Assembly: GCF_013267195.1 (NCBI RefSeq)
Contig: NZ_CP053941.1
Span: 1,488,001-1,552,000 of the forward strand
DNA from: Halorubrum salinarum
GTDB taxonomy: Archaea; Halobacteriota; Halobacteria; Halobacteriales; Haloferacaceae
Length of the DNA stretch: 64,000 nucleotides
Reading direction: 5' to 3'
The position numbers and the translations under genes were made by a program. Shown here one piece after another: positions 1 to 64,000 of the stretch (position 1 is its first letter; every line of letters starts with the position of its first letter). A model generated the notes under the pieces. It made no database searches. It was not told where the DNA came from and saw only the letters and a list, made by a program, of their open reading frames with translations.

Positions 1-382
1 CTCGTTCGCGCCCAGATTCGAGTTCGTCCCTCTCGCCGAACTGTCCGGCGGAGCCCTCGCGATTGGACCAGCGTCGACGCCGCCAGTTGGGTGCTGTCGC
101 GACCTCCCGTGACCGGACCTCACCGCTGAGTCACCGTCACGGCACCGCTCGTTCGTCAATCGGACGAACGACTCCGATCTCGCAGTGTGAAAGTGAATTT
201 GTAGTATTACAACTTTGTTGGTAATACTTATACCAGTGGAGTCTGTGTGGTCTGACACGGTTCACGCGGCTACGCTCACGTCACGCTGTGAGACCGTCCC
301 CCGAGCGACACGACTGCGGTCGGACTCACCGGACCGACGCTGGAGTGGCAGAGGCAACCCAACGAAATCGGTCACGTTCGAG
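1..382. other. upstream region and leader of the nrd operon, no gene seen
   Basis: I see no coding region that fits haloarchaeal composition here. Positions 150-170 form a perfect 8-bp hairpin with a 5-nt loop (arms 150-157 and 163-170), which could end an upstream transcript or bind a regulator. Positions 200-235 are much more AT-rich than the surroundings and hold an inverted repeat and a TATA-like element, described separately. If transcription starts about 25 nt after that element, the nrd message has an untranslated leader of about 125 nt, long for an organism in which leaderless messages are common. Confidence 0.5.
203..232 (+). promoter_or_regulatory. putative promoter with inverted-repeat operator for nrdB-nrdA
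   Basis: AGTATTAC (203-210) and its exact complement GTAATACT (221-228) are separated by 10 nt. The second arm runs directly into CTTATA (227-232), the best TATA-like element upstream of the reductase operon. A dyad with half-site centres about 18 bp apart overlapping a TATA box is the usual arrangement for a dimeric repressor. No known haloarchaeal consensus is matched, so the regulator is unknown. Confidence 0.45.
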
Positions 383-1420
383 ATGACCAAGATGAGTGAA
401 AGCGACAACGCGAACACGAACGCGAGCACAGGCGCAGATACGGAGAGGGACATCTTCTCGGAGAGAACGCAGCTGAAGCCCTACGAGTACGGCGACTTTC
501 TCGACTACGTCGAGGCGATCCGGAACAGCTACTGGGTCCACACGGAGTTCAACTTCGACGGCGACGTCCAAGACTTCAAGGTCAACACGACTCCCGCCGA
601 GCAGACCGTTATCAAGCGGACGATGTTGGCCATCGCACAGATCGAGGTACAGGTGAAGACCTTCTGGTCGGACATCTACGCGGAGATGCCCAAAGCCGAG
701 GTCGGGAACGTGGGCATGACCTTCGCGGAAAGCGAGGTGCGCCACATGGACGCCTACAGTCACCTCCTCGACGTCTTGGGGATCACGGACGACTTCGAGC
801 AGGTGACGGAGGAGCCGGCGATGAAAAAGCGGATCGAGTACCTCGACGAGTACCTGGACAGAAGCGAGAGCGACGACGAACGGGAGTACGTGATGAGCAT
901 CCTGCTGTTCAGCGCGTTCGTCGAGCACGTATCGCTGTTCAGCCAGTTCCTCATCATGACGAGCTTCGACAAGCACGAAAAGAAGTTCACGGGGATAGCG
1001 AACGCCGTCGAAGCGACCAGCAAGGAGGAGCAGATTCACGGGCTGTTCGGGGTCGAACTGGTAGAGACGATCAGAGCGGAGAACCCGGACCTCTTCGACG
1101 ACGATTTCGAGGACGAGGTCCAGGCGGCCTGTCGGCAGGCCTACGAGGCGGAGACGGAGATCCTGGACTGGATATTCGAGGACGGCGAACTGGAGTTCCT
1201 CCCCCGCCCCCACGTCGACGCGTTCCTGCGAGACCGGTTCAATCGGAGCCTGGACAACGTCGGCGTGGACCCGATATTCGAGCCGGACGACGACCTGCTC
1301 GAAGAGACGCGCTGGTTCGACGAGGACATCATGATGACGAAGGATAACGACTTCTTCAGCAAGCGGTCGACCACGTACAACAAGCACACGCAGAGCGTTA
1401 CCGCGGAGGACATGTTCTAA
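383..1420 (+). CDS. nrdB: class I ribonucleotide reductase, beta (radical-generating) subunit
   Basis: Ferritin-like R2 subunit that builds the dimetal cofactor needed by the alpha subunit to reduce ribonucleotides for DNA synthesis. Counting from the ATG at 383, the expected metal ligands are Glu88, Glu118, His121 (in EVRHMDAY), Glu181 (in FVEH), Glu216 and His219 (in KEEQIH). Tyr125 stands where the radical tyrosine sits in class Ia enzymes. The first ligand is Glu rather than the usual Asp, as in class Ic, so the cofactor type cannot be assigned from sequence. The start is 383 or the nearby ATG at 392; the frame stays open further upstream but without family similarity. About 345 residues, normal for R2. 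Stop and nrdA start are 1 nt apart. Serine AGC and arginine AGA/AGG codons are unusually common for this genome, suggesting transfer. Confidence 0.93.
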   Translation: MTKMSESDNANTNASTGADTERDIFSERTQLKPYEYGDFLDYVEAIRNSYWVHTEFNFDGDVQDFKVNTTPAEQTVIKRTMLAIAQIEVQVKTFWSDIYAEMPKAEVGNVGMTFAESEVRHMDAYSHLLDVLGITDDFEQVTEEPAMKKRIEYLDEYLDRSESDDEREYVMSILLFSAFVEHVSLFSQFLIMTSFDKHEKKFTGIANAVEATSKEEQIHGLFGVELVETIRAENPDLFDDDFEDEVQAACRQAYEAETEILDWIFEDGELEFLPRPHVDAFLRDRFNRSLDNVGVDPIFEPDDDLLEETRWFDEDIMMTKDNDFFSKRSTTYNKHTQSVTAEDMF

Positions 1421-1421
1421 A

Positions 1422-3110
1422 ATGGCACAAACAGCACTCGACGGCGTTTCGGAACAGTACACGGAACCGTTCTACTGGTTGAACGAGGACAGCAGGGAGT
1501 TCCTCAGAGAGGGGTACCTGATCGAGGGCGTCGAAGCGGAAGAGCGGGTCAGACAGATCGCCGAGCGCGCCGAAGAGATCCTCGGTGAGGATGGGTTCGC
1601 GGACCGGTTCTACGAGTACATGAGCCGCGGCTTCTACAGCCTCGCCAGCCCGATATGGGCCAACTTCGGACTGGACAGGGGGCTTCCCATCAGCTGCTTC
1701 GGCAGCTACATGGAAGACAACATCGAGAGCATCCTCTACACCCAGGCCGAGGTGGGTGAGATGACCAAGCAGGGCGGCGGCACGAGCGGGTACTTCGGCG
1801 AGCTGCGGCCACGGGGCAGTCCGATAACGAACAACGGCAAGAGCAACGGGAGTTACAGCTTCACGGAGCTGTTCGACACGATCATCAACGTCATCAGCCA
1901 AGGGGAAACCCGGCGCGGGCAGTTCGCCGGCTACATCGACGTCGAACACGACGACCTGGAGGAATGGCTCAACATCAAAACCGAGGGGGACCCGGTACAG
2001 GACATCTACTACGGCGTCATCGTCGGTGACGACTGGTTCCAGGCGATGATCGACGGCGACGAGGAGAAGCGAGAGACCTGGGCGGACATCATCGAGACCC
2101 GGATCAACGTCGGCGTTCCGTACATCATCTTCCGGGGGAACATGAACGAGGGGAAGCCGCAGGTCTACAAGGACAAGGACTACCAGATAAACGCGTCCAA
2201 CCTCTGTACCGAGATAGCGCTGCCGGCCACCGCGGACGAGAGCTTCGTCTGCTGTCTCTCGAGCATGAACGCGCTCCACTACGACGAATGGAAGGACACC
2301 GATGCGGTGGAGACGCTGACCCGGTTCCTGGACGCGGTGATGGAGGAGTTCATCCAGCGCACAGAGGGCGTCCGGTTCATGGAGCGGGCCGTGCGGTTCG
2401 CGAAGCGACACAGAGCGATAGGGATCGGCGTCCTCGGGTGGCACAGCTACCTCCAGCGCAACATGATCCCCTTCGACAGCATGGAGGCGATGGAGAAGAA
2501 TGAGGAGATATTCCGGACCATCAGCGAGCGGAGCTACGAGGCGAGCGAAGCGCTCGCCGACGAGTTCGGGGAGCCGGAGGTGCTCGAAGGGTACGGCAGG
2601 CGGAACACGACGACGATGAGCGTGGCTCCGACGAAGTCGAGCAGCGTCATTCTGGGGCAGGTCAGTCCGAGCATCGAGCCGCTGAAGTCGAACTACTTCG
2701 TGCGGGACGGTGCGAAGCTGAAGTCGACGCAAAAGAACAGGTTCCTTCAGGCGATACTGGCGGAGCGAGGCAAAGACACCCGCGAGGTCTGGGACAGCAT
2801 CGCGAACAAGGACGGGAGCGTCCAGCACCTCGACTGCCTGACCGACCGAGAGAAAGAGGTGTTCAAGACCTTCGCCGAGATTCCGCAGATGGCGATCATC
2901 AATCAGGCGGCACAGCGGCAGAAACACATCGACCAAGCACAGAGCGTGAACGTCTCGATCGACCCGAGCGAAGTGAGCGTGAAAGAGATCAATCAGCTCT
3001 ACATCGAAGCGTGGAAGAAGGGCGTCAAGAGCCTCTACTATCAGCACAGCGTGAACGCCGCACAGAAGTTCAGTCGAGACATTCTCGAGTGTCGGGCCTG
3101 TGAGAGCTGA
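1422..3110 (+). CDS. nrdA: class I ribonucleotide reductase, alpha (catalytic) subunit, compact form
   Basis: Catalytic subunit that converts ribonucleoside diphosphates to deoxy forms together with the preceding NrdB. Visible landmarks are Cys92 in PISCFG (redox cysteine), Asn260-Leu-Cys262-Thr-Glu264 (the N-x-C-x-E active site carrying the thiyl radical cysteine), Cys277/278 in VCCLSS (partner redox cysteine), the tyrosine pair Tyr539-Tyr540 for radical transfer, and a C-terminal C-x-x-C (557, 560) that would pass electrons from thioredoxin or glutaredoxin. At 562 residues it is about 150-200 shorter than typical class I alpha chains and has no N-terminal ATP-cone, so dATP shut-off through that domain is not expected. 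It shares the AGC/AGA/AGG-rich codon use of nrdB. Compact cone-less forms are known in viruses and some bacteria. Confidence 0.94.
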   Translation: MAQTALDGVSEQYTEPFYWLNEDSREFLREGYLIEGVEAEERVRQIAERAEEILGEDGFADRFYEYMSRGFYSLASPIWANFGLDRGLPISCFGSYMEDNIESILYTQAEVGEMTKQGGGTSGYFGELRPRGSPITNNGKSNGSYSFTELFDTIINVISQGETRRGQFAGYIDVEHDDLEEWLNIKTEGDPVQDIYYGVIVGDDWFQAMIDGDEEKRETWADIIETRINVGVPYIIFRGNMNEGKPQVYKDKDYQINASNLCTEIALPATADESFVCCLSSMNALHYDEWKDTDAVETLTRFLDAVMEEFIQRTEGVRFMERAVRFAKRHRAIGIGVLGWHSYLQRNMIPFDSMEAMEKNEEIFRTISERSYEASEALADEFGEPEVLEGYGRRNTTTMSVAPTKSSSVILGQVSPSIEPLKSNYFVRDGAKLKSTQKNRFLQAILAERGKDTREVWDSIANKDGSVQHLDCLTDREKEVFKTFAEIPQMAIINQAAQRQKHIDQAQSVNVSIDPSEVSVKEINQLYIEAWKKGVKSLYYQHSVNAAQKFSRDILECRACES

Positions 3111-3256
3111 TCGCTGCTCGTAGTCGGCCCGCCCGTCACCCCGGTCCCTCCGTCTTCGAATCCAGGTCGCCGTCGGCCTGCTCCGGGCTGTCGACCCCGA
3201 GAACGCCGGCGGCCTGAGAACGCGCCCCGTCGCGCGGCCGCGACCCCGCTCCCGGC

Positions 3257-4468
3257 CTAATCGCTCGGCCGCTCGCTCTCCGTTTCGAGGTCGATGTCGG
3301 CCTCGTCGACCTCGAACTCCTCCACCTCCGCGTCCGGGATCTCCTCGCCGTCGCGGCTCGCCGAGAGGTTCTCGTCGGAGTAGCTGTCGAGCTCCTCCAA
3401 CGCGGACTCGATGTCCTCCAAGCCGAGCATCTGCTCCGTCTCCGCGTCGAACTCCTTGCTTTCGAGCCCCTCCATCTCCTGGACGTCGGAGCCGGAGAGG
3501 GCCTTGCCGTAGCGGCCGACCAGACTCGTCAGCTCCTGCGGGAGGACGAAGGTGGTGGACTCGCCCTTGCCGATCTCTTCGAGCGTCTCCATGCCGCGCT
3601 CGATGATGGCGCGCTCGCCCATCGACTCGGCGGACCGCGCCCGCAGCACGGTCGAGATGGCGTCCCCCTGCGCTTCGAGGATCTGGGACTGCTTTTCACC
3701 TTGCGCGCGGATGATGTTCGACTGCTTGTCACCCTCCGCCTGCTCGACGGCGGAGCGGCGTTCCCCCTGCGCTTCGAGGATCATCGCGCGCCGGCGGCGC
3801 TCCGCGCCGGTCTGTTGCTCCATCGCGCGCTGGACCTCTTGCGACGGGCTCACCTCGCGGACCTCGACGGCCTCGACGCGGATCCCCCACTCGTCCGTGG
3901 GCTCGTCGAGCTCCTCGTTGATCCGGTCGTTGATGAGCTCCCGCTGCGAGAGCGTGTCGTCGAGCTCCATGTCGCCGATGACCGCGCGCAGGGTGGTCTG
4001 CGCGAGGTTCGAGACGGCGTTCTTGTAGTCGTCCACTTCGAGGAACGCCTTCTTGGCGTCCATCACCTTGATGTAGACGACCGCGTCGGCGGTCACCGGG
4101 GAGTTGTCCCGCGTGATCGCCGACTGGCTCGGCACGTCGATCGTCTGCGTCCGCATGTCGAACGCGTACGTCCGGGAGACGAACGGCGGAATGATGTGAA
4201 CGCCCGGGTCGAGCAGCTTGCGGTACTCGCCGAAGACGGTGAGCGCCTCCTTGTCGTAGGCGTCGACGATCTCGACGGCGCTGACGACCGTGACGGCCGC
4301 TAAAAGCACCGCGAGCGCCGCGACGCCGAAGACGAGGCTCTGCCCGAGGAGGGCGACCCCGACGAGGAGGGCGACGCCGAGCGCGAGGTACTGCCAGACC
4401 CCGTCCGGGACCCCCGCCAGCAGATCCTCCAGCTCGGGGGACTCGCCGCGCGGACCTTGTGTTCCCAT
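3257..4468 (-). CDS. SPFH/band 7 membrane protein (stomatin-prohibitin-HflK/C family)
   Basis: Membrane-anchored scaffold protein of 403 residues. A hydrophobic stretch at about 24-64 can form a hairpin or two membrane segments. It is followed by the SPFH domain (about 75-240, with the GEYRKLLDPGVHIIPPF turn), then a long polar coiled coil (about 235-300) built from near-repeats of EAQGE/KQS, and an acidic C-terminal tail. Proteins of this family organise membrane microdomains and often work with a membrane protease or NfeD-type partner, but no such partner is adjacent here. It is a single gene between unrelated neighbours. The family is clear from sequence; the cellular role is not. Confidence 0.88.
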   Translation of the reverse strand: MGTQGPRGESPELEDLLAGVPDGVWQYLALGVALLVGVALLGQSLVFGVAALAVLLAAVTVVSAVEIVDAYDKEALTVFGEYRKLLDPGVHIIPPFVSRTYAFDMRTQTIDVPSQSAITRDNSPVTADAVVYIKVMDAKKAFLEVDDYKNAVSNLAQTTLRAVIGDMELDDTLSQRELINDRINEELDEPTDEWGIRVEAVEVREVSPSQEVQRAMEQQTGAERRRRAMILEAQGERRSAVEQAEGDKQSNIIRAQGEKQSQILEAQGDAISTVLRARSAESMGERAIIERGMETLEEIGKGESTTFVLPQELTSLVGRYGKALSGSDVQEMEGLESKEFDAETEQMLGLEDIESALEELDSYSDENLSASRDGEEIPDAEVEEFEVDEADIDLETESERPSD

Positions 4469-4596
4469 ACCCGGAGTTACGGCCGGACGCTGTTAACGGT
4501 TCGCACGAGCTCGCGCCCGATCCGCGTCGCGCCCGTCGATTCTCCCCCGCGGCGCCGGACTCCGAGATACCGGAAAGGCCGGCACGGGCCGGCCGG

Positions 4597-4604
4597 CTTT
4601 AATT
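4597..4604 (+). promoter_or_regulatory. TATA element for the metY gene
   Basis: CTTTAATT centred about 27 nt before the ATG at 4628, in a GC-rich context. This spacing predicts a leaderless or nearly leaderless transcript. Confidence 0.55.
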
Positions 4605-4627
4605 GGGCGGCGGCCGAACCGGGTGGT

Positions 4628-5932
4628 ATGCCATCCGACGAGGCGACAGACGAGCCCAAATTCAGCACGCGAAGCGTCCACGCCGGCGAGGACCCGGACC
4701 CGACGACCGGGGCCCGTTCGACGCCCATCTACCAGACGACCGCCTACCAGTTCGACGACGCCGACCACGCGGCGGACCTCTTCGCGCTCGAAGAGGCCGG
4801 CAACGTCTACTCCCGGCTGATGAACCCGACCAACGCCGCCCTCGAAGAGCGGATCGCCTCGCTGGAGGGCGGCGTCGGCGCGGTCGCGACCGCCTCGGGC
4901 ATGGCGGCGCTTGACGTGACGACGTTCCTGCTCGCCTCGGCGGGCGACAACATCGTCTCCTCGTCGGCGCTGTACGGCGGCACGTACACCTACCTCACCC
5001 ACTCGGTCGAGCGCCGCGGCGTCTCGACGCGATTCGTCGACCCGCTCGACTACGAGGGGTACGCCGAGGCCATCGACGAGGACACCGCCTACGTCCACCT
5101 CGAAACGATCGGCAACCCCGCCCTCGTCACGCCGGACATCCAGCGGATCGCGGACATCGCGCACGAGCACGGCGCCCCGCTGTTCGTCGACAACACGTTC
5201 GCGACGCCGTACCTCTGCCGGCCGCTCGAACACGGCGCCGACCTCGTCTGGGAGTCGACGACGAAGTGGCTCACCGGCAACGGCACGACGGTCGGCGGCG
5301 TCGTCGTCGACGGCGGCTCGTTCCCGTGGGCCGACCACGCCGAGAAGTACCCGGAGATCGCGCAGGACAACCCCGCCTACCACGGGATCAACTTCGCCGA
5401 GCGGTTCGGCGACGCCGCGTTCACCTTCGCCGCGATCACCCGCGGGCTCCGCGACCTGGGCGACCAGCAGTCGCCGTTCGACGCCTGGAACACGCTCCAG
5501 CAGACGGAGTCGCTCCCGCTGCGGATGGACCGTCACTGCGAGAACGCCGGGATCGTCGCCGAGTACCTCGCGGACCACGACGAGGTCGCGTGGGTGAACT
5601 ACCCCGGCCTCGAGGACCACGAGACCCACGAGGAGGCGACGGAGTACCTCGACGGGGGGTACGGCGGCATGCTCACCTTCGGGCTGGAGGCCGGCTACGA
5701 GGCGGCGCGCGCGACCGTCGAGGAGGCGGACCTCGCCTCGCTGGTCGCGAACGTCGGCGACGCGAAGACGCTCGTCATCCACCCGGCGTCGACGACTCAC
5801 CAGCAGCTGACGGACGAAGAGAAGGAGGCCGCGGGCGTCACCGACGACATGGTTCGCCTCTCGGTCGGCATCGAGGACCCCGCGGACATCGTCGCCGACT
5901 TGGAGGACGCCATCGAGGCGGCGACGGCGTAG
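4628..5932 (+). CDS. metY: O-acetylhomoserine aminocarboxypropyltransferase (PLP enzyme of Cys/Met metabolism)
   Basis: PLP-dependent enzyme that makes homocysteine (or methionine) from O-acetylhomoserine and sulfide or methanethiol in the cytoplasm. The 434 residues align over the full Cys/Met metabolism fold: SVHAGEDPDP near the N-terminus, the YSRLMNPTN substrate loop, ASGMAA for PLP phosphate binding, VDNTFATP with the ring-binding Asp, and ESTTKW with the Schiff-base Lys. The length of about 430, rather than 380-400, fits MetY better than cystathionine gamma-synthase. The start is fixed by the TATA element at 4597. No metX lies beside it; the next gene is convergent. Substrate choice within the family is inferred. 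Confidence 0.85.
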   Translation: MPSDEATDEPKFSTRSVHAGEDPDPTTGARSTPIYQTTAYQFDDADHAADLFALEEAGNVYSRLMNPTNAALEERIASLEGGVGAVATASGMAALDVTTFLLASAGDNIVSSSALYGGTYTYLTHSVERRGVSTRFVDPLDYEGYAEAIDEDTAYVHLETIGNPALVTPDIQRIADIAHEHGAPLFVDNTFATPYLCRPLEHGADLVWESTTKWLTGNGTTVGGVVVDGGSFPWADHAEKYPEIAQDNPAYHGINFAERFGDAAFTFAAITRGLRDLGDQQSPFDAWNTLQQTESLPLRMDRHCENAGIVAEYLADHDEVAWVNYPGLEDHETHEEATEYLDGGYGGMLTFGLEAGYEAARATVEEADLASLVANVGDAKTLVIHPASTTHQQLTDEEKEAAGVTDDMVRLSVGIEDPADIVADLEDAIEAATA

Positions 5933-5960
5933 GGGCAGTCTCGCGGCGCGTCCTCCCGAC

Positions 5961-7100
5961 TTACTCCTCGAATCCCTCTTCCCACCGGAACGTCCCGTTC
6001 CGCTGGACGACCTCGCCGTCGACCTCCATTCGCGAGTCGGCGCTCACGTCCGTGATCATGTCGACGTGGACCGCGCTGTCGTTGCCGGACTCCCCCTCGG
6101 GGAGGCAGGCGTCGTAGGCGCGGCCGACCGCGAGGTGGACGGTGTCGCCCATCTTCTCGTCGAAGAGGATCGAGTCGGTGAACCGGTCGATGCCGCGGTT
6201 CATCCCGATGCCCAGCTCGCCCAGCCGCCGGGCGCCCGCGTCGGTGTCGAGGATGTCCGCGAGCGCCTCTTCGCCCGACTCGGCCGAGAAGTCGACGACC
6301 TCCCCGCCCTCGAACGCGAGGCGGACGTTCCGGACGCGCGTCGCGTCGATGGTCATCGGCACGTCGAAGAAGACCTCGCCTTCCGTGTCGTACGGCGCCG
6401 TGAACACCTCGCCACTCGGGAGGTTGTGCGAGTCGTACGCGACGGAGGCCGCGGAGTTGACCGCGGTGCGGCCCGCGATCGACATCCGCACGTCGGTGTC
6501 GGGCGCGTCGTCGCGCTCGGTGACGATCCGGACCTCCTCGCCCGCGTCGAGCACGTCTTTCATCTGCGCCATCTCCTCGGCGAGCGACTCCCAGTCGCGG
6601 AGGACGGCGTCGTAGACGAAGTCGCGGTACTCCTCGTAGGCCATCCCCGCCTGCTGGGCGAGGGAGCGGGTGGGGTGGACCGTCGACACCCAGTCGGTGT
6701 CCATCCGCGCCTCGCGGACGCCCTTGCGCGCCGTCGCGTACGACTGCCGGGTCTGTCGAGCGACGTCCGCCGACGCGGTGGTGTTTCGCCCGCCCCCGAT
6801 CCGGAGGTAGGCGTCGGCGGCCTCGAAGATCGCGCGGTCGACGGCGGGGTCCGAATCGAAGTCGTCGGCCTCGACGTCGCCGTCGGTCCCGGCCTCGACG
6901 CCCTTGAGGTAGGCCCGGGAGACCTCGCTCGACCCGTACAGCGTCGTGACGTTCGCCCCGCGCTCGCCGAGCGCCGCGGCGACCGCGACGCCCAGTTCGT
7001 GGGCGTCCTCCGCCACGCTCACGACGACGTCGTCGCCGGCCTCGACCCGCGCGCTCCAGTCGACGAGCACCTCGGCGTGCTCGCGTACGCGTTCGTCCAT
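5961..7100 (-). CDS. M29 family metallo-aminopeptidase
   Basis: Cytoplasmic aminopeptidase of the thermophilic AmpS/AmpT (M29) type that removes N-terminal residues from peptides. The two-metal site is visible in the C-terminal half: Glu in SGEVFTAP, Glu in RLGELGIGMN, His in DTVHLAVG, and the His and Asp of AVHVDM. The ATG at 7100 gives about 379 residues, normal for the family. An upstream in-frame extension lacks similarity, and a possible TATA element (GATTTA at about 7125-7130) lies a leaderless distance before 7100. It converges with metY. Confidence 0.87.
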   Translation of the reverse strand: MDERVREHAEVLVDWSARVEAGDDVVVSVAEDAHELGVAVAAALGERGANVTTLYGSSEVSRAYLKGVEAGTDGDVEADDFDSDPAVDRAIFEAADAYLRIGGGRNTTASADVARQTRQSYATARKGVREARMDTDWVSTVHPTRSLAQQAGMAYEEYRDFVYDAVLRDWESLAEEMAQMKDVLDAGEEVRIVTERDDAPDTDVRMSIAGRTAVNSAASVAYDSHNLPSGEVFTAPYDTEGEVFFDVPMTIDATRVRNVRLAFEGGEVVDFSAESGEEALADILDTDAGARRLGELGIGMNRGIDRFTDSILFDEKMGDTVHLAVGRAYDACLPEGESGNDSAVHVDMITDVSADSRMEVDGEVVQRNGTFRWEEGFEE

Positions 7101-7216
7101 TACGCGGTGTGTCGTGGAGGAGCGGTAAATCGGTGCCGGGACGGTGATCAATCACACGTAATCGAGGGCGCGACATCCCTCGCCGACGCGTCGACCACTT
7201 GTTCTGTCGGACCTGC

Positions 7217-7482
7217 GAAAAACACCGCCAAAGCCCCAGCCGCGAGGGCGGCGCACGCTCGCTGCGGTCCTCAGTCGTTCGCTCCGCTCACTCCCTGCGG
7301 TCCTTACGTCGCCTGCGACCCCCTCACGACTGCCCCTTTGAGTCCCACCCCGCCCCGCACAGCACCTCGTGCCTCCCCAGCCTCGTCGCTGGCGCCGACG
7401 GCGCCAGCGACTCCCTCGCGCGTGCGACTCGCGACCGCCTTCGGCGGCCGCTCGCCGGCACGCGCCACCGCGCTATTTAAAT
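7217..7482 (-). ncRNA. possible structured non-coding RNA unit, or repeat block
   Basis: Positions 7101-7508 hold no credible protein gene. On the minus strand there is an isolated TATA-like box (ATTTAAATAG, 7472-7481) with no coding sequence downstream, then about 225 nt rich in perfect hairpins, then a run of five T (7218-7222). The clearest stem-loops are 7385-7411 (12-bp perfect stem, 3-nt loop) and 7431-7451 (9 bp with one G-T pair). The minus strand also carries the blocks GGGACTCAAAGGGGCAG and GGCTGGGGCTTTGG, and the direct repeat GGACCGCAG. I recall similar blocks as recurring intergenic sequence in haloarchaea, but cannot verify this. Read as one unit, promoter, structured body and T-run suggest a transcribed RNA. 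Confidence 0.35.
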
Positions 7483-7508
7483 GGCTCGTGGAGGAGACGG
7501 CGAGGCCG

Positions 7509-7985
7509 TCACTCGCGCTCCCCGTGAATGGCCTCAAAGAGCCCGACCGCGAGCAGCGCGACGCCGCCGAGCCCGCCGCCGAGCCTCGCCAGTCCGAAGA
7601 GCGGGGTCCGGTCCAGCCGCTCCCGCGAGTAGCTTCCGAGGACCCTGTACGACTCCCCGTCGACGCGCAGGTCGTCGGTCCCGGCGAGCCGGTCGGCGCA
7701 GTTGGCGTCACCGAGCGCCCACTCCCCGGCGGTCGAGGTGCGTTCGACGAGGAGGTCGACCGATCCGGGCGCGACCCGATACCCCCGGATCGAGACGTTG
7801 CGCCCGTCGGCGAGGGCGACCGCGGCGTCGGCGCAGCGCGCGGGAAGGGCGGCGGCGTTCACGGTCGCGTGCTGGTCGAGCCCCGCGCCCGCCCGAAACG
7901 TCGCCTCCCAGCCGACGACGCTCACGTCCGCGGCGGCGGCGAGCAGGAGGAGGGCGCCCGGGACGGCGAGGAGTCGGCGGTCCAT
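7509..7985 (-). CDS. hypothetical membrane-anchored protein
   Basis: Protein of 158 residues that I do not recognise. The N-terminus (about 5-22) is a strongly hydrophobic alanine/leucine segment that could be a signal anchor. A second hydrophobic, glycine-rich helix lies at about 132-150, just before the C-terminus. The region between is soluble, presumably extracytoplasmic, with two cysteines (in PARCAD and DANCAD) that could pair. Composition and codon use are ordinary for the genome. It has its own start at the ATG at 7985, and no neighbour hints at a role. Confidence 0.6.
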   Translation of the reverse strand: MDRRLLAVPGALLLLAAAADVSVVGWEATFRAGAGLDQHATVNAAALPARCADAAVALADGRNVSIRGYRVAPGSVDLLVERTSTAGEWALGDANCADRLAGTDDLRVDGESYRVLGSYSRERLDRTPLFGLARLGGGLGGVALLAVGLFEAIHGERE

Positions 7986-8108
7986 CGCGCCGGACGGATT
8001 CGGGCGAGCGCGGCATATGCTTTATGCGGTGCGCCCGGCGACGTGGCTGGACCGTCGACCGCCGTGCGGCGACGTTACGGACTCGCCAGACGCTCCGGGT
8101 TCGGCCGC

Positions 8109-8324
8109 TCAGATGCTCTCCGTCGCCGGGTCCTCGCCCCAGTTCCGGCGTCGCAGGTCGGCGAACATCACCACCCCGATCGACAGGAGGCCGGCGCCGA
8201 CGAACAGCGCCTCTTCGCCTGCCCAGAAGAACGGGACTGCGGGCGCGTACGACGCGGCGATTCCGAGGCACCCCAGCATGAGCATCCCCGCGGTGAACGC
8301 CTGAAGCACGGTCTTCGTAGACAT
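8109..8324 (-). CDS. small two-helix membrane protein, hypothetical
   Basis: 71-residue protein with two hydrophobic helices (about 8-28 and 36-57) followed by a short basic then acidic tail (DLRRRNWGEDP). No family recognised. The ATG at 8324 is preceded by an AT-rich element (CTATTTCT, near 8350 on the minus strand) at a leaderless spacing, which supports expression as a separate gene. The two-helix pattern is common in haloarchaeal small membrane proteins of unknown function. Confidence 0.6.
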   Translation of the reverse strand: MSTKTVLQAFTAGMLMLGCLGIAASYAPAVPFFWAGEEALFVGAGLLSIGVVMFADLRRRNWGEDPATESI

Positions 8325-8452
8325 GCTACGTGTACGCGTGACAACGAGAAATAGCTGTCTGCGACAGCCCTCCGCCCGGAACCGCCCTGTCCGCGCCGTC
8401 GCGCGTCGTCACCCCGAGGGGCCGCGACTCGGGCGGGACCGCGCCGACCGGA

Positions 8453-10252
8453 TTACTCCAGGTCGAGTAGCGCCGCGATCTCGTCGAGGTAGTCGTCGTA
8501 GACGCCGACCGCGGACTCGATCGGGTCGGGAGAGGCCATGTCGATGCCGGCGAGCTCGACGACCTCCAGCGGGTACTTCGAGCCACCGGCCTTCAGCATC
8601 TCGCGGTAGTCGGCGGCCGCGGACTCGCCCTCGTCGAGGACGCGCTCGACGATGGCGGCCGCGGCGGAGATGCCGGTCGCGTACTGGTAGACGTAGAAGT
8701 CGTAGTAGAAGTGGGGGATGCGCTGCCACTCGCGCTCGATGCCGCCCGTGAGCTCGGCGGGCGTGTAGTAGTCGGCCTTCAGGTCGCCGTACATCTCGTC
8801 GAAGGCGTCGGGGGTGAGCGCGTCGCCGGCCTCGACGCGCTCGTGGATCTGCTGTTCGAACGTCGCGAACATCGTCTGCCGGAAGAGGGTGGAGCGGAAG
8901 CGTTCGAGGTACTCGTCGAGGACGTGGGTGCGGAGCTCGTCGTCCTCGACGGTGTCGAGCAGGTGGTGGGTGAGCAGCGTCTCGTTGACCGTGGAGGCGA
9001 TCTCCGCGACGAAGATCTCGTAGCTCGCGTCGTGCCACGGCTGGGCGTCGCCCGCCAGCTCCGAGTGTATCGAGTGGCCGAGCTCGTGGGCCAGGGTGTA
9101 CATCGACGCGATGTCGTCCTGGTAGTTCATCATGATGTACGGCTGGGTGTCGTACGTGCCCGAGGAGAACGCGCCCGAGCGCTTCCCGCGGTTCTCGTAC
9201 ACGTCCACCCACCGCGAGTCGAGCCCTTCGGCCAGCCGCTCCTGGTAGGCGTCGCCGAGCGGCGCGACCGCCTCGATCACCCACTCGCGGGCCTGCTCGT
9301 ACTCCACGTCCGGCCCCTGGTCGCCCGTCAGCGACATGTAGAGGTCGTGGCTCTGGAGCTGGTCGACGCCGAGCGCCGCCTCCTTCAGCGCCGCGTGGCG
9401 GTGGAGCACGTCGAGGTTGTCGTCGACGGTGTCGACGAGGGTGTCGTACACCTCGACCGGGACGTTCGAGTCGTCGAGCGCGGCGGCCCGCGCGGAGTCG
9501 TAGTCGCGGATCTCGGCGCTCGTGACGTGCTCGCGGACGGCCTTCTCTAAGGAGGTGCCGACCGTGTTGCGCACGTCGGCCCACTCGTCGTAGAACGTCT
9601 CGTGGACGCGCTCGCGGAACTCGCGGTCCGGGTTCGTCTGGAGCTTCGTGAAGTTCGCCTGCGTGATCTCCACCTCCTCGCCGTCGGGGTCCTCGACGAC
9701 GCCGTAGGTCATGTCGGCGTTCGTCAGCATCGAGTAGATCTCGCTCGGCGCGTCGGTGACCTCCGAGAGGTCCGCCAGCACCTCCTCGACCTCGCTCGAC
9801 CGCGTGTGCGGCTTCTTTCGCAGCACGTCGTCGAGGTAGTGCTCGTACTCGGCGAGGGCGGGCTCGTCGTCGACGAAGGCCTCGACGTCGGCCTCCGTGA
9901 GCGACTGGATCTCCGGTTCGAGGTACGAGACCGCGCTCGACGCCTCGGAGCCGAGCGACGACGCCCGCGCGGACATCGCCTGGTACTCCTGGTTCCGCGT
10001 GTCCTCGGCGCTGCGCAGGCGGGCGTAGGTCATCACCTGCTGGAGCTCGCGGAATATCTCCTCGCGCAGTTCGAGCAGTTCGAGGAGGGTGGCGGCGTCC
10101 TCGACCGCCCGCCCCTCGTAGGCGGCCAGCTCGTCGATCCGGTCGGCGACCGTCTCGTAGGCCGACTCCCACGCCTCGTCGTCGGCGTAGATGCCGTCGA
10201 GGTCCCACTTGTACTCGGTGTCGATCTCGGACCGCTCGGGAACCGAACTCAT
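8453..10252 (-). CDS. pepF: oligoendopeptidase F, M3 metallopeptidase
   Basis: Cytoplasmic zinc endopeptidase of 599 residues that degrades oligopeptides. The active-site helix AHELGHSIH carries the zinc-binding His pair and catalytic Glu, and the third ligand Glu lies in the following FVAEIASTVNE helix. The N-terminal DTEYKWDLDGIYADDEAWE is the standard start of the PepF/M3B family. Length matches bacterial PepF (about 600). The ATG at 10252 is chosen over upstream codons because homology begins there. It stands alone between a small membrane protein and rimI. Confidence 0.92.
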   Translation of the reverse strand: MSSVPERSEIDTEYKWDLDGIYADDEAWESAYETVADRIDELAAYEGRAVEDAATLLELLELREEIFRELQQVMTYARLRSAEDTRNQEYQAMSARASSLGSEASSAVSYLEPEIQSLTEADVEAFVDDEPALAEYEHYLDDVLRKKPHTRSSEVEEVLADLSEVTDAPSEIYSMLTNADMTYGVVEDPDGEEVEITQANFTKLQTNPDREFRERVHETFYDEWADVRNTVGTSLEKAVREHVTSAEIRDYDSARAAALDDSNVPVEVYDTLVDTVDDNLDVLHRHAALKEAALGVDQLQSHDLYMSLTGDQGPDVEYEQAREWVIEAVAPLGDAYQERLAEGLDSRWVDVYENRGKRSGAFSSGTYDTQPYIMMNYQDDIASMYTLAHELGHSIHSELAGDAQPWHDASYEIFVAEIASTVNETLLTHHLLDTVEDDELRTHVLDEYLERFRSTLFRQTMFATFEQQIHERVEAGDALTPDAFDEMYGDLKADYYTPAELTGGIEREWQRIPHFYYDFYVYQYATGISAAAAIVERVLDEGESAAADYREMLKAGGSKYPLEVVELAGIDMASPDPIESAVGVYDDYLDEIAALLDLE

Positions 10253-10342
10253 ACCGTTCGGGTCGGCCTCCCGCACACTAAGCCTTGTCAAACCCCGCGT
10301 GGCGGACCGATATGCGTGTGAACCGGCGCCACCCGTGGCGTG

Positions 10343-10843
10343 TCAACGCGACTCGTTCCGCCCGCCGCCGTCCTCGCTCCCGGCCCACGCCGCGAGGTCG
10401 ACGACCAGGACGAGCGCGTCCTCGCCGTCGCGGTAGTAGCCGCCGACCCGTCGGACCGGCTCGAACCCCTCGTCGGCGTACAGCGACCGCGCGGGGTCGT
10501 TCCCCTCGCGCACCTCCAGCCGGACCACCGCCACGCCGGTCGCGCGGAGCCTGACCAGCGCCGACCGGAGAAGGGTCCGGCCGATCCCCTCGCCGCGGGC
10601 GTCGGGGTCGACGGCCAGGTCCTTGACATGGCCGATGTCGCGGCCGTGGTTCGGCGTCCGGTCGGCGACGACGAACCCGACGACCGCGCCCGCCCGCTCC
10701 GCCACGAGGAACGCCGGCTCGTCCAGCAGTCGCTCGAAGGCGTCGTGCGGCCACGGGTCCGAGAAGCAGGCCCGCTCGATCCGGACCACCGCGAGGAGGT
10801 CGGCGGACTCGGCCCCTCGGATCGTGACGTCGGCGGCGCTCAC
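10343..10843 (-). CDS. rimI: GNAT acetyltransferase, RimI-type protein N-terminal acetyltransferase
   Basis: 166-residue GNAT protein that transfers acetyl from acetyl-CoA to protein N-terminal amines. The acetyl-CoA loop DPDARGEGIGRTLL and the preceding strand HVKDLAVD match the RimI/Ard1 group, as do the N-terminal IERACFSDPW and the C-terminal YADEGFEPV. It starts with GTG at 10843. A TATA element (GTTTATTC on the minus strand, 10866-10873) lies 26 nt before that codon and fixes the start. Archaeal RimI proteins have broad N-terminal acetylation activity; the natural substrates cannot be told here. Confidence 0.88.
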   Translation of the reverse strand: MSAADVTIRGAESADLLAVVRIERACFSDPWPHDAFERLLDEPAFLVAERAGAVVGFVVADRTPNHGRDIGHVKDLAVDPDARGEGIGRTLLRSALVRLRATGVAVVRLEVREGNDPARSLYADEGFEPVRRVGGYYRDGEDALVLVVDLAAWAGSEDGGGRNESR

Positions 10844-10910
10844 GGGTCAGCTTGCGGCCCGCGGGGAATAAACGCGCCGGGTCGACCGGGGCGGCGGCGC
10901 GCCGCCCCGC

Positions 10911-12656
10911 TCACGCGTCGATCCAGGGTTCGTCCGGGTCGGCGTCGGCGGGACCGGGCGCACGCACCTCGAAGCAGGCGCCGTCCGGCGGCCGGAGCCG
11001 GCGACCGTCGGCGAGGTCCACGGGGCCGTCCGCGGTCGTCCGCAGCTCGACGCGCCACCCGTGCGACTCGACCACCTCGCGGACGATGTCGAGCCCGTAG
11101 CCCGTCCCGTCCGCTCGCGTCGTGTACCCGGAGTCGAACACGGAGTCCCGGTCGTCGGGGTCGATCCCGGTCCCGTCGTCGGCGACGAGGAACCCCTCGT
11201 CGGTGGCGGTGACGAGGACGGTGAGATCGCCGTCCGCGTCGTTGTCGGCAGACGCGGTCGCGTCGTCCCGGGAGTCGGGCGCGTCGCCGCCGGAGTCGGT
11301 CGCGTCGTCGCTCGACTCGGACGCTCCCGCCTCCGAGGCGTCCGGCTTCCCGTGTTCCGTCGCGTTTCGGAACAGGTTCTCCAGCGCCTGGCGCACCCGG
11401 CCGCGATCGCCGTACACCCGCGCGTCGCGGGCGACGACGAGGTCCGCGTCGTCCTCGCCCTCGGCGGCGGTCTCCCAGGCGTCGCGGGCGACGCTGGCGA
11501 GCGCGAACTCGGTCGGCTCGTCCATCCCGGTCCCCTGCCGCGCGAGGGTGAGCAGCTCCGAGACGAGCTGGTCGATCCGGTCGACGGCGCGCTCGCCGCG
11601 CTCGAGGGGCTCCGCCTCGCCGCGCAGCCGCGCCATCTCGATCGACCCCCGGATCACCGACAGCGGGTTCCGCAGGTCGTGCGAGACGATGCTCGCGAAG
11701 CGGTCGAGCCGCTCGTTGCGGTCGGCGAGCCGCCGCTCGCGCGCCTTCCGCGTGCTCACGTCCCGGGAGTTGATGAGCAGCTCGCCGACGGGGCTGTCGG
11801 CCGGGAGCGAGCGGGTCCGCGACTCCAGCCAGACCCAGTCGCCGTCGGCGGTTCGGTAGCGGTACTCCAGCGTCGGGGACGTGTCCGGCTCGTTGAGCGC
11901 GCGGTAGAACCGCTCGGTCACGCGTTCGCGGTCGTCCGGGTGGACGTAGCCGAGGGGGGAGCGCCCGACGGTCGACCCCTGCTCGTAGCCGAGCACCTCC
12001 GCGACGGAGGGGCTCTCGTAGACGACGAGGCCGTCCTCGTCGACCACGGTGACGAGGTCGCTGCCGTACTCTAAGAAGGCGCGATAGCGCTCCGGGAAGG
12101 TGCGGTCGACGTCGACGCGCCGGACCGTGACGATCCGCCCGCCGAACTGCGGGGCGAGCTCCTCGTCGACGACGGACTCGACCCACGCGTACCCGCCGCT
12201 CGCGCGGCGGATGCGGTGGGTGACCGTCCGGCTCGTCGCGACCGCGGACAGCGCGTCGGCGACCGGCTCGCGGTCGCTCGGGTGGACGCGGTCGAGGAGG
12301 TCGCTGCCCACGAGCGCGCCCCGGCTCACACCGACGACGTCCGGCGCCGACGGCCCCGCGAACAGCACTTCGCCGTCGACGGCCACGGCGAGCAGGAAGC
12401 GGTCCGCCTCGGCGAGCCGAGACCGGCGCTCGGCGGGCGTCGCGTCGACGCCGGCCGACGCCTCGTCGGCGTCGGCTGAGGGCGGTGTCGATCGGCCACC
12501 GTCGCCGCTGTCGTCCGACGGGGTCGCCCGCTCCCCGCCGGCGGGCGGGGCGTCGACGGCGGATCGGTCCTTGGCGTCGGGGGCGTCGCCCTCGTCGGCG
12601 CCGCGGCCCGGCGTCGACGTGTCGGATGGCCGGAGGGTCACAGTCAGTTCTACCAA
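10911..12656 (-). CDS. PAS-domain sensor histidine kinase
   Basis: Soluble two-component kinase of about 581 residues without membrane segments. After a low-complexity acidic N-terminus (1-80) come two PAS domains (about 85-180 and 190-302), the dimerisation and phosphoacceptor helix with His326 in [11 protein letters not shown], and the ATPase domain with Asn427/Asn431 in the N-box and DDGTGI. The ATPase domain contains a 40-residue acidic, Ser/Asp/Ala-rich insert (about 437-477) between the N-box and the next strand. The annotated start is TTG at 12656; a GTG 15 nt inside (12641) is equally possible given the TATA element at 12675. No receiver domain or response-regulator gene is adjacent; the TrmB regulator lies just upstream on the same strand. 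Confidence 0.9.
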   Translation of the reverse strand: MVELTVTLRPSDTSTPGRGADEGDAPDAKDRSAVDAPPAGGERATPSDDSGDGGRSTPPSADADEASAGVDATPAERRSRLAEADRFLLAVAVDGEVLFAGPSAPDVVGVSRGALVGSDLLDRVHPSDREPVADALSAVATSRTVTHRIRRASGGYAWVESVVDEELAPQFGGRIVTVRRVDVDRTFPERYRAFLEYGSDLVTVVDEDGLVVYESPSVAEVLGYEQGSTVGRSPLGYVHPDDRERVTERFYRALNEPDTSPTLEYRYRTADGDWVWLESRTRSLPADSPVGELLINSRDVSTRKARERRLADRNERLDRFASIVSHDLRNPLSVIRGSIEMARLRGEAEPLERGERAVDRIDQLVSELLTLARQGTGMDEPTEFALASVARDAWETAAEGEDDADLVVARDARVYGDRGRVRQALENLFRNATEHGKPDASEAGASESSDDATDSGGDAPDSRDDATASADNDADGDLTVLVTATDEGFLVADDGTGIDPDDRDSVFDSGYTTRADGTGYGLDIVREVVESHGWRVELRTTADGPVDLADGRRLRPPDGACFEVRAPGPADADPDEPWIDA

Positions 12657-12683
12657 ATGGTACGACTACGAGGTGATAAAACC
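12651..12683 (-). promoter_or_regulatory. TATA element and short palindrome at the histidine-kinase start
   Basis: On the minus strand GGTTTTATC (12675-12683) is a good TATA box. The inverted repeat TACCA-2 nt-TGGTA (12651-12662) falls on the predicted transcription start and start codon, a position where a bound protein would block initiation. Confidence 0.4.
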
Positions 12684-12732
12684 GCGCGCCCTCGAAATCA
12701 GAACTGATAATTGGATACCGTCGCCCCGGCCC

Positions 12733-13539
12733 TCACACCTCGTCGACGACGGTGCCCTCGGCCCACGCGGCCTCGAAGCCCTCGCGTACGCGGGCGGCGA
12801 ACCCGCGGTCGCGCAGGTCGAGCATGCCGAACAGCCGGTCGGGCGCGAGCGGGTCGGCGACCTCCAGGCACACCTCCTCGCCGTCGATGAGGTAGAAGTT
12901 CCCGTACGCGTCCTGCGTGATCCGCAGCTCGAAGGGCCCCTGCGCGATCGTCAGCGTCGCGCGGTCCTCGTCGACGGCGGCGCGGGCGTCGTCGAACACG
13001 CTCGGCGAGAGCAGCACGGACACGTCGACGCCGCTCCGGATCGACGCGAGGAGCCGGTCGAGCAGCTCCGGCCCCTCGCGGTCGACGTCGAACTGCGCCG
13101 AGACGTCGGTGGCGACGACGACGATCGACTCCTCGGCGGCGTCGATCCGCTCGAAGAGGAGGTCGAGCGAGTCGTCGGCGCCGACCGCCGCGGTCCAGAA
13201 CTCGTCGTCGGTCGCCTCGGCGTCGGCCAGCCGGTCGATCAGCTCCGACTTGCCGGACTCGTACGTCTCGATCCGCTGTCGCAGCTCCCGCCGCTTCGCC
13301 TCGACGAGGCGGTCGACGGCGACCGCGGGCTCGACGGGCGCGTACCGCTTCGGCTCGCGGTCGGTCTGGACGCGGACGAGCCCCCGCGACTCCAGCCCGC
13401 CGAGCGCGTCGTAGATGCGCCCCTTCGGCACGCCGCTCTCCTCGGCGGCGGCCGCGGCGGTGCCGGTGCCGAGCGTCAGCAGCGCGCGGTACGCCCGGTC
13501 CTCGTAGCTCGACAGGCCGAGGTCTCGGAGCGACTCCAT
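12733..13539 (-). CDS. TrmB family transcriptional regulator
   Basis: 268-residue regulator with an N-terminal TrmB-type winged helix (about 5-75, with GLSSYEDRAYRALL and KGRIYDALGGLESRGLV), a coiled linker (about 80-110), and a C-terminal effector domain resembling the TrmB/phospholipase-D-like sensor fold (about 115-262). TrmB proteins of halophiles bind sugars or other small metabolites and act at promoters of metabolic genes. The target is unknown; it lies upstream of a histidine kinase on the same strand and divergent from the secreted-protein/RND pair. It has its own promoter at 13593. Confidence 0.86.
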   Translation of the reverse strand: MESLRDLGLSSYEDRAYRALLTLGTGTAAAAAEESGVPKGRIYDALGGLESRGLVRVQTDREPKRYAPVEPAVAVDRLVEAKRRELRQRIETYESGKSELIDRLADAEATDDEFWTAAVGADDSLDLLFERIDAAEESIVVVATDVSAQFDVDREGPELLDRLLASIRSGVDVSVLLSPSVFDDARAAVDEDRATLTIAQGPFELRITQDAYGNFYLIDGEEVCLEVADPLAPDRLFGMLDLRDRGFAARVREGFEAAWAEGTVVDEV

Positions 13540-13592
13540 GCGTTCACCGTGGCGGTCCCGCTACAAAGCGTCGGCGTTCCCTCTCGCGCCGA

Positions 13593-13600
13593 TATATAAA
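13593..13600 (-). promoter_or_regulatory. TATA element upstream of the trmB-family gene
   Basis: TTTATATA on the minus strand, about 57 nt before the ATG at 13539, giving a predicted leader of about 30 nt. The sequence is nearly symmetrical, so it could also fire rightward into the 200-nt stretch before the gene at 13824. Confidence 0.5.
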
Positions 13601-13823
13601 AGAACGGACGCACAACGGTCGACTGTTTCGAAGACCGCCCGATGAACTCGGTCGGTCGTTGCTCGATGAATCGCTTTGACGGAGCCGTAAACGGCTTCGC
13701 GGCGGTTTCGGAACGATTCGTTCCGCCGTCCGTCACGGCGAATTATCTACGGAAACAGATACGTTGTTGTCACAGGTTCCCGAAGGGTATTACGTCGCAG
13801 CCCCGTACCAGTTCGCAACCAAC

Positions 13824-15623
13824 ATGAGTCGAATTCGGACGGCGGCCGTCCTCGTGCTCGTCGCGTCGCTTCTCGCGACGGGGACGGTGGTCGCGCAGCA
13901 GGCGAACGACACGGTGCGCGGCGACCCCGACATCGAGGCGTTCGCGCCGGAGACGGCCTTCGTCCCCGGCGAGGAGTCGACGCTCCAGGTGAGCCTGAAC
14001 AACCGCGGCGACATCGACGCGCAGGGCGCCGACAACCTCGAGAGCGAGGTGGTGACCGCCCACGAGACCACGGCCCGGATCCTCACGGGCGACGCGACGA
14101 ACCGCGAGGTCCCCTTCGACGTGCGGACCGGCGAGCAGACGGTCGGCGACGTCGCGCGCGGCGTCACGGGACCGATCGAGTTCACCGTCGTCCCCGACGC
14201 GGACGCCGAGCCGGGCGTCTATCAGGTCCCGATCCGGCTGGAGTACCGGAACGTCGAGAGCGCCGAGGTGGACGACGGCTCCACCGTCCGCGACGAGGAG
14301 ATCGTGACCGAGACGGTGTACGTGTCCGTGGAGATCACCGACCGCGCGCAGTTCGCTGTCGTCGACGTCGACGGCGTCGTCCAGGCCGGCGACGACGGCA
14401 TCGTCGAGGTGACGATGCGGAACGTCCGGAACGAGACGGCCTACGAGGCGAGCGTCGCCGCGAACCCGATCGACCCCGACCTGTCCTTCGCCACCGACGC
14501 GGGCACGACCGAGACGTACGTCGGCGCGTGGGCGCCGGGCGAGAACCGCACGTTCGCCTACCGGTTCGCCGCCGCCGGCCAGGCGACCGCGCGCGCGTCG
14601 ACGCTGGAGTTCGAGGTCGACTACCGCGACGCCGAGCGCGCGAACGCCGCCGCGCGGACGGTCCGGACCGGCGTGACGCCGCTCTCGCGGCAGGCGTTCA
14701 CCGCGCGCGGTCTGAACAGCACGCTGCGCGTCGGCGAGGACGGCTCCTTCACCGTCGAGGTGCGCAACCGCGGGCCCCGGGACGTCGAGAACGCGGTCGT
14801 CGTGTTCAGCAACGAAGCGCCCGCGCCCGACGGCGTCGGCCAGGACACGGTCCAGACGGACCAGAACATCGTCCCGCGCTCGACGCGGGACACGATCGGC
14901 GACCTCGCGGTCGGCGAGACCGCGACCGCGACGTTCGACGCCGGCCTCCGCACCGACGCCAACCCCGGGCTGCGGACGGTCAACGTGGCGGTCCGCTACC
15001 GCGGGATCCCCACCGACGAGGGCGTGAGCGCCAGCCGGACCGACGACGGGAGCGTCTCGCTCGTCTCGACGGGGTCGGCGGGCGACGTCATCGTCTCCGA
15101 CTCGCTCGACGTGGTCGTCGACGTCGCGCCCGAGGCGGACGTCTTCGCGGTGTCGCCCGCGGCGAACGCGACCGAGCCGGCGGCGGTGACGCCGGGGTCG
15201 ACGGTCCAGTACCGCGCGGTCGTCCGCAACACCGGCCCGGAGCCGATCTCCAACGTCCAGGCGAAGCTGTTCGTCGACTCGCCGCTCTCCTCGTCGGACG
15301 ACGAGGCGTTCGTCACCGACCTCGACCCGGGCGAGCAGACCACGATCACCTTCGAGGTGGCGGTCGACGGCGGCGCGACGCCGAAGACGTACGCGGCCGC
15401 GGTCGACTTCCGGTACGACGACGCCGACGGCGACGAGCAGCTCTCGGACACCTACCGGCTCCCGGTCGAGGTGACCGACACCGACGACAGCGGGGCGCTC
15501 TCCTCGCCGCTGGGGATCGTCGCCCTGCTCGGCGCCGTCGCGGTCGGCGGCGCGGTCGTCTGGCAGCGCGGTCGGGTGAGCGCGGCGATCGCTCGGCTCC
15601 GCAGCCGGCTCCGCTCTCGATAG
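13824..15623 (+). CDS. secreted, membrane-anchored beta-sandwich repeat protein (COG1361/CARDB-like)
   Basis: 599-residue surface protein. It has a Sec signal peptide (residues 1-24, ending ATGTVVAQQ), then several Ig-like beta-sandwich units resembling CARDB/NEW3 domains (recurring VxVRNxGPxxVxNV and LxxGExxTxTF patterns), and a C-terminal anchor helix (about 562-582) followed by an arginine-rich cytoplasmic tail. The stop codon touches the ATG of the following RND exporter, so the two are surely co-transcribed and probably work together, perhaps as a periplasm-like adaptor or substrate-holding partner. Function within the pair is inferred from context only. Confidence 0.82.
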   Translation: MSRIRTAAVLVLVASLLATGTVVAQQANDTVRGDPDIEAFAPETAFVPGEESTLQVSLNNRGDIDAQGADNLESEVVTAHETTARILTGDATNREVPFDVRTGEQTVGDVARGVTGPIEFTVVPDADAEPGVYQVPIRLEYRNVESAEVDDGSTVRDEEIVTETVYVSVEITDRAQFAVVDVDGVVQAGDDGIVEVTMRNVRNETAYEASVAANPIDPDLSFATDAGTTETYVGAWAPGENRTFAYRFAAAGQATARASTLEFEVDYRDAERANAAARTVRTGVTPLSRQAFTARGLNSTLRVGEDGSFTVEVRNRGPRDVENAVVVFSNEAPAPDGVGQDTVQTDQNIVPRSTRDTIGDLAVGETATATFDAGLRTDANPGLRTVNVAVRYRGIPTDEGVSASRTDDGSVSLVSTGSAGDVIVSDSLDVVVDVAPEADVFAVSPAANATEPAAVTPGSTVQYRAVVRNTGPEPISNVQAKLFVDSPLSSSDDEAFVTDLDPGEQTTITFEVAVDGGATPKTYAAAVDFRYDDADGDEQLSDTYRLPVEVTDTDDSGALSSPLGIVALLGAVAVGGAVVWQRGRVSAAIARLRSRLRSR

Positions 15624-18209
15624 ATGGACCCCGTCAGTCGGCTGTTCGGCGCGATCACCGACCGGGTCGTCGAGCGGCCGCGCCGGGTCGTGATCGCCTG
15701 TCTCGTCGTCACCGCCCTGTTCGCGCCCGGCATGGCGCTGCTGGAGGCGAGCGCGGGCAGCGACCAGTTCACCGACGGGATCGAGGAGGCCGACGCCCTC
15801 GACCGCGTGAACGAGCGGTTCGAGCCCGCGTTCGGGGGTGACGACCCGACGACGCAGCTGATCCAGCGCGACGCGAACGTGCTCGACCGCCGCGGCCTGC
15901 TCGACATGCTGGCGACCGCCGAGCGGCTCGACGAGCGCGACGGGTTGCGGGTAACCGACTTCTCCGCGCCCGCGATGGACGTGGCGGCCGAGTTGGACGA
16001 GGACGCCGACACGCCCGCGGCGGCCCGCGACGCGATCGAACGGGCCAGCGACGGCGAGATCGACGACGCGGTCGACGCCGCCGCGGAGGACCCCGGCTTC
16101 GCGACGCTGCTGTCCGACGACTTCAACCGCGAGTCCGGGACGGCCTCCGCGTCGCTCGGCGTCGTCTCCCACTCGTTCCCGGCCTCGGCCGACACGCAGG
16201 CGATCCAGCAGGAGGCTCGCACGGTCGCCGAGGAGGCCCCCGGCGACATCACCGCGTTCGGCGGCGGGATCGTCGACGACGAGTTCCAGCGCGTCATCTT
16301 CGACTCGCTGTCGATCGTCGTGCCCGCGGCGCTGGCCGTGATCCTCGGCCTCCTGGCGTACGCCTACCGCGACCCCTTCGACTTCGTGCTCGGCGGGATC
16401 GCGCTCCTGATGACGGTCGTGTGGACGTTCGGCTTCACCGGCTACGCGGGGATCGCCTTCTCCGAGGTGCTGATCGCGGTGCCGGTCCTCCTCCTCGCGA
16501 TCGGGATCGACTTCGGGATCCACACGGTGAACCGCTACCGCGAGGACCGTGCTGCGGGCGCGCCGCCCGAGACGGCGATGCGCGGCGCCTTGGGCCAGCT
16601 CGTGGTGGCGTACTCGATCATCGCCGGCACGACGATCATCGGCTTCCTCGCGAACCTCACCAGCTCGTTGCCCCCGCTCCGCGAGTTCGGCGTCGTCGCC
16701 GGACTCGGCATCTGTTTCACCCTCGTCATCTTCGTCGGCTTCCTCCCGGCCGCCAAGCTGATGCTCGACCGCTGGCGCGCCGAGCGCTCGCTGCCCGAGT
16801 TCGGTTCGCGCCCGCTCGGCTCCGAGGAGTCCGCGCTCGGGCGCTTCCTCCCCAAGCTGTCCGCCATCTCGCGGCCCGCGCCCGCCGTCTTCCTCGTCGT
16901 CGTCCTGCTCGTCACCGCGGGCGCCGCGGGCTACGGCGCGGGCGTCGACACCACCTTCGAGCAGGACGACTTCCTGCCGCCGAGCGAGGAGCCGGCGTAC
17001 GTCGACTACTTCCCCGGCCCGCTCCAGCCCGGCGAGTACACCGCGACGGAGACGATCAACTTCCTCTCCGACAACTTCGCCACGAGCGAGGACGACACCG
17101 TCACCATCTACGTGGAGCGGCGCATGACCAGCGACAGCGCCCTCCGTAGCCTCGCGCGCGCAGAGCGCGACCCGCCCGACACGTTCGTCACGGTCGACGG
17201 TCGCGCCAGCGCCGAGAGCGTCCAGAGCGCGATCGACGCGTACGCCGCCGAGAATCCCGAGTTCGAGCGGCTGGTCGAGAACTCCGCGCTCGACGACGGC
17301 CGCCCGAACCGGAACCTCGACCGGATCTACGCCGAGCTGCGGAACTCGGGCTACGACGACTTCACCGGCGAGTACCTCGCGGACGACAGTCGGTCGACCC
17401 GGATCGTCTACGCCGTCGAATCCGACGCCAGCGACGCCGAGATCACCGCCGACGCCCGCCGCGTCGCCGACCGCTACCGCGGCGACGCGACCGCGACCGG
17501 GCAGATCGTCGTGTTCCAGGCGGTCGCCGACACGATCTTCGAGTCCGCGATCGTCTCGCTGGCGGCCGCGCTCGGGCTCTCCGCGGTGTTCCTCGTCATC
17601 CTGTTCTGGCTGCTGCTCGGCAGCCCGACGCTGGGGCTCGTCACGCTCGTCCCGGTGACGGTCGCGGTCGCGACGCTCACCGCCACGATGCGGCTCGGCG
17701 GCATCCCGTTCAACGCGATCACCGCGACGATCCTCGCGATCACCATCGGGCTCGGGGTGGACTACACCGTCCACGTCGCCCACCGGTTCCACGACGAGTA
17801 CGCCGCGGGCGGCGACGTCGACGCCGCGGTGGTCACCACGCTCCGCGGGACGGGCGGCGCGCTCACCGGCACGTGGGCGACGACCGCCCTCGGCACGGGC
17901 GTGCTCGTCCTCGCTATCACCCCGATCCTCGGTCAGTTCGGGCTGCTCACGGCCGCCAGCATCACGCTCGCGTACCTGGCGTCGCTGATCGTGTTGCCCC
18001 CGGCGCTCGTCGTCTGGGTCGCCGTCGTCGAGCGCCGCCCCGAACTCCTGTTCGTCGGGCGCTTCCTCGACGCTGCGGGCGCTATCGACGCCGACGCCGA
18101 GGGCGACGCGACCGACCGTGCCCGGACCGACGGCGGCACGGACGACGGCGCCTTCGAGTGGCAGACCGATCCGCGGCCCCCCGCCGAGGATCCGAGTCAG
18201 AAGCGTTAA
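15624..18209 (+). CDS. RND superfamily exporter (MMPL/patched-like)
   Basis: 861-residue transporter in the cell membrane with the duplicated RND layout: a first transmembrane helix (about 20-38), an exterior loop, five helices (about 230-390), then a second helix (about 423-443), a second exterior loop, and five closing helices (about 640-810). Repeated IGIDFGIHTVNRYRE (first half) and IGLGVDYTVHVAHRF (second half) contain the intramembrane Asp expected for proton-driven export. The C-terminal tail is acidic. It follows the secreted beta-sandwich protein without any gap. The cargo is unknown; relatives move lipids or hydrophobic molecules. Confidence 0.87.
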   Translation: MDPVSRLFGAITDRVVERPRRVVIACLVVTALFAPGMALLEASAGSDQFTDGIEEADALDRVNERFEPAFGGDDPTTQLIQRDANVLDRRGLLDMLATAERLDERDGLRVTDFSAPAMDVAAELDEDADTPAAARDAIERASDGEIDDAVDAAAEDPGFATLLSDDFNRESGTASASLGVVSHSFPASADTQAIQQEARTVAEEAPGDITAFGGGIVDDEFQRVIFDSLSIVVPAALAVILGLLAYAYRDPFDFVLGGIALLMTVVWTFGFTGYAGIAFSEVLIAVPVLLLAIGIDFGIHTVNRYREDRAAGAPPETAMRGALGQLVVAYSIIAGTTIIGFLANLTSSLPPLREFGVVAGLGICFTLVIFVGFLPAAKLMLDRWRAERSLPEFGSRPLGSEESALGRFLPKLSAISRPAPAVFLVVVLLVTAGAAGYGAGVDTTFEQDDFLPPSEEPAYVDYFPGPLQPGEYTATETINFLSDNFATSEDDTVTIYVERRMTSDSALRSLARAERDPPDTFVTVDGRASAESVQSAIDAYAAENPEFERLVENSALDDGRPNRNLDRIYAELRNSGYDDFTGEYLADDSRSTRIVYAVESDASDAEITADARRVADRYRGDATATGQIVVFQAVADTIFESAIVSLAAALGLSAVFLVILFWLLLGSPTLGLVTLVPVTVAVATLTATMRLGGIPFNAITATILAITIGLGVDYTVHVAHRFHDEYAAGGDVDAAVVTTLRGTGGALTGTWATTALGTGVLVLAITPILGQFGLLTAASITLAYLASLIVLPPALVVWVAVVERRPELLFVGRFLDAAGAIDADAEGDATDRARTDGGTDDGAFEWQTDPRPPAEDPSQKR

Positions 18210-18236
18210 ACGCTCGCCGCGGGTACCGGCTCGTGA

Positions 18237-18309
18237 GGGCGCGTAGCTCAGCGGACAGAGCACTTGGTTCCGGACCAAGATGCCGCGGGTTCAAATCCCG
18301 TCGCGCCCG
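18237..18309 (+). tRNA. tRNA-Arg (anticodon CCG)
   Basis: Complete cloverleaf: acceptor GGGCGCG (18237-18243) pairs with CGCGCCC (18302-18308), D-stem GCTC/GAGC, anticodon stem CTTGG/CCAAG around loop TTCCGGA, T-arm with TTCAAAT, and discriminator G at 18309. The anticodon CCG reads CGG. No intron and no encoded CCA. Confidence 0.95.
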
Positions 18310-18311
18310 TT

Positions 18312-18320
18312 ACGTTTTCT
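18312..18320 (+). terminator. T-run after tRNA-Arg
   Basis: ACGTTTTCT directly follows the tRNA 3' end. Short T-runs are the usual archaeal termination signal. Confidence 0.4.
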
Positions 18321-18460
18321 GACGAGACGGATTGACACGACGGCGGTCAGGCGTGTATCTGTCGAACCCCAGTAACGAGCGTCTCGCTGCCGCCGCCGAG
18401 GTCGCGCAGGTGTCACTCCGACCCAGAACCGCTCCGCCGACGCGATCGCCAACGGGCCGC

Positions 18461-19405
18461 TCAGGCCGACCGGTCGCCGACGAACCGTTCCGGGGCGACC
18501 GAGCGAACGATCCGGGACGGGCGCACGGCGCGCCCGCTAACGAGCAGGAAGCCGACGAATATCACGCCGAACCCGGCGACGGACAGCGCCGAGAGGGTCT
18601 CCCCGAGCAGCGCCCACCCGCCCACGGCCGAGACGACCGGGACGAAGTAGAACAGCAGGTTCGCCCGCGTCGCGTCGGTCTCGTCGATCAGCGCGAAGTA
18701 GGCGAGGTACGCGACGGCGCCCGAACAGACGCCGACGTACAGGAGCGCGGCGACCGCGACGGGCGGCACCGCGAGCGAGGCCACGGACTCGCCGGCGCCG
18801 ACGCTGAGGGCGTGCGAGAGGACGGCGGCCAGCGGGACCCCCCAGACGGTGCGGGCGGTGCTCGACAGCGTCGCCTCGGCGCGGCGGATCGCCACCGCAC
18901 CGAACGCGCTCGTCACCGCGGCCGCGAAGAGGAGCGGGACGCCCATCCCGCCGCCGAGCAGCGCCGACGGCGAGGGGTTCGCCACCAGAACGACCCCGAG
19001 CAGTCCCAGCCCCATCCCGACGACGCCGCGGGGGGTGAGCCGCGCGTCCGCGAGCAGCATCCCGGCGAACACCGGGGTGAGGATCGGGTTCAGGCTGAAG
19101 ACGACGGCCGCGACCCCGCTCGTCACGTACTGTTGCCCGACGAACAGCAGCGCGTTCGTCAGTCCGATCACCAGCACGCCGGTCGCGAGGATCCCGGCGA
19201 CGTCGCCGGCGGTCCGCGGGCGGAGGTCCGCCCACGAGAGGCGCGTCGCCGCGAACGCGGCGAGGACGACGGCGCCGATGTCGAACCGCACGGCGACGAA
19301 GAACAGCGGCGGCAGGTGCGCGAGGCCGGTCTTGGCCGCGACGAACGTCCCACCGAACAGCAGCGCCGAGACGGCGAACAGCGCGGCGGACCGTCGGGTG
19401 AACAC
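18461..19405 (-). CDS. DMT superfamily (EamA) transporter
   Basis: Integral membrane protein of about 314 residues with ten hydrophobic helices in two EamA repeats (first repeat about 1-135, second about 145-285), ending in a polar basic tail. Such transporters export metabolites or amino acids. I prefer the GTG at 19405 (VFTRRSAAL) because the first membrane helix begins just behind it. An in-frame TTG at 19447 would add 14 residues without hydrophobic character. A short dyad GTTAC-C-GTAAC (19406-19416) sits immediately upstream of the GTG. Substrate unknown. Confidence 0.85.
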   Translation of the reverse strand: MFTRRSAALFAVSALLFGGTFVAAKTGLAHLPPLFFVAVRFDIGAVVLAAFAATRLSWADLRPRTAGDVAGILATGVLVIGLTNALLFVGQQYVTSGVAAVVFSLNPILTPVFAGMLLADARLTPRGVVGMGLGLLGVVLVANPSPSALLGGGMGVPLLFAAAVTSAFGAVAIRRAEATLSSTARTVWGVPLAAVLSHALSVGAGESVASLAVPPVAVAALLYVGVCSGAVAYLAYFALIDETDATRANLLFYFVPVVSAVGGWALLGETLSALSVAGFGVIFVGFLLVSGRAVRPSRIVRSVAPERFVGDRSA

Positions 19406-19615
19406 GTTACCGTAACACCTCGGTCTCGCCGTCAGACGAACGGCCAATCGGAGCGGGAATCTCGGTCACACTTCGACGAAAGTCGCCCAGGCATATAACG
19501 AAATTCAGAAAATGTTCGGACTCGCGAAACGCCCGCCCACCTCGACAGCGTTTCAGCCCGTGAAATCCGCGCGGGGAGCGAAGCCGGTTTATCCGCGAGG
19601 GCACTGTACCGCCTT

Positions 19616-20410
19616 ATGGAGGCGCCGCTCGAAGCGATCGAGTTCCTCGCGCGCTCGACCAACCGCGTCGAGGTCCTGCGGCTGCTGGCGACCCGGCCGC
19701 ACACGCGGGGCGAACTCGCGGCCGCGACCGGGGCGTCACAGGCGACACTCGGCCGCATCCTCGAGGACTTCGCCGAGCGCTCGTGGGTCACGCGGGAGGG
19801 CGGCAGACACGTCGCGACCGCCACCGGCGAGCTGGTGGCGGACGGGATCGACGACCTCGTCACCGTCCTGGAGACGGAGGGCAAGCTCCGCGACGTGGTC
19901 GCGTACCTGCCCACGGCCGAGTTCGGCTTCGACCTCCGTCGGCTCGCCGACGCGACGGTGACGGTGCCGAGCCGGACGCGACCGAGCGCGCCGCTTCAGC
20001 GCGTCCTCGACGGCATGGAGGGCGCGTCGACGCTGCGCGCGGTCTCGCACACCCTGAACGAGCAGAGCCTCTCGACGGCGCACGACCGCGTCGTCGCGGG
20101 CCGACAGGCGTTCGAGGCCGTGCTCTCGCCGAGCGCGCTCGCGGCGCTCGCGGCCGACGACCGGCTGTGGACGCAGGTGCGCGCGCTCGCCGACCACGAC
20201 GACGCCGAGATCCGCGTCGCCGACGGGGAGGTGCCGCTCTCGGTCACCGTCGCCGACGGCACCGTCTACCTGCTCGTCCGCGACGAGGGTGGGATCCTCC
20301 GCGCGGCGATCCACACCGACGACCCGGCCGTCCGCGACTGGGCCGGAGAGACGTTCTCCGAGTACTGGGCGGACGCGACGCCGTTCGATCCGGCGACGTT
20401 CGAAGCGTGA
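19616..20410 (+). CDS. winged-helix transcriptional regulator, FilR1-like
   Basis: 264-residue regulator. The N-terminal winged helix (about 1-75) carries the helix-turn-helix TRGELAAATGASQATLGRIL. The rest (about 85-255) matches the haloarchaeal effector region often called FilR1-type, with a predicted small-molecule pocket. It is divergent from the DMT transporter across about 210 bp that holds an AT-rich minus-strand promoter (TTATAT near 19497), so it may control that transporter; this is inference. The ATG at 19616 follows the AT-rich spacer at an ordinary distance. Confidence 0.8.
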   Translation: MEAPLEAIEFLARSTNRVEVLRLLATRPHTRGELAAATGASQATLGRILEDFAERSWVTREGGRHVATATGELVADGIDDLVTVLETEGKLRDVVAYLPTAEFGFDLRRLADATVTVPSRTRPSAPLQRVLDGMEGASTLRAVSHTLNEQSLSTAHDRVVAGRQAFEAVLSPSALAALAADDRLWTQVRALADHDDAEIRVADGEVPLSVTVADGTVYLLVRDEGGILRAAIHTDDPAVRDWAGETFSEYWADATPFDPATFEA

Positions 20411-20467
20411 CCGGTCCGCGGCGGAAGGGGCACCTCGACGAGCGGGGCCGGGTGCGAGCCGCCGGCC

Positions 20468-20845
20468 TCACCCGTGGAACCGGTACAGCGACGTGACGTA
20501 CGGCAGCCGGTTGAGCATCCACACCGCGACCGGCACCCCCACGACCGTGACCGCGAGCGCCGACGCGACGTTCGCCCACAGCAGGCTCAGCCACCACCCG
20601 ACGAGGACGAAGTAGCCCGCCCGCACGACGAGCGACCGCTGGCCGCGGGCCGAGTCGGGCTCCGAGAGCGACCGCGGCTCCGCGAGCGTGAGCACCGTCG
20701 GCACGAGGTTGATCAGCTTGATACCGACCGGGAGGAGGACGACCGTGACGTTGAGCAGCCACGCGACGTTGACGACGATAGGCGTCGCCCACCAGCCGAC
20801 GAAGACGAACCACAGCGCGCGAACGAGCAGGGACCGTTGTGCCAT
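20468..20845 (-). CDS. YccF-domain inner-membrane protein
   Basis: 125-residue membrane protein made of two similar halves. Each half begins with a QRSLLVRALWFVFVGWW-type motif (near 3-19 and 69-85) and contains two hydrophobic helices, which is the arrangement of the YccF family. Function is unknown for the family. The ATG at 20845 is where similarity begins; a longer upstream frame is basic and low in complexity. It is convergent with the regulator at 19616 and divergent from the dehydrogenase at 20995. Confidence 0.78.
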   Translation of the reverse strand: MAQRSLLVRALWFVFVGWWATPIVVNVAWLLNVTVVLLPVGIKLINLVPTVLTLAEPRSLSEPDSARGQRSLVVRAGYFVLVGWWLSLLWANVASALAVTVVGVPVAVWMLNRLPYVTSLYRFHG

Positions 20846-20994
20846 CGCTCCCGATAGGTTCTCAGCGGGGAAACCCGTGTCGTCGCACGGAAGCGTCGAC
20901 ACTCCCACACGGGCGTCGGCGGCGGTCGCCGTCCCGGCCGCCGTCGCGCTCGCCGACCCCAACCGACTTGCCCGGCGGGCGCGTCGCCCCGGCC

Positions 20995-21999
20995 ATGTCC
21001 GATTCACCGGCCGGCTCGACGAGCCTCGAATTCGGCGTCCTCGGCACCGCTGGGATCGCCCGCAAAGCGGTCATCCCGGCTATCGCCGCCAGCGACCACA
21101 CCGTCGGCGCGGTGGCGTCCCGCGACGCCGCCCGCGCGGAGCGGTTCGCGGCCGAGAACGGAATCCCCCGCAGCTACGGCTCCTACGAGGCCCTGCTCGA
21201 CGACGACGCGCTCGATGCCGTGTACGTCCCGCTCCCGAACGGGGCCCACGCCGAGTGGACGAAACGCGCCGCCGACGCCGGCCTCCACGTCCTCTGCGAG
21301 AAGCCGCTCGCCGCCGACGCCGACGAGGCGCGCGACGCCGTCGCCCACTGCGACGAGCGGGGCGTCACGCTGATGGAGGCGTTCATGTACCGCTATCACC
21401 CCCGCACCGAGCGCGCCGTCGCGCTCGCGGCGGACGAACTCGACGACGTGCGCACGGTGACGGCCACCTTCCGCTTCCCGCTGTACGACCGCCCGAACGA
21501 CGTGCGGCTCGACCCCGACCTCGCGGGCGGGTCGCTGATGGACGTTGGCTGTTACCCCGTCTCGCTCGCCCGGACGGTCCTCGGCGAGCCCGACCGCGCC
21601 TACGCCCACGCCGGCGACACCCGGGGCGCCGGGGTCGACACGGAGCTCGCGGGCGTGCTCTCGTACGACGACGGCCGCTCGGCGCGGGTCGCGTCCGGGT
21701 TCGACACCCAGCTCGTCCAGCGGTACCGCGTCGACGCGACGAACGGCTGGGTCGAGGTCGAGCGCGCGTTCGACGCGCCGACCGACGAGCCGGTGGAGCT
21801 GACGTACGAGATCGACGGCCGACGCGGGGCCGAGACGTTCCCCGCCGTCGACCAGTACCGGCTCCAGGTCGAGCACTTCGCCGAGCGCGTCGCCGACGGG
21901 AGCGCGCCCCTGACCGACGGCGAGGAGGCGGTCGCCAACATGGCGGTCATCGACGCGCTCGCCGAGAGCGCCGCCGACGGCGGCCCGGTCGACCTCTAA
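20995..21999 (+). CDS. gfo6: Gfo/Idh/MocA family sugar dehydrogenase (Gfo6-like, D-xylose 1-dehydrogenase type)
   Basis: 334-residue NAD(P)-dependent oxidoreductase. The N-terminal Rossmann fold has the FGVLGTAGIARKAVIPAI nucleotide loop; the catalytic motif CEKPLA (about 99-104) supplies the active-site Lys; the second domain follows from about 130. It closely resembles haloarchaeal Gfo6 proteins that oxidise aldopentoses or aldohexoses at C1 to lactones. It lies beside a sugar-acid catabolic set on the opposite strand (kinase, SDR, galactonate dehydratase, aldolase), so it could supply the aldonate by oxidising an aldose. Substrate is inferred. The ATG at 20995 is chosen because the Rossmann fold starts there. 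Confidence 0.82.
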   Translation: MSDSPAGSTSLEFGVLGTAGIARKAVIPAIAASDHTVGAVASRDAARAERFAAENGIPRSYGSYEALLDDDALDAVYVPLPNGAHAEWTKRAADAGLHVLCEKPLAADADEARDAVAHCDERGVTLMEAFMYRYHPRTERAVALAADELDDVRTVTATFRFPLYDRPNDVRLDPDLAGGSLMDVGCYPVSLARTVLGEPDRAYAHAGDTRGAGVDTELAGVLSYDDGRSARVASGFDTQLVQRYRVDATNGWVEVERAFDAPTDEPVELTYEIDGRRGAETFPAVDQYRLQVEHFAERVADGSAPLTDGEEAVANMAVIDALAESAADGGPVDL

Positions 22000-22096
22000 C
22001 GTCGGGGACCGGATCCGAGCCCCGGTCGCCGGCGCAGCGCCCCGGTGTCCGTCAGTCCTCGCTCGGCGCCGCGCGGCTCACCGGTCGCTCCCGCGC

Positions 22097-23053
22097 CTAC
22101 CGGTCGATCCCGCCCTCGCCGTCGATGACGTCGCGGACCTCCGCCCGGGTCGTCACCGCGAGGTCACCGTCGGTGGTACGTTTCAGCGCCGCGGTCGCCG
22201 ACCCCCACCGGAGCGCCGCGGGGAGGTCGCCGCCGCGCAGCCGCTCGGCGACGAAGCCGGCGACGAACGCGTCGCCGGTGCCGATCGCGTCGAACGTCTC
22301 CGCCTCGTACACGTCCTGCTCGTACACCGAGCCGTCGTGGAGCGCGACCGCCCCCTCCAGCCCGCGGGTGACGACCACCGTGTCGAAGCCGAACTCCGTG
22401 GCGAGCCCGTGGGCTATCTCGACGGCGCCGCCCTCGCGGTCGAGCACCTCCCGGGCGTCCCGCCGCGGGACGAACAGCGTGTCGACGTGCTCGAACAGGT
22501 CCTCGTAGGCCGCCCGCGCGGTCTCCGGGTCCCAGAGCTTCGCCCGGTAGTTCAGGTCGAACGAGCGCGTGGTCCCCGCCTCGCCGGCGGTCCGCAACAG
22601 CGCGGCCGTCGTCTCGGCCGTCGCCTCGGAGAGCGCGGGCGTGATCCCCGTCGTGTGGAACCAGTCCGCCGCCGCCACCGCGTCGGTCGGGAGCTCGTCG
22701 GGCTCGACGGTCGTGATCGCCGCGTCGGCGCGGTCGTAGATCACGTTCGTCCCGCGCGGCTCGCCGCCGTGCTCGAGGTAGTAGGTCCCCACGCGGCTCT
22801 CGTCCCCGTCGGCCCACGCGACGCTCGGGGTGACGCCGTGGCTCCGCAGCTCGGTCACGATCCGCCGGCCGAGCGGCGAGTCGGGGAGCTTCGAGAGCCA
22901 GCGGGCGTCGGCGCCGAGCCGCGCGGCCCCGACCGCGACGTTGCTCTCCGCCCCGCCGGCCTGGACGGTGAACTCGCGCGTCGTCTCCAGCCGCTCGCCG
23001 CGCGGCGGCGACAGCCGGAGCATCGTCTCGCCGAACGTGACGAGGTCGGTCAT
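22097..23053 (-). CDS. kdgK: PfkB-family 2-keto-3-deoxy sugar-acid kinase (KDG/KDGal kinase)
   Basis: 318-residue ribokinase-type enzyme expected to phosphorylate 2-keto-3-deoxy-gluconate or -galactonate with ATP in the cytoplasm. Family signs are [13 protein letters not shown] at the N-terminus, the substrate loop [17 protein letters not shown], the strand [10 protein letters not shown] typical of KDG kinases, and the PfkB signature [10 protein letters not shown] with the catalytic Asp. The start is the ATG at 23053, not the GTG three codons earlier. Two TATA-like elements (about 23088-23096 and 23112-23120 on the minus strand) suggest its own promoter. The galactonate dehydratase and KDP(Gal) aldolase nearby indicate the KDGal branch; discrimination from KDG is not possible by eye. 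Confidence 0.85.
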
Positions 23054-23176
23054 CGGCGCCACCCCGCGGCGCAGGTCTCGGACGGGTTCATATTGGGTGC
23101 TACTCTCGGCCGATTATAAGAACGGGTGATCGCCGTCGACCGCGCGGCCCGCCCGATCCGCCGCCGCGGCGCGCGC

Positions 23177-24007
23177 CTACTCCGCGTCCTCTCGCGCCCG
23201 GTAGTCCGGGAGCGTGTCGTCTTGCATCACCGCGCCGCGGCCGCCGTCGACGAGCAGCGCCGCCCCCGTGACGAAGGCGGCGTCGCCGCTCGCGAGGAAG
23301 GAGACGGCGCCGGCGACGTCGGCCGGCGTCCCGATCCGGCCGGTCGGGTGGATCGCCTCGACCTCCGCCAGCCGCCCCTCGGGCAGCTCGTCGCGCGTCC
23401 GCTCGACCTCCACCCAGCCGGGGACGACCGTGTTCACCCGGACGCGGGGGCCGAAGTCGACCGCGAGCGACCGCGTCATGCCGTTGATGCCCGCCTTGAC
23501 GGCGTTGTACGGGAAGTGCGCCGGCATCGTCGCGTACGCGTGGTTCGACGAGACGTTCACGATCGCGCCCCGGTCCATGTGTTCGAGGGCGGCCCGCGCC
23601 GCCAGCCAGTACGCCCGGAAGTCCGTCTCGACGACGAACGCCCAGTCGTCGAGCGTCGCCTCGTCGGCGGCCGTCTCCGTCTGGACCCCGGCGTTGTTCA
23701 CGAGCACGTCGACCGAGCCGTAGCGCTCGGCGGCCGCCTCCGCCAGCGCGGCCACGTCGTCCGGGTCGCGCATGTCGGCGCGGACGAACGTCGCGTCTCC
23801 TCGCTCGCCTCCCGCCGCGATCCGCTCGACGACGGCCTCGCCGGCCGCCTCCGAGCGCCCGCTGACCACGACGTTCGCCCCCTCGGCGGCCAGCCGCTCC
23901 GCGATGCCGGCGCCGATGCCCCTGGTCGACCCCGTCACGATCGCGGTCTCGCCGGCGAACCGGCCCGGGACCGCGCCCTCGGTCGGCGACTCCCGTCGCC
24001 GGGTCAT
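23177..24007 (-). CDS. short-chain dehydrogenase/reductase, probable sugar dehydrogenase
   Basis: 276-residue SDR enzyme. The cofactor loop TGSTRGIG (about 25-32), NNAG (104-107), catalytic Ser153/154, Tyr167 and Lys171 (YNAVK) are all present. The Arg in SGRS just after the second strand suggests NADP use. It lies 40 nt downstream of the galactonate dehydratase gene on the same strand and is probably co-transcribed, which points to oxidation of D-galactose or another aldose (galactose dehydrogenase), or of a lactone-derived intermediate. Substrate is inferred from context only. Confidence 0.78.
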   Translation of the reverse strand: MTRRRESPTEGAVPGRFAGETAIVTGSTRGIGAGIAERLAAEGANVVVSGRSEAAGEAVVERIAAGGERGDATFVRADMRDPDDVAALAEAAAERYGSVDVLVNNAGVQTETAADEATLDDWAFVVETDFRAYWLAARAALEHMDRGAIVNVSSNHAYATMPAHFPYNAVKAGINGMTRSLAVDFGPRVRVNTVVPGWVEVERTRDELPEGRLAEVEAIHPTGRIGTPADVAGAVSFLASGDAAFVTGAALLVDGGRGAVMQDDTLPDYRAREDAE

Positions 24008-24047
24008 CGGCTCTCCCTCCGTCGCCGCGTGTCGGTCGCCATCGGGA

Positions 24048-25199
24048 TCACCACTCCGCGACCGACCCGTCGTCGTGGCGCCAGACGGGGTTGTGCCAGT
24101 CGACCTCCTCTTCGGCCTGCTCGCGCACGTGATCCTCGTCGATCTCGATCCCCAGCCCGTCGCCGCCGGGGATGTCGACGAACCCGTCGCGGTACTCGAA
24201 CACCGAGGGGTCGGCGAGGTAGTCCAACACGTCGCTCGTCTCGTTGTAGTGGATGTCGAGCGACTGCTCCTGAATGAGCGCGTTCGGCGTGCAGGCGTCG
24301 ACCTGGATACAGGACGCGAGCGCGATCGGGCCGAGCGGGCAGTGCGGCGCGACCGACACGTCGTACGCCTCGGCCATCGAGGCGATCTTCTTCAGCTCGG
24401 TGATCCCGCCGGCGTGGGAGACGTCCGGCTGGATCAGGTCCACCGCGTCCGCCTCCAGCACCTCCTTGAAGTCCCACCGCGAGTACATCCGCTCGCCGGT
24501 CGCGATCGGGATCGTAGTCGACGCCCGGATCGCCGGCAGCGCGTCGTTGTTCTCGGGCAGCACCGGCTCTTCGATGAACATCGGGTCGTACGGCTCCAGC
24601 GCCGCCGCGAGCCGGCGGGCCATCGGCTTCGCCACCCGGCCGTGGAAGTCGACGCCGATGTCGACCTCGTCGCCCACCACCTCCCGGACGGCCGCGATCC
24701 GGTCGGCCGCGGCGTCGACCGCGGCCGGCGAGTCGATCGACTCCAGCTCCGGGGTGGCGTTCATCTTCAGCGCGGAGAAGCCGGCGTCGACCTTCTCGCG
24801 GGCGGCCTCGCCCACGTCCGCCGGCCGGTCGCCGCCGATCCACTGGTAGACGCGGATCCGGTCGCGCGCGCGGCCGCCGAGCAGCTCGTGGACGGGCGCG
24901 CCGAACCGCTTCCCCTTGATGTCCCACAGCGCTTGGTCGATACCGGCGATGGCGCTCATCAGGACCGGCCCGCCGCGGTAGAACCCGCCGCGGTACATCG
25001 TCTGCCAATGGTCCTCGATCCGCGCCGGGTCCTCGCCGAGCAGGTAGTCGTCGAGCAGCTCCTCGACGGCCGCGACGACCGTGTGGGACCGGCCCTCCAC
25101 GATCGGTTCCCCCCAGCCGACGGTCCCGTCGCTCGTCGTGAGCTTCAAGAACAGCCAGCGGGGCGGCACTTCGAACAGCTCGTAGTCGGTGATGTGCAT
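24048..25199 (-). CDS. dgoD: D-galactonate dehydratase (enolase superfamily)
   Basis: 383-residue cytoplasmic enzyme expected to dehydrate D-galactonate to 2-keto-3-deoxy-galactonate. It has the diagnostic stretch RGGPVLMSAIAGIDQALWD (about 75-93), metal ligands Asp184 (in GVDFHGR, with the catalytic His186), Glu210 (FIEEPV) and Glu236 (ATGERM), and His286 in APHCPLGP. These match the bacterial DgoD subgroup rather than gluconate or mandelate enzymes. The ATG at 25199 starts the capping domain. The nearest TATA-like element (CTATTTAAG on the minus strand, 25315-25323) would leave a leader of about 90 nt. Confidence 0.86.
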   Translation of the reverse strand: MHITDYELFEVPPRWLFLKLTTSDGTVGWGEPIVEGRSHTVVAAVEELLDDYLLGEDPARIEDHWQTMYRGGFYRGGPVLMSAIAGIDQALWDIKGKRFGAPVHELLGGRARDRIRVYQWIGGDRPADVGEAAREKVDAGFSALKMNATPELESIDSPAAVDAAADRIAAVREVVGDEVDIGVDFHGRVAKPMARRLAAALEPYDPMFIEEPVLPENNDALPAIRASTTIPIATGERMYSRWDFKEVLEADAVDLIQPDVSHAGGITELKKIASMAEAYDVSVAPHCPLGPIALASCIQVDACTPNALIQEQSLDIHYNETSDVLDYLADPSVFEYRDGFVDIPGGDGLGIEIDEDHVREQAEEEVDWHNPVWRHDDGSVAEW

Positions 25200-25312
25200 G
25201 GTGTGTTGGGGTCTCCGAACCGGTCCGGCGGTCGCGAGACTCGGGCTTCGCCCGTCGCCGCCGGCGCCCGAGGCGGACCGGTCCGTCGCCTCGGTCGTAC
25301 TTGCCCGTCCGT

Positions 25313-25378
25313 CTCTTAAATAGCGGGCGGGTGCGGCCGCGGTTCGCCCACGCGGCCGCGACACACTTCGATTTAAGC
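25313..25378. promoter_or_regulatory. divergent promoters between dgoD and the aldolase gene
   Basis: Two TATA-like elements lie 55 bp apart facing away from each other: CTATTTAAG on the minus strand (25315-25323) towards dgoD, and GATTTAAG on the plus strand (25370-25377), 29 nt before the aldolase ATG. The spacing would allow one regulator bound between them to control both operons. Confidence 0.5.
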
Positions 25379-25402
25379 CCCCGCGACGAGCAGGTACCGA
25401 CC

Positions 25403-26041
25403 ATGCGAACCGACCGACTCGACCGGATCACGGACGGCGGCGTGATAGCGATCCTCCGCGGCGTGGAACGGGACGACGCGGTGCGGGTCGCGGACGCCGT
25501 CGTCGACGCCGGCGTGACGGCGCTGGAGGTGACGGCGGACACGCCGGACGCGACGGCGTCGATCGCGGCGATCGCCGACCGCGTCGACGACGCCGTCGTC
25601 GGCGCCGGCACCGTCCTCGACGCGGAGACCGCGCGCGCGGCGCAGCTCGCCGGCGCCGAGTTCCTCGTGACGCCGACGGTGAACCGCGACGCGATCCGCA
25701 CCGCGAACCGGTACGGGACGCCGATCGCGGTCGGGGCGTACACGCCGACCGAGGCGCTCGACGCCTTCGAGGCGGGCGCCGACCTGGTGAAGGTGTTCCC
25801 CGCGGCGACCGGCGGCCCGGACCACGTCGCGGCGCTCGGCGGCCCGCTCGGCCAGATCCCGCTGGTCCCGACCGGCGGCGTGGGTCCCGACAACGCCGGC
25901 GACTACGTCGACGCGGGCGCGGTCGCGGTCGGCGTCGGCAGTTCGATCGTCGACGACGAGGCGATCGCCGCCGACGACTTCGACGCGGTCCGGTCGAACG
26001 CGCGCGCGGTGGTCGAGGCCGTCGCGGCGGCCCGCGAGTGA
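25403..26041 (+). CDS. kdgA: 2-dehydro-3-deoxy-6-phospho-gluconate/galactonate aldolase
   Basis: 212-residue class I aldolase of the bacterial Eda/DgoA type that cleaves KDPG or KDPGal to pyruvate and glyceraldehyde 3-phosphate. The Schiff-base Lys130 in LVKVFPA, Glu42 in LEVTADTP, Arg19 in AILRG, GAGTVLD and the phosphate-binding TGGV are all visible. The leaderless start at 25403 is supported by the TATA element at 25370. It is divergent from dgoD. With the dehydratase and kinase it completes a phosphorylated DeLey-Doudoroff or semi-phosphorylative Entner-Doudoroff route. Confidence 0.87.
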   Translation: MRTDRLDRITDGGVIAILRGVERDDAVRVADAVVDAGVTALEVTADTPDATASIAAIADRVDDAVVGAGTVLDAETARAAQLAGAEFLVTPTVNRDAIRTANRYGTPIAVGAYTPTEALDAFEAGADLVKVFPAATGGPDHVAALGGPLGQIPLVPTGGVGPDNAGDYVDAGAVAVGVGSSIVDDEAIAADDFDAVRSNARAVVEAVAAARE

Positions 26042-26125
26042 CCGCTCCGCGCTCCGGCGCGTCGGGAGCGACCGCTCCGTGCGCCGACGCTCCGACTTCG
26101 GCGTCGCCGTCGCGAGCGACGCGCG

Positions 26126-26281
26126 CTACTGCGCGGTCGAGCGCGTCTCGTCGCCGGCCTCAGGCGACGAGCCGCGGACCGCGTCCCACCCGTTGATACA
26201 GGCGTCACACAGGTAGTACGCGAAGCCGTCGACGTCCCGGTGCGCGAGCGAGGCGTCGACGCCGCATCTGTCGCAGTTCAT
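26126..26281 (-). CDS. 51-residue zinc-finger microprotein
   Basis: Short acidic protein beginning MNCDRCGVDAS with a second cysteine pair in YYLCDACINGW: C-x2-C, 18 residues, C-x2-C (Cys3, 6, 25, 28). This is a complete zinc-ribbon ligand set. The C-terminal third is disordered and acidic. A strong TATA element (CATATATTC on the minus strand, 26303-26311) centred 26 nt before the ATG supports a real leaderless gene despite the small size. Many haloarchaeal microproteins carry two C-x2-C motifs; their roles are mostly unknown. It lies between the aldolase gene and pheT. Confidence 0.75.
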   Translation of the reverse strand: MNCDRCGVDASLAHRDVDGFAYYLCDACINGWDAVRGSSPEAGDETRSTAQ

Positions 26282-26302
26282 GCTCGGCGGGTACGGCAAG
26301 AC

Positions 26303-26311
26303 GAATATATG
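26303..26311 (-). promoter_or_regulatory. TATA element of the zinc-finger microprotein gene
   Basis: CATATATTC on the minus strand, centred 26 nt from the start codon at 26281. Confidence 0.55.
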
Positions 26312-26400
26312 TCTTCTGCTCCGGGTCGGATTCGTGATAATTCGTGACGGAACCGCCGAAACGGAAGTTCCGCCGTCCTCCGATCGAGCCTCCCGGCCGC

Positions 26401-28161
26401 TCAGCGCAGCGCGTCGAGGTCGAACTCGAAGGCCGCGACCGGGACCTCCAGGTCGTGCTCGACGAGGACCTCGGGGTGGAGCTCGCCGATGACGCCGACG
26501 CGCTCGCCGTCGATCGCGACGGCGGCGGCGCGGCCCCCGATGAACGAGGGGTGTTCGGTCCGCGGGGTTGTCAGGTCGGCGTCGAAGTCGTCACAGAGCG
26601 CCTGGAGCCGTCCCTTCGCGGCCTCGTAGGAGGCGTCGCGGCGGGCGACCGCGCCCGCGACGCGGCGCGACTCGGCGACGTTCGTGTCCGCGGCGTCGTC
26701 GCGCTCGGCGACGAAGCCGACCTCGGCCACGTCCTGCGGGTAGGCGTTGTGGGTGTTCCGCTCCAAGAGCATCACGAGCGACGGGAGCGCCCAGGTGCGG
26801 AGCTGGGTGTACTCCTCGCTGTACGGCTCCGTGATCTCGACGGGGTCGCCCCCGCCGAAGACGCCGTCCCCGTCGACCGCGGCGCCGCCGGTGCCCGGCT
26901 CGATCCGCATCCGGTCGTAGTTCTCTGTCCCGCTCGTCATGTGGAAGTTCAGCAGGTCCTCGAAGCCGAGCCCCACGAGGCTCGTCCGGACCGCGTCCTC
27001 CAGCCGGGAGCGCTCGTGGCGCCCGCCGACGGTGCCCACGTCGGGGTAGCGCGGCTCCAAGTTGTCGAAGCCGTACGCGCGCCCCACGTCGTCGACGAGG
27101 TCGAGCGGGTGGAGCACGTCGACGCGGTACGGCGGGATCTCCACGTCGTACCGGACGTCCTCGCCGAGCGTGTAGGAGGCGTCGAGGCCGGCGCGCTCGA
27201 AGCAGTCGACGACCTCCTCGGGCTCGAAGTCGACGCCGAGCAGCGTCTCGATCCGGTCGTGCGAGACGCTCTTCTCGTCGGTGTCGAGGTTCGGGCGGAC
27301 CAGCTCGGCCCCGTACTCGCTCGGGTGCGTCGCGCCGCCGGCGTAGTTCACCTCGACCTCCTCGATCGTCGCGCCGCGGGCCGACAGTGCGTAACAGATA
27401 ATCGTACACATCCGGTCGATCGTCCACTGATCGGTGCCGGTGAGCTCGACGAACAGCTCGCGCGAGCCGGTCGTCACCTCGGTCCGCTTCCCGTTGATGA
27501 CGGGCGGGAACGAGAAGAGGCCGAGCTCGTCGTAGATCGCCGGGAAGCGGTCGAGGTCCTCGACGAGGTCCGCGTAGGTCGTCCCCGTGTCGTGCTCCGC
27601 CAAGACCTCGGCGGGCGTCAGCTCGTCGTTCGCGTCGAGCGGGACGAACGTGTCGCCCTCGGGGTCGACGCCGCGGTAGGTGATCGACGGCTCCGCGCCC
27701 TCCTGGAGCGGCGCGCCCTTCACCATCGCGAGGTCGTGGATCCCGATGGCGCCCTTCGCGCGGCCGCGGCCCATCGTCGCGTGGAGCTTCTCTTGGAGCT
27801 GGATCAGCGACTCCAGCGCCGCCTCGTCGAGGTCGACGCCGCGGACCACGGCGCCGGTGACGAACGGCCGCTCGTCGGGCACCGACTCGTCGACCTCGAT
27901 GCTCCACTCGGGGTCGTTCGTGTTCGGCACGTAGACGCCGCGCGCGTCGCCGTAGTGGTAGCGCAGCGAGCGGGCGACCCCCTCGACGGAGAGCCGGTCG
28001 AGGCGGTCGGGCGCGAACTCGAACTGGAACATGCCGTCGTCGGTCTCGCCCTCGAACTCTAAGCCGAGCCCGAACAGGTCGTCTTTCAGCTCCGCGTCGC
28101 CCTTCTCGTCGTGGCCGGTGAGCTCGCGCAGCTCGTCGGGGTCGACGTCGACGACGGGCAT
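26401..28161 (-). CDS. pheT: phenylalanine-tRNA ligase beta subunit
   Basis: 586-residue beta chain of the heterotetrameric PheRS that charges tRNA-Phe in the cytoplasm. It is the short archaeal/eukaryotic form: it starts MPVVDVDPDEL, has the B3/B4 editing region in the first half (VKGAPLQEG, VINGKRTEVTT), B5 (DVEIPPYRVDVLHPLDLVDD) and the catalytic-like core with LRTWALPSLVMLLERN near the C-terminus, and lacks the bacterial RNA-binding extension. The ATG at 28161 overlaps the TGA of pheS, so translation is coupled. Confidence 0.95.
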   Translation of the reverse strand: MPVVDVDPDELRELTGHDEKGDAELKDDLFGLGLEFEGETDDGMFQFEFAPDRLDRLSVEGVARSLRYHYGDARGVYVPNTNDPEWSIEVDESVPDERPFVTGAVVRGVDLDEAALESLIQLQEKLHATMGRGRAKGAIGIHDLAMVKGAPLQEGAEPSITYRGVDPEGDTFVPLDANDELTPAEVLAEHDTGTTYADLVEDLDRFPAIYDELGLFSFPPVINGKRTEVTTGSRELFVELTGTDQWTIDRMCTIICYALSARGATIEEVEVNYAGGATHPSEYGAELVRPNLDTDEKSVSHDRIETLLGVDFEPEEVVDCFERAGLDASYTLGEDVRYDVEIPPYRVDVLHPLDLVDDVGRAYGFDNLEPRYPDVGTVGGRHERSRLEDAVRTSLVGLGFEDLLNFHMTSGTENYDRMRIEPGTGGAAVDGDGVFGGGDPVEITEPYSEEYTQLRTWALPSLVMLLERNTHNAYPQDVAEVGFVAERDDAADTNVAESRRVAGAVARRDASYEAAKGRLQALCDDFDADLTTPRTEHPSFIGGRAAAVAIDGERVGVIGELHPEVLVEHDLEVPVAAFEFDLDALR

Positions 28162-29720
28162 CAGTAGCTCACCTCCGCGTTCCGCAGGAAGTCGATGTCG
28201 GCGAGGGTGCCGTGGAGGTCGCGGATGTCCTCGGCGCCGGTAGTTAACATCGCGAGGCGTTCGAGGGCGAGCCCCCACGCCATCACGTCGCAGTCGACGC
28301 CGAGCGGGCCGGTGACCTCCTCGCGGAAGACGCCGGAGTTCCCGATCTCGATCTCCTCGCCGGTCTCCGGGTGCTCGCCGAACAGCTCGAAGGAGGGCTC
28401 GGTGTAGGGGTTGTAGTGCGGCTTGAACCGGATGTCGGTGATCCCGAACTGGCGGTAGAACTCCTCGAAGGTGCCCATCAGGTCGCGCACCGAGAGGTCC
28501 TCGGCCATCACCCACCCCTCGATCTGGAAGAACTCCAGGAGGTGCGTCGGGTCGAGCGTGTCGTTGCGGTACACCTTCTCGACGGAGAAGTAGCGCTGGG
28601 GCGGCTCCAGCTCCGCGCCCGCGACCCCGGAGAGGTAGCGCATCGACAGCGACGTGGTGTGGCCGCGGAGCGCCACCTCGCGGGCGAAGTCGGCCGACCA
28701 CGGCGAGTGGTAGCCGTCGCCGTCGATCCCCCACCCGTCGCGGTGGGCGGCCTCGACCCGGGCCATCAGCTCGTCCGGGATCGAGTCCATCGGGTCCACG
28801 TCGAGCGCGAACCGGTCCCAGTGGGTCCGCGCCGGGTGGTCCTGGGGCATGAACAGGCAGTCGTTGATCCAGAAGTCGGCGTCGGCGTGGGGGCCCTCCA
28901 TCTCCTGGAACCCCATGCCGACCAGCACGTCCTTCACGCGGTCGGCGGTCCGACGGAGGACGTGCTTGCGGCCGCCGCGGGCCGTCTCCGCCTCGGCCTC
29001 GACGTTGTACTCGGCGAACTCGGCGTCACGCCAGTCGCCGCTCGCGAGCAGCTCGGGCGTGAGCGCGCCGACCGTTTCGGTCGCCTCCACGCCGGTCATC
29101 AGCGCGTCGACGCCGTCGTCGGTCAGCGTCACCGTCCGGGTGACCGACTCGCCGACCGCCACGAGCCCGCGCGAGTCGAGCTGCTCGATCACGGCCTCGT
29201 CGACGCCGAGGGCCTCCGCGTCGAGCCCCTCGCCGTCGAGGGCGTCGGTGTCGACCCCCTCGCTGTCGGCGTCAGCGAGCGCCGCGAGCGCCGTCGCCTC
29301 GGGGTCGGCGTCCGGGTCGGCGTCCGGGTCGACCGAGAGCTCGCCGCCGTCGACGCTCCCGAGGCCCTTCCGCGCGAAGTTCGCGAGGGCGATGTCGACC
29401 TCGGGGCCGTCTAACTCGGCCGCGCCGATGACCGCCCCCATCGCGGCCGGCTCGGCGTCGGCGCCCGCGTCGAGCCCGGCCCGGTAGAGCCGCGTCTCCG
29501 GCAGCCCGGCCTCGACGTAGCGGCGCCCCTCGTCGGTGATATCGAGCGTCTCGTCGGTCGCCGAGCCGACCTCAACGAGCCCCTCGTCGGCCAGGTCGAA
29601 GGCGGCGCCGGCGACCGTCTCCGGCTTCAGCCCCGTCTCGTCGGCTATCTCCGCCACCGTTCGTTCGTCCGTCGCGCTCGCGGCCTCGAGGACCGCGAGC
29701 TGTCGTTCCGGGAGTCGCAT
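28161..29720 (-). CDS. pheS: phenylalanine-tRNA ligase alpha subunit
   Basis: 519-residue catalytic alpha chain of PheRS. The N-terminal winged-helix region (1-70) and a halophile-specific acidic linker (roughly 150-185) precede the class II catalytic core: HPARTHWDRF (motif 2 side), GHTTSLSMRYLSG, the FFQIEGWVM strand, and FGITDIRFKPHYNPYTEPS leading into motif 3 (GLALERLAML). The ATG at 29720 starts the winged helix, and upstream in-frame sequence is not conserved in character. It forms an operon with pheT through a TGATG overlap. Confidence 0.95.
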   Translation of the reverse strand: MRLPERQLAVLEAASATDERTVAEIADETGLKPETVAGAAFDLADEGLVEVGSATDETLDITDEGRRYVEAGLPETRLYRAGLDAGADAEPAAMGAVIGAAELDGPEVDIALANFARKGLGSVDGGELSVDPDADPDADPEATALAALADADSEGVDTDALDGEGLDAEALGVDEAVIEQLDSRGLVAVGESVTRTVTLTDDGVDALMTGVEATETVGALTPELLASGDWRDAEFAEYNVEAEAETARGGRKHVLRRTADRVKDVLVGMGFQEMEGPHADADFWINDCLFMPQDHPARTHWDRFALDVDPMDSIPDELMARVEAAHRDGWGIDGDGYHSPWSADFAREVALRGHTTSLSMRYLSGVAGAELEPPQRYFSVEKVYRNDTLDPTHLLEFFQIEGWVMAEDLSVRDLMGTFEEFYRQFGITDIRFKPHYNPYTEPSFELFGEHPETGEEIEIGNSGVFREEVTGPLGVDCDVMAWGLALERLAMLTTGAEDIRDLHGTLADIDFLRNAEVSY

Positions 29721-29815
29721 TCGAGTTATCCCTACACGCGGGCGGCTGGTTGGTAACGGTTCCGGGACCGGACCGCGCCCTTCGGTAATCATTTCTGATA
29801 AGTTGAACGACCGAG

Positions 29816-29823
29816 TTATATAG
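29816..29823 (+). promoter_or_regulatory. TATA element for the HalOD1 gene
   Basis: TTATATAG centred 26 nt before the ATG at 29845; predicts a leaderless message. Confidence 0.6.
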
Positions 29824-29844
29824 TAGATCGGAGTAGAGGGGGCT

Positions 29845-30150
29845 ATGAGCAGCGCAACGACCGGATCGAGCGATTCCGGGCCGGTCCCGGAGACGGCGCG
29901 CGTCAGCCACGGCGGCGACGGCCCCGCACCCAGCCTCGCCGTCGTCGAGGCGATCGCCGAACTCGCCGACGTCGACCCGACCGAGCTCCCCGAGGAGGGC
30001 GTCGTACTGTACGACCACGTCGACCCCGACGCGCTGAACGCGCTCGTCGCCAGTCGCTCCGACGGCGACGTCGACGTCTCGCTCACGGTCGCGGGCTACG
30101 ACGTCCGCGTCGGCCCCGACTCCGCGGTCGCTCGTCGAGCCCGGAACTAA
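29845..30150 (+). CDS. HalOD1 output-domain protein
   Basis: 101-residue acidic protein consisting almost entirely of a HalOD1 domain (about 26-95: PSLAVVEAIAELADVDPTELP, then LYDHVDPDALNALV and a final beta pair DVSLTVAGYDVRV). HalOD1 domains are restricted to haloarchaea and are found alone or behind receiver domains, where they are thought to act as signalling outputs. Here it is free-standing, divergent from pheS and convergent with the M48-like gene. Its partner is unknown. Confidence 0.82.
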   Translation: MSSATTGSSDSGPVPETARVSHGGDGPAPSLAVVEAIAELADVDPTELPEEGVVLYDHVDPDALNALVASRSDGDVDVSLTVAGYDVRVGPDSAVARRARN

Positions 30151-30177
30151 CTCGGGAACCGGTACCGAACGCCGTCG

Positions 30178-30873
30178 TTACTCCTCTTCGGCCGCCCGTT
30201 CGCGGAGCCGCGCGATCCGGTCCCCGAGCGGCGGCTGGACCTCGAACCACGTCGACCAGTCGCCGGTCTCCGGCTCGGCGCCGCGGCGCGCCGCGACCCG
30301 CTCGAACGCGTCCGCGACGCGGTCGGCGCCGACGGCGTCCGCGGCGCGGCCGTCCGCCGCGTACTGAACGCGCCGCCCGGCCCAGAAGGAGACGAGCCCG
30401 ACGGCGACGAGGGCGGCGAAGCCGGACTCGAACGGTACGAGCGCCGTGACGACGGCCGAAAGCGCCGCCAGCACCGCCCCGACCGCGACCGCGCGGAACT
30501 CGGCGTAGTACGTCGCGACGCGCCCCGCCTCCGCCGCGAACAGACCGATCGCCGCGTCCTCGTCGAGGTCGGTCAGCACGTCCTCCGTGAGGAACAGCAC
30601 CCGTCGACCGGGCGGTCCCCGGACCGACACCTCCGCGGGGCCGGCGGCCGCCGAGGCGCCGTCGCCGCCCGCCGCGTCCCCCTCGTCGACGGACTCGATC
30701 GCGATCCGGTCGACGCCGAGCCCGCCGGGGTCCGCAAGCGCCGCGATCTGCGCCCGCTCGGCGTCCGTCGGCTCTCGGAGGTCCCGGAAGCGGTCGGCCG
30801 CGTACAGCGGTCCGACGGCGACGGCGAGCGCGGCGACGACGGCGACGCCGGCGACGAGCGCGACCCTGATCAT
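30178..30873 (-). CDS. M48 (HtpX-like) protease relative lacking the zinc motif, probable pseudoenzyme
   Basis: 231-residue membrane protein. An N-terminal helix (about 4-24) is followed by REPTDAERAQIAALADPGG and VLFLTEDVLTDLDEDAAIGLF, which match the sequence around the active site of haloarchaeal M48 peptidases. Where the zinc motif HExxH should stand, this protein reads AEAGR: the Glu is kept but both His are lost. The downstream YAADGRAADAVGA resembles the third-ligand helix but has Gln-Tyr where Glu is expected, and PPLGDRIARL matches the M48 C-terminal motif. Two more hydrophobic helices lie at about 104-140. It is therefore likely to be inactive as a protease. TATA element AGTAAAAAGG (30898-30907, minus) gives a leaderless start. 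Assignment to M48 is by motif order, not alignment. Confidence 0.62.
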   Translation of the reverse strand: MIRVALVAGVAVVAALAVAVGPLYAADRFRDLREPTDAERAQIAALADPGGLGVDRIAIESVDEGDAAGGDGASAAAGPAEVSVRGPPGRRVLFLTEDVLTDLDEDAAIGLFAAEAGRVATYYAEFRAVAVGAVLAALSAVVTALVPFESGFAALVAVGLVSFWAGRRVQYAADGRAADAVGADRVADAFERVAARRGAEPETGDWSTWFEVQPPLGDRIARLRERAAEEE

Positions 30874-30948
30874 CGCTCTCGCCGACGGGACGCCCGGAGT
30901 AAAAAGGCGCGGTGTCGCGACGGGCCGCGGGGTCGCCGCCCCAGCCGG

Positions 30949-31599
30949 TCACTCCGGAACGCGGCGCGCGAGCGCCCGGACCGCCGCCGCGGCCTCGCTG
31001 TCGGGCGCGGCGTCGACGACCGGCCGCTCCGCGGCGACGGACCGGCCGACACGGGGATCGGCCGAGACCACCTCGACCGGCGCGCCGAGCGCGTCGCCGA
31101 TCGCCTCGACCGGCGGCTGCTCGGTCACGCGGTTGACCGCGCAGCCGACCAGCCCGGCGTCGAGTTCGCGGGCGAGTTCCCGGGTGCGGATCGCGTCGGC
31201 CAGCGCGAACGCCCGTGGCGAGACGACGAGCAGGCAGGCGTCCGCGACCGCGAGCGGCACGCCGGCGTCGGCGCGGCGCCCCGCGGGACAGTCGAGGACG
31301 ACGGTCCGGAACTCCCGTTCGACCGCGGCGACGGCCCCCTCCAACCGCGTCAGGTCGGCCGCCCGCGCCCCGGCCAGCGTCCGCCCGCACGGGACGATGT
31401 CGACCGGACCCGGCCGCACCGCCTCGACAGGGTCCGCCGCGCCGCCCAGCACGTCGTGGAGGTCGGGGCCGCGGCCGTCCGGCAGGTCGGCCATCCCGAG
31501 GTCCGCGTCGACGACGACTCCGCCGAGCGCGGCGGCGACGTTGTACGCGAGCGTCGTCTTCCCCACGCCGCCCTTCCCGCCAGCGACCGCGAGGATCAC
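30949..31599 (-). CDS. MinD/ParA-like P-loop ATPase
   Basis: 216-residue deviant Walker ATPase. It begins VILAVAGGKGGVGKTT with the signature Lys9 and the Walker Lys14, followed by VVVDADLGMADLP (Walker A') and TVVLDCPAG (Walker B). No amphipathic membrane-targeting helix is obvious at the C-terminus. Such proteins position cell-surface or DNA-associated machines by ATP-dependent dimerisation. The start is the GTG at 31599, which overlaps the stop of the preceding gene in GTGA, showing coupled translation. Its place close to mcm resembles the position of a MinD paralogue in Haloferax volcanii as I remember it. Function not assigned. Confidence 0.82.
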   Translation of the reverse strand: MILAVAGGKGGVGKTTLAYNVAAALGGVVVDADLGMADLPDGRGPDLHDVLGGAADPVEAVRPGPVDIVPCGRTLAGARAADLTRLEGAVAAVEREFRTVVLDCPAGRRADAGVPLAVADACLLVVSPRAFALADAIRTRELARELDAGLVGCAVNRVTEQPPVEAIGDALGAPVEVVSADPRVGRSVAAERPVVDAAPDSEAAAAVRALARRVPE

Positions 31600-32441
31600 G
31601 CCAGATCCTCCAGCGCCGCGGTCGGCACCTCGCTCGCTTCCGCCCGCTCGGCCAGCGCCGCGGCGCGGTCGCGAACCGCCCGCAGTCGCTCGGCGTCGGT
31701 CGCGACGCGCTCGTCGAGAGACGCGACCGCGTCGAGCCCGCCGGCCTCCTGGACGGCCGCCGTCGCCGTTTCGAGGTCGGCGCCGCTCAGCCGCTCCGCC
31801 CGCTCGACCCGGTCCTCGACGGCCGCGAACCACGCGTCGATCCCGTCTGCCCCCGCCGCACTCGGCGGTGACTCGGCCGTCGCCGACCGCTCCGCGTCGC
31901 CCTCGCCGGCCCTTTCGATCGAGTCCGCGTCGTCGTCGGATCCCGCGTCGTCCCCGCTTCGCGCCTGCTCGGTCTCGTCCTCGTCCGAGTCGCTCCCTCT
32001 CGCGCTCCCGGATCCGTCGCCGTCGACCACGTTTCCGTCACCGTTGACCGCCGCCGCACCGTCGACCACCTGCCGCGGAGGACGATGGGAGTCGAGGTCG
32101 CGCATCGCCGCCCGCACGCGGTCCGCGTCGCCTCCGGTCGCCGCGTCATCCCCGTTCGGCTCCGCGGTCGCTGGCTCGACGCCCGCGATTTCGACCGGCG
32201 GGTCGACCGGCTCCGCCACCGCCGCGAACCCGAACGCCGCGCGCTCGCCCGGGTCGATCACCGCGGTGACGCCGCCGGCGTCCCACCCGCGTTCGGGGAC
32301 GCCGCCGCGACGCGGCGGCAGGACGGGGCCGTCCAGCCGACTCTCGATCCGGACCCGCCGCGGGACCGCCCCGTCGTTGCGAACCCGGACACCGACGAGC
32401 GACGCCTCCCCCTCGCGGTCGACGGACCAGTCGAGTTCCAT
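31596..32441 (-). CDS. haloarchaeal hypothetical protein with acidic central region
   Basis: 281 residues. An N-terminal beta-rich domain (about 1-95, including VRVRNDGAVPRRVRIESRLDG) resembles a small immunoglobulin-like fold. The middle (about 95-195) is disordered and very rich in Asp, Ser and Ala. The C-terminal third (about 200-278) is helical with a coiled-coil pattern. No catalytic motif. It overlaps the MinD-like gene by 4 nt, so it is probably a partner. Its own TATA element (minus strand, about 32463-32471) gives a leaderless start at the ATG at 32441, so the last two genes of the cluster can be transcribed separately. Confidence 0.72.
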   Translation of the reverse strand: MELDWSVDREGEASLVGVRVRNDGAVPRRVRIESRLDGPVLPPRRGGVPERGWDAGGVTAVIDPGERAAFGFAAVAEPVDPPVEIAGVEPATAEPNGDDAATGGDADRVRAAMRDLDSHRPPRQVVDGAAAVNGDGNVVDGDGSGSARGSDSDEDETEQARSGDDAGSDDDADSIERAGEGDAERSATAESPPSAAGADGIDAWFAAVEDRVERAERLSGADLETATAAVQEAGGLDAVASLDERVATDAERLRAVRDRAAALAERAEASEVPTAALEDLA

Positions 32442-32462
32442 GCGCCGCCTCCCGCGGAATCG

Positions 32463-32473
32463 TATTTAAAATT
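32463..32473 (-). promoter_or_regulatory. internal promoter of the MinD-like cluster
   Basis: AATTTTAAATA on the minus strand, centred about 26 nt before the ATG at 32441. Confidence 0.55.
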
Positions 32474-32496
32474 CAGGGGGCGACAACCAGCCGGAT

Positions 32497-33312
32497 TCAG
32501 CTCCCGTCGGCTGCCCCTTCCGTGCGGACCTCGGACGTCCGGAGCAGTGACCTCGCGCTCCGGTCGGCGGCCGCGACCCTCCGGGCCGCCTCCCCTCGCA
32601 GTTCGACGGCGCTGTCGAGCGCCGCGACCCTGACCGCCGCGAGCGACGCCGCGACCGGGTCGCCGTCGTACGCGTCGGGGGCCGCGCCGGCGGCGTCGGG
32701 ATCGCCGCCCGGGACGACCGCGAGCGCGCGCCGAAACACCGGATAGATCCCCTCGGCGAGTTCGCGGCGGGCGGCGCGGCGACGGTTCCGGAGCCGGTCG
32801 CGGAGCCGCAGGCGCCGTCGCCGCTCGTCGCGGTTTCGAGCCGCCTCCGCTCGCGCGCGTTCGAGCGCCTGCTCGGCGGCGATCGCCTCCGTCTGCGCCG
32901 CAGACAGCTCCGCGGCCGCCGCCTCCAGGTCGTCGAGCGCCTCGTCCGCTTCGGCGTCGACCGCGCGGCGCGCCCGGGCGTCGCCGCGCAGCGCCGCGAC
33001 CCGCTCTTTCAGGCGCTCTATCTCGCCGCTCGTCTCGGCGACCCGTCGCCGCGCCGCGGTCAGGTCCACCGGCTCGATCTCGATCGCCGCGAGCTCCGCC
33101 TCGACTTCCTCGATCTCAGCCGCGACCGAGGCGCTCCGTCCTCGTGAGCGCGCGGCCGCCGCCAGCTGCCGACGGAGCCCCGCGTCGGTGGGGAGCCGCC
33201 CGAGCACCGCGCTCGGCTCCGGCGGTCCCTCGACCGCGGCCGACTCGTCCTCGTTGCCGTCGGCCTCCTCCCCACGGTCCGGCTCCCGCGGTGTCGGTCT
33301 CGTCTCGGTCAC
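32497..33312 (-). CDS. coiled-coil hypothetical protein of the mcm-MinD cluster
   Basis: 271-residue soluble protein. After an acidic N-terminus comes a long coiled coil (about 55-180) rich in Ala, Glu and Arg, then a basic segment (RRRRLRLRDRLRNRRRAAR) and a C-terminal helical domain. No known family is recognised. The GTG at 33312 overlaps the stop of the preceding gene (GTGA), so the two are translated together. A coiled-coil partner beside a MinD/ParA-like ATPase is typical of positioning systems; here this remains inference. Confidence 0.72.
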   Translation of the reverse strand: MTETRPTPREPDRGEEADGNEDESAAVEGPPEPSAVLGRLPTDAGLRRQLAAAARSRGRSASVAAEIEEVEAELAAIEIEPVDLTAARRRVAETSGEIERLKERVAALRGDARARRAVDAEADEALDDLEAAAAELSAAQTEAIAAEQALERARAEAARNRDERRRRLRLRDRLRNRRRAARRELAEGIYPVFRRALAVVPGGDPDAAGAAPDAYDGDPVAASLAAVRVAALDSAVELRGEAARRVAAADRSARSLLRTSEVRTEGAADGS

Positions 33313-33647
33313 AGCTCTCTGCCGCGCATGGCGTCCGGGTCCGGGTGGTCCGTCCCCGCCGCGAAGGCCGCGTACGGCGTCGACTCAGCACTCCGGTCCG
33401 CGTAGGCCGCGGCGGCCTCTCGGACCGGCTCGTCGACGGCGACGAACTCGTTGAACGGCTCGGTGCGCTCGATCTGGACGTCCCCGCCGTGGGACTCGCG
33501 GAGCCGCAGCGCGAGGAACGCGGCGTACACCGTCTCGTCGAACAGCGCGGCGCGACCGAACCGCCGAGCGACGACTCCCTCGTGGCGGCGACACAGGTTC
33601 CGGAGGCCGGTCCGGGCGGCCGCCGAGTACGTCACGACCAGCAGCAC
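33309..33647 (-). CDS. small haloarchaeal hypothetical protein, first gene of the MinD-like cluster
   Basis: 112-residue soluble protein beginning with a short hydrophobic strand (VLLVVTYSAAAR) followed by TGLRNLCRRHEGVVARRFGRAALFDE and a helical C-terminal half. Not recognised. I chose the GTG at 33647 because a TATA element (CTAAATT on the minus strand, 33670-33676) lies about 26 nt before it; a second GTG at 33635 is possible. Its stop overlaps the next start by 4 nt. Confidence 0.7.
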   Translation of the reverse strand: MLLVVTYSAAARTGLRNLCRRHEGVVARRFGRAALFDETVYAAFLALRLRESHGGDVQIERTEPFNEFVAVDEPVREAAAAYADRSAESTPYAAFAAGTDHPDPDAMRGREL

Positions 33648-33669
33648 GCCCGCGGGTGGTCGATTTTCC

Positions 33670-33676
33670 AATTTAG
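33670..33676 (-). promoter_or_regulatory. promoter of the MinD-like cluster
   Basis: CTAAATT on the minus strand about 26 nt before the GTG at 33647, in a short AT-rich island. Confidence 0.5.
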
Positions 33677-33754
33677 CCGTTCCGGACCGGAACGTTTCAG
33701 TCGCCTTCAGCGACCGCCGTCCAGGCTGGCGCCCCCGCCTTCGAGGCTGGGTCC

Positions 33755-34054
33755 TCAGAAGCGCTCGACGTCGAACGCGGGCCCGTCCCCGCCGTCCGGG
33801 TCGCGCTCGCCGTCGACGCCGCTGGCGGCGAGGACGCGCTCCCGCGCCGCCGGCTCCGAGGGCGCGACGACCACGGTGCCGTCTACGGGGTCGTCGCCGA
33901 CCGCGCGGAACACGTCGCCGTCGCCCTCGAACTCGGTGGCGTACGTGCGGAGCACGGCCGCGACGCGCCGCTCCGTGGCCGCGAGGTCGGCCTCGCCGTC
34001 CTCGAACTCGCGGAGCGCGTCCTCGACGTTCCGTATCGCTGAGATGCGGTCCAT
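33755..34054 (-). CDS. small hypothetical protein directly downstream of mcm
   Basis: 99-residue acidic protein: MDRISAIRNVEDALREFEDGE opens a helical domain (1-50), followed by a beta-rich segment (DPVDGTVVVAPSEPAARERVLA) and an acidic tail. Its ATG follows the mcm stop with no spacing, so it is co-transcribed and probably co-translated with the helicase. No family recognised; a replication-related role is only a guess from position. Confidence 0.72.
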   Translation of the reverse strand: MDRISAIRNVEDALREFEDGEADLAATERRVAAVLRTYATEFEGDGDVFRAVGDDPVDGTVVVAPSEPAARERVLAASGVDGERDPDGGDGPAFDVERF

Positions 34055-37000
34055 CTACGTCGTCCGGAGGTGGCCCTGCTTGGGCTCGTACACCTCGCCC
34101 TTCGTCCGGAGCTTCTCGATCTCCTGCTCGGCCTTCCCCCGGTCCATCCCGATCTCGCCGGCGCGGTCGAGCACCTCGTCGACCGGCGCGCCCTCCTCGT
34201 ACTCCTCTTCGATGTCCGCGATGAGCCCCTTGATGTTCTTGATGCGGTCGCGCTGGCTCTTCGAGGTGCCCGTCTCGACCACGTCGGCGTCGAACTGCCC
34301 CGTCTCCGGGTCGACGCCGATGTCCTTGAGACACGACTCGACGATGTCGGTCGCGCGGTCGGCGTCCTCCCGCTCGACCGTGTCCGACAGGCGGACCCGC
34401 GCGCTCGCCTCCGAGAGCCGCACCAGCGCCTCCAGCTTCCGCGCGGTGACCGGCACCGGCGCGTCCTCGTCGGCGCCCTTCGACCGGAGGTCGACGTAGA
34501 ACTCCTCTATCACCTCCTTCGCCTCCTCGGTCATCGTCGGGTAGCAGTTCCGCTTCGCGTGGGCGATGTACTTGCGGAGCAGTTCCGCGTCGATCTCGGG
34601 CGCGACCTCCTCGGTCACCTCCGCGACCTGCTCCGAGGTGAACTCCGAACTCGACAGCTGCTCGCGCTGGGTGTTGAGCTCGCCGGCGTAGTTCGTCTTG
34701 ATGATGTGCTGGGCCAGCCGGGAGTCATGCTCCGGGTCCGGGCTGTCCGTCACGGTGAAGATGAGGTCGAACCGCGAGATGAGCGCGGGCTCTAAGTCGA
34801 TCTGCTCGCCGATCGGCTCGTACTGGTCGAACCGACCGTACTTGGGGTTCGCCGCCCCGAGCAGCGAGCACCGCGCCTTGAGGGTCGCGTTGATCCCCGC
34901 CTTCGAGACCGAGATCTTCTGCTGTTCGAGCCCCTCGTGCATGGCGGAGCGGTCCGAGGAGTTGTGGACGACGAGCCCGTTCGCGACGAAGTTGTGCGTC
35001 CCCTCGACGGTCAGGTCGTACACCCTCGGTCGCTCGCCGTCGTCGATCCGGGAGAGGATCGACCGCAGTTCCGCCTTCACGGCGCCGACCTCCTCAACGA
35101 CGGCTTCGCGCAAGTCGTCGAACCGGTCCGTCTCGACGGCGCCGGACAGCCAGCGCGACACGGTCGCCTGACTCACGTCGAGCCCCGACGCCACGTCCGC
35201 CTGACTGACGCCGTGAGCGTCGAGCGCCGCCGACAGCGCCGCTCGCGTCTCGCCGACCGGACCGCGGTCGAGCAGTTCGCGAGCGCGCGCTTCCGCCGTG
35301 TCGACCGGCCCGCCGATGACGTCGACGAGGCGCTGCCGGAGCACCTCGCCGCGGTGCTCGACCGACTCGGGCGGGACCGTCTCGACCGACTCGACCCGAC
35401 GCCACTTCACCTCGCCGCGGACGAACTCCCGGAGGTCGTCGAGGTCGGTCTCCGCGACGTCGGTGAGTACCTCCCGGAGTCGCGCGGCCACCGTCTGACG
35501 GACCTCGTCGCTCTCCCCCCACTCGCGGGAGACCTGCTGCTGGGACAGCGTCGTCCCCTCGGCTAGCTCGGACTGCGAGACGTGGTATCGACTCCGGAGC
35601 TCCGAGAGGGTCTCCCACGTCGGCGTCGCGTCGAGCGCGCCGCGGTCTTCGTCCGCCCGCTCGCGCCGCCTCTCGAACGCCGTGAGTATCCGTTCGGCGC
35701 GGTGGAGCGAGACGTTCGCGCTCCCGGTCTCGAAGTCGTGGTACGTGACGGCGCCGATGCCGCACTCGCTCTGGTGGAGCCGTAGCGAGTCGCGACACCG
35801 CGCCAGCACGTCGTCGACCTCCGGGACCACGTCGAGAATCGTGCGGTCGCCGTCGGCGGCGTTGACGATGCGGTCGAGAGATTCGGCCTTCCGCGTGGCC
35901 GTGAAACCGACGTACCGCCGGAACGCCGCGAGCGAGTCCGCGTCGGTCACCGTGAGGTAGTACACGTCGCGCCCGCCGTCTCGCTCACGGTGCTGGAGCT
36001 GGCTCGACACGCCGAACTGTAAGAGGAGGTTCCTGGTGCCGCGGAGGAGGTCTCGGCTCGCCGACGCTATCCGGACGTTCCCCGCGGACTCGTCGACGTG
36101 GCCCTCGCTGTCGGCCAGCGCGCGGACGAACGCGGCCTTCGCCGCGCGGCTCCCCGTCGTCACGGCGGTCGGGAAGCACTTCTCGTCGTACCGACCGAGG
36201 TTCATCCCCGCGTCGAGGACGGCGTCGGCGTGCTCCTTCCCGGTGACCCGGACCGTCTCGACGCCGTCGCCGCGCCGTTCGCTCGGCGGCCGCACCGGCT
36301 CCGCGTCGAACGCCGCCCGCGCCGCGCGCTCGAAGTCGTTGAGGAGGTCGTCGTCAGTGTTCGTGAACCGGACGCCGTAGACGCCCTCGTCGCGGTCGTA
36401 GTAGACGTTGCCGTCACCCGAGAGGTACCCGAGGACGCTCGCCGTAGCGGGGTCGACCCCGTCAGCGTCGACCGTCGGACCGTCGCCGGGCTCGGTCGTC
36501 GGCCCCTCTCCCCCACTCGCGGCCACCGCTCCGCCGTCCGCCGCCGTCGTCGGGATCTCGCGCGGGACGTACACCCAGTCGCCGTCGTTCAGCGCGGCCG
36601 CCTCGCGCTCGACGCGCTCGCCGTCGTCGAGGACGAAGAACGGGTGGTCGGCGGTCGCGGTCAGGGACTCGCCCGCCTCCGTCGTCACTCGGGTCAGTTC
36701 CGACGGCACGTCGTACTCGTGGACCGCCGAAACCGACCGCTCGACGAGGTTTCCGTCCTCGTTCATCGACCAGACGTCGAGGTCGATGTCGCGGATACGT
36801 CGCCCGTTCGAGAGCTCCTCGACCTCGCCGTCCTCGGCCGCTTCCCGCGCCAGCTCTCCGATGCGCTCGACGCGCCCGTCGGCGAGAGAAACCAGCGCGT
36901 CGCCGGTGACGCAGTCCATCTTGTCCAACTCGTCGACCGCCGCGATCCCTTTGTCCGCGAGGACAAGGGCACCGGCTTCGAGCGACCACTGCTGCCCGTC

Positions 37001-38110
37001 GCCGAAGTCGTCTCTCACGGCCGCGGCGGTGAGGCCCGCCGCAGATGATCCTTTTCCTGACGTATAAACTGATCTTGGAGCGATATTCTCGACATAACTG
37101 ATCATCTGACTCTTCCCGGTACCAGGGTCGCCAATAAGGAGCATATGGAGGTCGCCGCGGATCCGCGAGCCGTCGGGGAGGTGCTTCGTGACGCCGGAGA
37201 ACAGCTGGAGGATCATCGCGAGCTTCTCCTCCTCGTAGCCGTAGATGGCGGGCGCGATGGAGCCGACCATCGCCTCGTAGATATCGTCGCGCTCGGAGAG
37301 CTCGATGATGTCGCGTTTGTCCGCCTCAGTGATGTCCATGTCCTCGAACTCCTCGTCCTCGATGGCGATGGAGACGCCGTCCATGTAGAGATCGAAGATG
37401 GCGGACTTCTCGTTGCCCTGCTCGACCTGCTCGATGTGGAGGACGCCGACGCAGGTGACGTGGTCGCCGGGGCTCACCTCGCCGGTGATGTCGTCGACGA
37501 TGTCGACGTCGAGCGACTGGGGGGTCTCGCCGCCGCGCAGCCCCTCGGGCGACTCCTGGATGCGGAGCTTCTGGGAGTCGACGAACTCGGACTGGTCGAA
37601 GTTGACGCGGAACGGGCCCTGTCGCTCGCAGCCCTGGCACTCGTGGGGCTCCTGGAAGCCGCCGTCCGACTGGGGGATGTACGTCATCGTGCCGCAGCGC
37701 TGGCACTCGAAGGCGGCCTCGGTTACCTTCGGACGGACGTCCGTCGCCTTGCGGACGATGCCCTGGATCGAGACGAGCTTGCCGATGTGGTCGTCGTGGA
37801 CCCGAATGCCTCGGATGTCGACGCTCTCGGGGAGGTCCTCGATGCGGACGTGCGCGCGGCCGAGGCTCACGTCGGCGGGGAGGTCGTAGAGCCGCAGCGC
37901 CTCCTCGGCGTACTCGCGCATCTGTTCCGGCTTGTTCAGGAAGTCCTCGGCGAGGTCGCGGTCGAACTGAAAGAGGTCGTCGTAGGAGACGTACAGCGAG
38001 CGCTGCTCGTTGGGGTACCGCTGGGCGAGCTGTCCGATCTCCTCACGGTAGTAGTTGCGATAGAACTGGATGAACCGCTCCGTGAGGTCCTGGGTGCCGG
38101 CCTGAGCCAT
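34055..38110 (-). CDS. mcm: MCM replicative helicase, interrupted by an intein
   Basis: Precursor of 1351 residues; after protein splicing the helicase is 700 residues. It is the ring-forming 3'-5' helicase of the archaeal replication fork. The N-terminal domain has an OB fold with a C4 zinc finger (FECQRCGTMTY, HECQGCERQG). The AAA+ core has Walker A GDPGTGKS (Lys333) and Walker B ending in DELDKMD. The intein is inserted immediately after that Asp (residues 400-1050). The core resumes with SSDRSAMHEGLEQQ, then NPKYGRFD, the arginine-finger region SRFDLIF, and a C-terminal winged helix. Codons for residues about 322-352 around Walker A are A/T-ending, unlike the rest. The ATG at 38110 begins the known N-terminus. 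Confidence 0.96.
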   Translation of the reverse strand: MAQAGTQDLTERFIQFYRNYYREEIGQLAQRYPNEQRSLYVSYDDLFQFDRDLAEDFLNKPEQMREYAEEALRLYDLPADVSLGRAHVRIEDLPESVDIRGIRVHDDHIGKLVSIQGIVRKATDVRPKVTEAAFECQRCGTMTYIPQSDGGFQEPHECQGCERQGPFRVNFDQSEFVDSQKLRIQESPEGLRGGETPQSLDVDIVDDITGEVSPGDHVTCVGVLHIEQVEQGNEKSAIFDLYMDGVSIAIEDEEFEDMDITEADKRDIIELSERDDIYEAMVGSIAPAIYGYEEEKLAMILQLFSGVTKHLPDGSRIRGDLHMLLIGDPGTGKSQMISYVENIAPRSVYTSGKGSSAAGLTAAAVRDDFGDGQQWSLEAGALVLADKGIAAVDELDKMDCVTGDALVSLADGRVERIGELAREAAEDGEVEELSNGRRIRDIDLDVWSMNEDGNLVERSVSAVHEYDVPSELTRVTTEAGESLTATADHPFFVLDDGERVEREAAALNDGDWVYVPREIPTTAADGGAVAASGGEGPTTEPGDGPTVDADGVDPATASVLGYLSGDGNVYYDRDEGVYGVRFTNTDDDLLNDFERAARAAFDAEPVRPPSERRGDGVETVRVTGKEHADAVLDAGMNLGRYDEKCFPTAVTTGSRAAKAAFVRALADSEGHVDESAGNVRIASASRDLLRGTRNLLLQFGVSSQLQHRERDGGRDVYYLTVTDADSLAAFRRYVGFTATRKAESLDRIVNAADGDRTILDVVPEVDDVLARCRDSLRLHQSECGIGAVTYHDFETGSANVSLHRAERILTAFERRRERADEDRGALDATPTWETLSELRSRYHVSQSELAEGTTLSQQQVSREWGESDEVRQTVAARLREVLTDVAETDLDDLREFVRGEVKWRRVESVETVPPESVEHRGEVLRQRLVDVIGGPVDTAEARARELLDRGPVGETRAALSAALDAHGVSQADVASGLDVSQATVSRWLSGAVETDRFDDLREAVVEEVGAVKAELRSILSRIDDGERPRVYDLTVEGTHNFVANGLVVHNSSDRSAMHEGLEQQKISVSKAGINATLKARCSLLGAANPKYGRFDQYEPIGEQIDLEPALISRFDLIFTVTDSPDPEHDSRLAQHIIKTNYAGELNTQREQLSSSEFTSEQVAEVTEEVAPEIDAELLRKYIAHAKRNCYPTMTEEAKEVIEEFYVDLRSKGADEDAPVPVTARKLEALVRLSEASARVRLSDTVEREDADRATDIVESCLKDIGVDPETGQFDADVVETGTSKSQRDRIKNIKGLIADIEEEYEEGAPVDEVLDRAGEIGMDRGKAEQEIEKLRTKGEVYEPKQGHLRTT
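34961..36913 (-). other. intein in MCM with LAGLIDADG homing endonuclease and helix-turn-helix modules
   Basis: 651-residue intein. The splice ends are clear: first residue Cys (CVTGDALVSLADGRV, block A), block B near TATADHPFF, and the C-terminal blocks VYDLTVEGTHNF and VVHN, followed by extein Ser. A dodecapeptide endonuclease is present with both motifs, LGYLSGDGNV and FVRALADSEGHV, each keeping the acidic catalytic residue, so it may be active. Between the endonuclease and the C-terminal splicing block are at least two XRE-like helix-turn-helix segments (SQSELAEGTTLSQQQVSREW and SQADVASGLDVSQATVSRW), which make the intein about 200 residues longer than usual. They may serve DNA target binding. 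Confidence 0.93.
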
Positions 38111-38202
38111 TGCGACACCACTTCGTCGGCATCACGTATGAACCTCCGGTTCGGAGCGGACGTGGTCGCGGCCGCCGTCTCGCTCCGGCGATCCGCCCTC
38201 GG

Positions 38203-38565
38203 CTACGCGCGTTCGACGAACGTCGCGTCGGCGGAGGTACGCCCCTCGTTGAAGGAGAGCACCTTCGCGCGGATCACGTCGCCCGGTTCGAGCCCGCTCG
38301 GGATCTCCTCGGTGAAGACGACGAACCCCTCGACCTTCCCGACGGCGACCTCGTCGCCGGAGTGGTGGTCGGTGAGCTCGGTGACGCCGAACTCGTAGGT
38401 CTCGCCGATCTCGACGGGCGGCTCGCGCTCCTGTGCCGCCTCGTGGGCGCGTTTCGACTCGCGCGCCTCGCTCGACGGCGCGCGGAGCCGGCGGGCGAGC
38501 ACGAACAGCGCGAGCAGCGCGACCGCCACGGCGATACCGACGACGAGCGGCGACGTGGGAATCAT
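38203..38565 (-). CDS. membrane-anchored TRAM-domain protein
   Basis: 120-residue protein: an N-terminal membrane helix (about 5-25) and a basic stop-transfer segment, a short charged linker, then a TRAM domain (about 58-118: GETYEFGVTELTDHHSGDEVAVGKVEGFVVF ... PGDVIRAKVLSFNEGRTSADATFV). TRAM domains are small RNA-binding beta barrels; free-standing TRAM proteins are frequent in archaea and can act as RNA chaperones. The membrane anchor is less common. It lies 92 nt upstream of mcm on the same strand. The ATG at 38565 is preferred over a GTG 24 nt upstream. Confidence 0.8.
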   Translation of the reverse strand: MIPTSPLVVGIAVAVALLALFVLARRLRAPSSEARESKRAHEAAQEREPPVEIGETYEFGVTELTDHHSGDEVAVGKVEGFVVFTEEIPSGLEPGDVIRAKVLSFNEGRTSADATFVERA

Positions 38566-38766
38566 ACCCGTGCGGTCGGCCGCGGCCACCTAAACGGTGT
38601 GGGTACGCGGCGGCGCGACGGGGCCGACCCCCCCGCCTGCGTCTCCCCCGACCGACTCGGCTCCCCCGCGGCCGCATGAGAAACGCCTTTGCCCTCGAAG
38701 CCCCCCTCTCGATCCGATGCGACACAGCCGCGGTTCCCGACGACTCGCGCACGGGTGTGGTGTGCC

Positions 38767-41109
38767 GTGAAGGTCGCGGACGCGGTGCCGGAGTTCGCCG
38801 ACGCCTTCGGGTTCGACGAGTTCAACCGGATGCAGCGGGAGGCGCTGCCGGGCATCTTAGAGACCGACCACAACGTGGTCGCCTCGGCGCCGACCGCCTC
38901 CGGGAAGACGGCGCTCGCCGAGCTCGCCATCTGTAAGACGCTCGACGCGGGCGGGACGGCCCTCTTCGTCGCGCCGCTGCGCGCGCTCACCAACGAGAAG
39001 GAGAGCGAATGGGAGCGCTTCGAGGAGCTCGGCTACTCCGTCTACGTCGTCTCGGGCGAGCGCGACCTCAACCCGCGCCGCGCCGAGCGCGCCGACGTGC
39101 TGGTGACGACCCCCGAGAAGGCCGACAGCGCGACCCGGAAGCACGACTCCGCGCGCTACTCCTTTATCACCGACGTGGACTGCGTCGTCATCGACGAGGT
39201 CCACCTGCTCGACTCCGAGAAGCGCGGCGCGGTGCTCGAAGTCACCGTCTCGCGGCTCCGCCGACTCCAGGACCCCCGCGTCGTGGCGCTGTCGGCGACG
39301 ATGCCGAACATCGACGACGTCGCGGAGTGGCTGGACGCGCCCGCGGAGACGACCTACGCCTTCGACGACGAGTACCGCCCGGTCGACCTGGAGACGGGCG
39401 TGAAGACGTACTCGCACGGCTCGAACGCCTTCGCCGACAAGTACCGGCGGCTCTACCGCGCGCTCGACCTGGCCGAGCCGCACGTCCGCGAGGACGGGCA
39501 GGCCCTGGTGTTCGTCTCCTCGCGGCAGGACACGGTCCAGGCGGCCAAGAAGGCGCGCGACGAGATCACCGAACGCGACATCCCGATCGACTCGCGGGAC
39601 GACTACGACTTCCACAACGAGGCCAAGGAGCTCACCAACGACACGCTCCGCCAGTCGGTCACGGACGGCGTCGGCTTCCACCACGCCGGCCTCGGGAAGG
39701 ACGACCGCGACCGCGTCGAGGAGTGGTTCAAGCAGGGGAAGATCAAGTTCCTCTTCTCGACGTCGACGCTGGCGTGGGGGGTGAACCTCCCCGCGCGCTG
39801 CGTCGTGATCCGCGACACCAAGTACCACGACCCGCTGGAGGGGGAGACCGACATCTCGCCGCTGGACGTGCTCCAGATGCTCGGGCGCGCCGGCCGGCCG
39901 GAGTACGACGACGTGGGGTACGGCTGGGTGGTCTGCGACCGCGCGGACGCCGACAGGTACCGCGAGCTGTTGCGCGACGGCAAGGAGATCGAGTCGCGGC
40001 TCGCCGCCGACCTCGAGTCGCACCTCAACGCCGAGATCGCGATGGGGACGATCCGCGGGCTCGAGGACGTGATGGCGTGGTTGGAGACCACCTTCTACTA
40101 CGTCCGCGCGCGGTCGGAGCCGGACGCGTACGACTTCCCGACGCTCCGCGACCGCGTGCGCGACACGCTCGAATCGCTCGTCGACGACGGGTTCGTCGCG
40201 GCCGACGACGACCTCGCGATCGAGCCGACCGCCCTCGGCCGGCTCGCCTCGAAGTACTACCTCCGACTCGACACCGCGCGCCGCTTCCGCCGCCTCGCCG
40301 ACCGCGAGACGCTGACGGTCGATTCGGTGCTGGAGACGGTCGCGGCCGCCGGGGAGTTCGACTCCGTCTCGGCGCGGTCGGCCGAGTCGGACGCGATCGA
40401 CCGCATCCTCGACGGGCGCGACACCGACTTGGAGGACGGCCACCGCAAGGTGTTCGCCATCCTGCTCGCCGGCATGGCGGACTCGATCCCCTCGGACCTC
40501 CGGTCCGACGCGTGGGTGATCCGACAGAACGCGCTCCGTCTGCTCGCCGCGCTCGCGGAGTTCCTCGACCGCTTCGCCGGCCCGCGCGCCGCCAACCTCG
40601 CCCGCCGCGTCGAGGCGCGCGTCGAGCACGGCGTCTCCCGCGAGGCGGTCGCGCTCACGGCGATCGAGGGGGTCGGCTCCGGTCGCGCCGAGCGCCTCGC
40701 CGACGCCGGCCTCGCCTCCCCGGTCGACGTGGTCGACGCCGGCGCGGCGGGCCTCGAACGCGCCGGCATGAGCGACTCCGTCGCGGAGCGGATCGTCGAC
40801 GCCGCGCGCGACTGCCCCCGCGTCGACGTCGACTGGGGGGACTTCCCCGAGGCCATCGCGGTCGGGGAAAACGAGATGTGCGAGGTCGCCGTCGAGGCCG
40901 TTTCCGGCGGCGCGCGCGCCGGGATCCGCGTCACGGTCAACGACGTGGAGATGACCGCGACGACGACGTACCTCGACGGGACCGCGACGGTCCCGGTCGG
41001 CGTGTTCGGGCCGCCGGACGCCGACGAACTGGAGTTCGTCGTCGAGGTCGCCTTCCCGGACCTCCCGCTGCTCCCCGTCACCGCGACGCGGACGGTCCGG
41101 GTGGAGTGA
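38767..41109 (+). CDS. hel308: ATP-dependent DNA helicase Hel308
   Basis: 780-residue superfamily 2 helicase that unwinds lagging strands at stalled forks. Motifs in order: Q-motif region FDEFNRMQREAL, Walker A APTASGKTALAE, Ia PLRALTNEK, Ib TTPEKAD, DEVH box VIDEVHLLD, III ALSATMPN, V STLAWGVNLPAR, VI QMLGRAGRP. They are followed by the winged helix, ratchet domain (about 470-640) and a helix-hairpin-helix (IEGVGSGRAERLADAGL). The C-terminus adds a beta-rich extension of about 100 residues beyond the usual length, present as a smooth continuation. The GTG at 38767 (VKVADAVPEF) is chosen because family similarity begins there. Confidence 0.93.
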   Translation: MKVADAVPEFADAFGFDEFNRMQREALPGILETDHNVVASAPTASGKTALAELAICKTLDAGGTALFVAPLRALTNEKESEWERFEELGYSVYVVSGERDLNPRRAERADVLVTTPEKADSATRKHDSARYSFITDVDCVVIDEVHLLDSEKRGAVLEVTVSRLRRLQDPRVVALSATMPNIDDVAEWLDAPAETTYAFDDEYRPVDLETGVKTYSHGSNAFADKYRRLYRALDLAEPHVREDGQALVFVSSRQDTVQAAKKARDEITERDIPIDSRDDYDFHNEAKELTNDTLRQSVTDGVGFHHAGLGKDDRDRVEEWFKQGKIKFLFSTSTLAWGVNLPARCVVIRDTKYHDPLEGETDISPLDVLQMLGRAGRPEYDDVGYGWVVCDRADADRYRELLRDGKEIESRLAADLESHLNAEIAMGTIRGLEDVMAWLETTFYYVRARSEPDAYDFPTLRDRVRDTLESLVDDGFVAADDDLAIEPTALGRLASKYYLRLDTARRFRRLADRETLTVDSVLETVAAAGEFDSVSARSAESDAIDRILDGRDTDLEDGHRKVFAILLAGMADSIPSDLRSDAWVIRQNALRLLAALAEFLDRFAGPRAANLARRVEARVEHGVSREAVALTAIEGVGSGRAERLADAGLASPVDVVDAGAAGLERAGMSDSVAERIVDAARDCPRVDVDWGDFPEAIAVGENEMCEVAVEAVSGGARAGIRVTVNDVEMTATTTYLDGTATVPVGVFGPPDADELEFVVEVAFPDLPLLPVTATRTVRVE

Positions 41110-41198
41110 CGGCGTCGCCCTCGCCCGCTGCCGGCGCTCCGCATCCCCGATAAACCCCGTCACGAGCGCTTTTCAGCCATTCCGCGGCCAGTCGCCCC

Positions 41199-41966
41199 AT
41201 GCCGCAGCGACTCCGCGTGCTGGCCGGCGACTGCGAGGTAACCGACCGCGGCGACCGCACCCGCACCCACCGGGGACGGGTCGTCGTCCTGATCAAACCC
41301 GACGACACGACGCTCGTCCACGACGCCGACGGCTACCAGCCCGTCGCGTGGCTCACCCGCCCCGAGAGCGTCGTCGTCGAGGGCGACGGCGACGGGTTCA
41401 CCGTCACCGCCCGCGACGGCTCCCGGCGGCTCCGCGTCGTCGCGGCGGAGGCGACCGCGAGCCGCGCGCTCCCCGTCACCGAGGCCGGCGTCCCGGTCGG
41501 GACCTGCCCCGACGACGGCGGGCCGCTCGTTCGCTCGCGCGGCGACGTGGTCTGCCTGGACTGCGAGGAGCGGCGCGGCCTGCCGGCGGGCGCCAGCGTA
41601 ACCGACGCGACCTGCGACGACTGCGGGCTCCCGAAGATCCGCGTCGAGCGCGGCGAGCCCTTCCACCTCTGTCTCGACCCGGGCTGTGACCCCATGGCGG
41701 AGGCCGTCAGCGACCGCTTCGACGGCGTCTGGGACTGCCCCGACTGCGACGGCGACCTCCGGGTCCGCTCCGCGCCCGGCCGCGTCTACCTCGGCTGCGG
41801 GAACTACACGGACTGCGAGACGACCTTCTCGTTCCCGGCCGGCGTCGTCGTCGACGAGTGCGACTGCGGGCTCCCCGTCTTCGAGACTGCGGCGGGGCTC
41901 GGCTGTCTGGACGGGACCTGCGCGCTCGACGGTCGCGCGGTGAGGAACGAGGCGGGCTCCGAGTGA
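41199..41966 (+). CDS. nucleic-acid-binding protein: NucS-like N-terminal domain plus topoisomerase-type zinc ribbons
   Basis: 255 residues. The N-terminal 85 (LRVLAGDCEVTDRGDR, GRVVVLIKPDDTTLVHD, GYQPVAWL) resemble the DNA-binding N-terminal domain of the NucS/DUF91 nuclease. The C-terminal NucS nuclease domain is absent, and instead there are repeated cysteine clusters (CPDDGG..CLDCEE, CDDCGLPK..CLDPGCD, CPDCDGDL..CGNYTDC, CDCGLPV..CLDGTC) like the C4 zinc ribbons of topoisomerase I. It follows hel308 by about 90 nt on the same strand, fitting a role in DNA repair or fork processing. Domain resemblance is by eye. Confidence 0.75.
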   Translation: MPQRLRVLAGDCEVTDRGDRTRTHRGRVVVLIKPDDTTLVHDADGYQPVAWLTRPESVVVEGDGDGFTVTARDGSRRLRVVAAEATASRALPVTEAGVPVGTCPDDGGPLVRSRGDVVCLDCEERRGLPAGASVTDATCDDCGLPKIRVERGEPFHLCLDPGCDPMAEAVSDRFDGVWDCPDCDGDLRVRSAPGRVYLGCGNYTDCETTFSFPAGVVVDECDCGLPVFETAAGLGCLDGTCALDGRAVRNEAGSE

Positions 41967-41987
41967 GGGCGCCGCGGAACGACCGGC

Positions 41988-42974
41988 CTACTCCGCGAGC
42001 TGCTGGCGGCCCGGCGCGATGAGGCGGTCGAGGTACTCCGCGAGCGCGCCCTTCGCGTCCGCCGGGTGGAGCTCGCCCGACTCCAGGTCGGCCTCCAGGT
42101 CGTCGTAGGCGTCGTACTCCAGGTTCCCGCCGTACTCCTCCGGGCGCTCGACGGTCACCGCGTCGAACCGCGGGAACACGTGGTACTCGAACACCTGGAG
42201 GACGGGGTTCTCCCGCTCGGCGCCGTCGTCGGTCGGCTCGGGGTCGGCCGTCGGCGGGCAGTAGGCGTCGTTCACCTTCGACTCGATGTCCTCGCGGGAG
42301 TCCTCCATCGAGATGGTGACGCCCTCGCTGGAGGACATCTTCCCGCGGCCGGTGCCGAGGTCGGCGATAAGCGGCGTGTGGAGGCTCGTCGGCGGCTCGC
42401 GGTCGATGCTCGGCAGCACGTCGCGAGCGAGCATGTGGACCTTGCGCTGCTCCATCCCGCCGACCGCGAGGTCGACGCCGAGGTACGGGATGTCGAGCGC
42501 CTGCATCAGCGGGTAGACGGCCTGCGACACCTTCACCGAGTCGCCCGAGCTGATCTCCGCCATCGCGCGCTCGGCGCGGGCGAGGGTGGTCTCCAGTTCG
42601 AGGGCGTGGAGGTCGAGCGTGTAGTCGTCGTCGAGCTGGAAGTCGGAGCCGAGGACGAACTGCGTGTTCGACTCGTCAAGTCCGTAGGCGATGAACTGGT
42701 CGCGCATCCGCTCGGCGGTGTGGCGGATCTCCTCGAACGACCCCTTGTCGTTCAGGTAGGCGTGTACGTCGGCCAGAAGCACGGTGACCTCGAAGCCCGC
42801 CTCCTGGAGGTCGATGAGCTTGTTCGCGGTGAGCATGTGACCGATGTGGAGCACGCCCGAGGGCTCGTAGCCGACGTACGCCCGCTTGCCCTCGGGGTCG
42901 TCGGCCAGCGCCTCGATCTCCGCCTCGGTGACCACCTCGGCCGCGTTCCGGGTGATCAGCTCGTGAGCGTCCAT
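41988..42974 (-). CDS. tyrS: tyrosine-tRNA ligase
   Basis: 328-residue class I synthetase of archaeal type that charges tRNA-Tyr. It carries the HIGH signature (VLHIGHMLTA), the archaeal TyrRS stretch VSQAVYPLMQALDIPYLGVDLAVGG contacting tyrosine and ATP, and the KMSSS loop (GKMSSSEG). The C-terminal anticodon-binding region is short, as in archaea. A TATA element (TCATATG on the minus strand near 42997-43003) lies a leaderless distance before the ATG at 42974. The TrpRS alternative is unlikely given the VYPLMQA motif. Confidence 0.93.
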   Translation of the reverse strand: MDAHELITRNAAEVVTEAEIEALADDPEGKRAYVGYEPSGVLHIGHMLTANKLIDLQEAGFEVTVLLADVHAYLNDKGSFEEIRHTAERMRDQFIAYGLDESNTQFVLGSDFQLDDDYTLDLHALELETTLARAERAMAEISSGDSVKVSQAVYPLMQALDIPYLGVDLAVGGMEQRKVHMLARDVLPSIDREPPTSLHTPLIADLGTGRGKMSSSEGVTISMEDSREDIESKVNDAYCPPTADPEPTDDGAERENPVLQVFEYHVFPRFDAVTVERPEEYGGNLEYDAYDDLEADLESGELHPADAKGALAEYLDRLIAPGRQQLAE

Positions 42975-43094
42975 ACCTCCGAGTGTGCGTTCCCGGACAT
43001 ATGACTTCTGGATGCGTGCCGACGACTCACGCGGAGCGCCGCCAGCGCGGCCGTCGACCGCCGGATCCTCGGTTTCGAGGCGACCGGGTCGGGG

Positions 43095-45143
43095 TCACTC
43101 CTCGGTCTCGGGCAGCGTCCGCCCCGCGCGGTGCTCGGAGATGATCCGGTCGATCCGCTCGGCCTTCTCGTCGCGGCGGCGCTCGGCGGCCCGCTCCTCC
43201 CACTCGTCGACGGCCTCGACGAGGGCCTCCTCGCTCGCGACCGCCAGCTCGTCCACCTCGCGGACCGGCACCGCGTCCGCGGGCACCACCGGAACCCCGC
43301 GCTCGAACAGCACCTCGTCGGCCACGTCCGAGAGGTTCCCCTCGCCGCGGATCACGGCGCGGGGCTCCGCCTCGGCGAGCCGCTCCGCGGTCCGGCGGCC
43401 CGCCCCGGAGGCGTCCCGGAGGAACACCACGTCGCCGGCGACGAGCCCGTACGCCTCGTCGGCGGCGTCGAGCGCGTCGAGCGTGAACTGCTCGACGACC
43501 TTCACGCTCACGAGGCCCTGCCCCTCGGCGACGTCGCCGAAGTTCGAGTGGTCGAGCCGCCACAGCTCCTTCAGCGTCTCCACCTTCCGTTCGAGGTCCT
43601 CGACGCGCTCGCGGGCCTCGTCGCGCTCGCGCTCCAGCCGGTCCGTCTCGCGTTCGAGCCGCGAGACCGCCCGCCGCGTGCGGGCCTCGATGCGCTCCTC
43701 GCGTTTCGCCTCCTCCAACTCCGACTCCAGCTCAGCGATCTGGTCGTCGCGCTCGTCGAGGTCGTCCTCCAGCGACTCGGCGTGAGACTCCAGCCGGTCG
43801 ACGCGCTCGCGGAGCCGGCGGATCGTCTCCTCCTCCTCGGTGCGCTCCGGCTCCGTGGGGTCCGTCTCCGCCTCGTCGCCCCCGTCGTCTCCGTCGCCGT
43901 CGTCCTCGCTCAGGTCCTCGATGACGGCCTCAACCGACGAGCCGCCGGCGACGACGCCGGCGATCACCGCCTCGCGGTCGAGCCGCGGCGGCGTCTTCGC
44001 CGCGATCCGCTCGAACTGGTCCTCGTGGTCGTCGTAGGCGTACAGCGCGGCGGCGAGCGCGTCGCGCTCGTGGTCGTTGTCGTAGCTCGCCTCGCGGGTG
44101 CGGTGGAGCTTCTCGTCGACCGGGAGGTCCGTCGTGGGGCGCCACCCGGCGGCGTCGAACGAGCGCCGGAACTTCTCGACGGTCTCCGGCATCGGCTCCA
44201 CGTCGGCGGCGACGATGATCGGCCGCCCCTGCTCGACGATCCACTCGGTCACCTCGGCGGTGTCGCCGGTGCGCGAGGAGTACAGCGCGTGGACGGTGCC
44301 GTCGAGGCCGACGACCGCGGCCGCGGTGGTGGTGCCGGGGTCGATGCCGACGATGACGCGGTCGCGCCGCTTGACGAGGGGCTCGTACTCGATGCCGTCG
44401 CGGCGCTCGCGCTCGACCTCGACGCGCACGTCACCGGCCCGCGAGTCCGAGACGGGGATGTCCTCCGGGCGGGCCTCGACGGTGAACGTCGCGTTCGCGT
44501 AGCCGCCGTACTTCTCGGTCACGTCGCGCTCGAAGTCGAGGTTCGCCTCGTTCAGCTTCGACTGGACCTGCCGCGTCCGCTTCCGGACGTTGCCGTGAAT
44601 TCGCCGGGTGTAGCGGTCCTGACTCCACCCGCCCTTGCCCGTCGAGCGGCCGCGGGACACCTTCACCGTCGTCTCGTCGGTGAAGGCGGTCACCTCGTGG
44701 CCGACGTTGGCCGCGGCGAGCCGCGCGGCCGCCTCCGCCTCCTTCATCGGCTCCTTCCCGTAGGGGATCCCGTGCCGGGAGGCGACCCGCGAGAGCGGCT
44801 CCGGGCGCTCGGCGCCGGTCACCTGGACCAGCCGCGTCCCGTCCGGTAGCGACCGGAGGAAGCCGACCAGCTCGTTCTTGTCGGCCGCCAGCTCGTAGGC
44901 GTTGTCGGTGGCGACGTAGAGGGGCTCGCGGTCGTCGATCAGCCGGCAGAGCTTCCGGAAGGAGACCACGTCGCGGGTGACCCGGGCCATCGGCCCGTCC
45001 GCGTCCGGGGCGTCCGGGTCGTCCTCGTCGACGGGGTCGAGGATGACGAGCGCGTAGGAGGGGCTGTCGCCGCGGACGTCGCCGCTGTGGACGTCGACGC
45101 CGAACACCGGCCGGTCGCGGGCGCGGATGGTCCGGGTTGTCAC
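43095..45143 (-). CDS. DUF460 protein with RNase-H/RuvC-like fold and coiled coil
   Basis: 682-residue protein of the COG2433 type. The first part (about 1-200) and the RNase-H-like core (about 240-390, opening VIVGIDPGTTTAAAVVGLDG with the typical first acidic residue) suggest a nuclease or resolvase-like fold. The segment NDHERDALAAALYAY resembles the last active-site helix. A long charged coiled coil (about 430-540) and a C-terminal domain follow. Biological role is not established. The GTG at 45143 is preferred because a TATA box at 45168-45175 lies 28 nt before it, so codons upstream would lie outside the message. Confidence 0.82.
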   Translation of the reverse strand: MTTRTIRARDRPVFGVDVHSGDVRGDSPSYALVILDPVDEDDPDAPDADGPMARVTRDVVSFRKLCRLIDDREPLYVATDNAYELAADKNELVGFLRSLPDGTRLVQVTGAERPEPLSRVASRHGIPYGKEPMKEAEAAARLAAANVGHEVTAFTDETTVKVSRGRSTGKGGWSQDRYTRRIHGNVRKRTRQVQSKLNEANLDFERDVTEKYGGYANATFTVEARPEDIPVSDSRAGDVRVEVERERRDGIEYEPLVKRRDRVIVGIDPGTTTAAAVVGLDGTVHALYSSRTGDTAEVTEWIVEQGRPIIVAADVEPMPETVEKFRRSFDAAGWRPTTDLPVDEKLHRTREASYDNDHERDALAAALYAYDDHEDQFERIAAKTPPRLDREAVIAGVVAGGSSVEAVIEDLSEDDGDGDDGGDEAETDPTEPERTEEEETIRRLRERVDRLESHAESLEDDLDERDDQIAELESELEEAKREERIEARTRRAVSRLERETDRLERERDEARERVEDLERKVETLKELWRLDHSNFGDVAEGQGLVSVKVVEQFTLDALDAADEAYGLVAGDVVFLRDASGAGRRTAERLAEAEPRAVIRGEGNLSDVADEVLFERGVPVVPADAVPVREVDELAVASEEALVEAVDEWEERAAERRRDEKAERIDRIISEHRAGRTLPETEE

Positions 45144-45167
45144 GTACCGAGGTAGGTCGTTGCCGCG

Positions 45168-45175
45168 TATATACC
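45168..45175 (-). promoter_or_regulatory. TATA element of the DUF460 gene
   Basis: The palindromic GTATATAC, 28 nt before the GTG at 45143, decides the start of this gene. Confidence 0.55.
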
Positions 45176-45219
45176 CCACGCCGAGGGGGTGCGGCCGACC
45201 GCTGCCGGGGAGCGATCGG

Positions 45220-46404
45220 TCAGAGGATCCGCGGCTCGTCGCCGGCCCCCCGCCGCCGGCCGCTGATGACCCCGGGCGTCCCGCCGGTCTGGATGATGTT
45301 GAACGCGGTCATCAGGTCGGACCGGGAGATGAGCCCGACGAGCGCGCCGTCGGCGTCGACGACCGGGAGGCGCCCGACGCCGTGCTCTTGCATGGTCTGG
45401 AGCGCGGTCAGGGCGTCGGCGTTCGGGTCGGCGGCGACGAGGTCGGTCGCCATCACGTCGTCGACGCGGTAGGCGTCGCGCTCCACCTCGCGGACCGACC
45501 GCGCGTCTTCGAGGGTCACCATCCCGACGAGGTCGTCGCCGTCGAGGACCGGGTACCCCGTGTGGCGCTCCTCGAACATCCGGCTCATCAGGTCGGCGAC
45601 GGAGGTGTCCTCCGTCACCGTGTGGAGGTCCTCGCGGGGCGTCATCACGTCGGTGACGCTGACGCCCTCGAAGGCGGCCTTCAGGGTCGTCTGCTGGGCC
45701 TCGCCGGAGGCGGCGATGTAGACGAAGAAGGCGAGGACGATGAGCAGCAGCTGGAAGGTGAACAGGCCGATGATCCCCATCAGGAACGCGAACACCTTCC
45801 CCACGGCGGCGGCCCGCTGGGTCGCCTGCGCGTGCGGCTGGTTCCGCGCGAGCAGCGCCCGGAGGACCCGGCCGCCGTCCATCGGGAACGCGGGGAGCAT
45901 GTTGAACACCGCGAGCACGACGTTCAACAGCGCGAGGTAGCCGAACACGAAGAGGACGGCGTTCGAGCCCATCGGCGCGACGAGGACGACGGCGTAGCAG
46001 GCCACCCCGACCGCGACGCTGACGAGCGGGCCGGCGATCGCGATCCAGAACTCGTGTTTCCAGTCCTCGGGGAACTCGGCGAAGCTGGCGAGGCCGCCGA
46101 GCAGCCACAGGGTGATCGACTCGATCTCGTAGCCGTACCGCATGGCGACGAGCGAGTGGCCGAACTCGTGGAGCAGCACGCCCACGAACAGCCCCACTGC
46201 GGCCGACAGCCCGAGGATCCACGGCGTGGTCCCGGTCGCGACCGCGGCCGTGTCGATGCCGAGCCCGGCGACCTCGTTCATCACCTCCGCGATGGTACTC
46301 ACTTCTCCCCCGATGAGGTACGCGAACAGCGGCAAAACGAGCAAGAACGTCCAGTTGAGGCGGATCGGAATCCCGAACGCGCTCCCGATCTTGATTCCAC
46401 GCAT
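45220..46404 (-). CDS. site-2 protease family membrane metalloprotease with CBS pair
   Basis: 394-residue M50 protein of the SpoIVFB/Rip3-like group. About six membrane helices carry the zinc motif HEFGH (in LLHEFGHSLVAMRYG, about 79-93) and the second motif NMLPAFPMDGGRVLRAL with the third ligand Asp. After residue 245 come two CBS domains (about 248-305 and 315-370), which in relatives bind adenine nucleotides and control activity. It cleaves membrane-embedded substrates such as anti-sigma-like factors; the archaeal substrate is unknown. The ATG at 46404 is immediately followed by the first conserved motif MRGIKIGSAFGIPI. Confidence 0.9.
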   Translation of the reverse strand: MRGIKIGSAFGIPIRLNWTFLLVLPLFAYLIGGEVSTIAEVMNEVAGLGIDTAAVATGTTPWILGLSAAVGLFVGVLLHEFGHSLVAMRYGYEIESITLWLLGGLASFAEFPEDWKHEFWIAIAGPLVSVAVGVACYAVVLVAPMGSNAVLFVFGYLALLNVVLAVFNMLPAFPMDGGRVLRALLARNQPHAQATQRAAAVGKVFAFLMGIIGLFTFQLLLIVLAFFVYIAASGEAQQTTLKAAFEGVSVTDVMTPREDLHTVTEDTSVADLMSRMFEERHTGYPVLDGDDLVGMVTLEDARSVREVERDAYRVDDVMATDLVAADPNADALTALQTMQEHGVGRLPVVDADGALVGLISRSDLMTAFNIIQTGGTPGVISGRRRGAGDEPRIL

Positions 46405-46426
46405 ACCCTCGGGTTCGGTCGGTGGT

Positions 46427-46493
46427 CGGTTAAGTCACCGGGTCCGTGCGGTGATGGGTTATCTCACCGGGTCCGTGCGGTGATCGGTTAAGT
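46427..46493 (+). repeat. tandem 29-bp repeat carrying promoter elements
   Basis: Positions 46427-46484 are two copies of a 29-bp unit, and a third partial copy (46485-46493) follows. Each unit begins with a TATA-like block (CGGTTAAGT at 46427, GGGTTATCT at 46456, CGGTTAAGT at 46485) and continues with TCACCGGGTCCGTGCGGTGAT (exact in 46435-46455 and 46464-46484). The last TATA-like block is about 30 nt before the cupin ATG at 46518. The repeat also contains the dyad TCACCG..CGGTGA. Confidence 0.7.
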
Positions 46494-46517
46494 GCCCCCC
46501 GCCCGTCACGGACGCCC

Positions 46518-46898
46518 ATGAGCGACACAGGCGATCCCGAGGCGGTCGTGAAACGCGCCGACGCGGTCGCGTCCGAGCCGGTCGACGCCGCCGAGGGGCT
46601 CTCGAAGGCCGTCCTCCTCGACGAGTCCGACGGCGCCCCGAACTTCGCGATGCGCCGCTTCGAACTCGCGGCGGGCGCCGAGGTCCCGCGCCACACCAAC
46701 GCGGTCGAACACGAGCAGTACGTCCTTTCCGGCGAGTACGTCGTCGGGATCGGCGACGAGGAGCATCGGGTGTCGCCGGGCGACGCCCTCCTCATCCCCG
46801 CGGGCGTCGAACACTGGTACCGGAACGCGGGCGACGAGCCGGGCGCGTTCATCTGTGCGGTGCCGAACGGGGACGACACCATCGAGCTCGTCGAGTAA
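46518..46898 (+). CDS. cupin-domain protein
   Basis: 126-residue single-domain cupin. The first cupin motif reads PRHTNAVEHEQYVLSGEY, with His, His and Glu as likely metal ligands. The second reads SPGDALLIPAGVEHWYRN with the fourth ligand His. Small cupins of this kind bind a divalent metal and act as isomerases, dioxygenases or ligand sensors; nothing narrows the choice here. It is expressed from the repeated promoter region just upstream and convergent with the deacylase gene. Confidence 0.85.
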   Translation: MSDTGDPEAVVKRADAVASEPVDAAEGLSKAVLLDESDGAPNFAMRRFELAAGAEVPRHTNAVEHEQYVLSGEYVVGIGDEEHRVSPGDALLIPAGVEHWYRNAGDEPGAFICAVPNGDDTIELVE

Positions 46899-46935
46899 GG
46901 AGGCGAGGCCGGCCGCGCTCGACGCGGCGGGTCGA

Positions 46936-47739
46936 CTACTCCAGGGTGCCGACCCGGTCGGCGACGTAGCCGAACTGGTCGCGGTAGCCGTTCGGCGACA
47001 GCAGCACGGGGTAGAAGGGCTCGTCGGCGAGCAGCGGCTCGCCGTCGGCGGCCGCGAACCGCTCGCCGGACTCGACGCGCTCGAAGTTGCGCGCGAACAC
47101 CTCGTACGCCTCCGCGTCGGGCTTCGGGATCCGCTCGCGGAGCCGGAACACGGACACGTCCTCGCGGCCGCCGGCGTCGAGCACGTCGTCGGCGCCGGGC
47201 GCGGAGATGGCGCCGGTCGCCGCGAGGAACGCGCGGGCGAGCCAGTAGGCGTTGTCGGCGGCGCCCTCGGAGCCCTGGAGCCCGGCCTCCACTTCGAGCG
47301 TGTGCGGGTGCTCGATCAGCCGGCCCTCGGTGAACGCGTCGGTCTGGATCACGGCGTCGACGGGGAGGTGCGGCGCGACCGCGCGGGTCACCTCGTCCAT
47401 CGAGTCGATGACGGCGAACGGCTCGGCGTACGACTGCGTCGAGTGGATCGCGAGGGTGGTACACCCCGCCAGCGCGTCGACGAGGTCGGCCGCGAGGCGC
47501 ACCTCGTGGGCCGCCGCGTCGCGGTTGCCCGGGAACGACCGGTTGAGGTCGGCGTCGAGGTACCGCTCGCCGGCGTCGAGCGCCGCCTCGTTGGCGACGA
47601 TCAGTCGCACCGGACGCTCGGGGGCGAGGTCCGCGTCGAGCAGGCGCTCGACGGCGCGGGCGCCGCAGGGCTCGTCGCCGTGGATCGCGCCGACCACGGC
47701 GACCTCGGGCTCCCCGTCGCCCAGGTCGTGAATCTCCAT
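46936..47739 (-). CDS. succinylglutamate desuccinylase/aspartoacylase family deacylase
   Basis: 267-residue zinc hydrolase of the M14-related AstE/AspA family. The zinc motif H-x-x-E is in GAIHGDEPCG (about 18-27), substrate carboxylate binding in DLNRSFPG (about 64-71), the third zinc ligand His in AIHSTQSYAEPF, and the catalytic Glu in HTLEVEAGLQG. It would hydrolyse an N-acyl amino acid in the cytoplasm. The acyl group and amino acid are unknown, and no arginine-succinylation genes lie nearby. Confidence 0.82.
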   Translation of the reverse strand: MEIHDLGDGEPEVAVVGAIHGDEPCGARAVERLLDADLAPERPVRLIVANEAALDAGERYLDADLNRSFPGNRDAAAHEVRLAADLVDALAGCTTLAIHSTQSYAEPFAVIDSMDEVTRAVAPHLPVDAVIQTDAFTEGRLIEHPHTLEVEAGLQGSEGAADNAYWLARAFLAATGAISAPGADDVLDAGGREDVSVFRLRERIPKPDAEAYEVFARNFERVESGERFAAADGEPLLADEPFYPVLLSPNGYRDQFGYVADRVGTLE

Positions 47740-47826
47740 ACGATTCCCAGGCGGGCGGCGGATAAGTGGCGTTCGGATCGGCGGCGGCCGCGGCCGCGAG
47801 CCCTCGCCGGCGTCGCCGGCCCGCCC

Positions 47827-48378
47827 TCAGTGCCCCTCGTCGACGCGCTCCGCGTACTCGTAGTCCGCGGGGTACGCCGGCGGGCGAGCGTCGTCGAGGG
47901 CGATCCGCCAGCCGTCGACCGCGCTCGGGTCGTCGAGCGCGGCGCGGAGGGTCTCCCGGACGTCCGCGACGTCGACGCCGTAGAAGTCGCTCGGGACGCC
48001 GTCGAGGTACTGGAGGGCCGTCTCGAACAGCGACCGCATCCCCGCGTCGTTGCCGAAGTCGACGCGCTTGTACGCGCCGGCGGCGACCTGGACCATCCCG
48101 TGGAGGAAGGCGCTCTCCGCGGTGCCGCGGCCGTAGTTGTACCACTCGTCCTCGAAGCAGTCGTGGCTCTCGTGGTAGGCGCCGTCGTTGAACAGCCGGA
48201 CCCCGTGTTCGGTCGCGCGCCGGAGCGTCGCGTGCTCCCAGTACCCCCCGACGGCCCCCGCGTCGCCCGCGCCGTCCGCCGACGCCTCCCCGTCGCCGGA
48301 CGGCTCGCCGCCCGCGTGCCACCCGGTCGGGTTCCCGAGCGGCGGGGCGACGCCCGGGTCGCGGGTGTGGTCGTCCAT
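47827..48378 (-). CDS. DUF309 family protein
   Basis: 183 residues. The first 50 are a disordered Gly/Ala/Asp-rich extension. The rest is the helical DUF309 domain with the signature [17 protein letters not shown], followed by [19 protein letters not shown] and [13 protein letters not shown]. The conserved His-Glu-His residues suggest a metal or catalytic site, but the family function is unknown. Start at the ATG at 48378. It is divergent from a DMT transporter at about 105 bp. Confidence 0.83.
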
Positions 48379-48483
48379 GTGCGCGGCGTTCTCGCGGCAG
48401 CGACCTAACCGTTTCGCGAGGCCCGGCGCCCGGCGGCACCGGATCGAACCACTCTTTCCGCCGGTCGCGCTCGGGGCGAACGA

Positions 48484-49365
48484 ATGGCCACCGGGCTCCT
48501 CTTCGCCGTCGCCGCCGCGGTCGTCTGGGGCGCGTACCTCTTCGTCCTGAAGCGCGCCTTCTCCGAGTACCCGCCGGCGGCGCTGACGGTGGCGGTCAAC
48601 GCCGCGGCGCTCGGGTGGTTCCTCGCGGGCACCGGGCTCACGGTCGGGTTCGGCGACGCCGCGGCCGGCCTTGCCGGGCTCGCCGTCCCCCGGCGGTTCG
48701 CCGTCGTCGCCGGGACGAGCGTCGCGACGGCGGCGGCGTTCGTCCTCTTCCTGCGCGCCATCGAGGACGGGGCGGTGTCGTACGTCGCGCCGATCAACAA
48801 GGTGATCCCGATGTTCGTCCTCCCGCTGGAGGTCGGGCTGCTCGGCCAGGTGCTGGCGCCGGTCCAGGTCGCCGGGGTCGTCGTCACCACGCTCGCGGTG
48901 TACGTCGCGAACTACGAGCCGGGCAGCTTCTTCGCGCCGCTCGCGCGGGCCGCCCGCTCGCGGCCCGCACAACTGGCGCTCGCGAGCGCGGCCTGCTACG
49001 CCGTCGGCGACGTGGGCAAGCGGGTCGCGCTCCAGGAGCTCGCGATCCCCGGCACGCTCTGGGTGCCGCTGCTGCTCGCCGGCGTCGCGGTCGTGCTGCT
49101 CCCGGCGGCCGTGCGAACCCCGATCGACGCGAGCCGGCGAGACATCCCGAAGTTCCTCGCGGCCGGCGCGCTCGTCGCCGTCGGCGAGCACCTGACCACG
49201 GTCGCGTTCGCGGCGCTGCCCGCGAGCGTCGCCTCGCCGGTGATCAACACGCAGGCGATCGTCGCGGTCGTCCTCGGCGGCGTGCTGCTCGGCGAGCGCC
49301 ACTTCCGGCTCCGGCTCGTCGCGGCCGTCCTCGCGGTGGTCGGCGTCGCCATGATAGCTGGTTGA
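48484..49365 (+). CDS. DMT superfamily (EamA-like) transporter
   Basis: 293-residue membrane protein with ten hydrophobic helices in two repeats (about 1-140 and 155-293). [14 protein letters not shown] opens the first repeat and [14 protein letters not shown] the second; [20 protein letters not shown] is the typical ninth-helix motif. It resembles drug/metabolite exporters and is unrelated in detail to the transporter at 18461-19405. Substrate unknown. Confidence 0.85.
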
Positions 49366-49425
49366 CACGCAGAGCGAGCCGTCGGCCACCCGAGAGGACT
49401 TTACCGTTCGCCCCGTAGCGACCGC

Positions 49426-50478
49426 ATGGAACCCCCGTCGGAGTCGAGCCCGATCGACCACGCCGAGTCGATCGTGAACGCCCTCGGCGACGGGGCCTAC
49501 GTCCTCGACGCCGACCGGACCCGGGTGTTCGTCAACGAGCGCCTCCGCGAGGTGACCGGGTTCGACGAGGCCGTCCTCCACGGGAGACACCCGGAGCGGC
49601 TCGTCGAGGAGGGGTACTGGAGCGCGGAGACCGGGGACCGCTACCGGACGGCGGTCGAACGGGTCCTCGACGGCGAGGCGGACGACGAGCGCGTCCAGCT
49701 CACGATGACGCTCGGCGACGGCTGCGAGATGACGGTCGAGACGCGGCTGACCCCCATCGAGGACGACGGGTCGATCGTCGGCGCGGTCGGGGTCATCCGC
49801 GACGTGACGGACCGGGTCGAACGCGAGCGCGAGCTAAAGCGACTCAACGAGCGGCTCGAACGCCTCGCGGGCTTCCTCTCGCACGACCTCCGGAACCCGC
49901 TGTCTGTCGCTCGGGGGTACGTCGACCTCGCGCGCGAGACCGGCGAGACGGAGGGGCTGGCGGCGGCCGAGGACGCGCTCGACCGGATCGAGACGATGAT
50001 CGACGAGGCGCTCGTGATGGCCCGCGAGCCCGAGGAGATCGAGACCGAGGACGCCGCGGTCGACCTCTCCGAGCTCGCGGCCGACTGCCTGGAGTCGGGC
50101 GACTTCGGCGACTGCCCCCCCGACGCCGACCTCGTCGTCGACGAGGCCGGCCCCGTCACCGGCGACCCGACGCTGCTCCGGCGCGCCGTCGGCAACCTGA
50201 TCGGCAACGCCTTCGACCACGGCGGCGACGCGCCGACGGTCCGAGTCGGAGTCGACGACCGGGGGATCTACGTGGCCGACGACGGACCGGGCCTTCCGGA
50301 CGACCAGGGCGACCGCGCGGCGCTGACCGACTTCGGCGTCTCGCCGGACGGCGGCACCGGGATCGGGCTCGCCATCGTCGAGCGCGTCGCGGCCGCGCAC
50401 GGCTGGACGCTCGAAATCGACGAGTCGGCAGCGGGCGGGTTCCGCGCGACGCTGGTCGGCGCGGAACCGACGGCGTAA
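49426..50478 (+). CDS. PAS-domain sensor histidine kinase
   Basis: 350-residue soluble kinase. A single PAS domain (about 8-130), a short linker helix, the phosphoacceptor His153 in [16 protein letters not shown], and a HATPase domain with N-box [16 protein letters not shown]1 [10 protein letters not shown] and G2 [11 protein letters not shown]. It lacks transmembrane helices and a receiver domain. A TATA element (GACTTTACCG, about 49398-49407) precedes the ATG at leaderless distance. The response regulator is not in the neighbourhood. Confidence 0.9.
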
Positions 50479-50508
50479 AGAAGGCGCCCATCCAACGCCA
50501 GCCCGCGT

Positions 50509-50592
50509 GCGAGGGTAGCCAAGCCCGGAAACGGCGGCGGATTCAAGCTCCGCTCCTGTAGAGGTCCGTGGGTTCAAATCCCTCCCCTCGCA
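50509..50592 (+). tRNA. tRNA-Leu (anticodon CAA)
   Basis: Class II tRNA of 84 nt: acceptor GCGAGGG (50509-50515) pairs with CCCTCGC (50585-50591), D-arm GCC/GGC, anticodon stem GCGGA/TCCGC around TTCAAGC with anticodon CAA (reads TTG), a long variable arm, T-loop TTCAAAT and discriminator A. The T-stem GTGGG/CCCTC contains a T-T mismatch at its second pair. No intron. Confidence 0.93.
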
Positions 50593-50728
50593 TCGCCGGG
50601 GTCCTCCCCCGTGATGCGGAAGGCGCTCTCGGAGCGCTCTTCCCTCGCAAAACTTCACTCGGACCGCTGCCCCGACCAGCCGCGGCCGCGTCGCGTCCTT
50701 CGACTCCGCTCGCTCCGAGCGAGGTGGA

Positions 50729-50737
50729 TTTTTATCC
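50729..50737 (+). promoter_or_regulatory. TATA element of the lipoprotein beta-propeller gene
   Basis: TTTTTATCC about 25 nt before the ATG at 50758; it decides the start over in-frame codons further upstream. Confidence 0.55.
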
Positions 50738-50757
50738 TCACCCCCGAATCGGTCCCT

Positions 50758-52083
50758 ATGAGAGATCGCACGCGCCGCGACTGGCTCCGCGTCGCCGGCG
50801 GGGTCGGCGTCGCCGGCCTCGCCGGGTGTAGCTCGCTCGGCGGCGACTCGCCGGGCGACGGCGACTCGCCCGCCGCCGGCGCCGGGTCGGGATTCGACGA
50901 GGTCGACCTGCCGCTGGACCTCGCCGCCCGACCGCAGTCGTCGGACGGGCTCACGTCGCAGTTCCGACAGGGGCTCCGGAACCACGGCCACATCGACGCG
51001 ACGATACCCGAGAGCGTCGAGGTGCGGTGGTCGGTGCCGGCGAACCGCGGCGAGCACTCCGCCTCGAAGGGCAGCCCGATGCCGACGCCGGCGGGCGACG
51101 TCCTCGTCGCCGACGACACGGGCCGGATCCAGTCGATCGCGGTCGACGGGACGACGAACTGGGCGACTGACCTCTCCGACGCCAAGTGGGGGAGCCACGG
51201 CACCCCCGCGGTCGCCGAGGGGTCGGCGTACGTCGGCACCTACGACGGCGTCGTCTCCGCGGTCTCGGTCGCGACCGGCGAGATCGAGTGGCAGACCGAC
51301 GTCGGCGACGCGGCCGCCGCCAGCCCGACGTACCACGACGGCACGCTGTACCTCGCCGTCGAGTTCACGCCGCCGAGCGGCGCCGCCGTCGCGCTCGACG
51401 CCGAGAGCGGCGAGGAGGTGTGGCGCGACGGCCGGCCGACCGACCACCCGCACTCGACGATCGCGGTCGACCTCGACCGCGACCGCTTCCTGTTCGGCGC
51501 CAACGACGGCCGCGTCTACGCGTGGTCCGTCTCCGACCGCGAGCGCGCGTGGACCTTCGACACCGGCGGCGACGTCAAGGCGCCGATCGCCGTCAGCCGC
51601 GGGATCGCGGTGGTGCCGTCGTGGGCGGGCACCGTCACCGCCGTCGACGTCGCCGACGGCTCCGGGCTCTGGGCGTTCGAGACCGACGAGTCCGTGTCGC
51701 CGTCGGACGAGCCCGACCCGATCCGCACGGGCGGCGTCATGTGCGCGCCGGCGGTCCACGACGAGACGGTGTACGTCGGGAGCCACGACACGAACGTCTA
51801 CGCGATCGACCTGGCGACCGGCGAGGAGCTGTGGTCGACCCCGACGGACGGGTGGATCACCGGGAACGTCACCGTGACGAACGGGCACGTCCTCGTCGGC
51901 TCGTACGACCACCACCTCTACGCGCTCGACCGCGGGGACGGCTCGGTGACCTGGGCGGTCGAGGGCAACGGCGAGGTGACCAGCGCGCCGTTCGTCACCG
52001 ACGACGGGGTCTACTACACCGAGCGCGCCCCGGAGGACACCGACGAGCCCGGCATGTGCTACCGGCTCGCCGCGCCGGAGTGA
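50758..52083 (+). CDS. Tat-exported lipoprotein with PQQ-like beta-propeller
   Basis: 441-residue extracellular protein. The N-terminus has a twin-arginine motif (RRDWLRVAGG) and a lipobox (LAGC) at about residue 21, so it should be exported folded and lipid-anchored. The remainder is a seven- or eight-bladed PQQ-like propeller built from repeats such as TGEIEWQTDVGDAAAASPT, SGEEVWRDG and TGEELWSTPTDGWITG. Such propellers bind polymers or serve as scaffolds; none of the residues needed for PQQ dehydrogenase chemistry is evident. It stands upstream of pyrG with a separate promoter. Confidence 0.85.
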   Translation: MRDRTRRDWLRVAGGVGVAGLAGCSSLGGDSPGDGDSPAAGAGSGFDEVDLPLDLAARPQSSDGLTSQFRQGLRNHGHIDATIPESVEVRWSVPANRGEHSASKGSPMPTPAGDVLVADDTGRIQSIAVDGTTNWATDLSDAKWGSHGTPAVAEGSAYVGTYDGVVSAVSVATGEIEWQTDVGDAAAASPTYHDGTLYLAVEFTPPSGAAVALDAESGEEVWRDGRPTDHPHSTIAVDLDRDRFLFGANDGRVYAWSVSDRERAWTFDTGGDVKAPIAVSRGIAVVPSWAGTVTAVDVADGSGLWAFETDESVSPSDEPDPIRTGGVMCAPAVHDETVYVGSHDTNVYAIDLATGEELWSTPTDGWITGNVTVTNGHVLVGSYDHHLYALDRGDGSVTWAVEGNGEVTSAPFVTDDGVYYTERAPEDTDEPGMCYRLAAPE

Positions 52084-52189
52084 GCCGGCCCCCGTCGGGG
52101 GTCGGGCGGTGCCGCAGCGGACAGTCACGAACGTCCACCCGAAACGGAGGGTCCGAAACGGTTTTGCCGGCGCCTGACGGACGGTCGAT

Positions 52190-53845
52190 ATGCCAGCAGA
52201 TCCCGACACGGGGTACGACCCCTCGCTGGGTCGGAAGTTCGTGTTCGTCACGGGCGGTGTGATGTCCGGGCTGGGCAAGGGCATCACGGCCGCCAGCACC
52301 GGGCGCCTTCTCGCCAACGCGGGCTTCGACGTGACCGCCGTCAAGGTGGACCCGTACCTCAACGTCGACGCCGGGACGATGAACCCGTACGAGCACGGCG
52401 AGGTGTACGTGCTCAAGGACGGCGGCGAGGTCGACCTCGACCTGGGCAACTACGAGCGCTTCCTCGGCACCGACATGACGTTCGACCACAACGTCACCAC
52501 GGGGAAGACGTACGAGCACGTCATCGAGCGCGAGCGCGCCGGCGACTACCTCGGGAAGACGGTCCAGATCATCCCGCACGTCACCGACGACATCAAGCGC
52601 CGGATCCGCGAGGCGGCCGAGGGCTCCGACGTCTGCCTCGTCGAGATCGGCGGGACCGTCGGCGACATCGAGTCGATGCCGTTCCTCGAGGCGCTCCGCC
52701 AGTTCGCCCACGAGGAGGACGACGAGGACATCCTCTTCACCCACGTCACCCTGGTCCCGTACTCGAAGAACGGCGAGCAGAAGACGAAGCCGACCCAACA
52801 CTCCGTGAAGGAACTGCGCTCGATCGGGCTCCAGCCGGACGTCCTCGTCGGGCGCTCCGAGGACCGGCTCGACCCGGAGACGAAAGAGAAGATCGCCCTG
52901 TTCTGTGACGTGCCCACGGACGCCGTCTTCTCGAACCCCGACGTGGAGGACATCTACCACGTCCCGCTGATGGTCGAAGACGAGGGGTTAGACGAGTACG
53001 TGATGGAGCGGCTCGGCCTCGCCGACGAGGCGCTCCCGAAGGCGGAGCGCTCGACCGAGTGGCGGGACCTCGTCACCCGCGACCGCGACCGGGAGATCGA
53101 CGTGGCGCTCGTCGGCAAGTACGCCCTCGAAGACGCCTACATGTCGATCCACGAGGCGCTGAAGCACGCGGGCATCCAGACCGGCACCGAGGTGAACGTG
53201 CTGTGGGTCGACGCCGACGAGACGCGGGAGGAACACGAGCAGCGGCTCGCGACGGCCGACGCGGTCGTCGTCCCCGGCGGGTTCGGCTCCCGCGGCACGG
53301 ACGGGAAGATCGAGGCGGTCCGCTACGCCCGCGAGAACGACGTGCCGTTCCTCGGGCTCTGCTTAGGCTTCCAGATGGCCGTCGTCGAACACGCGCGGAA
53401 CGTCCTCGGGCTCGACGGCGCCCACTCGGCGGAGATCGACCCTGACACGCCCCACCCCGTCATCGACCTCCTCCCCGAGCAGTACGAGACGGAGGACATG
53501 GGCGGGACGATGCGGCTCGGCGCCCACGAGACCGACATCGAGCCCGACACGCTCGCGGCCGAGGTGTACGGCGCCGACGCCTGTACGGAGCGCCACCGCC
53601 ACCGCTACGAGGTGAACCCCGAGTACATCGACGACCTGGAGGCCGACGGGCTCGTCTTCTCCGGCCGCGCGGACAACCGGATGGAGATCCTCGAACGCCC
53701 GGACCACCCGTTCTTCTTCGGGACGCAGGCGCACCCCGAGTTCCGGTCGCGCCCGGACCGCGCGAGCCCGCCGTTCGTCTCCCTCGTCGAGGCGGCGCTG
53801 GGATCGACGGACACAACAGAGCGGAACGCGGACGTGAGGCTATAG
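52190..53845 (+). CDS. pyrG: CTP synthase
   Basis: 551-residue enzyme that aminates UTP to CTP using glutamine. The N-terminal synthetase domain has [17 protein letters not shown] (ATP loop) and [14 protein letters not shown]. The C-terminal class I glutamine amidotransferase domain has the nucleophile Cys in [10 protein letters not shown] and the His/Glu pair in QAHPEF. Full length. Its TAG stop abuts the guaAb ATG, so the two nucleotide-amination enzymes are co-translated. Confidence 0.96.
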
Positions 53846-54763
53846 ATGGTCGAGACGGAGGAATTCATCGCGGAGGCGAAAGCGGAGATACGGGAGGCGA
53901 TCGGCGACGCGAACGCCGTCATCGCCCTCTCCGGCGGGGTCGACTCCTCGGTCGCGGCGACGCTCGCGTACGAGGCGGTCGGCGACCAGCTCACCCCCGT
54001 CTACGTCGACACGGGGCTGATGCGGAAGGGCGAGACCGCGGAGATCCGCGACACGTTCGACTTCATGGAGTCGCTGCGGGTGATCGAGGCCCAAGACCGG
54101 TTCTTCGACCGCCTCGCGGGCGTCACCGACCCCGAGGAGAAGCGCCACGTCATCGGCGAGGGGTTCATCGACGAGTTCGAGACGGTCGCGCGCGACGTGG
54201 ACGCCGACTACCTCGTCCAGGGGACGATCTACCCCGACCGCATCGAGTCGGAGGGGAACATCAAGTCGCACCACAACGTCGGCGGCCTCCCCGAGGTCGT
54301 CGACTTCGAGGGGATCGTCGAGCCCGTGCGCGACCTCTACAAGGACGAGGTGCGCGAGGTGGCCCGCGCGCTCGGCCTCGAAGAGATAATCTCCGAGCGG
54401 ATGCCGTTCCCCGGGCCCGGACTCGCCGTTCGGATCGTCGGCGAGGTCACGCCCGAGAAGGCCGCGGTCGCCCGCGAGGCGACCCACGTCGTCGAGGAGG
54501 AACTGGCGGAGTACGACCCGTGGCAGGCGTTCGCCGCGGTCCTCGGCAAGGCGACCGGCGTCAAGGGCGACAACCGCGTCCACGGCTGGGTCGTCGCCGT
54601 GCGCTCCGTCGAGAGCCGCGACGGCATGACCGCCCGGGCACAGGAGATCGACTGGAGCACGCTCCAGCGCATCCAGAGCCGGATCACCGGCGAGAACGAG
54701 AACGTGGCGCGCGTGGTGTACGACGTGACACACAAGCCGCCCGCGACGATCGAGTACGAGTGA
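53846..54763 (+). CDS. guaAb: GMP synthase, ATP-pyrophosphatase subunit (subunit B)
   Basis: 305-residue synthetase half of the split archaeal GMP synthase, which converts XMP to GMP with ammonia from a separate amidotransferase subunit. The PP-loop SGGVDSSV, the substrate-binding [12 protein letters not shown], and the dimerisation-domain motifs [10 protein letters not shown] and [21 protein letters not shown] are all present. The amidotransferase subunit A is not in this window. The start follows pyrG without spacing, and the stop overlaps the next ATG by one base. Confidence 0.95.
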
Positions 54764-55143
54764 TGGCGGAGCCGTCAGCCCGACCCGACGGCGGCCGCGC
54801 AGAGGGCCAACTCGCGGTCGTCGCCGGTCCCGACCAGCACGGCCTCGGCGAGGAGCTCGCCGCGCTCGGCGTCGAGGTCCGTCGGATCGAGGGGCTCGTC
54901 ACAGCGTCGAAGCTCGAAGACGCGGGCGTCGCCGACGCCGCCTACTTCGTCCTCACCGACGTCGAGGAGGCGACCGGCATCCCGGTGGCCAAGGAGCTGA
55001 ACCCCGAGGTCCGCGTCGTCACCTACGCGAGCCGGTCGCTACCGGAGTTCGTCGCGACGGTCGCCGACCTCGCGGTCGACCCCGGCCTGCTGGACGCCGC
55101 GACGGTCGCCGAGGAGCTGCTCTCCGACGACGGCGAGCCGTGA
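54763..55143 (+). CDS. hypothetical protein of the pyrG-guaAb operon
   Basis: 126 residues with a Rossmann-like beginning (QLAVVAGPDQHGLGEELAALGVEVRRIEG, about 16-44) and an alternating strand-helix pattern (AYFVLTDVEEATGIPVAKELNPEVRVVTYASRSLPEFV), suggesting a small nucleotide- or ligand-binding fold similar to the Rossmann half of Trk/NAD-binding domains. No catalytic motif. The tight operon with pyrG and guaAb suggests a role in nucleotide metabolism or its regulation; not established. Confidence 0.75.
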   Translation: MAEPSARPDGGRAEGQLAVVAGPDQHGLGEELAALGVEVRRIEGLVTASKLEDAGVADAAYFVLTDVEEATGIPVAKELNPEVRVVTYASRSLPEFVATVADLAVDPGLLDAATVAEELLSDDGEP

Positions 55144-55448
55144 GCGGGGACGACGCCGGCGACGCGACCGGACGCGAGGGCGCCGCGGACGCGACGACCG
55201 TCCCGGTCACCCTCTACACCCGCGAGGACTGCTCGCTGTGCGTCGTCGCCCGCGAGACGATCGAGTCGGTCGCCGCCGACCTCGACGGTGTGACGGTCGC
55301 CCTCGACGTGGTCGACGTGGACACCGACCCGGAGCTCGCCGACGAGTACGGCGAGCGCGTCCCGTACGTGTTGGTCGACGGCAACCCGGCGTTCAAGTAC
55401 GAGGTCGACGAGCGCGACCTGCGGCTGAAGCTCTTGGCCGCGACCTGA
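55140..55448 (+). CDS. glutaredoxin-like thiol protein
   Basis: 102-residue thioredoxin-fold protein. After a 20-residue polar extension come TLYTREDCSLCVVARE with a C-S-L-C redox pair, the cis-proline motif RVPYVLVDG, and the C-terminal helix. It belongs to the glutaredoxin/DUF836 group. The GTG start overlaps the previous stop in GTGA, so it is the fourth gene of the pyrG operon. It may reduce a partner enzyme; partner unknown. Confidence 0.82.
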   Translation: MSGDDAGDATGREGAADATTVPVTLYTREDCSLCVVARETIESVAADLDGVTVALDVVDVDTDPELADEYGERVPYVLVDGNPAFKYEVDERDLRLKLLAAT

Positions 55449-55477
55449 CTCGGAAAAACCCGCTCGGCCCGCGTCGC

Positions 55478-57025
55478 CTACTGTTCGACCGTCTCCGCGC
55501 CGGGCGCGTTCGCCTTCACGCGGGTCACGGCCTCGACGGCGCTCGACCGGGAGTCGTACCCCTCGCCGGAGTCGGCGAGGACGTTGCCGTTGCGGTGGCG
55601 GAGCCGCCAGCGCCACTCCCCGGCGGTGTCCTCGTATATCTCGAACGCCGCGCTCCCGGCGGCCAGCGCCCCCGCGTCGGGCGCGTACTCGCTCACGCGC
55701 TCGACCGCGTCCGTCGCGTTGGACTTCGAGGCGTACCCCTCGCCGGAGTCGGCGATGAGGTTCCCGTTGTCGTGGACGAGCCGCCAGCGCCACTTGCCGC
55801 CCGCGTCCTCGTACACCTCGAAGGTCGCTTTGCTCTCGGACGCGCGCCCCTCGTCGTCGCCGTCGGGGAATTCGAGCCCGGCCCCCCCGGCGTTCGACCT
55901 GACGCTGTCGAGGCCCTGTCGAGCCTTCTGTCGGGAGGCGTACCCCTGACCGGAGTCGGCGATGACGTTGCCGTTCTCGTGGACGAGCCGCCAGCGCCAC
56001 TTGCCGCCCGCGTCCTCGTACACCTCGAACGCCGCGGGATCGATCCGGAGGTAGTCCGCGGAGGCGGCGTGGTCGCGCAGCCGCGAGAGCGCGCGCTTCG
56101 CGTTCGACTTCGAGGCGTACCCCTCGCCGGAGTCGCCCAGCACGTTGCCGTTGTCGTGGCGGAGCCGGAACCGCCACTCGTCGGCGCTGTCCGCGAACAG
56201 CTCGAAGGTCGCCCGGCTCTCCGGGGCCGCCGCCTCGTCGGGGATGGCCACGTCCGGCGCCGCGGCGTCGTCCGGCTCCGGCCCGTCGTCGTCGGCGACC
56301 GCCTCGGCCTCCGCGCTCGGCGTCTCGATCCGGAGGAGGCCGGCGCCGAGCGCGTTCCGCCGCACGCTGTGGAGCCCCTGCTGGGCCTTCCCGCGGCTGC
56401 TGTACGCCTGCCCGGAGGTCGCGATGACGTTGCCGTTGCGGTGACGGAGCCGCCAGCGCGGCCGCCCGCTCGCGTCCTCGAACAGCTCGAACCGGGCCTT
56501 GCTCTCGCGGAGCGACGCGGCCGCCGCCTCCGCGGCCGTCGCGTCCTCGCGCGCCGCGTCGAGCTCCGACTCGGTGGCCGCGAGCTCCTCCCGGGAGGTC
56601 TCCAGTTCGGCCTCGGTGTCAGCGAGTTCGTCCCGGGTCGACTCCAGTTCCGACTCGGTGTCCCCGAGCTCTTCGCGGGTCGCCTCCAGCTCCGACTCGG
56701 TGGCCGCGAGTTCGTCGCGCGCCGCGTCCAGCTCCGCGGTCGTCTCCTCGGCGGTCGCGGTCGCCGCGGCCGCCTCGCCGCGCATCCGCTCGTAGTCCTC
56801 GTAGACGGGGTCGGAGAGCAGCGGCACGACCGTCCCCGCCAGCCCGATGAGCAGGAGTCCGACGCCGTACACCGTGATCACGGCGGGGTCGCCCGAGGCC
56901 CTGAACCACCCGTCGGGGAAGACGTTCACGAACCAGACGACGCCGAGGACGCTGACGGCCGTCCCGAGGTAGCCGAGGGCGGTCCCCGGCCTGCGGAGCG
57001 GGAACCGGATCACGGCTCCGAGCAT
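55478..57025 (-). CDS. membrane-anchored coiled-coil protein with five UPF0339 (DUF1508/YegP) repeats
   Basis: 515 residues: two membrane helices (about 14-36 and 46-72), a coiled coil (about 78-175) made of near-identical TESELEATREEL units, then five copies of the UPF0339 module at about 178-230, 274-326, 332-384, 401-453 and 460-510. Each copy follows FEVYEDAGGKWRWRLVHDNG then DSGEGYASKSNA. Known members usually carry one or two modules. The function of the module is unknown; the layout suggests a cytoplasmic multivalent binding array on the membrane. Its start overlaps the end of the preceding small gene by 16 nt. Confidence 0.85.
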   Translation of the reverse strand: MLGAVIRFPLRRPGTALGYLGTAVSVLGVVWFVNVFPDGWFRASGDPAVITVYGVGLLLIGLAGTVVPLLSDPVYEDYERMRGEAAAATATAEETTAELDAARDELAATESELEATREELGDTESELESTRDELADTEAELETSREELAATESELDAAREDATAAEAAAASLRESKARFELFEDASGRPRWRLRHRNGNVIATSGQAYSSRGKAQQGLHSVRRNALGAGLLRIETPSAEAEAVADDDGPEPDDAAAPDVAIPDEAAAPESRATFELFADSADEWRFRLRHDNGNVLGDSGEGYASKSNAKRALSRLRDHAASADYLRIDPAAFEVYEDAGGKWRWRLVHENGNVIADSGQGYASRQKARQGLDSVRSNAGGAGLEFPDGDDEGRASESKATFEVYEDAGGKWRWRLVHDNGNLIADSGEGYASKSNATDAVERVSEYAPDAGALAAGSAAFEIYEDTAGEWRWRLRHRNGNVLADSGEGYDSRSSAVEAVTRVKANAPGAETVEQ

Positions 57026-57237
57026 GACGAACGGGGCGAAAGCGCCGCCAGCGCGTACCCGATGCCGCGCGCGGCCGTCGCCGACTCGGTGAGGAGGAAG
57101 ACCGCGACGCCGGCCAGCCCGAGCAGCACCCCGAAGCCGAACAGCCAGTAGCCGTTCACCTCGTCGGTCGTCCGCGGCGTCCCGATCCGTCGCTCGTACA
57201 GTCCGCCGTCTCGGTTTGGTTCGGTATCACTTGACAT
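57010..57237 (-). CDS. small membrane protein, upstream partner of the UPF0339 repeat protein
   Basis: 75-residue protein with a polar N-terminus (about 1-28) and one or two hydrophobic helices (about 29-47 and 55-68). A near-perfect TATA element (CTTATAAG, 57262-57269) is 28-29 nt before the ATG at 57237. Its last codons overlap the start of the next gene, so the two are co-translated and probably form a membrane complex. No family recognised. Confidence 0.7.
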   Translation of the reverse strand: MSSDTEPNRDGGLYERRIGTPRTTDEVNGYWLFGFGVLLGLAGVAVFLLTESATAARGIGYALAALSPRSSCSEP

Positions 57238-57261
57238 ATCCGAGACAACTCCGGCGGCCCG

Positions 57262-57269
57262 CTTATAAG
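57262..57269 (-). promoter_or_regulatory. TATA element of the UPF0339 operon
   Basis: The palindrome CTTATAAG, about 29 nt before the ATG at 57237. Confidence 0.55.
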
Positions 57270-57355
57270 TGTGGGTGAGTGACACGACGGCGCGACCGCC
57301 GCGCCGGACTACCGCGACCCGAGCGTTTACCCGTTCGTCTCTCCCTCACACGGAC

Positions 57356-60806
<3,451 letters not shown>

Positions 60807-60847
60807 GCGCCGCGACGCCCGCGCGACGCTCGCCCCGACCCGCAACC

Positions 60848-60855
60848 CTTTATCA
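60848..60855 (+). promoter_or_regulatory. TATA element of the ABC exporter operon
   Basis: CTTTATCA, about 27 nt before the ATG at 60878. Confidence 0.5.
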
Positions 60856-60877
60856 ACTCACGCCGGAACCGGAAGGC

Positions 60878-61972
60878 ATGACCGCCATCGAGCTACGGGG
60901 CGTGACCAAGGAGTTCGACGAGGTCACGGCCGTTCGCGACCTCGATCTCACCGTCGAAGACGGCGAGGTGTACGGGTTCCTCGGGCCGAACGGCGCGGGC
61001 AAGTCCACGACGATCGACATGCTCTTGGACCTCGTCCGCCCGACCGCGGGGACGGTCCGCGTGCTCGGCGCCGAGGTCGCGACCGACGGCGTCGAGATCC
61101 GGCGGCGGACGGGCGTGCTCCCCGACGGCTTCTCGGTGTACGACCGGCTCTCCGGTCGAAAACACGTCGAGTTCGCCGTCGAGTCGAAGGACGCCGCCGA
61201 CGACCCGGACGCGCTGCTCGACCGCGTCGGCCTCGCCGACGCCGCCGACCGCGCCGCCGGCGAGTACTCGAAGGGGATGCGCCAGCGCCTCGCGCTCGCG
61301 ATGGCGCTCGTCGGCGACCCCGACCTGCTGATCCTCGACGAGCCCTCCTCCGGCCTCGACCCGGCCGGCGCGAAGGAGATGCGCGAGATCGTCCGCGCCG
61401 AGGCCGAGCGCGGCGCCACCGTCTTCTTCTCCTCGCACATCCTCGAACAGGTCGACGCCGTCTGCGACCGCGTCGGCATCCTCCGCGACGGCGAACTCGT
61501 CGCCGAGGACTCCGTCGAGGGGCTCCGCGAGGCCGTCGGCGGCGAGGAGACGCTCGAAGTCGCGGCCGCGGGCGCCGACGAGGACGCGGTCGCGGCGGTC
61601 CGCGCCGTCCCCGGCGTCTCCGGGGTCTCCCGCGACGGCGACGAGCTGGTGGTGAACTGCGCCAGCGACGCGAAGACGGAGGTCATCGCGGCGCTGGAGG
61701 ACGCCGGGGTCGCAGTCGACGACTTCCACACCCGCGAGGCCTCGCTGGAGGACCTCTTCTTGGCGTACACCGAGGGCGACGCGGCCGGTTCGGCGCCCGA
61801 CGGAACCGACTCGGAACCCGCCGAACTCGACCCGACGGCCGACTCCGAATCGACGGCCGACGCCGACTCGACGGCCGACGCCGACTCCGAATCGACGGCC
61901 GACGCCGACTCGACGCCCGACGCCGACTCGACGCCCGACGACGATTCGGCGACCGAGGAGGTGGACCGATGA
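60878..61972 (+). CDS. ABC-2 type transporter, ATP-binding protein
   Basis: 364-residue ATPase. Walker A GPNGAGKST (about 36-44), Q-loop TGVLPDGFSVYDRL, signature YSKGMRQRL, Walker B LLILDEPSSGLDP, and the switch His in SSHILEQVD. A DUF4162-like accessory domain follows (about 215-295). The last 65 residues are an acidic low-complexity tail of repeated DADST/DSEST units encoded by a minisatellite. The TGA overlaps the permease ATG (ATGA). Cargo unknown. Confidence 0.9.
   Translation: MTAIELRGVTKEFDEVTAVRDLDLTVEDGEVYGFLGPNGAGKSTTIDMLLDLVRPTAGTVRVLGAEVATDGVEIRRRTGVLPDGFSVYDRLSGRKHVEFAVESKDAADDPDALLDRVGLADAADRAAGEYSKGMRQRLALAMALVGDPDLLILDEPSSGLDPAGAKEMREIVRAEAERGATVFFSSHILEQVDAVCDRVGILRDGELVAEDSVEGLREAVGGEETLEVAAAGADEDAVAAVRAVPGVSGVSRDGDELVVNCASDAKTEVIAALEDAGVAVDDFHTREASLEDLFLAYTEGDAAGSAPDGTDSEPAELDPTADSESTADADSTADADSESTADADSTPDADSTPDDDSATEEVDR
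61831..61950 (+). repeat. in-frame minisatellite encoding the acidic ABC-ATPase tail
   Basis: Repeats of the 18-bp unit GACGGCCGACGCCGACTC and variants, including a longer repeat of about 36 bp, all in frame, so copy-number change would lengthen or shorten the tail without breaking the gene. Confidence 0.65.
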
Positions 61973-62784
61973 GCCTCGCCGCCGTCGCCCGGAAGGACTT
62001 CCGCGAGACCGTTCGGTCCCGCGGCATGATCGCGCTAGTGGTGCTGTTCTCGCTGCTCGTCGCGGCGTTCGCGTACGCGGTGCGGCCCACCGGCGAGAGC
62101 GAGCAGTTCGCCACGGAGCTACTGCTGAGCGCCTTCGTCGGTCGCTTCCTCGTCACGACGCTGATCCCGCTCGTCGGCGTCGTCGTCGGCTACAACGCCG
62201 TGAGCGGCGAGCGCGAGTCCGGCTCGCTGAAGCTGCTCCTGTCGCTGCCGCACTCGCGGGCCGACGTGGTCTTGGGCAAGGTCGCCGGGCGCGGCGCGGC
62301 GATCGCGCTCGCGGTGTTCGTCGGGTTCCTGCTGCCCGCGCTGGTGTTGATCGCGGCGCCGGTCGTGTTCAACGCCGGCGCGTTCCTCGGTTACACCGTG
62401 TTCGCGGCCGCGCTCGGCGTCGTGTTCGTCGCCATCTCCGTCGGCTGCTCGGCCGCGTTCCCGACCCAGCGTCGGGCACTCATCGGCGGCGTCGGAATTT
62501 ACATCCTGTTCGTCCTGCTGTGGGGCCCGCTCACCGGCCAGCTCGTCGGCGCCGTCGGGCCCGCCCTCGACGCCCTGCCCGTGTCCGCGACGCAGGTCGA
62601 CGTGTTCCTCCGGGCCTCGAACCCGACGACCGCCGTCGAGGCGCTCGCGAACGCTTTCCTCGCGGAGCAGCTGTTCAGCGGCGAGACCGCGAACCAGCAG
62701 CTGTCGGCGGCCGCGATGTTGGTGTTCTGGACGCTCGCGCCGCCGCTCGCCGGCCTTCTGAAGTTCGACGCGGCCGACCTGTAA
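61969..62784 (+). CDS. ABC-2 type transporter permease
   Basis: 271-residue membrane protein of the NosY-like/ABC-2 family with about six helices (roughly 20-40, 58-80, 100-125, 135-160, 170-190 and 240-262). The N-terminal AVARKDFRETVRSRGM amphipathic stretch and GERESGSLKLLLSLPHSR (the loop that contacts the ATPase) are characteristic. It starts inside the ATGA overlap with the ATP-binding gene. Confidence 0.88.
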   Translation: MSLAAVARKDFRETVRSRGMIALVVLFSLLVAAFAYAVRPTGESEQFATELLLSAFVGRFLVTTLIPLVGVVVGYNAVSGERESGSLKLLLSLPHSRADVVLGKVAGRGAAIALAVFVGFLLPALVLIAAPVVFNAGAFLGYTVFAAALGVVFVAISVGCSAAFPTQRRALIGGVGIYILFVLLWGPLTGQLVGAVGPALDALPVSATQVDVFLRASNPTTAVEALANAFLAEQLFSGETANQQLSAAAMLVFWTLAPPLAGLLKFDAADL

Positions 62785-62820
62785 CGGTCCGAATCGGCCG
62801 CCATCCGCGACGCCGGTAGT

Positions 62821-63160
62821 GGGCTCGGGCGGGTTCGAACCTCACTCACTCCGCTCGCTTCGCTCGCTCCGTTCCCTGCTTCGAACCCGCCCTCAGACAC
62901 GCACCTCGCTGTCGCTCGCGGTTTTGCTCGCGACAGCAACAGTGGGCTCGGGCGGGTTCGAACCTCAGTCGCTCCCGTTCGCTCGCTGCGCTCGCTCACC
63001 TCCTGCTCCCTGGTTCGAACCCGCCCTCAACCAGTCACAGCGGCGCCGCTCACGAATTGTTCGCGGCGCCGATAGTGGGCTCGGGCGGGTTCGAACCGAA
63101 GAAAGACGGTCGTCTCGCTTCGCTCGACGCTGCGTCTTTCAGGGTTCGACCGCCCTCGCA
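62821..63160. repeat. three tRNA-Val 3'-end copies, each forming a hairpin unit
   Basis: Positions 62785-63195 hold no protein gene. Three 21-bp direct repeats (62821-62841, 62944-62964, 63077-63097) are identical to positions 63197-63217 of the tRNA-Val gene, that is, the complement of its T-arm and 3' acceptor strand. Each copy is followed 48-60 nt later by an inverted copy of the GGGCGGGTTCGAA core (62880-62892; 63012-63026; an imperfect one near 63143-63155), so each unit can form a long hairpin with a loop made of TCGCT-rich sequence. Unit spacing is 123, 133 and 120 bp, ending at the real tRNA. Confidence 0.85.
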
Positions 63161-63195
63161 TACATTTCTGTGACTCACTTCGTTCGTCCCAGAAA

Positions 63196-63269
63196 TGGGC
63201 TCGGGCGGGTTCGAACCGCCGATCTCAGCCTTGTAAAGGCCGCGTCATAACCAGCTAGACCACGAGCCC
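63196..63269 (-). tRNA. tRNA-Val (anticodon TAC)
   Basis: Read on the minus strand: acceptor GGGCTCG (63269-63263) pairs with CGAGCCC (63203-63197), D-arm GTC/GAC, anticodon stem CGGCC/GGCTG around TTTACAA with anticodon TAC (reads GTA), T-arm GGCGG-TTCGAAC-CCGCC, discriminator A at 63196. No intron. The sequence downstream of its 3' end contains three copies of that end. Confidence 0.95.
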
Positions 63270-63330
63270 TCACCCGTCTGAACCCGCCGGGAGCGGAAAA
63301 CGGTTTCTTTCTCGGGCGCGAGGATCGACC

Positions 63331-63810
63331 GTGAACCGCCGCCTCGTCGGGGTCGCGGCCGCGCTCGCGCTGATCGCCCTCGCCGCCGTCGGCGCCGCCG
63401 CCGCGAACCCGGCCCTCCTGATCACCGGGTACGACACCGCCACGGTCGAGGCCGTCGACGGCGAGACGGGCGAGACGCTCGCGACCGTCGAGGTCCGCGT
63501 CGCCGACGGCTTCGTGAAACGCTACGTCGGGCTCTCCGCGACCGACGATCTCCCCGCCGGCGAGGGGATGCTGTTCGTCCACGGCGAGGCGGCCGAGCGC
63601 GCCTACGTGATGCGCGACATGGCGTTCGCGCTCGACATCGTCTTCGCCGACGCCGACGGGACCGTCACGACGGTCCACGAGGCGGCCCCGGAGTCGCCGC
63701 CGCTCACCCGCTACGAGGGGACGGGGCGGTACGTCCTCGAAGTGCCGCGCGGGTGGAGCGAGCGCCACGGCGTCGGCCCCGGCGACCGACTCGTGATCGA
63801 CCGGGAGTGA
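63331..63810 (+). CDS. DUF192 family exported protein
   Basis: 159-residue protein starting with GTG. A signal peptide or anchor covers about 3-26 (ALALIALAAVGAAAANP). The remainder is a DUF192 domain with VEVRVADGFVKRYVGLSATDDLP, GMLFVHGEAAERAYVMRDMAFALDIVFAD and VLEVPRGWSERHGVGPGDRL. The family folds as a small beta barrel of unknown function, usually extracytoplasmic. It is divergent from tRNA-Val. Confidence 0.85.
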   Translation: MNRRLVGVAAALALIALAAVGAAAANPALLITGYDTATVEAVDGETGETLATVEVRVADGFVKRYVGLSATDDLPAGEGMLFVHGEAAERAYVMRDMAFALDIVFADADGTVTTVHEAAPESPPLTRYEGTGRYVLEVPRGWSERHGVGPGDRLVIDRE

Positions 63811-63874
63811 TCCCGCTGCGGCCGCCGGGTCGGTCGACGAAACCGCTTTGGGCCTCGCCGGCGTCGCCTCGACC

Positions 63875-64000
63875 ATGACCGGACTCCCCGGCCGGATCGC
63901 GTGGAACCTCCGCCACCGCTGGCGGCGGGTGTTCGCCCTCTGCGTCGTCGGCGCCGGCGTCGCCGCCCCGCTCCTCACCGGCGTCTGGTGGTGGCTCCCG
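63875..64000 (+). CDS. membrane protein, 5' part only (cut by window end)
   Basis: The first 42 codons of a gene that runs off the window. It begins MTGLPGRIAWNLRHRWRR, a basic cytoplasmic start, followed by a hydrophobic helix (VFALCVVGAGVAAPLLTGVWWW). Family cannot be told from this fragment. Confidence 0.6.
   Translation, partial: MTGLPGRIAWNLRHRWRRVFALCVVGAGVAAPLLTGVWWWLP

Follow-up and report, generated by a model that had tools for sequence, protein, structure and literature searches.

The window, a stretch of 64,000 nucleotides of the Halorubrum salinarum genome, contains at positions 7221..7471 of its minus strand what we read, with a probability of roughly 0.55, as one chromosomal copy of a non-autonomous mobile repeat that occurs throughout the haloarchaea and in which a folded single strand is the working part. 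The family is best read as a mobile, structure-selected repeat related to an RNA (or ssDNA) module of plasmids. The copy was delimited by homology using the R1 model, which was built from the copies of this genome, with the window copy included in its alignment, and which fits the window copy end to end (206 bits, E 4.6e-42). The same stretch is covered by homology to ~40 other copies in the genome. The copy is composed of a hairpin (P1), a second hairpin (P2), a G-rich linker and a core hairpin (P3). It is flanked by the 3' end of a minus-strand gene of 158 aa (7509-7985) and, on the other side, by a minus-strand gene starting near 7100, which we take from our own reading rather than from a search to be aminopeptidase-like.

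Folding of the minus strand of the window copy as RNA gives the three elements P1, P2 and P3, with a folding energy (z -2.96) matched by 1 of 200 dinucleotide shuffles. P1 (7420..7463, minus strand) is supported by compensatory changes in nine of its ten pairs and is 96.5% paired in a helix count over the copies of this genome. It takes in the stem at 7431-7451 that the initial annotation described as perfect. On the minus strand one of its pairs is G-U, so the stem is perfect as RNA and imperfect as a DNA palindrome. P2 (7385..7411, minus strand) is the perfect inverted repeat GTCGCTGGCGCC...GGCGCCAGCGAC already recognised as a stem-loop. Its stem length and sequence co-vary among the copies as judged by eye, and it is absent from the consensus fold because its length varies. 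The G-rich linker contains GAGGCTGGGGAGG (7372..7384, minus strand), which is invariant or nearly so in an alignment of 37 copies of this genome (A1). P3 (7229..7345, minus strand) is a class-wide core hairpin of ~115 nt, identified by the R2 model and by compensatory changes. R2 is the P3 model and fits the window P3, which is one of its 57 training rows, with 84 bits (E 2.2e-18). P3 is one stem with the strands CAAAG-GGG-CAG... and ...CUG-GGG-CUUUG, and it has a symmetric GGG/GGG loop and tandem G-A internal loops. Its strands correspond to the two blocks noticed earlier, GGGACTCAAAGGGGCAG and GGCTGGGGCTTTGG, both of which were found in place. The structured body of the initial annotation thus exists in its two named hairpins, but its largest helix, P3, had been overlooked.

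The fold was analysed in A1 and in an alignment of 57 P3 sequences from across the class (A2). Compensatory changes in the stems, which had been proposed as a check, were found in both. A1 has 58 pairs with 96.4% of the cells paired, and 34 pairs have changes on both sides; A2 has 25 pairs with 90.6% paired, and 24 are compensatory. Slid controls were paired at 26-47% (A1) and 30-43% (A2), and none of 500 shuffles attained the observed pairing values in either alignment. The excess of G-U over A-C (58 to 22 in A1, 51 to 28 in A2) indicates that it is the minus strand of the window that folds. Within P3, the inner helix consists of 2-bp steps parted by tandem G-A/A-G pairs, and the tandem G-A is retained in 33-35 of the 37 copies and across the class. 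The P3 core GACGYAAGCACC...GAGGAGCGCAGCGAG is near-invariant between families. Judged from these sequence comparisons, the structure is real, widespread and under selection. Some changes of the fold, at the window locus and another locus, resemble whole-helix cassette swaps among orthologous copies, so the compensatory cells may not all be independent events. Stable GNA triloops are present in 19 of the 37 copies. Hairpins of ssDNA typically show such triloops and tandem GA as well, and the fold therefore does not prove an RNA form.

BLAST located ~40 matching places in the genome, none of them outside the 2.94-Mb contig C1, with 74-83% identity to the window copy over most of its length. At E<=0.01 the P3 model gave 60 matches; the 49 strong ones all lie on C1, and the weak matches include three on C2/C3. 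The best full-length paralogue of the window copy is 83% identical, arguing against a recent burst of copies here. The copies are intergenic, and the 33 classifiable ones lie in 11 convergent, 17 co-directional and 5 divergent settings. No bias in gene orientation of the kind required of a 3' UTR or leader element was found here or in other genera, and such an element was rejected. No partner gene recurs beside the chromosomal copies, where there are just orthologous loci and common protein families. An IS200/IS605 omega RNA or PATE, which would adjoin or derive from a tnpB element, was rejected, with no recurring protein beside the copies. A protein-coding repeat was also rejected, since the copies have mixed lengths modulo 3 and none of the frames stays open in every copy.

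The suggestion that similar blocks recur between genes in haloarchaea as a family was borne out across the Halobacteria. The copy count per genome, which had also been proposed, is ~50 here and, with the P3 model, 101, 147 and at least 150 in sibling genomes. A DNA query of the locus matched 52 of 52 congeners, in some of which the flanking gene alone is among the matches listed. R1 matched 117 of 148 members of the family and 150 of 194 members of the class, and R2 matched 39 of 43 class members and none of 204 genomes from elsewhere in the phylum. Named holders are Haloarcula, Natrinema, Natronococcus, Halosimplex, Halonotius, Haloparvum, Halolamina and Halobaculum. The window copy does not score above any gathering threshold of Rfam (release 15), with only chance matches at permissive thresholds, in keeping with the earlier description of the element as undescribed. 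The element was likewise not found in the literature searched by sequence words and topic, and a DNA search of phages gave no match to the window repeat or the plasmid form.

Some sister species have the window locus occupied and others have it empty, and copies at orthologous loci turn over slowly. At the window locus, the copies of six other species have different helix sequences and yet the same fold. Three of these six (L043, L044 and L047) have two 3' units and the window copy has one; its 3' tail (GGTGTT..., 7165..7228, minus strand) is fused to the second 3' unit, which is still in tandem in sister species. Among 78 copies, a second 3' unit is present in 42, mostly 57 nt on. In several species (G010, G048, G011) the site of the window copy holds a conserved gene of ~270 aa instead, between the same two flanking genes. 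P3 also varies by insertion. An insert of ~54 nt with two hairpins (GCGTTCACGAGAGC..GCTCTCGTGAGCCAATCAGAACGC..GCGTTCTGATGA) occupies one and the same position within P3 in two species, in the copy at C1:1105596-1105897 of this genome (L040/L017) and in genome G022 (L042). Further copies (L032, L033, L044, L050) have other hairpins inserted at different positions in the loops, resembling expansion segments.

A P3 query matched 68 haloarchaeal plasmid records, and a plasmid search with the window copy itself gave no match. The plasmid P3 is located 500-600 nt upstream of a gene for a 'DNA-binding protein' of ~290 aa and points away from it; the OB fold of this protein is similar to replication factor A (RPA-like). 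P3 forms the 3' end of a structured non-coding plasmid region of ~600 nt. The conserved interval of ~670 nt matches, wholly or partly, 164 plasmid records, as well as 111 of the 194 genomes of the class; between families, identity over its first ~200 nt is commonly 85-94%. Plasmid loci were not part of the training set of R2, and the model locates P3 in 20 of the 24 plasmid loci searched, down to E 5e-22. The fold of the plasmid region, obtained from 34 sequences, has 204 pairs with 94.6% paired, and 46 pairs are changed on both sides. The part before P3 has 31 two-sided pairs and 119 cells, compared with shuffle maxima of 20 and 40. The ratio of G-U to A-C is 280 to 78 in ~5200 cells, indicating that the folded strand is the same strand as in P3. 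In 39 of 42 loci, both copies on contig C3 of the present genome among them, the region has the OB-fold gene as its immediate, divergently oriented neighbour.

In the mobile-repeat reading, transposases of the host genomes would spread the copies in trans. The folded strand would act most likely as RNA, through read-through or from an unmapped promoter, with ssDNA the less likely acting form. A shared trans-acting factor would bind the folded strand, which would explain why scattered copies all keep one fold. The first candidate for this factor is the plasmid OB-fold protein, a candidate binder by association of neighbourhood only. Tentatively, the plasmids may hold a novel type of large folded nucleic acid, either an ornate RNA of ~600 nt or an archaeal single-strand promoter or origin structure, that works with the adjacent RPA-like OB-fold protein. 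The short copies of its 3' domain on the chromosomes of most haloarchaea, which reach up to ~150 per genome, might then be recognised by the same protein or machinery.

The same plasmid arrangement could also be read at the DNA level. The repeat would then be an ssDNA hairpin of replication or transfer, bound by an HUH or an OB-fold/RPA-like protein, and the ~600-nt plasmid region would be an origin or leading-region structure, presumably similar in geometry to Frpo, the ssDNA promoter of F-like plasmids. The adjacent and divergent RPA/SSB-like gene agrees with this, as do the GNA triloops and tandem GA, the identity of the folding strand with the template strand of the OB gene, and the lack of a TATA box between the OB gene and the fold as judged by eye. 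However, the many G-U pairs of the plasmid region are more natural for RNA, and the sense-strand RNA fold beats its shuffles by more than the DNA fold (z -2.96 vs. -1.61), leaving a DNA-level element a serious but doubtful alternative.

The ends of the repeat bear on a further alternative, in which the copies are discrete sRNA genes of ~225 nt, each with its own TATA promoter and T-run end and acting in trans. The initial annotation had proposed such a discrete RNA with an orphan promoter and a terminator, and the sequences it named, the ATTTAAATAG box (7482..7473, minus strand) and TTTTT (7222..7218, minus strand), are both present. Just upstream of the 78 copies, a TATA-like motif is enriched at -23..-12 with an A+T pile-up at -21..-9; it occurs in the last 30 nt before 37 copies and in the next 30 nt upstream of 7. 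The covarying fold on the same strand, the intergenic setting and the slow turnover at orthologous loci are also consistent with sRNA genes. However, archaeal transcription starts ~25 nt after the TATA box, and the motif is ~10 nt too close for a promoter, so that the start would fall inside P1. The motif recurs in the same orientation at +30..+60 in the 3' tail of 21 of the 78 copies, so that it behaves like an end motif of the element, and the box at 7473..7482 is read as the left end motif. TTTTT follows 3 of the 78 copies, and that at 7218..7222 is peculiar to the window copy and no feature of the family. The left partner of P3 is of three kinds: P1 with P2 (in the genus and its relatives), an inverted second P3, or neither. 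The paired P3 elements are head-to-head in 28 cases, spaced by 26-37 nt, compared with one tail-to-tail case, and this spacing leaves too little space for two promoters. By eye, no such TATA motif is seen in other genera. With the motif at both ends, the rare T-run and the mixed gene orientation, the proposed promoter and terminator are not supported, and discrete sRNA genes are unlikely.

The mobile-repeat reading was further examined by analysis of the termini. Window-type elements have ATTTATAAACGARC-like motifs in direct orientation at both ends. Terminal inverted repeats (TIRs) were not found in the window-type copies, the end motifs being direct and not inverted, nor were target duplications, the two flanks of a copy resembling each other no more than flanks taken from different copies. 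Without TIRs and target site duplications, the window-type copies were not assigned to the MITE class, and we infer their mobility from copy number, context and presence or absence. In several lineages, TGTTCAGATA and TATCTGAACA flank P3 at about -47/+47 (single) or -34/+35 (pairs). Direct repeats of 8-11 bp are present in 8 of 33 cases, compared with 7 of 640 shuffled flanks. The IS6/IS240 transposons of Halonotius have identical ends and 8-bp duplications around transposase genes. The P3 elements of Halonotius and of MAGs are IS6-type MITEs, with TIRs and duplications that match the autonomous transposon; the GGNNNTGTTCAGATA ends and 8-bp duplications of IS6/IS240-family MITEs are common to Halonotius and some MAG P3 forms, whereas the window-type element lacks such ends. 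Comparison of these termini suggests that the Halonotius transposons probably mobilise the local P3 MITEs. The IS6/IS240 transposons of Halonotius G073/G094 (L251, L253, L259) have GGNNGTGTTCAGATAAG at their ends, and their 8-bp duplications are clear.

The copies spread in the manner of non-autonomous mobile elements, yet they are not dead. The initial annotation had allowed for an insertion-like distribution that would show only a dead mobile repeat; the distribution is insertion-like, but the repeat does not appear dead, since pairing is kept in 96% of the cells among copies differing by ~20%. A dead or purely selfish MITE family, with hairpins merely repaired into palindromes or gene-converted between copies, would fit the insertion-like distribution, the MITE ends of some lineages and the whole-helix cassette swaps, but it is very unlikely, since palindrome repair alone would remove the G-A/A-G loops that are kept in the copies and class-wide, and the P3 core is near-invariant between families.

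Small structured mobile repeats are known in bacteria, including BOX/RUP of Streptococcus pneumoniae (PMC3049150), REPINs (PMC3116915) and the RU-1/ERIC type (PMC2229807, PMC2759123). They resemble the haloarchaeal repeat in having tens to hundreds of short intergenic copies with conserved stem-loops, in being modular, and in being mobilised in trans without a gene of their own. In contrast to them, the haloarchaeal repeat is archaeal and class-wide rather than species-level, has a far longer core hairpin with tandem G-A motifs, and shares its core with the ~600-nt plasmid region. The PATE, SMR and MITE repeats of Haloquadratum are haloarchaeal and transposase-free (PMC3119063). SMR-A, compared by description only, is ~110 bp with inverted ends and near P3 in length, whereas PATE/SMR are described as DNA repeats without a covarying fold and lack the target duplications present in IS6-type P3 elements (PMC3119063). 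The plasmid relative resembles GOLLD, ROOL and OLE in its length of ~600 nt, elaborate fold, non-coding nature and extrachromosomal carrier (PMC12286853). In contrast to these RNAs, it is paired with an OB-fold gene and is haloarchaeal only in the collections searched. Homology of the plasmid form to GOLLD, ROOL or OLE was rejected, as there is no sequence relation and no Rfam match at E<=0.1.

A structured element that most of the sampled haloarchaea carry, with up to ~150 copies per genome, was thus missing from Rfam and the literature searched. Through it, chromosomal repeats are connected with a conserved module of plasmids that has an RPA-like gene, and it offers an entry point for studying how plasmids are maintained or transferred, how genomes evolve and, possibly, a new class of large archaeal RNA. 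Annotators gain a model for stretches now left blank or called spurious small ORFs.

The plasmid module also occurs in other arrangements. In the second module on C3 of the present genome (35500-41500, L331), which is split, the 5' part (1587-~2050) is without P3, and another 3' part, P3 included, lies ~2.5 kb downstream. On plasmid PHS2 of Halobacterium salinarum R1, P3 (72013-72126) is present without the OB-fold gene and neighbours an HTH gene and a hypothetical gene. On a Natrinema thermotolerans plasmid, a small 'hypothetical protein', DVR14_24500, is annotated at the P3 end and is likely a spurious ORF caused by the repeat.
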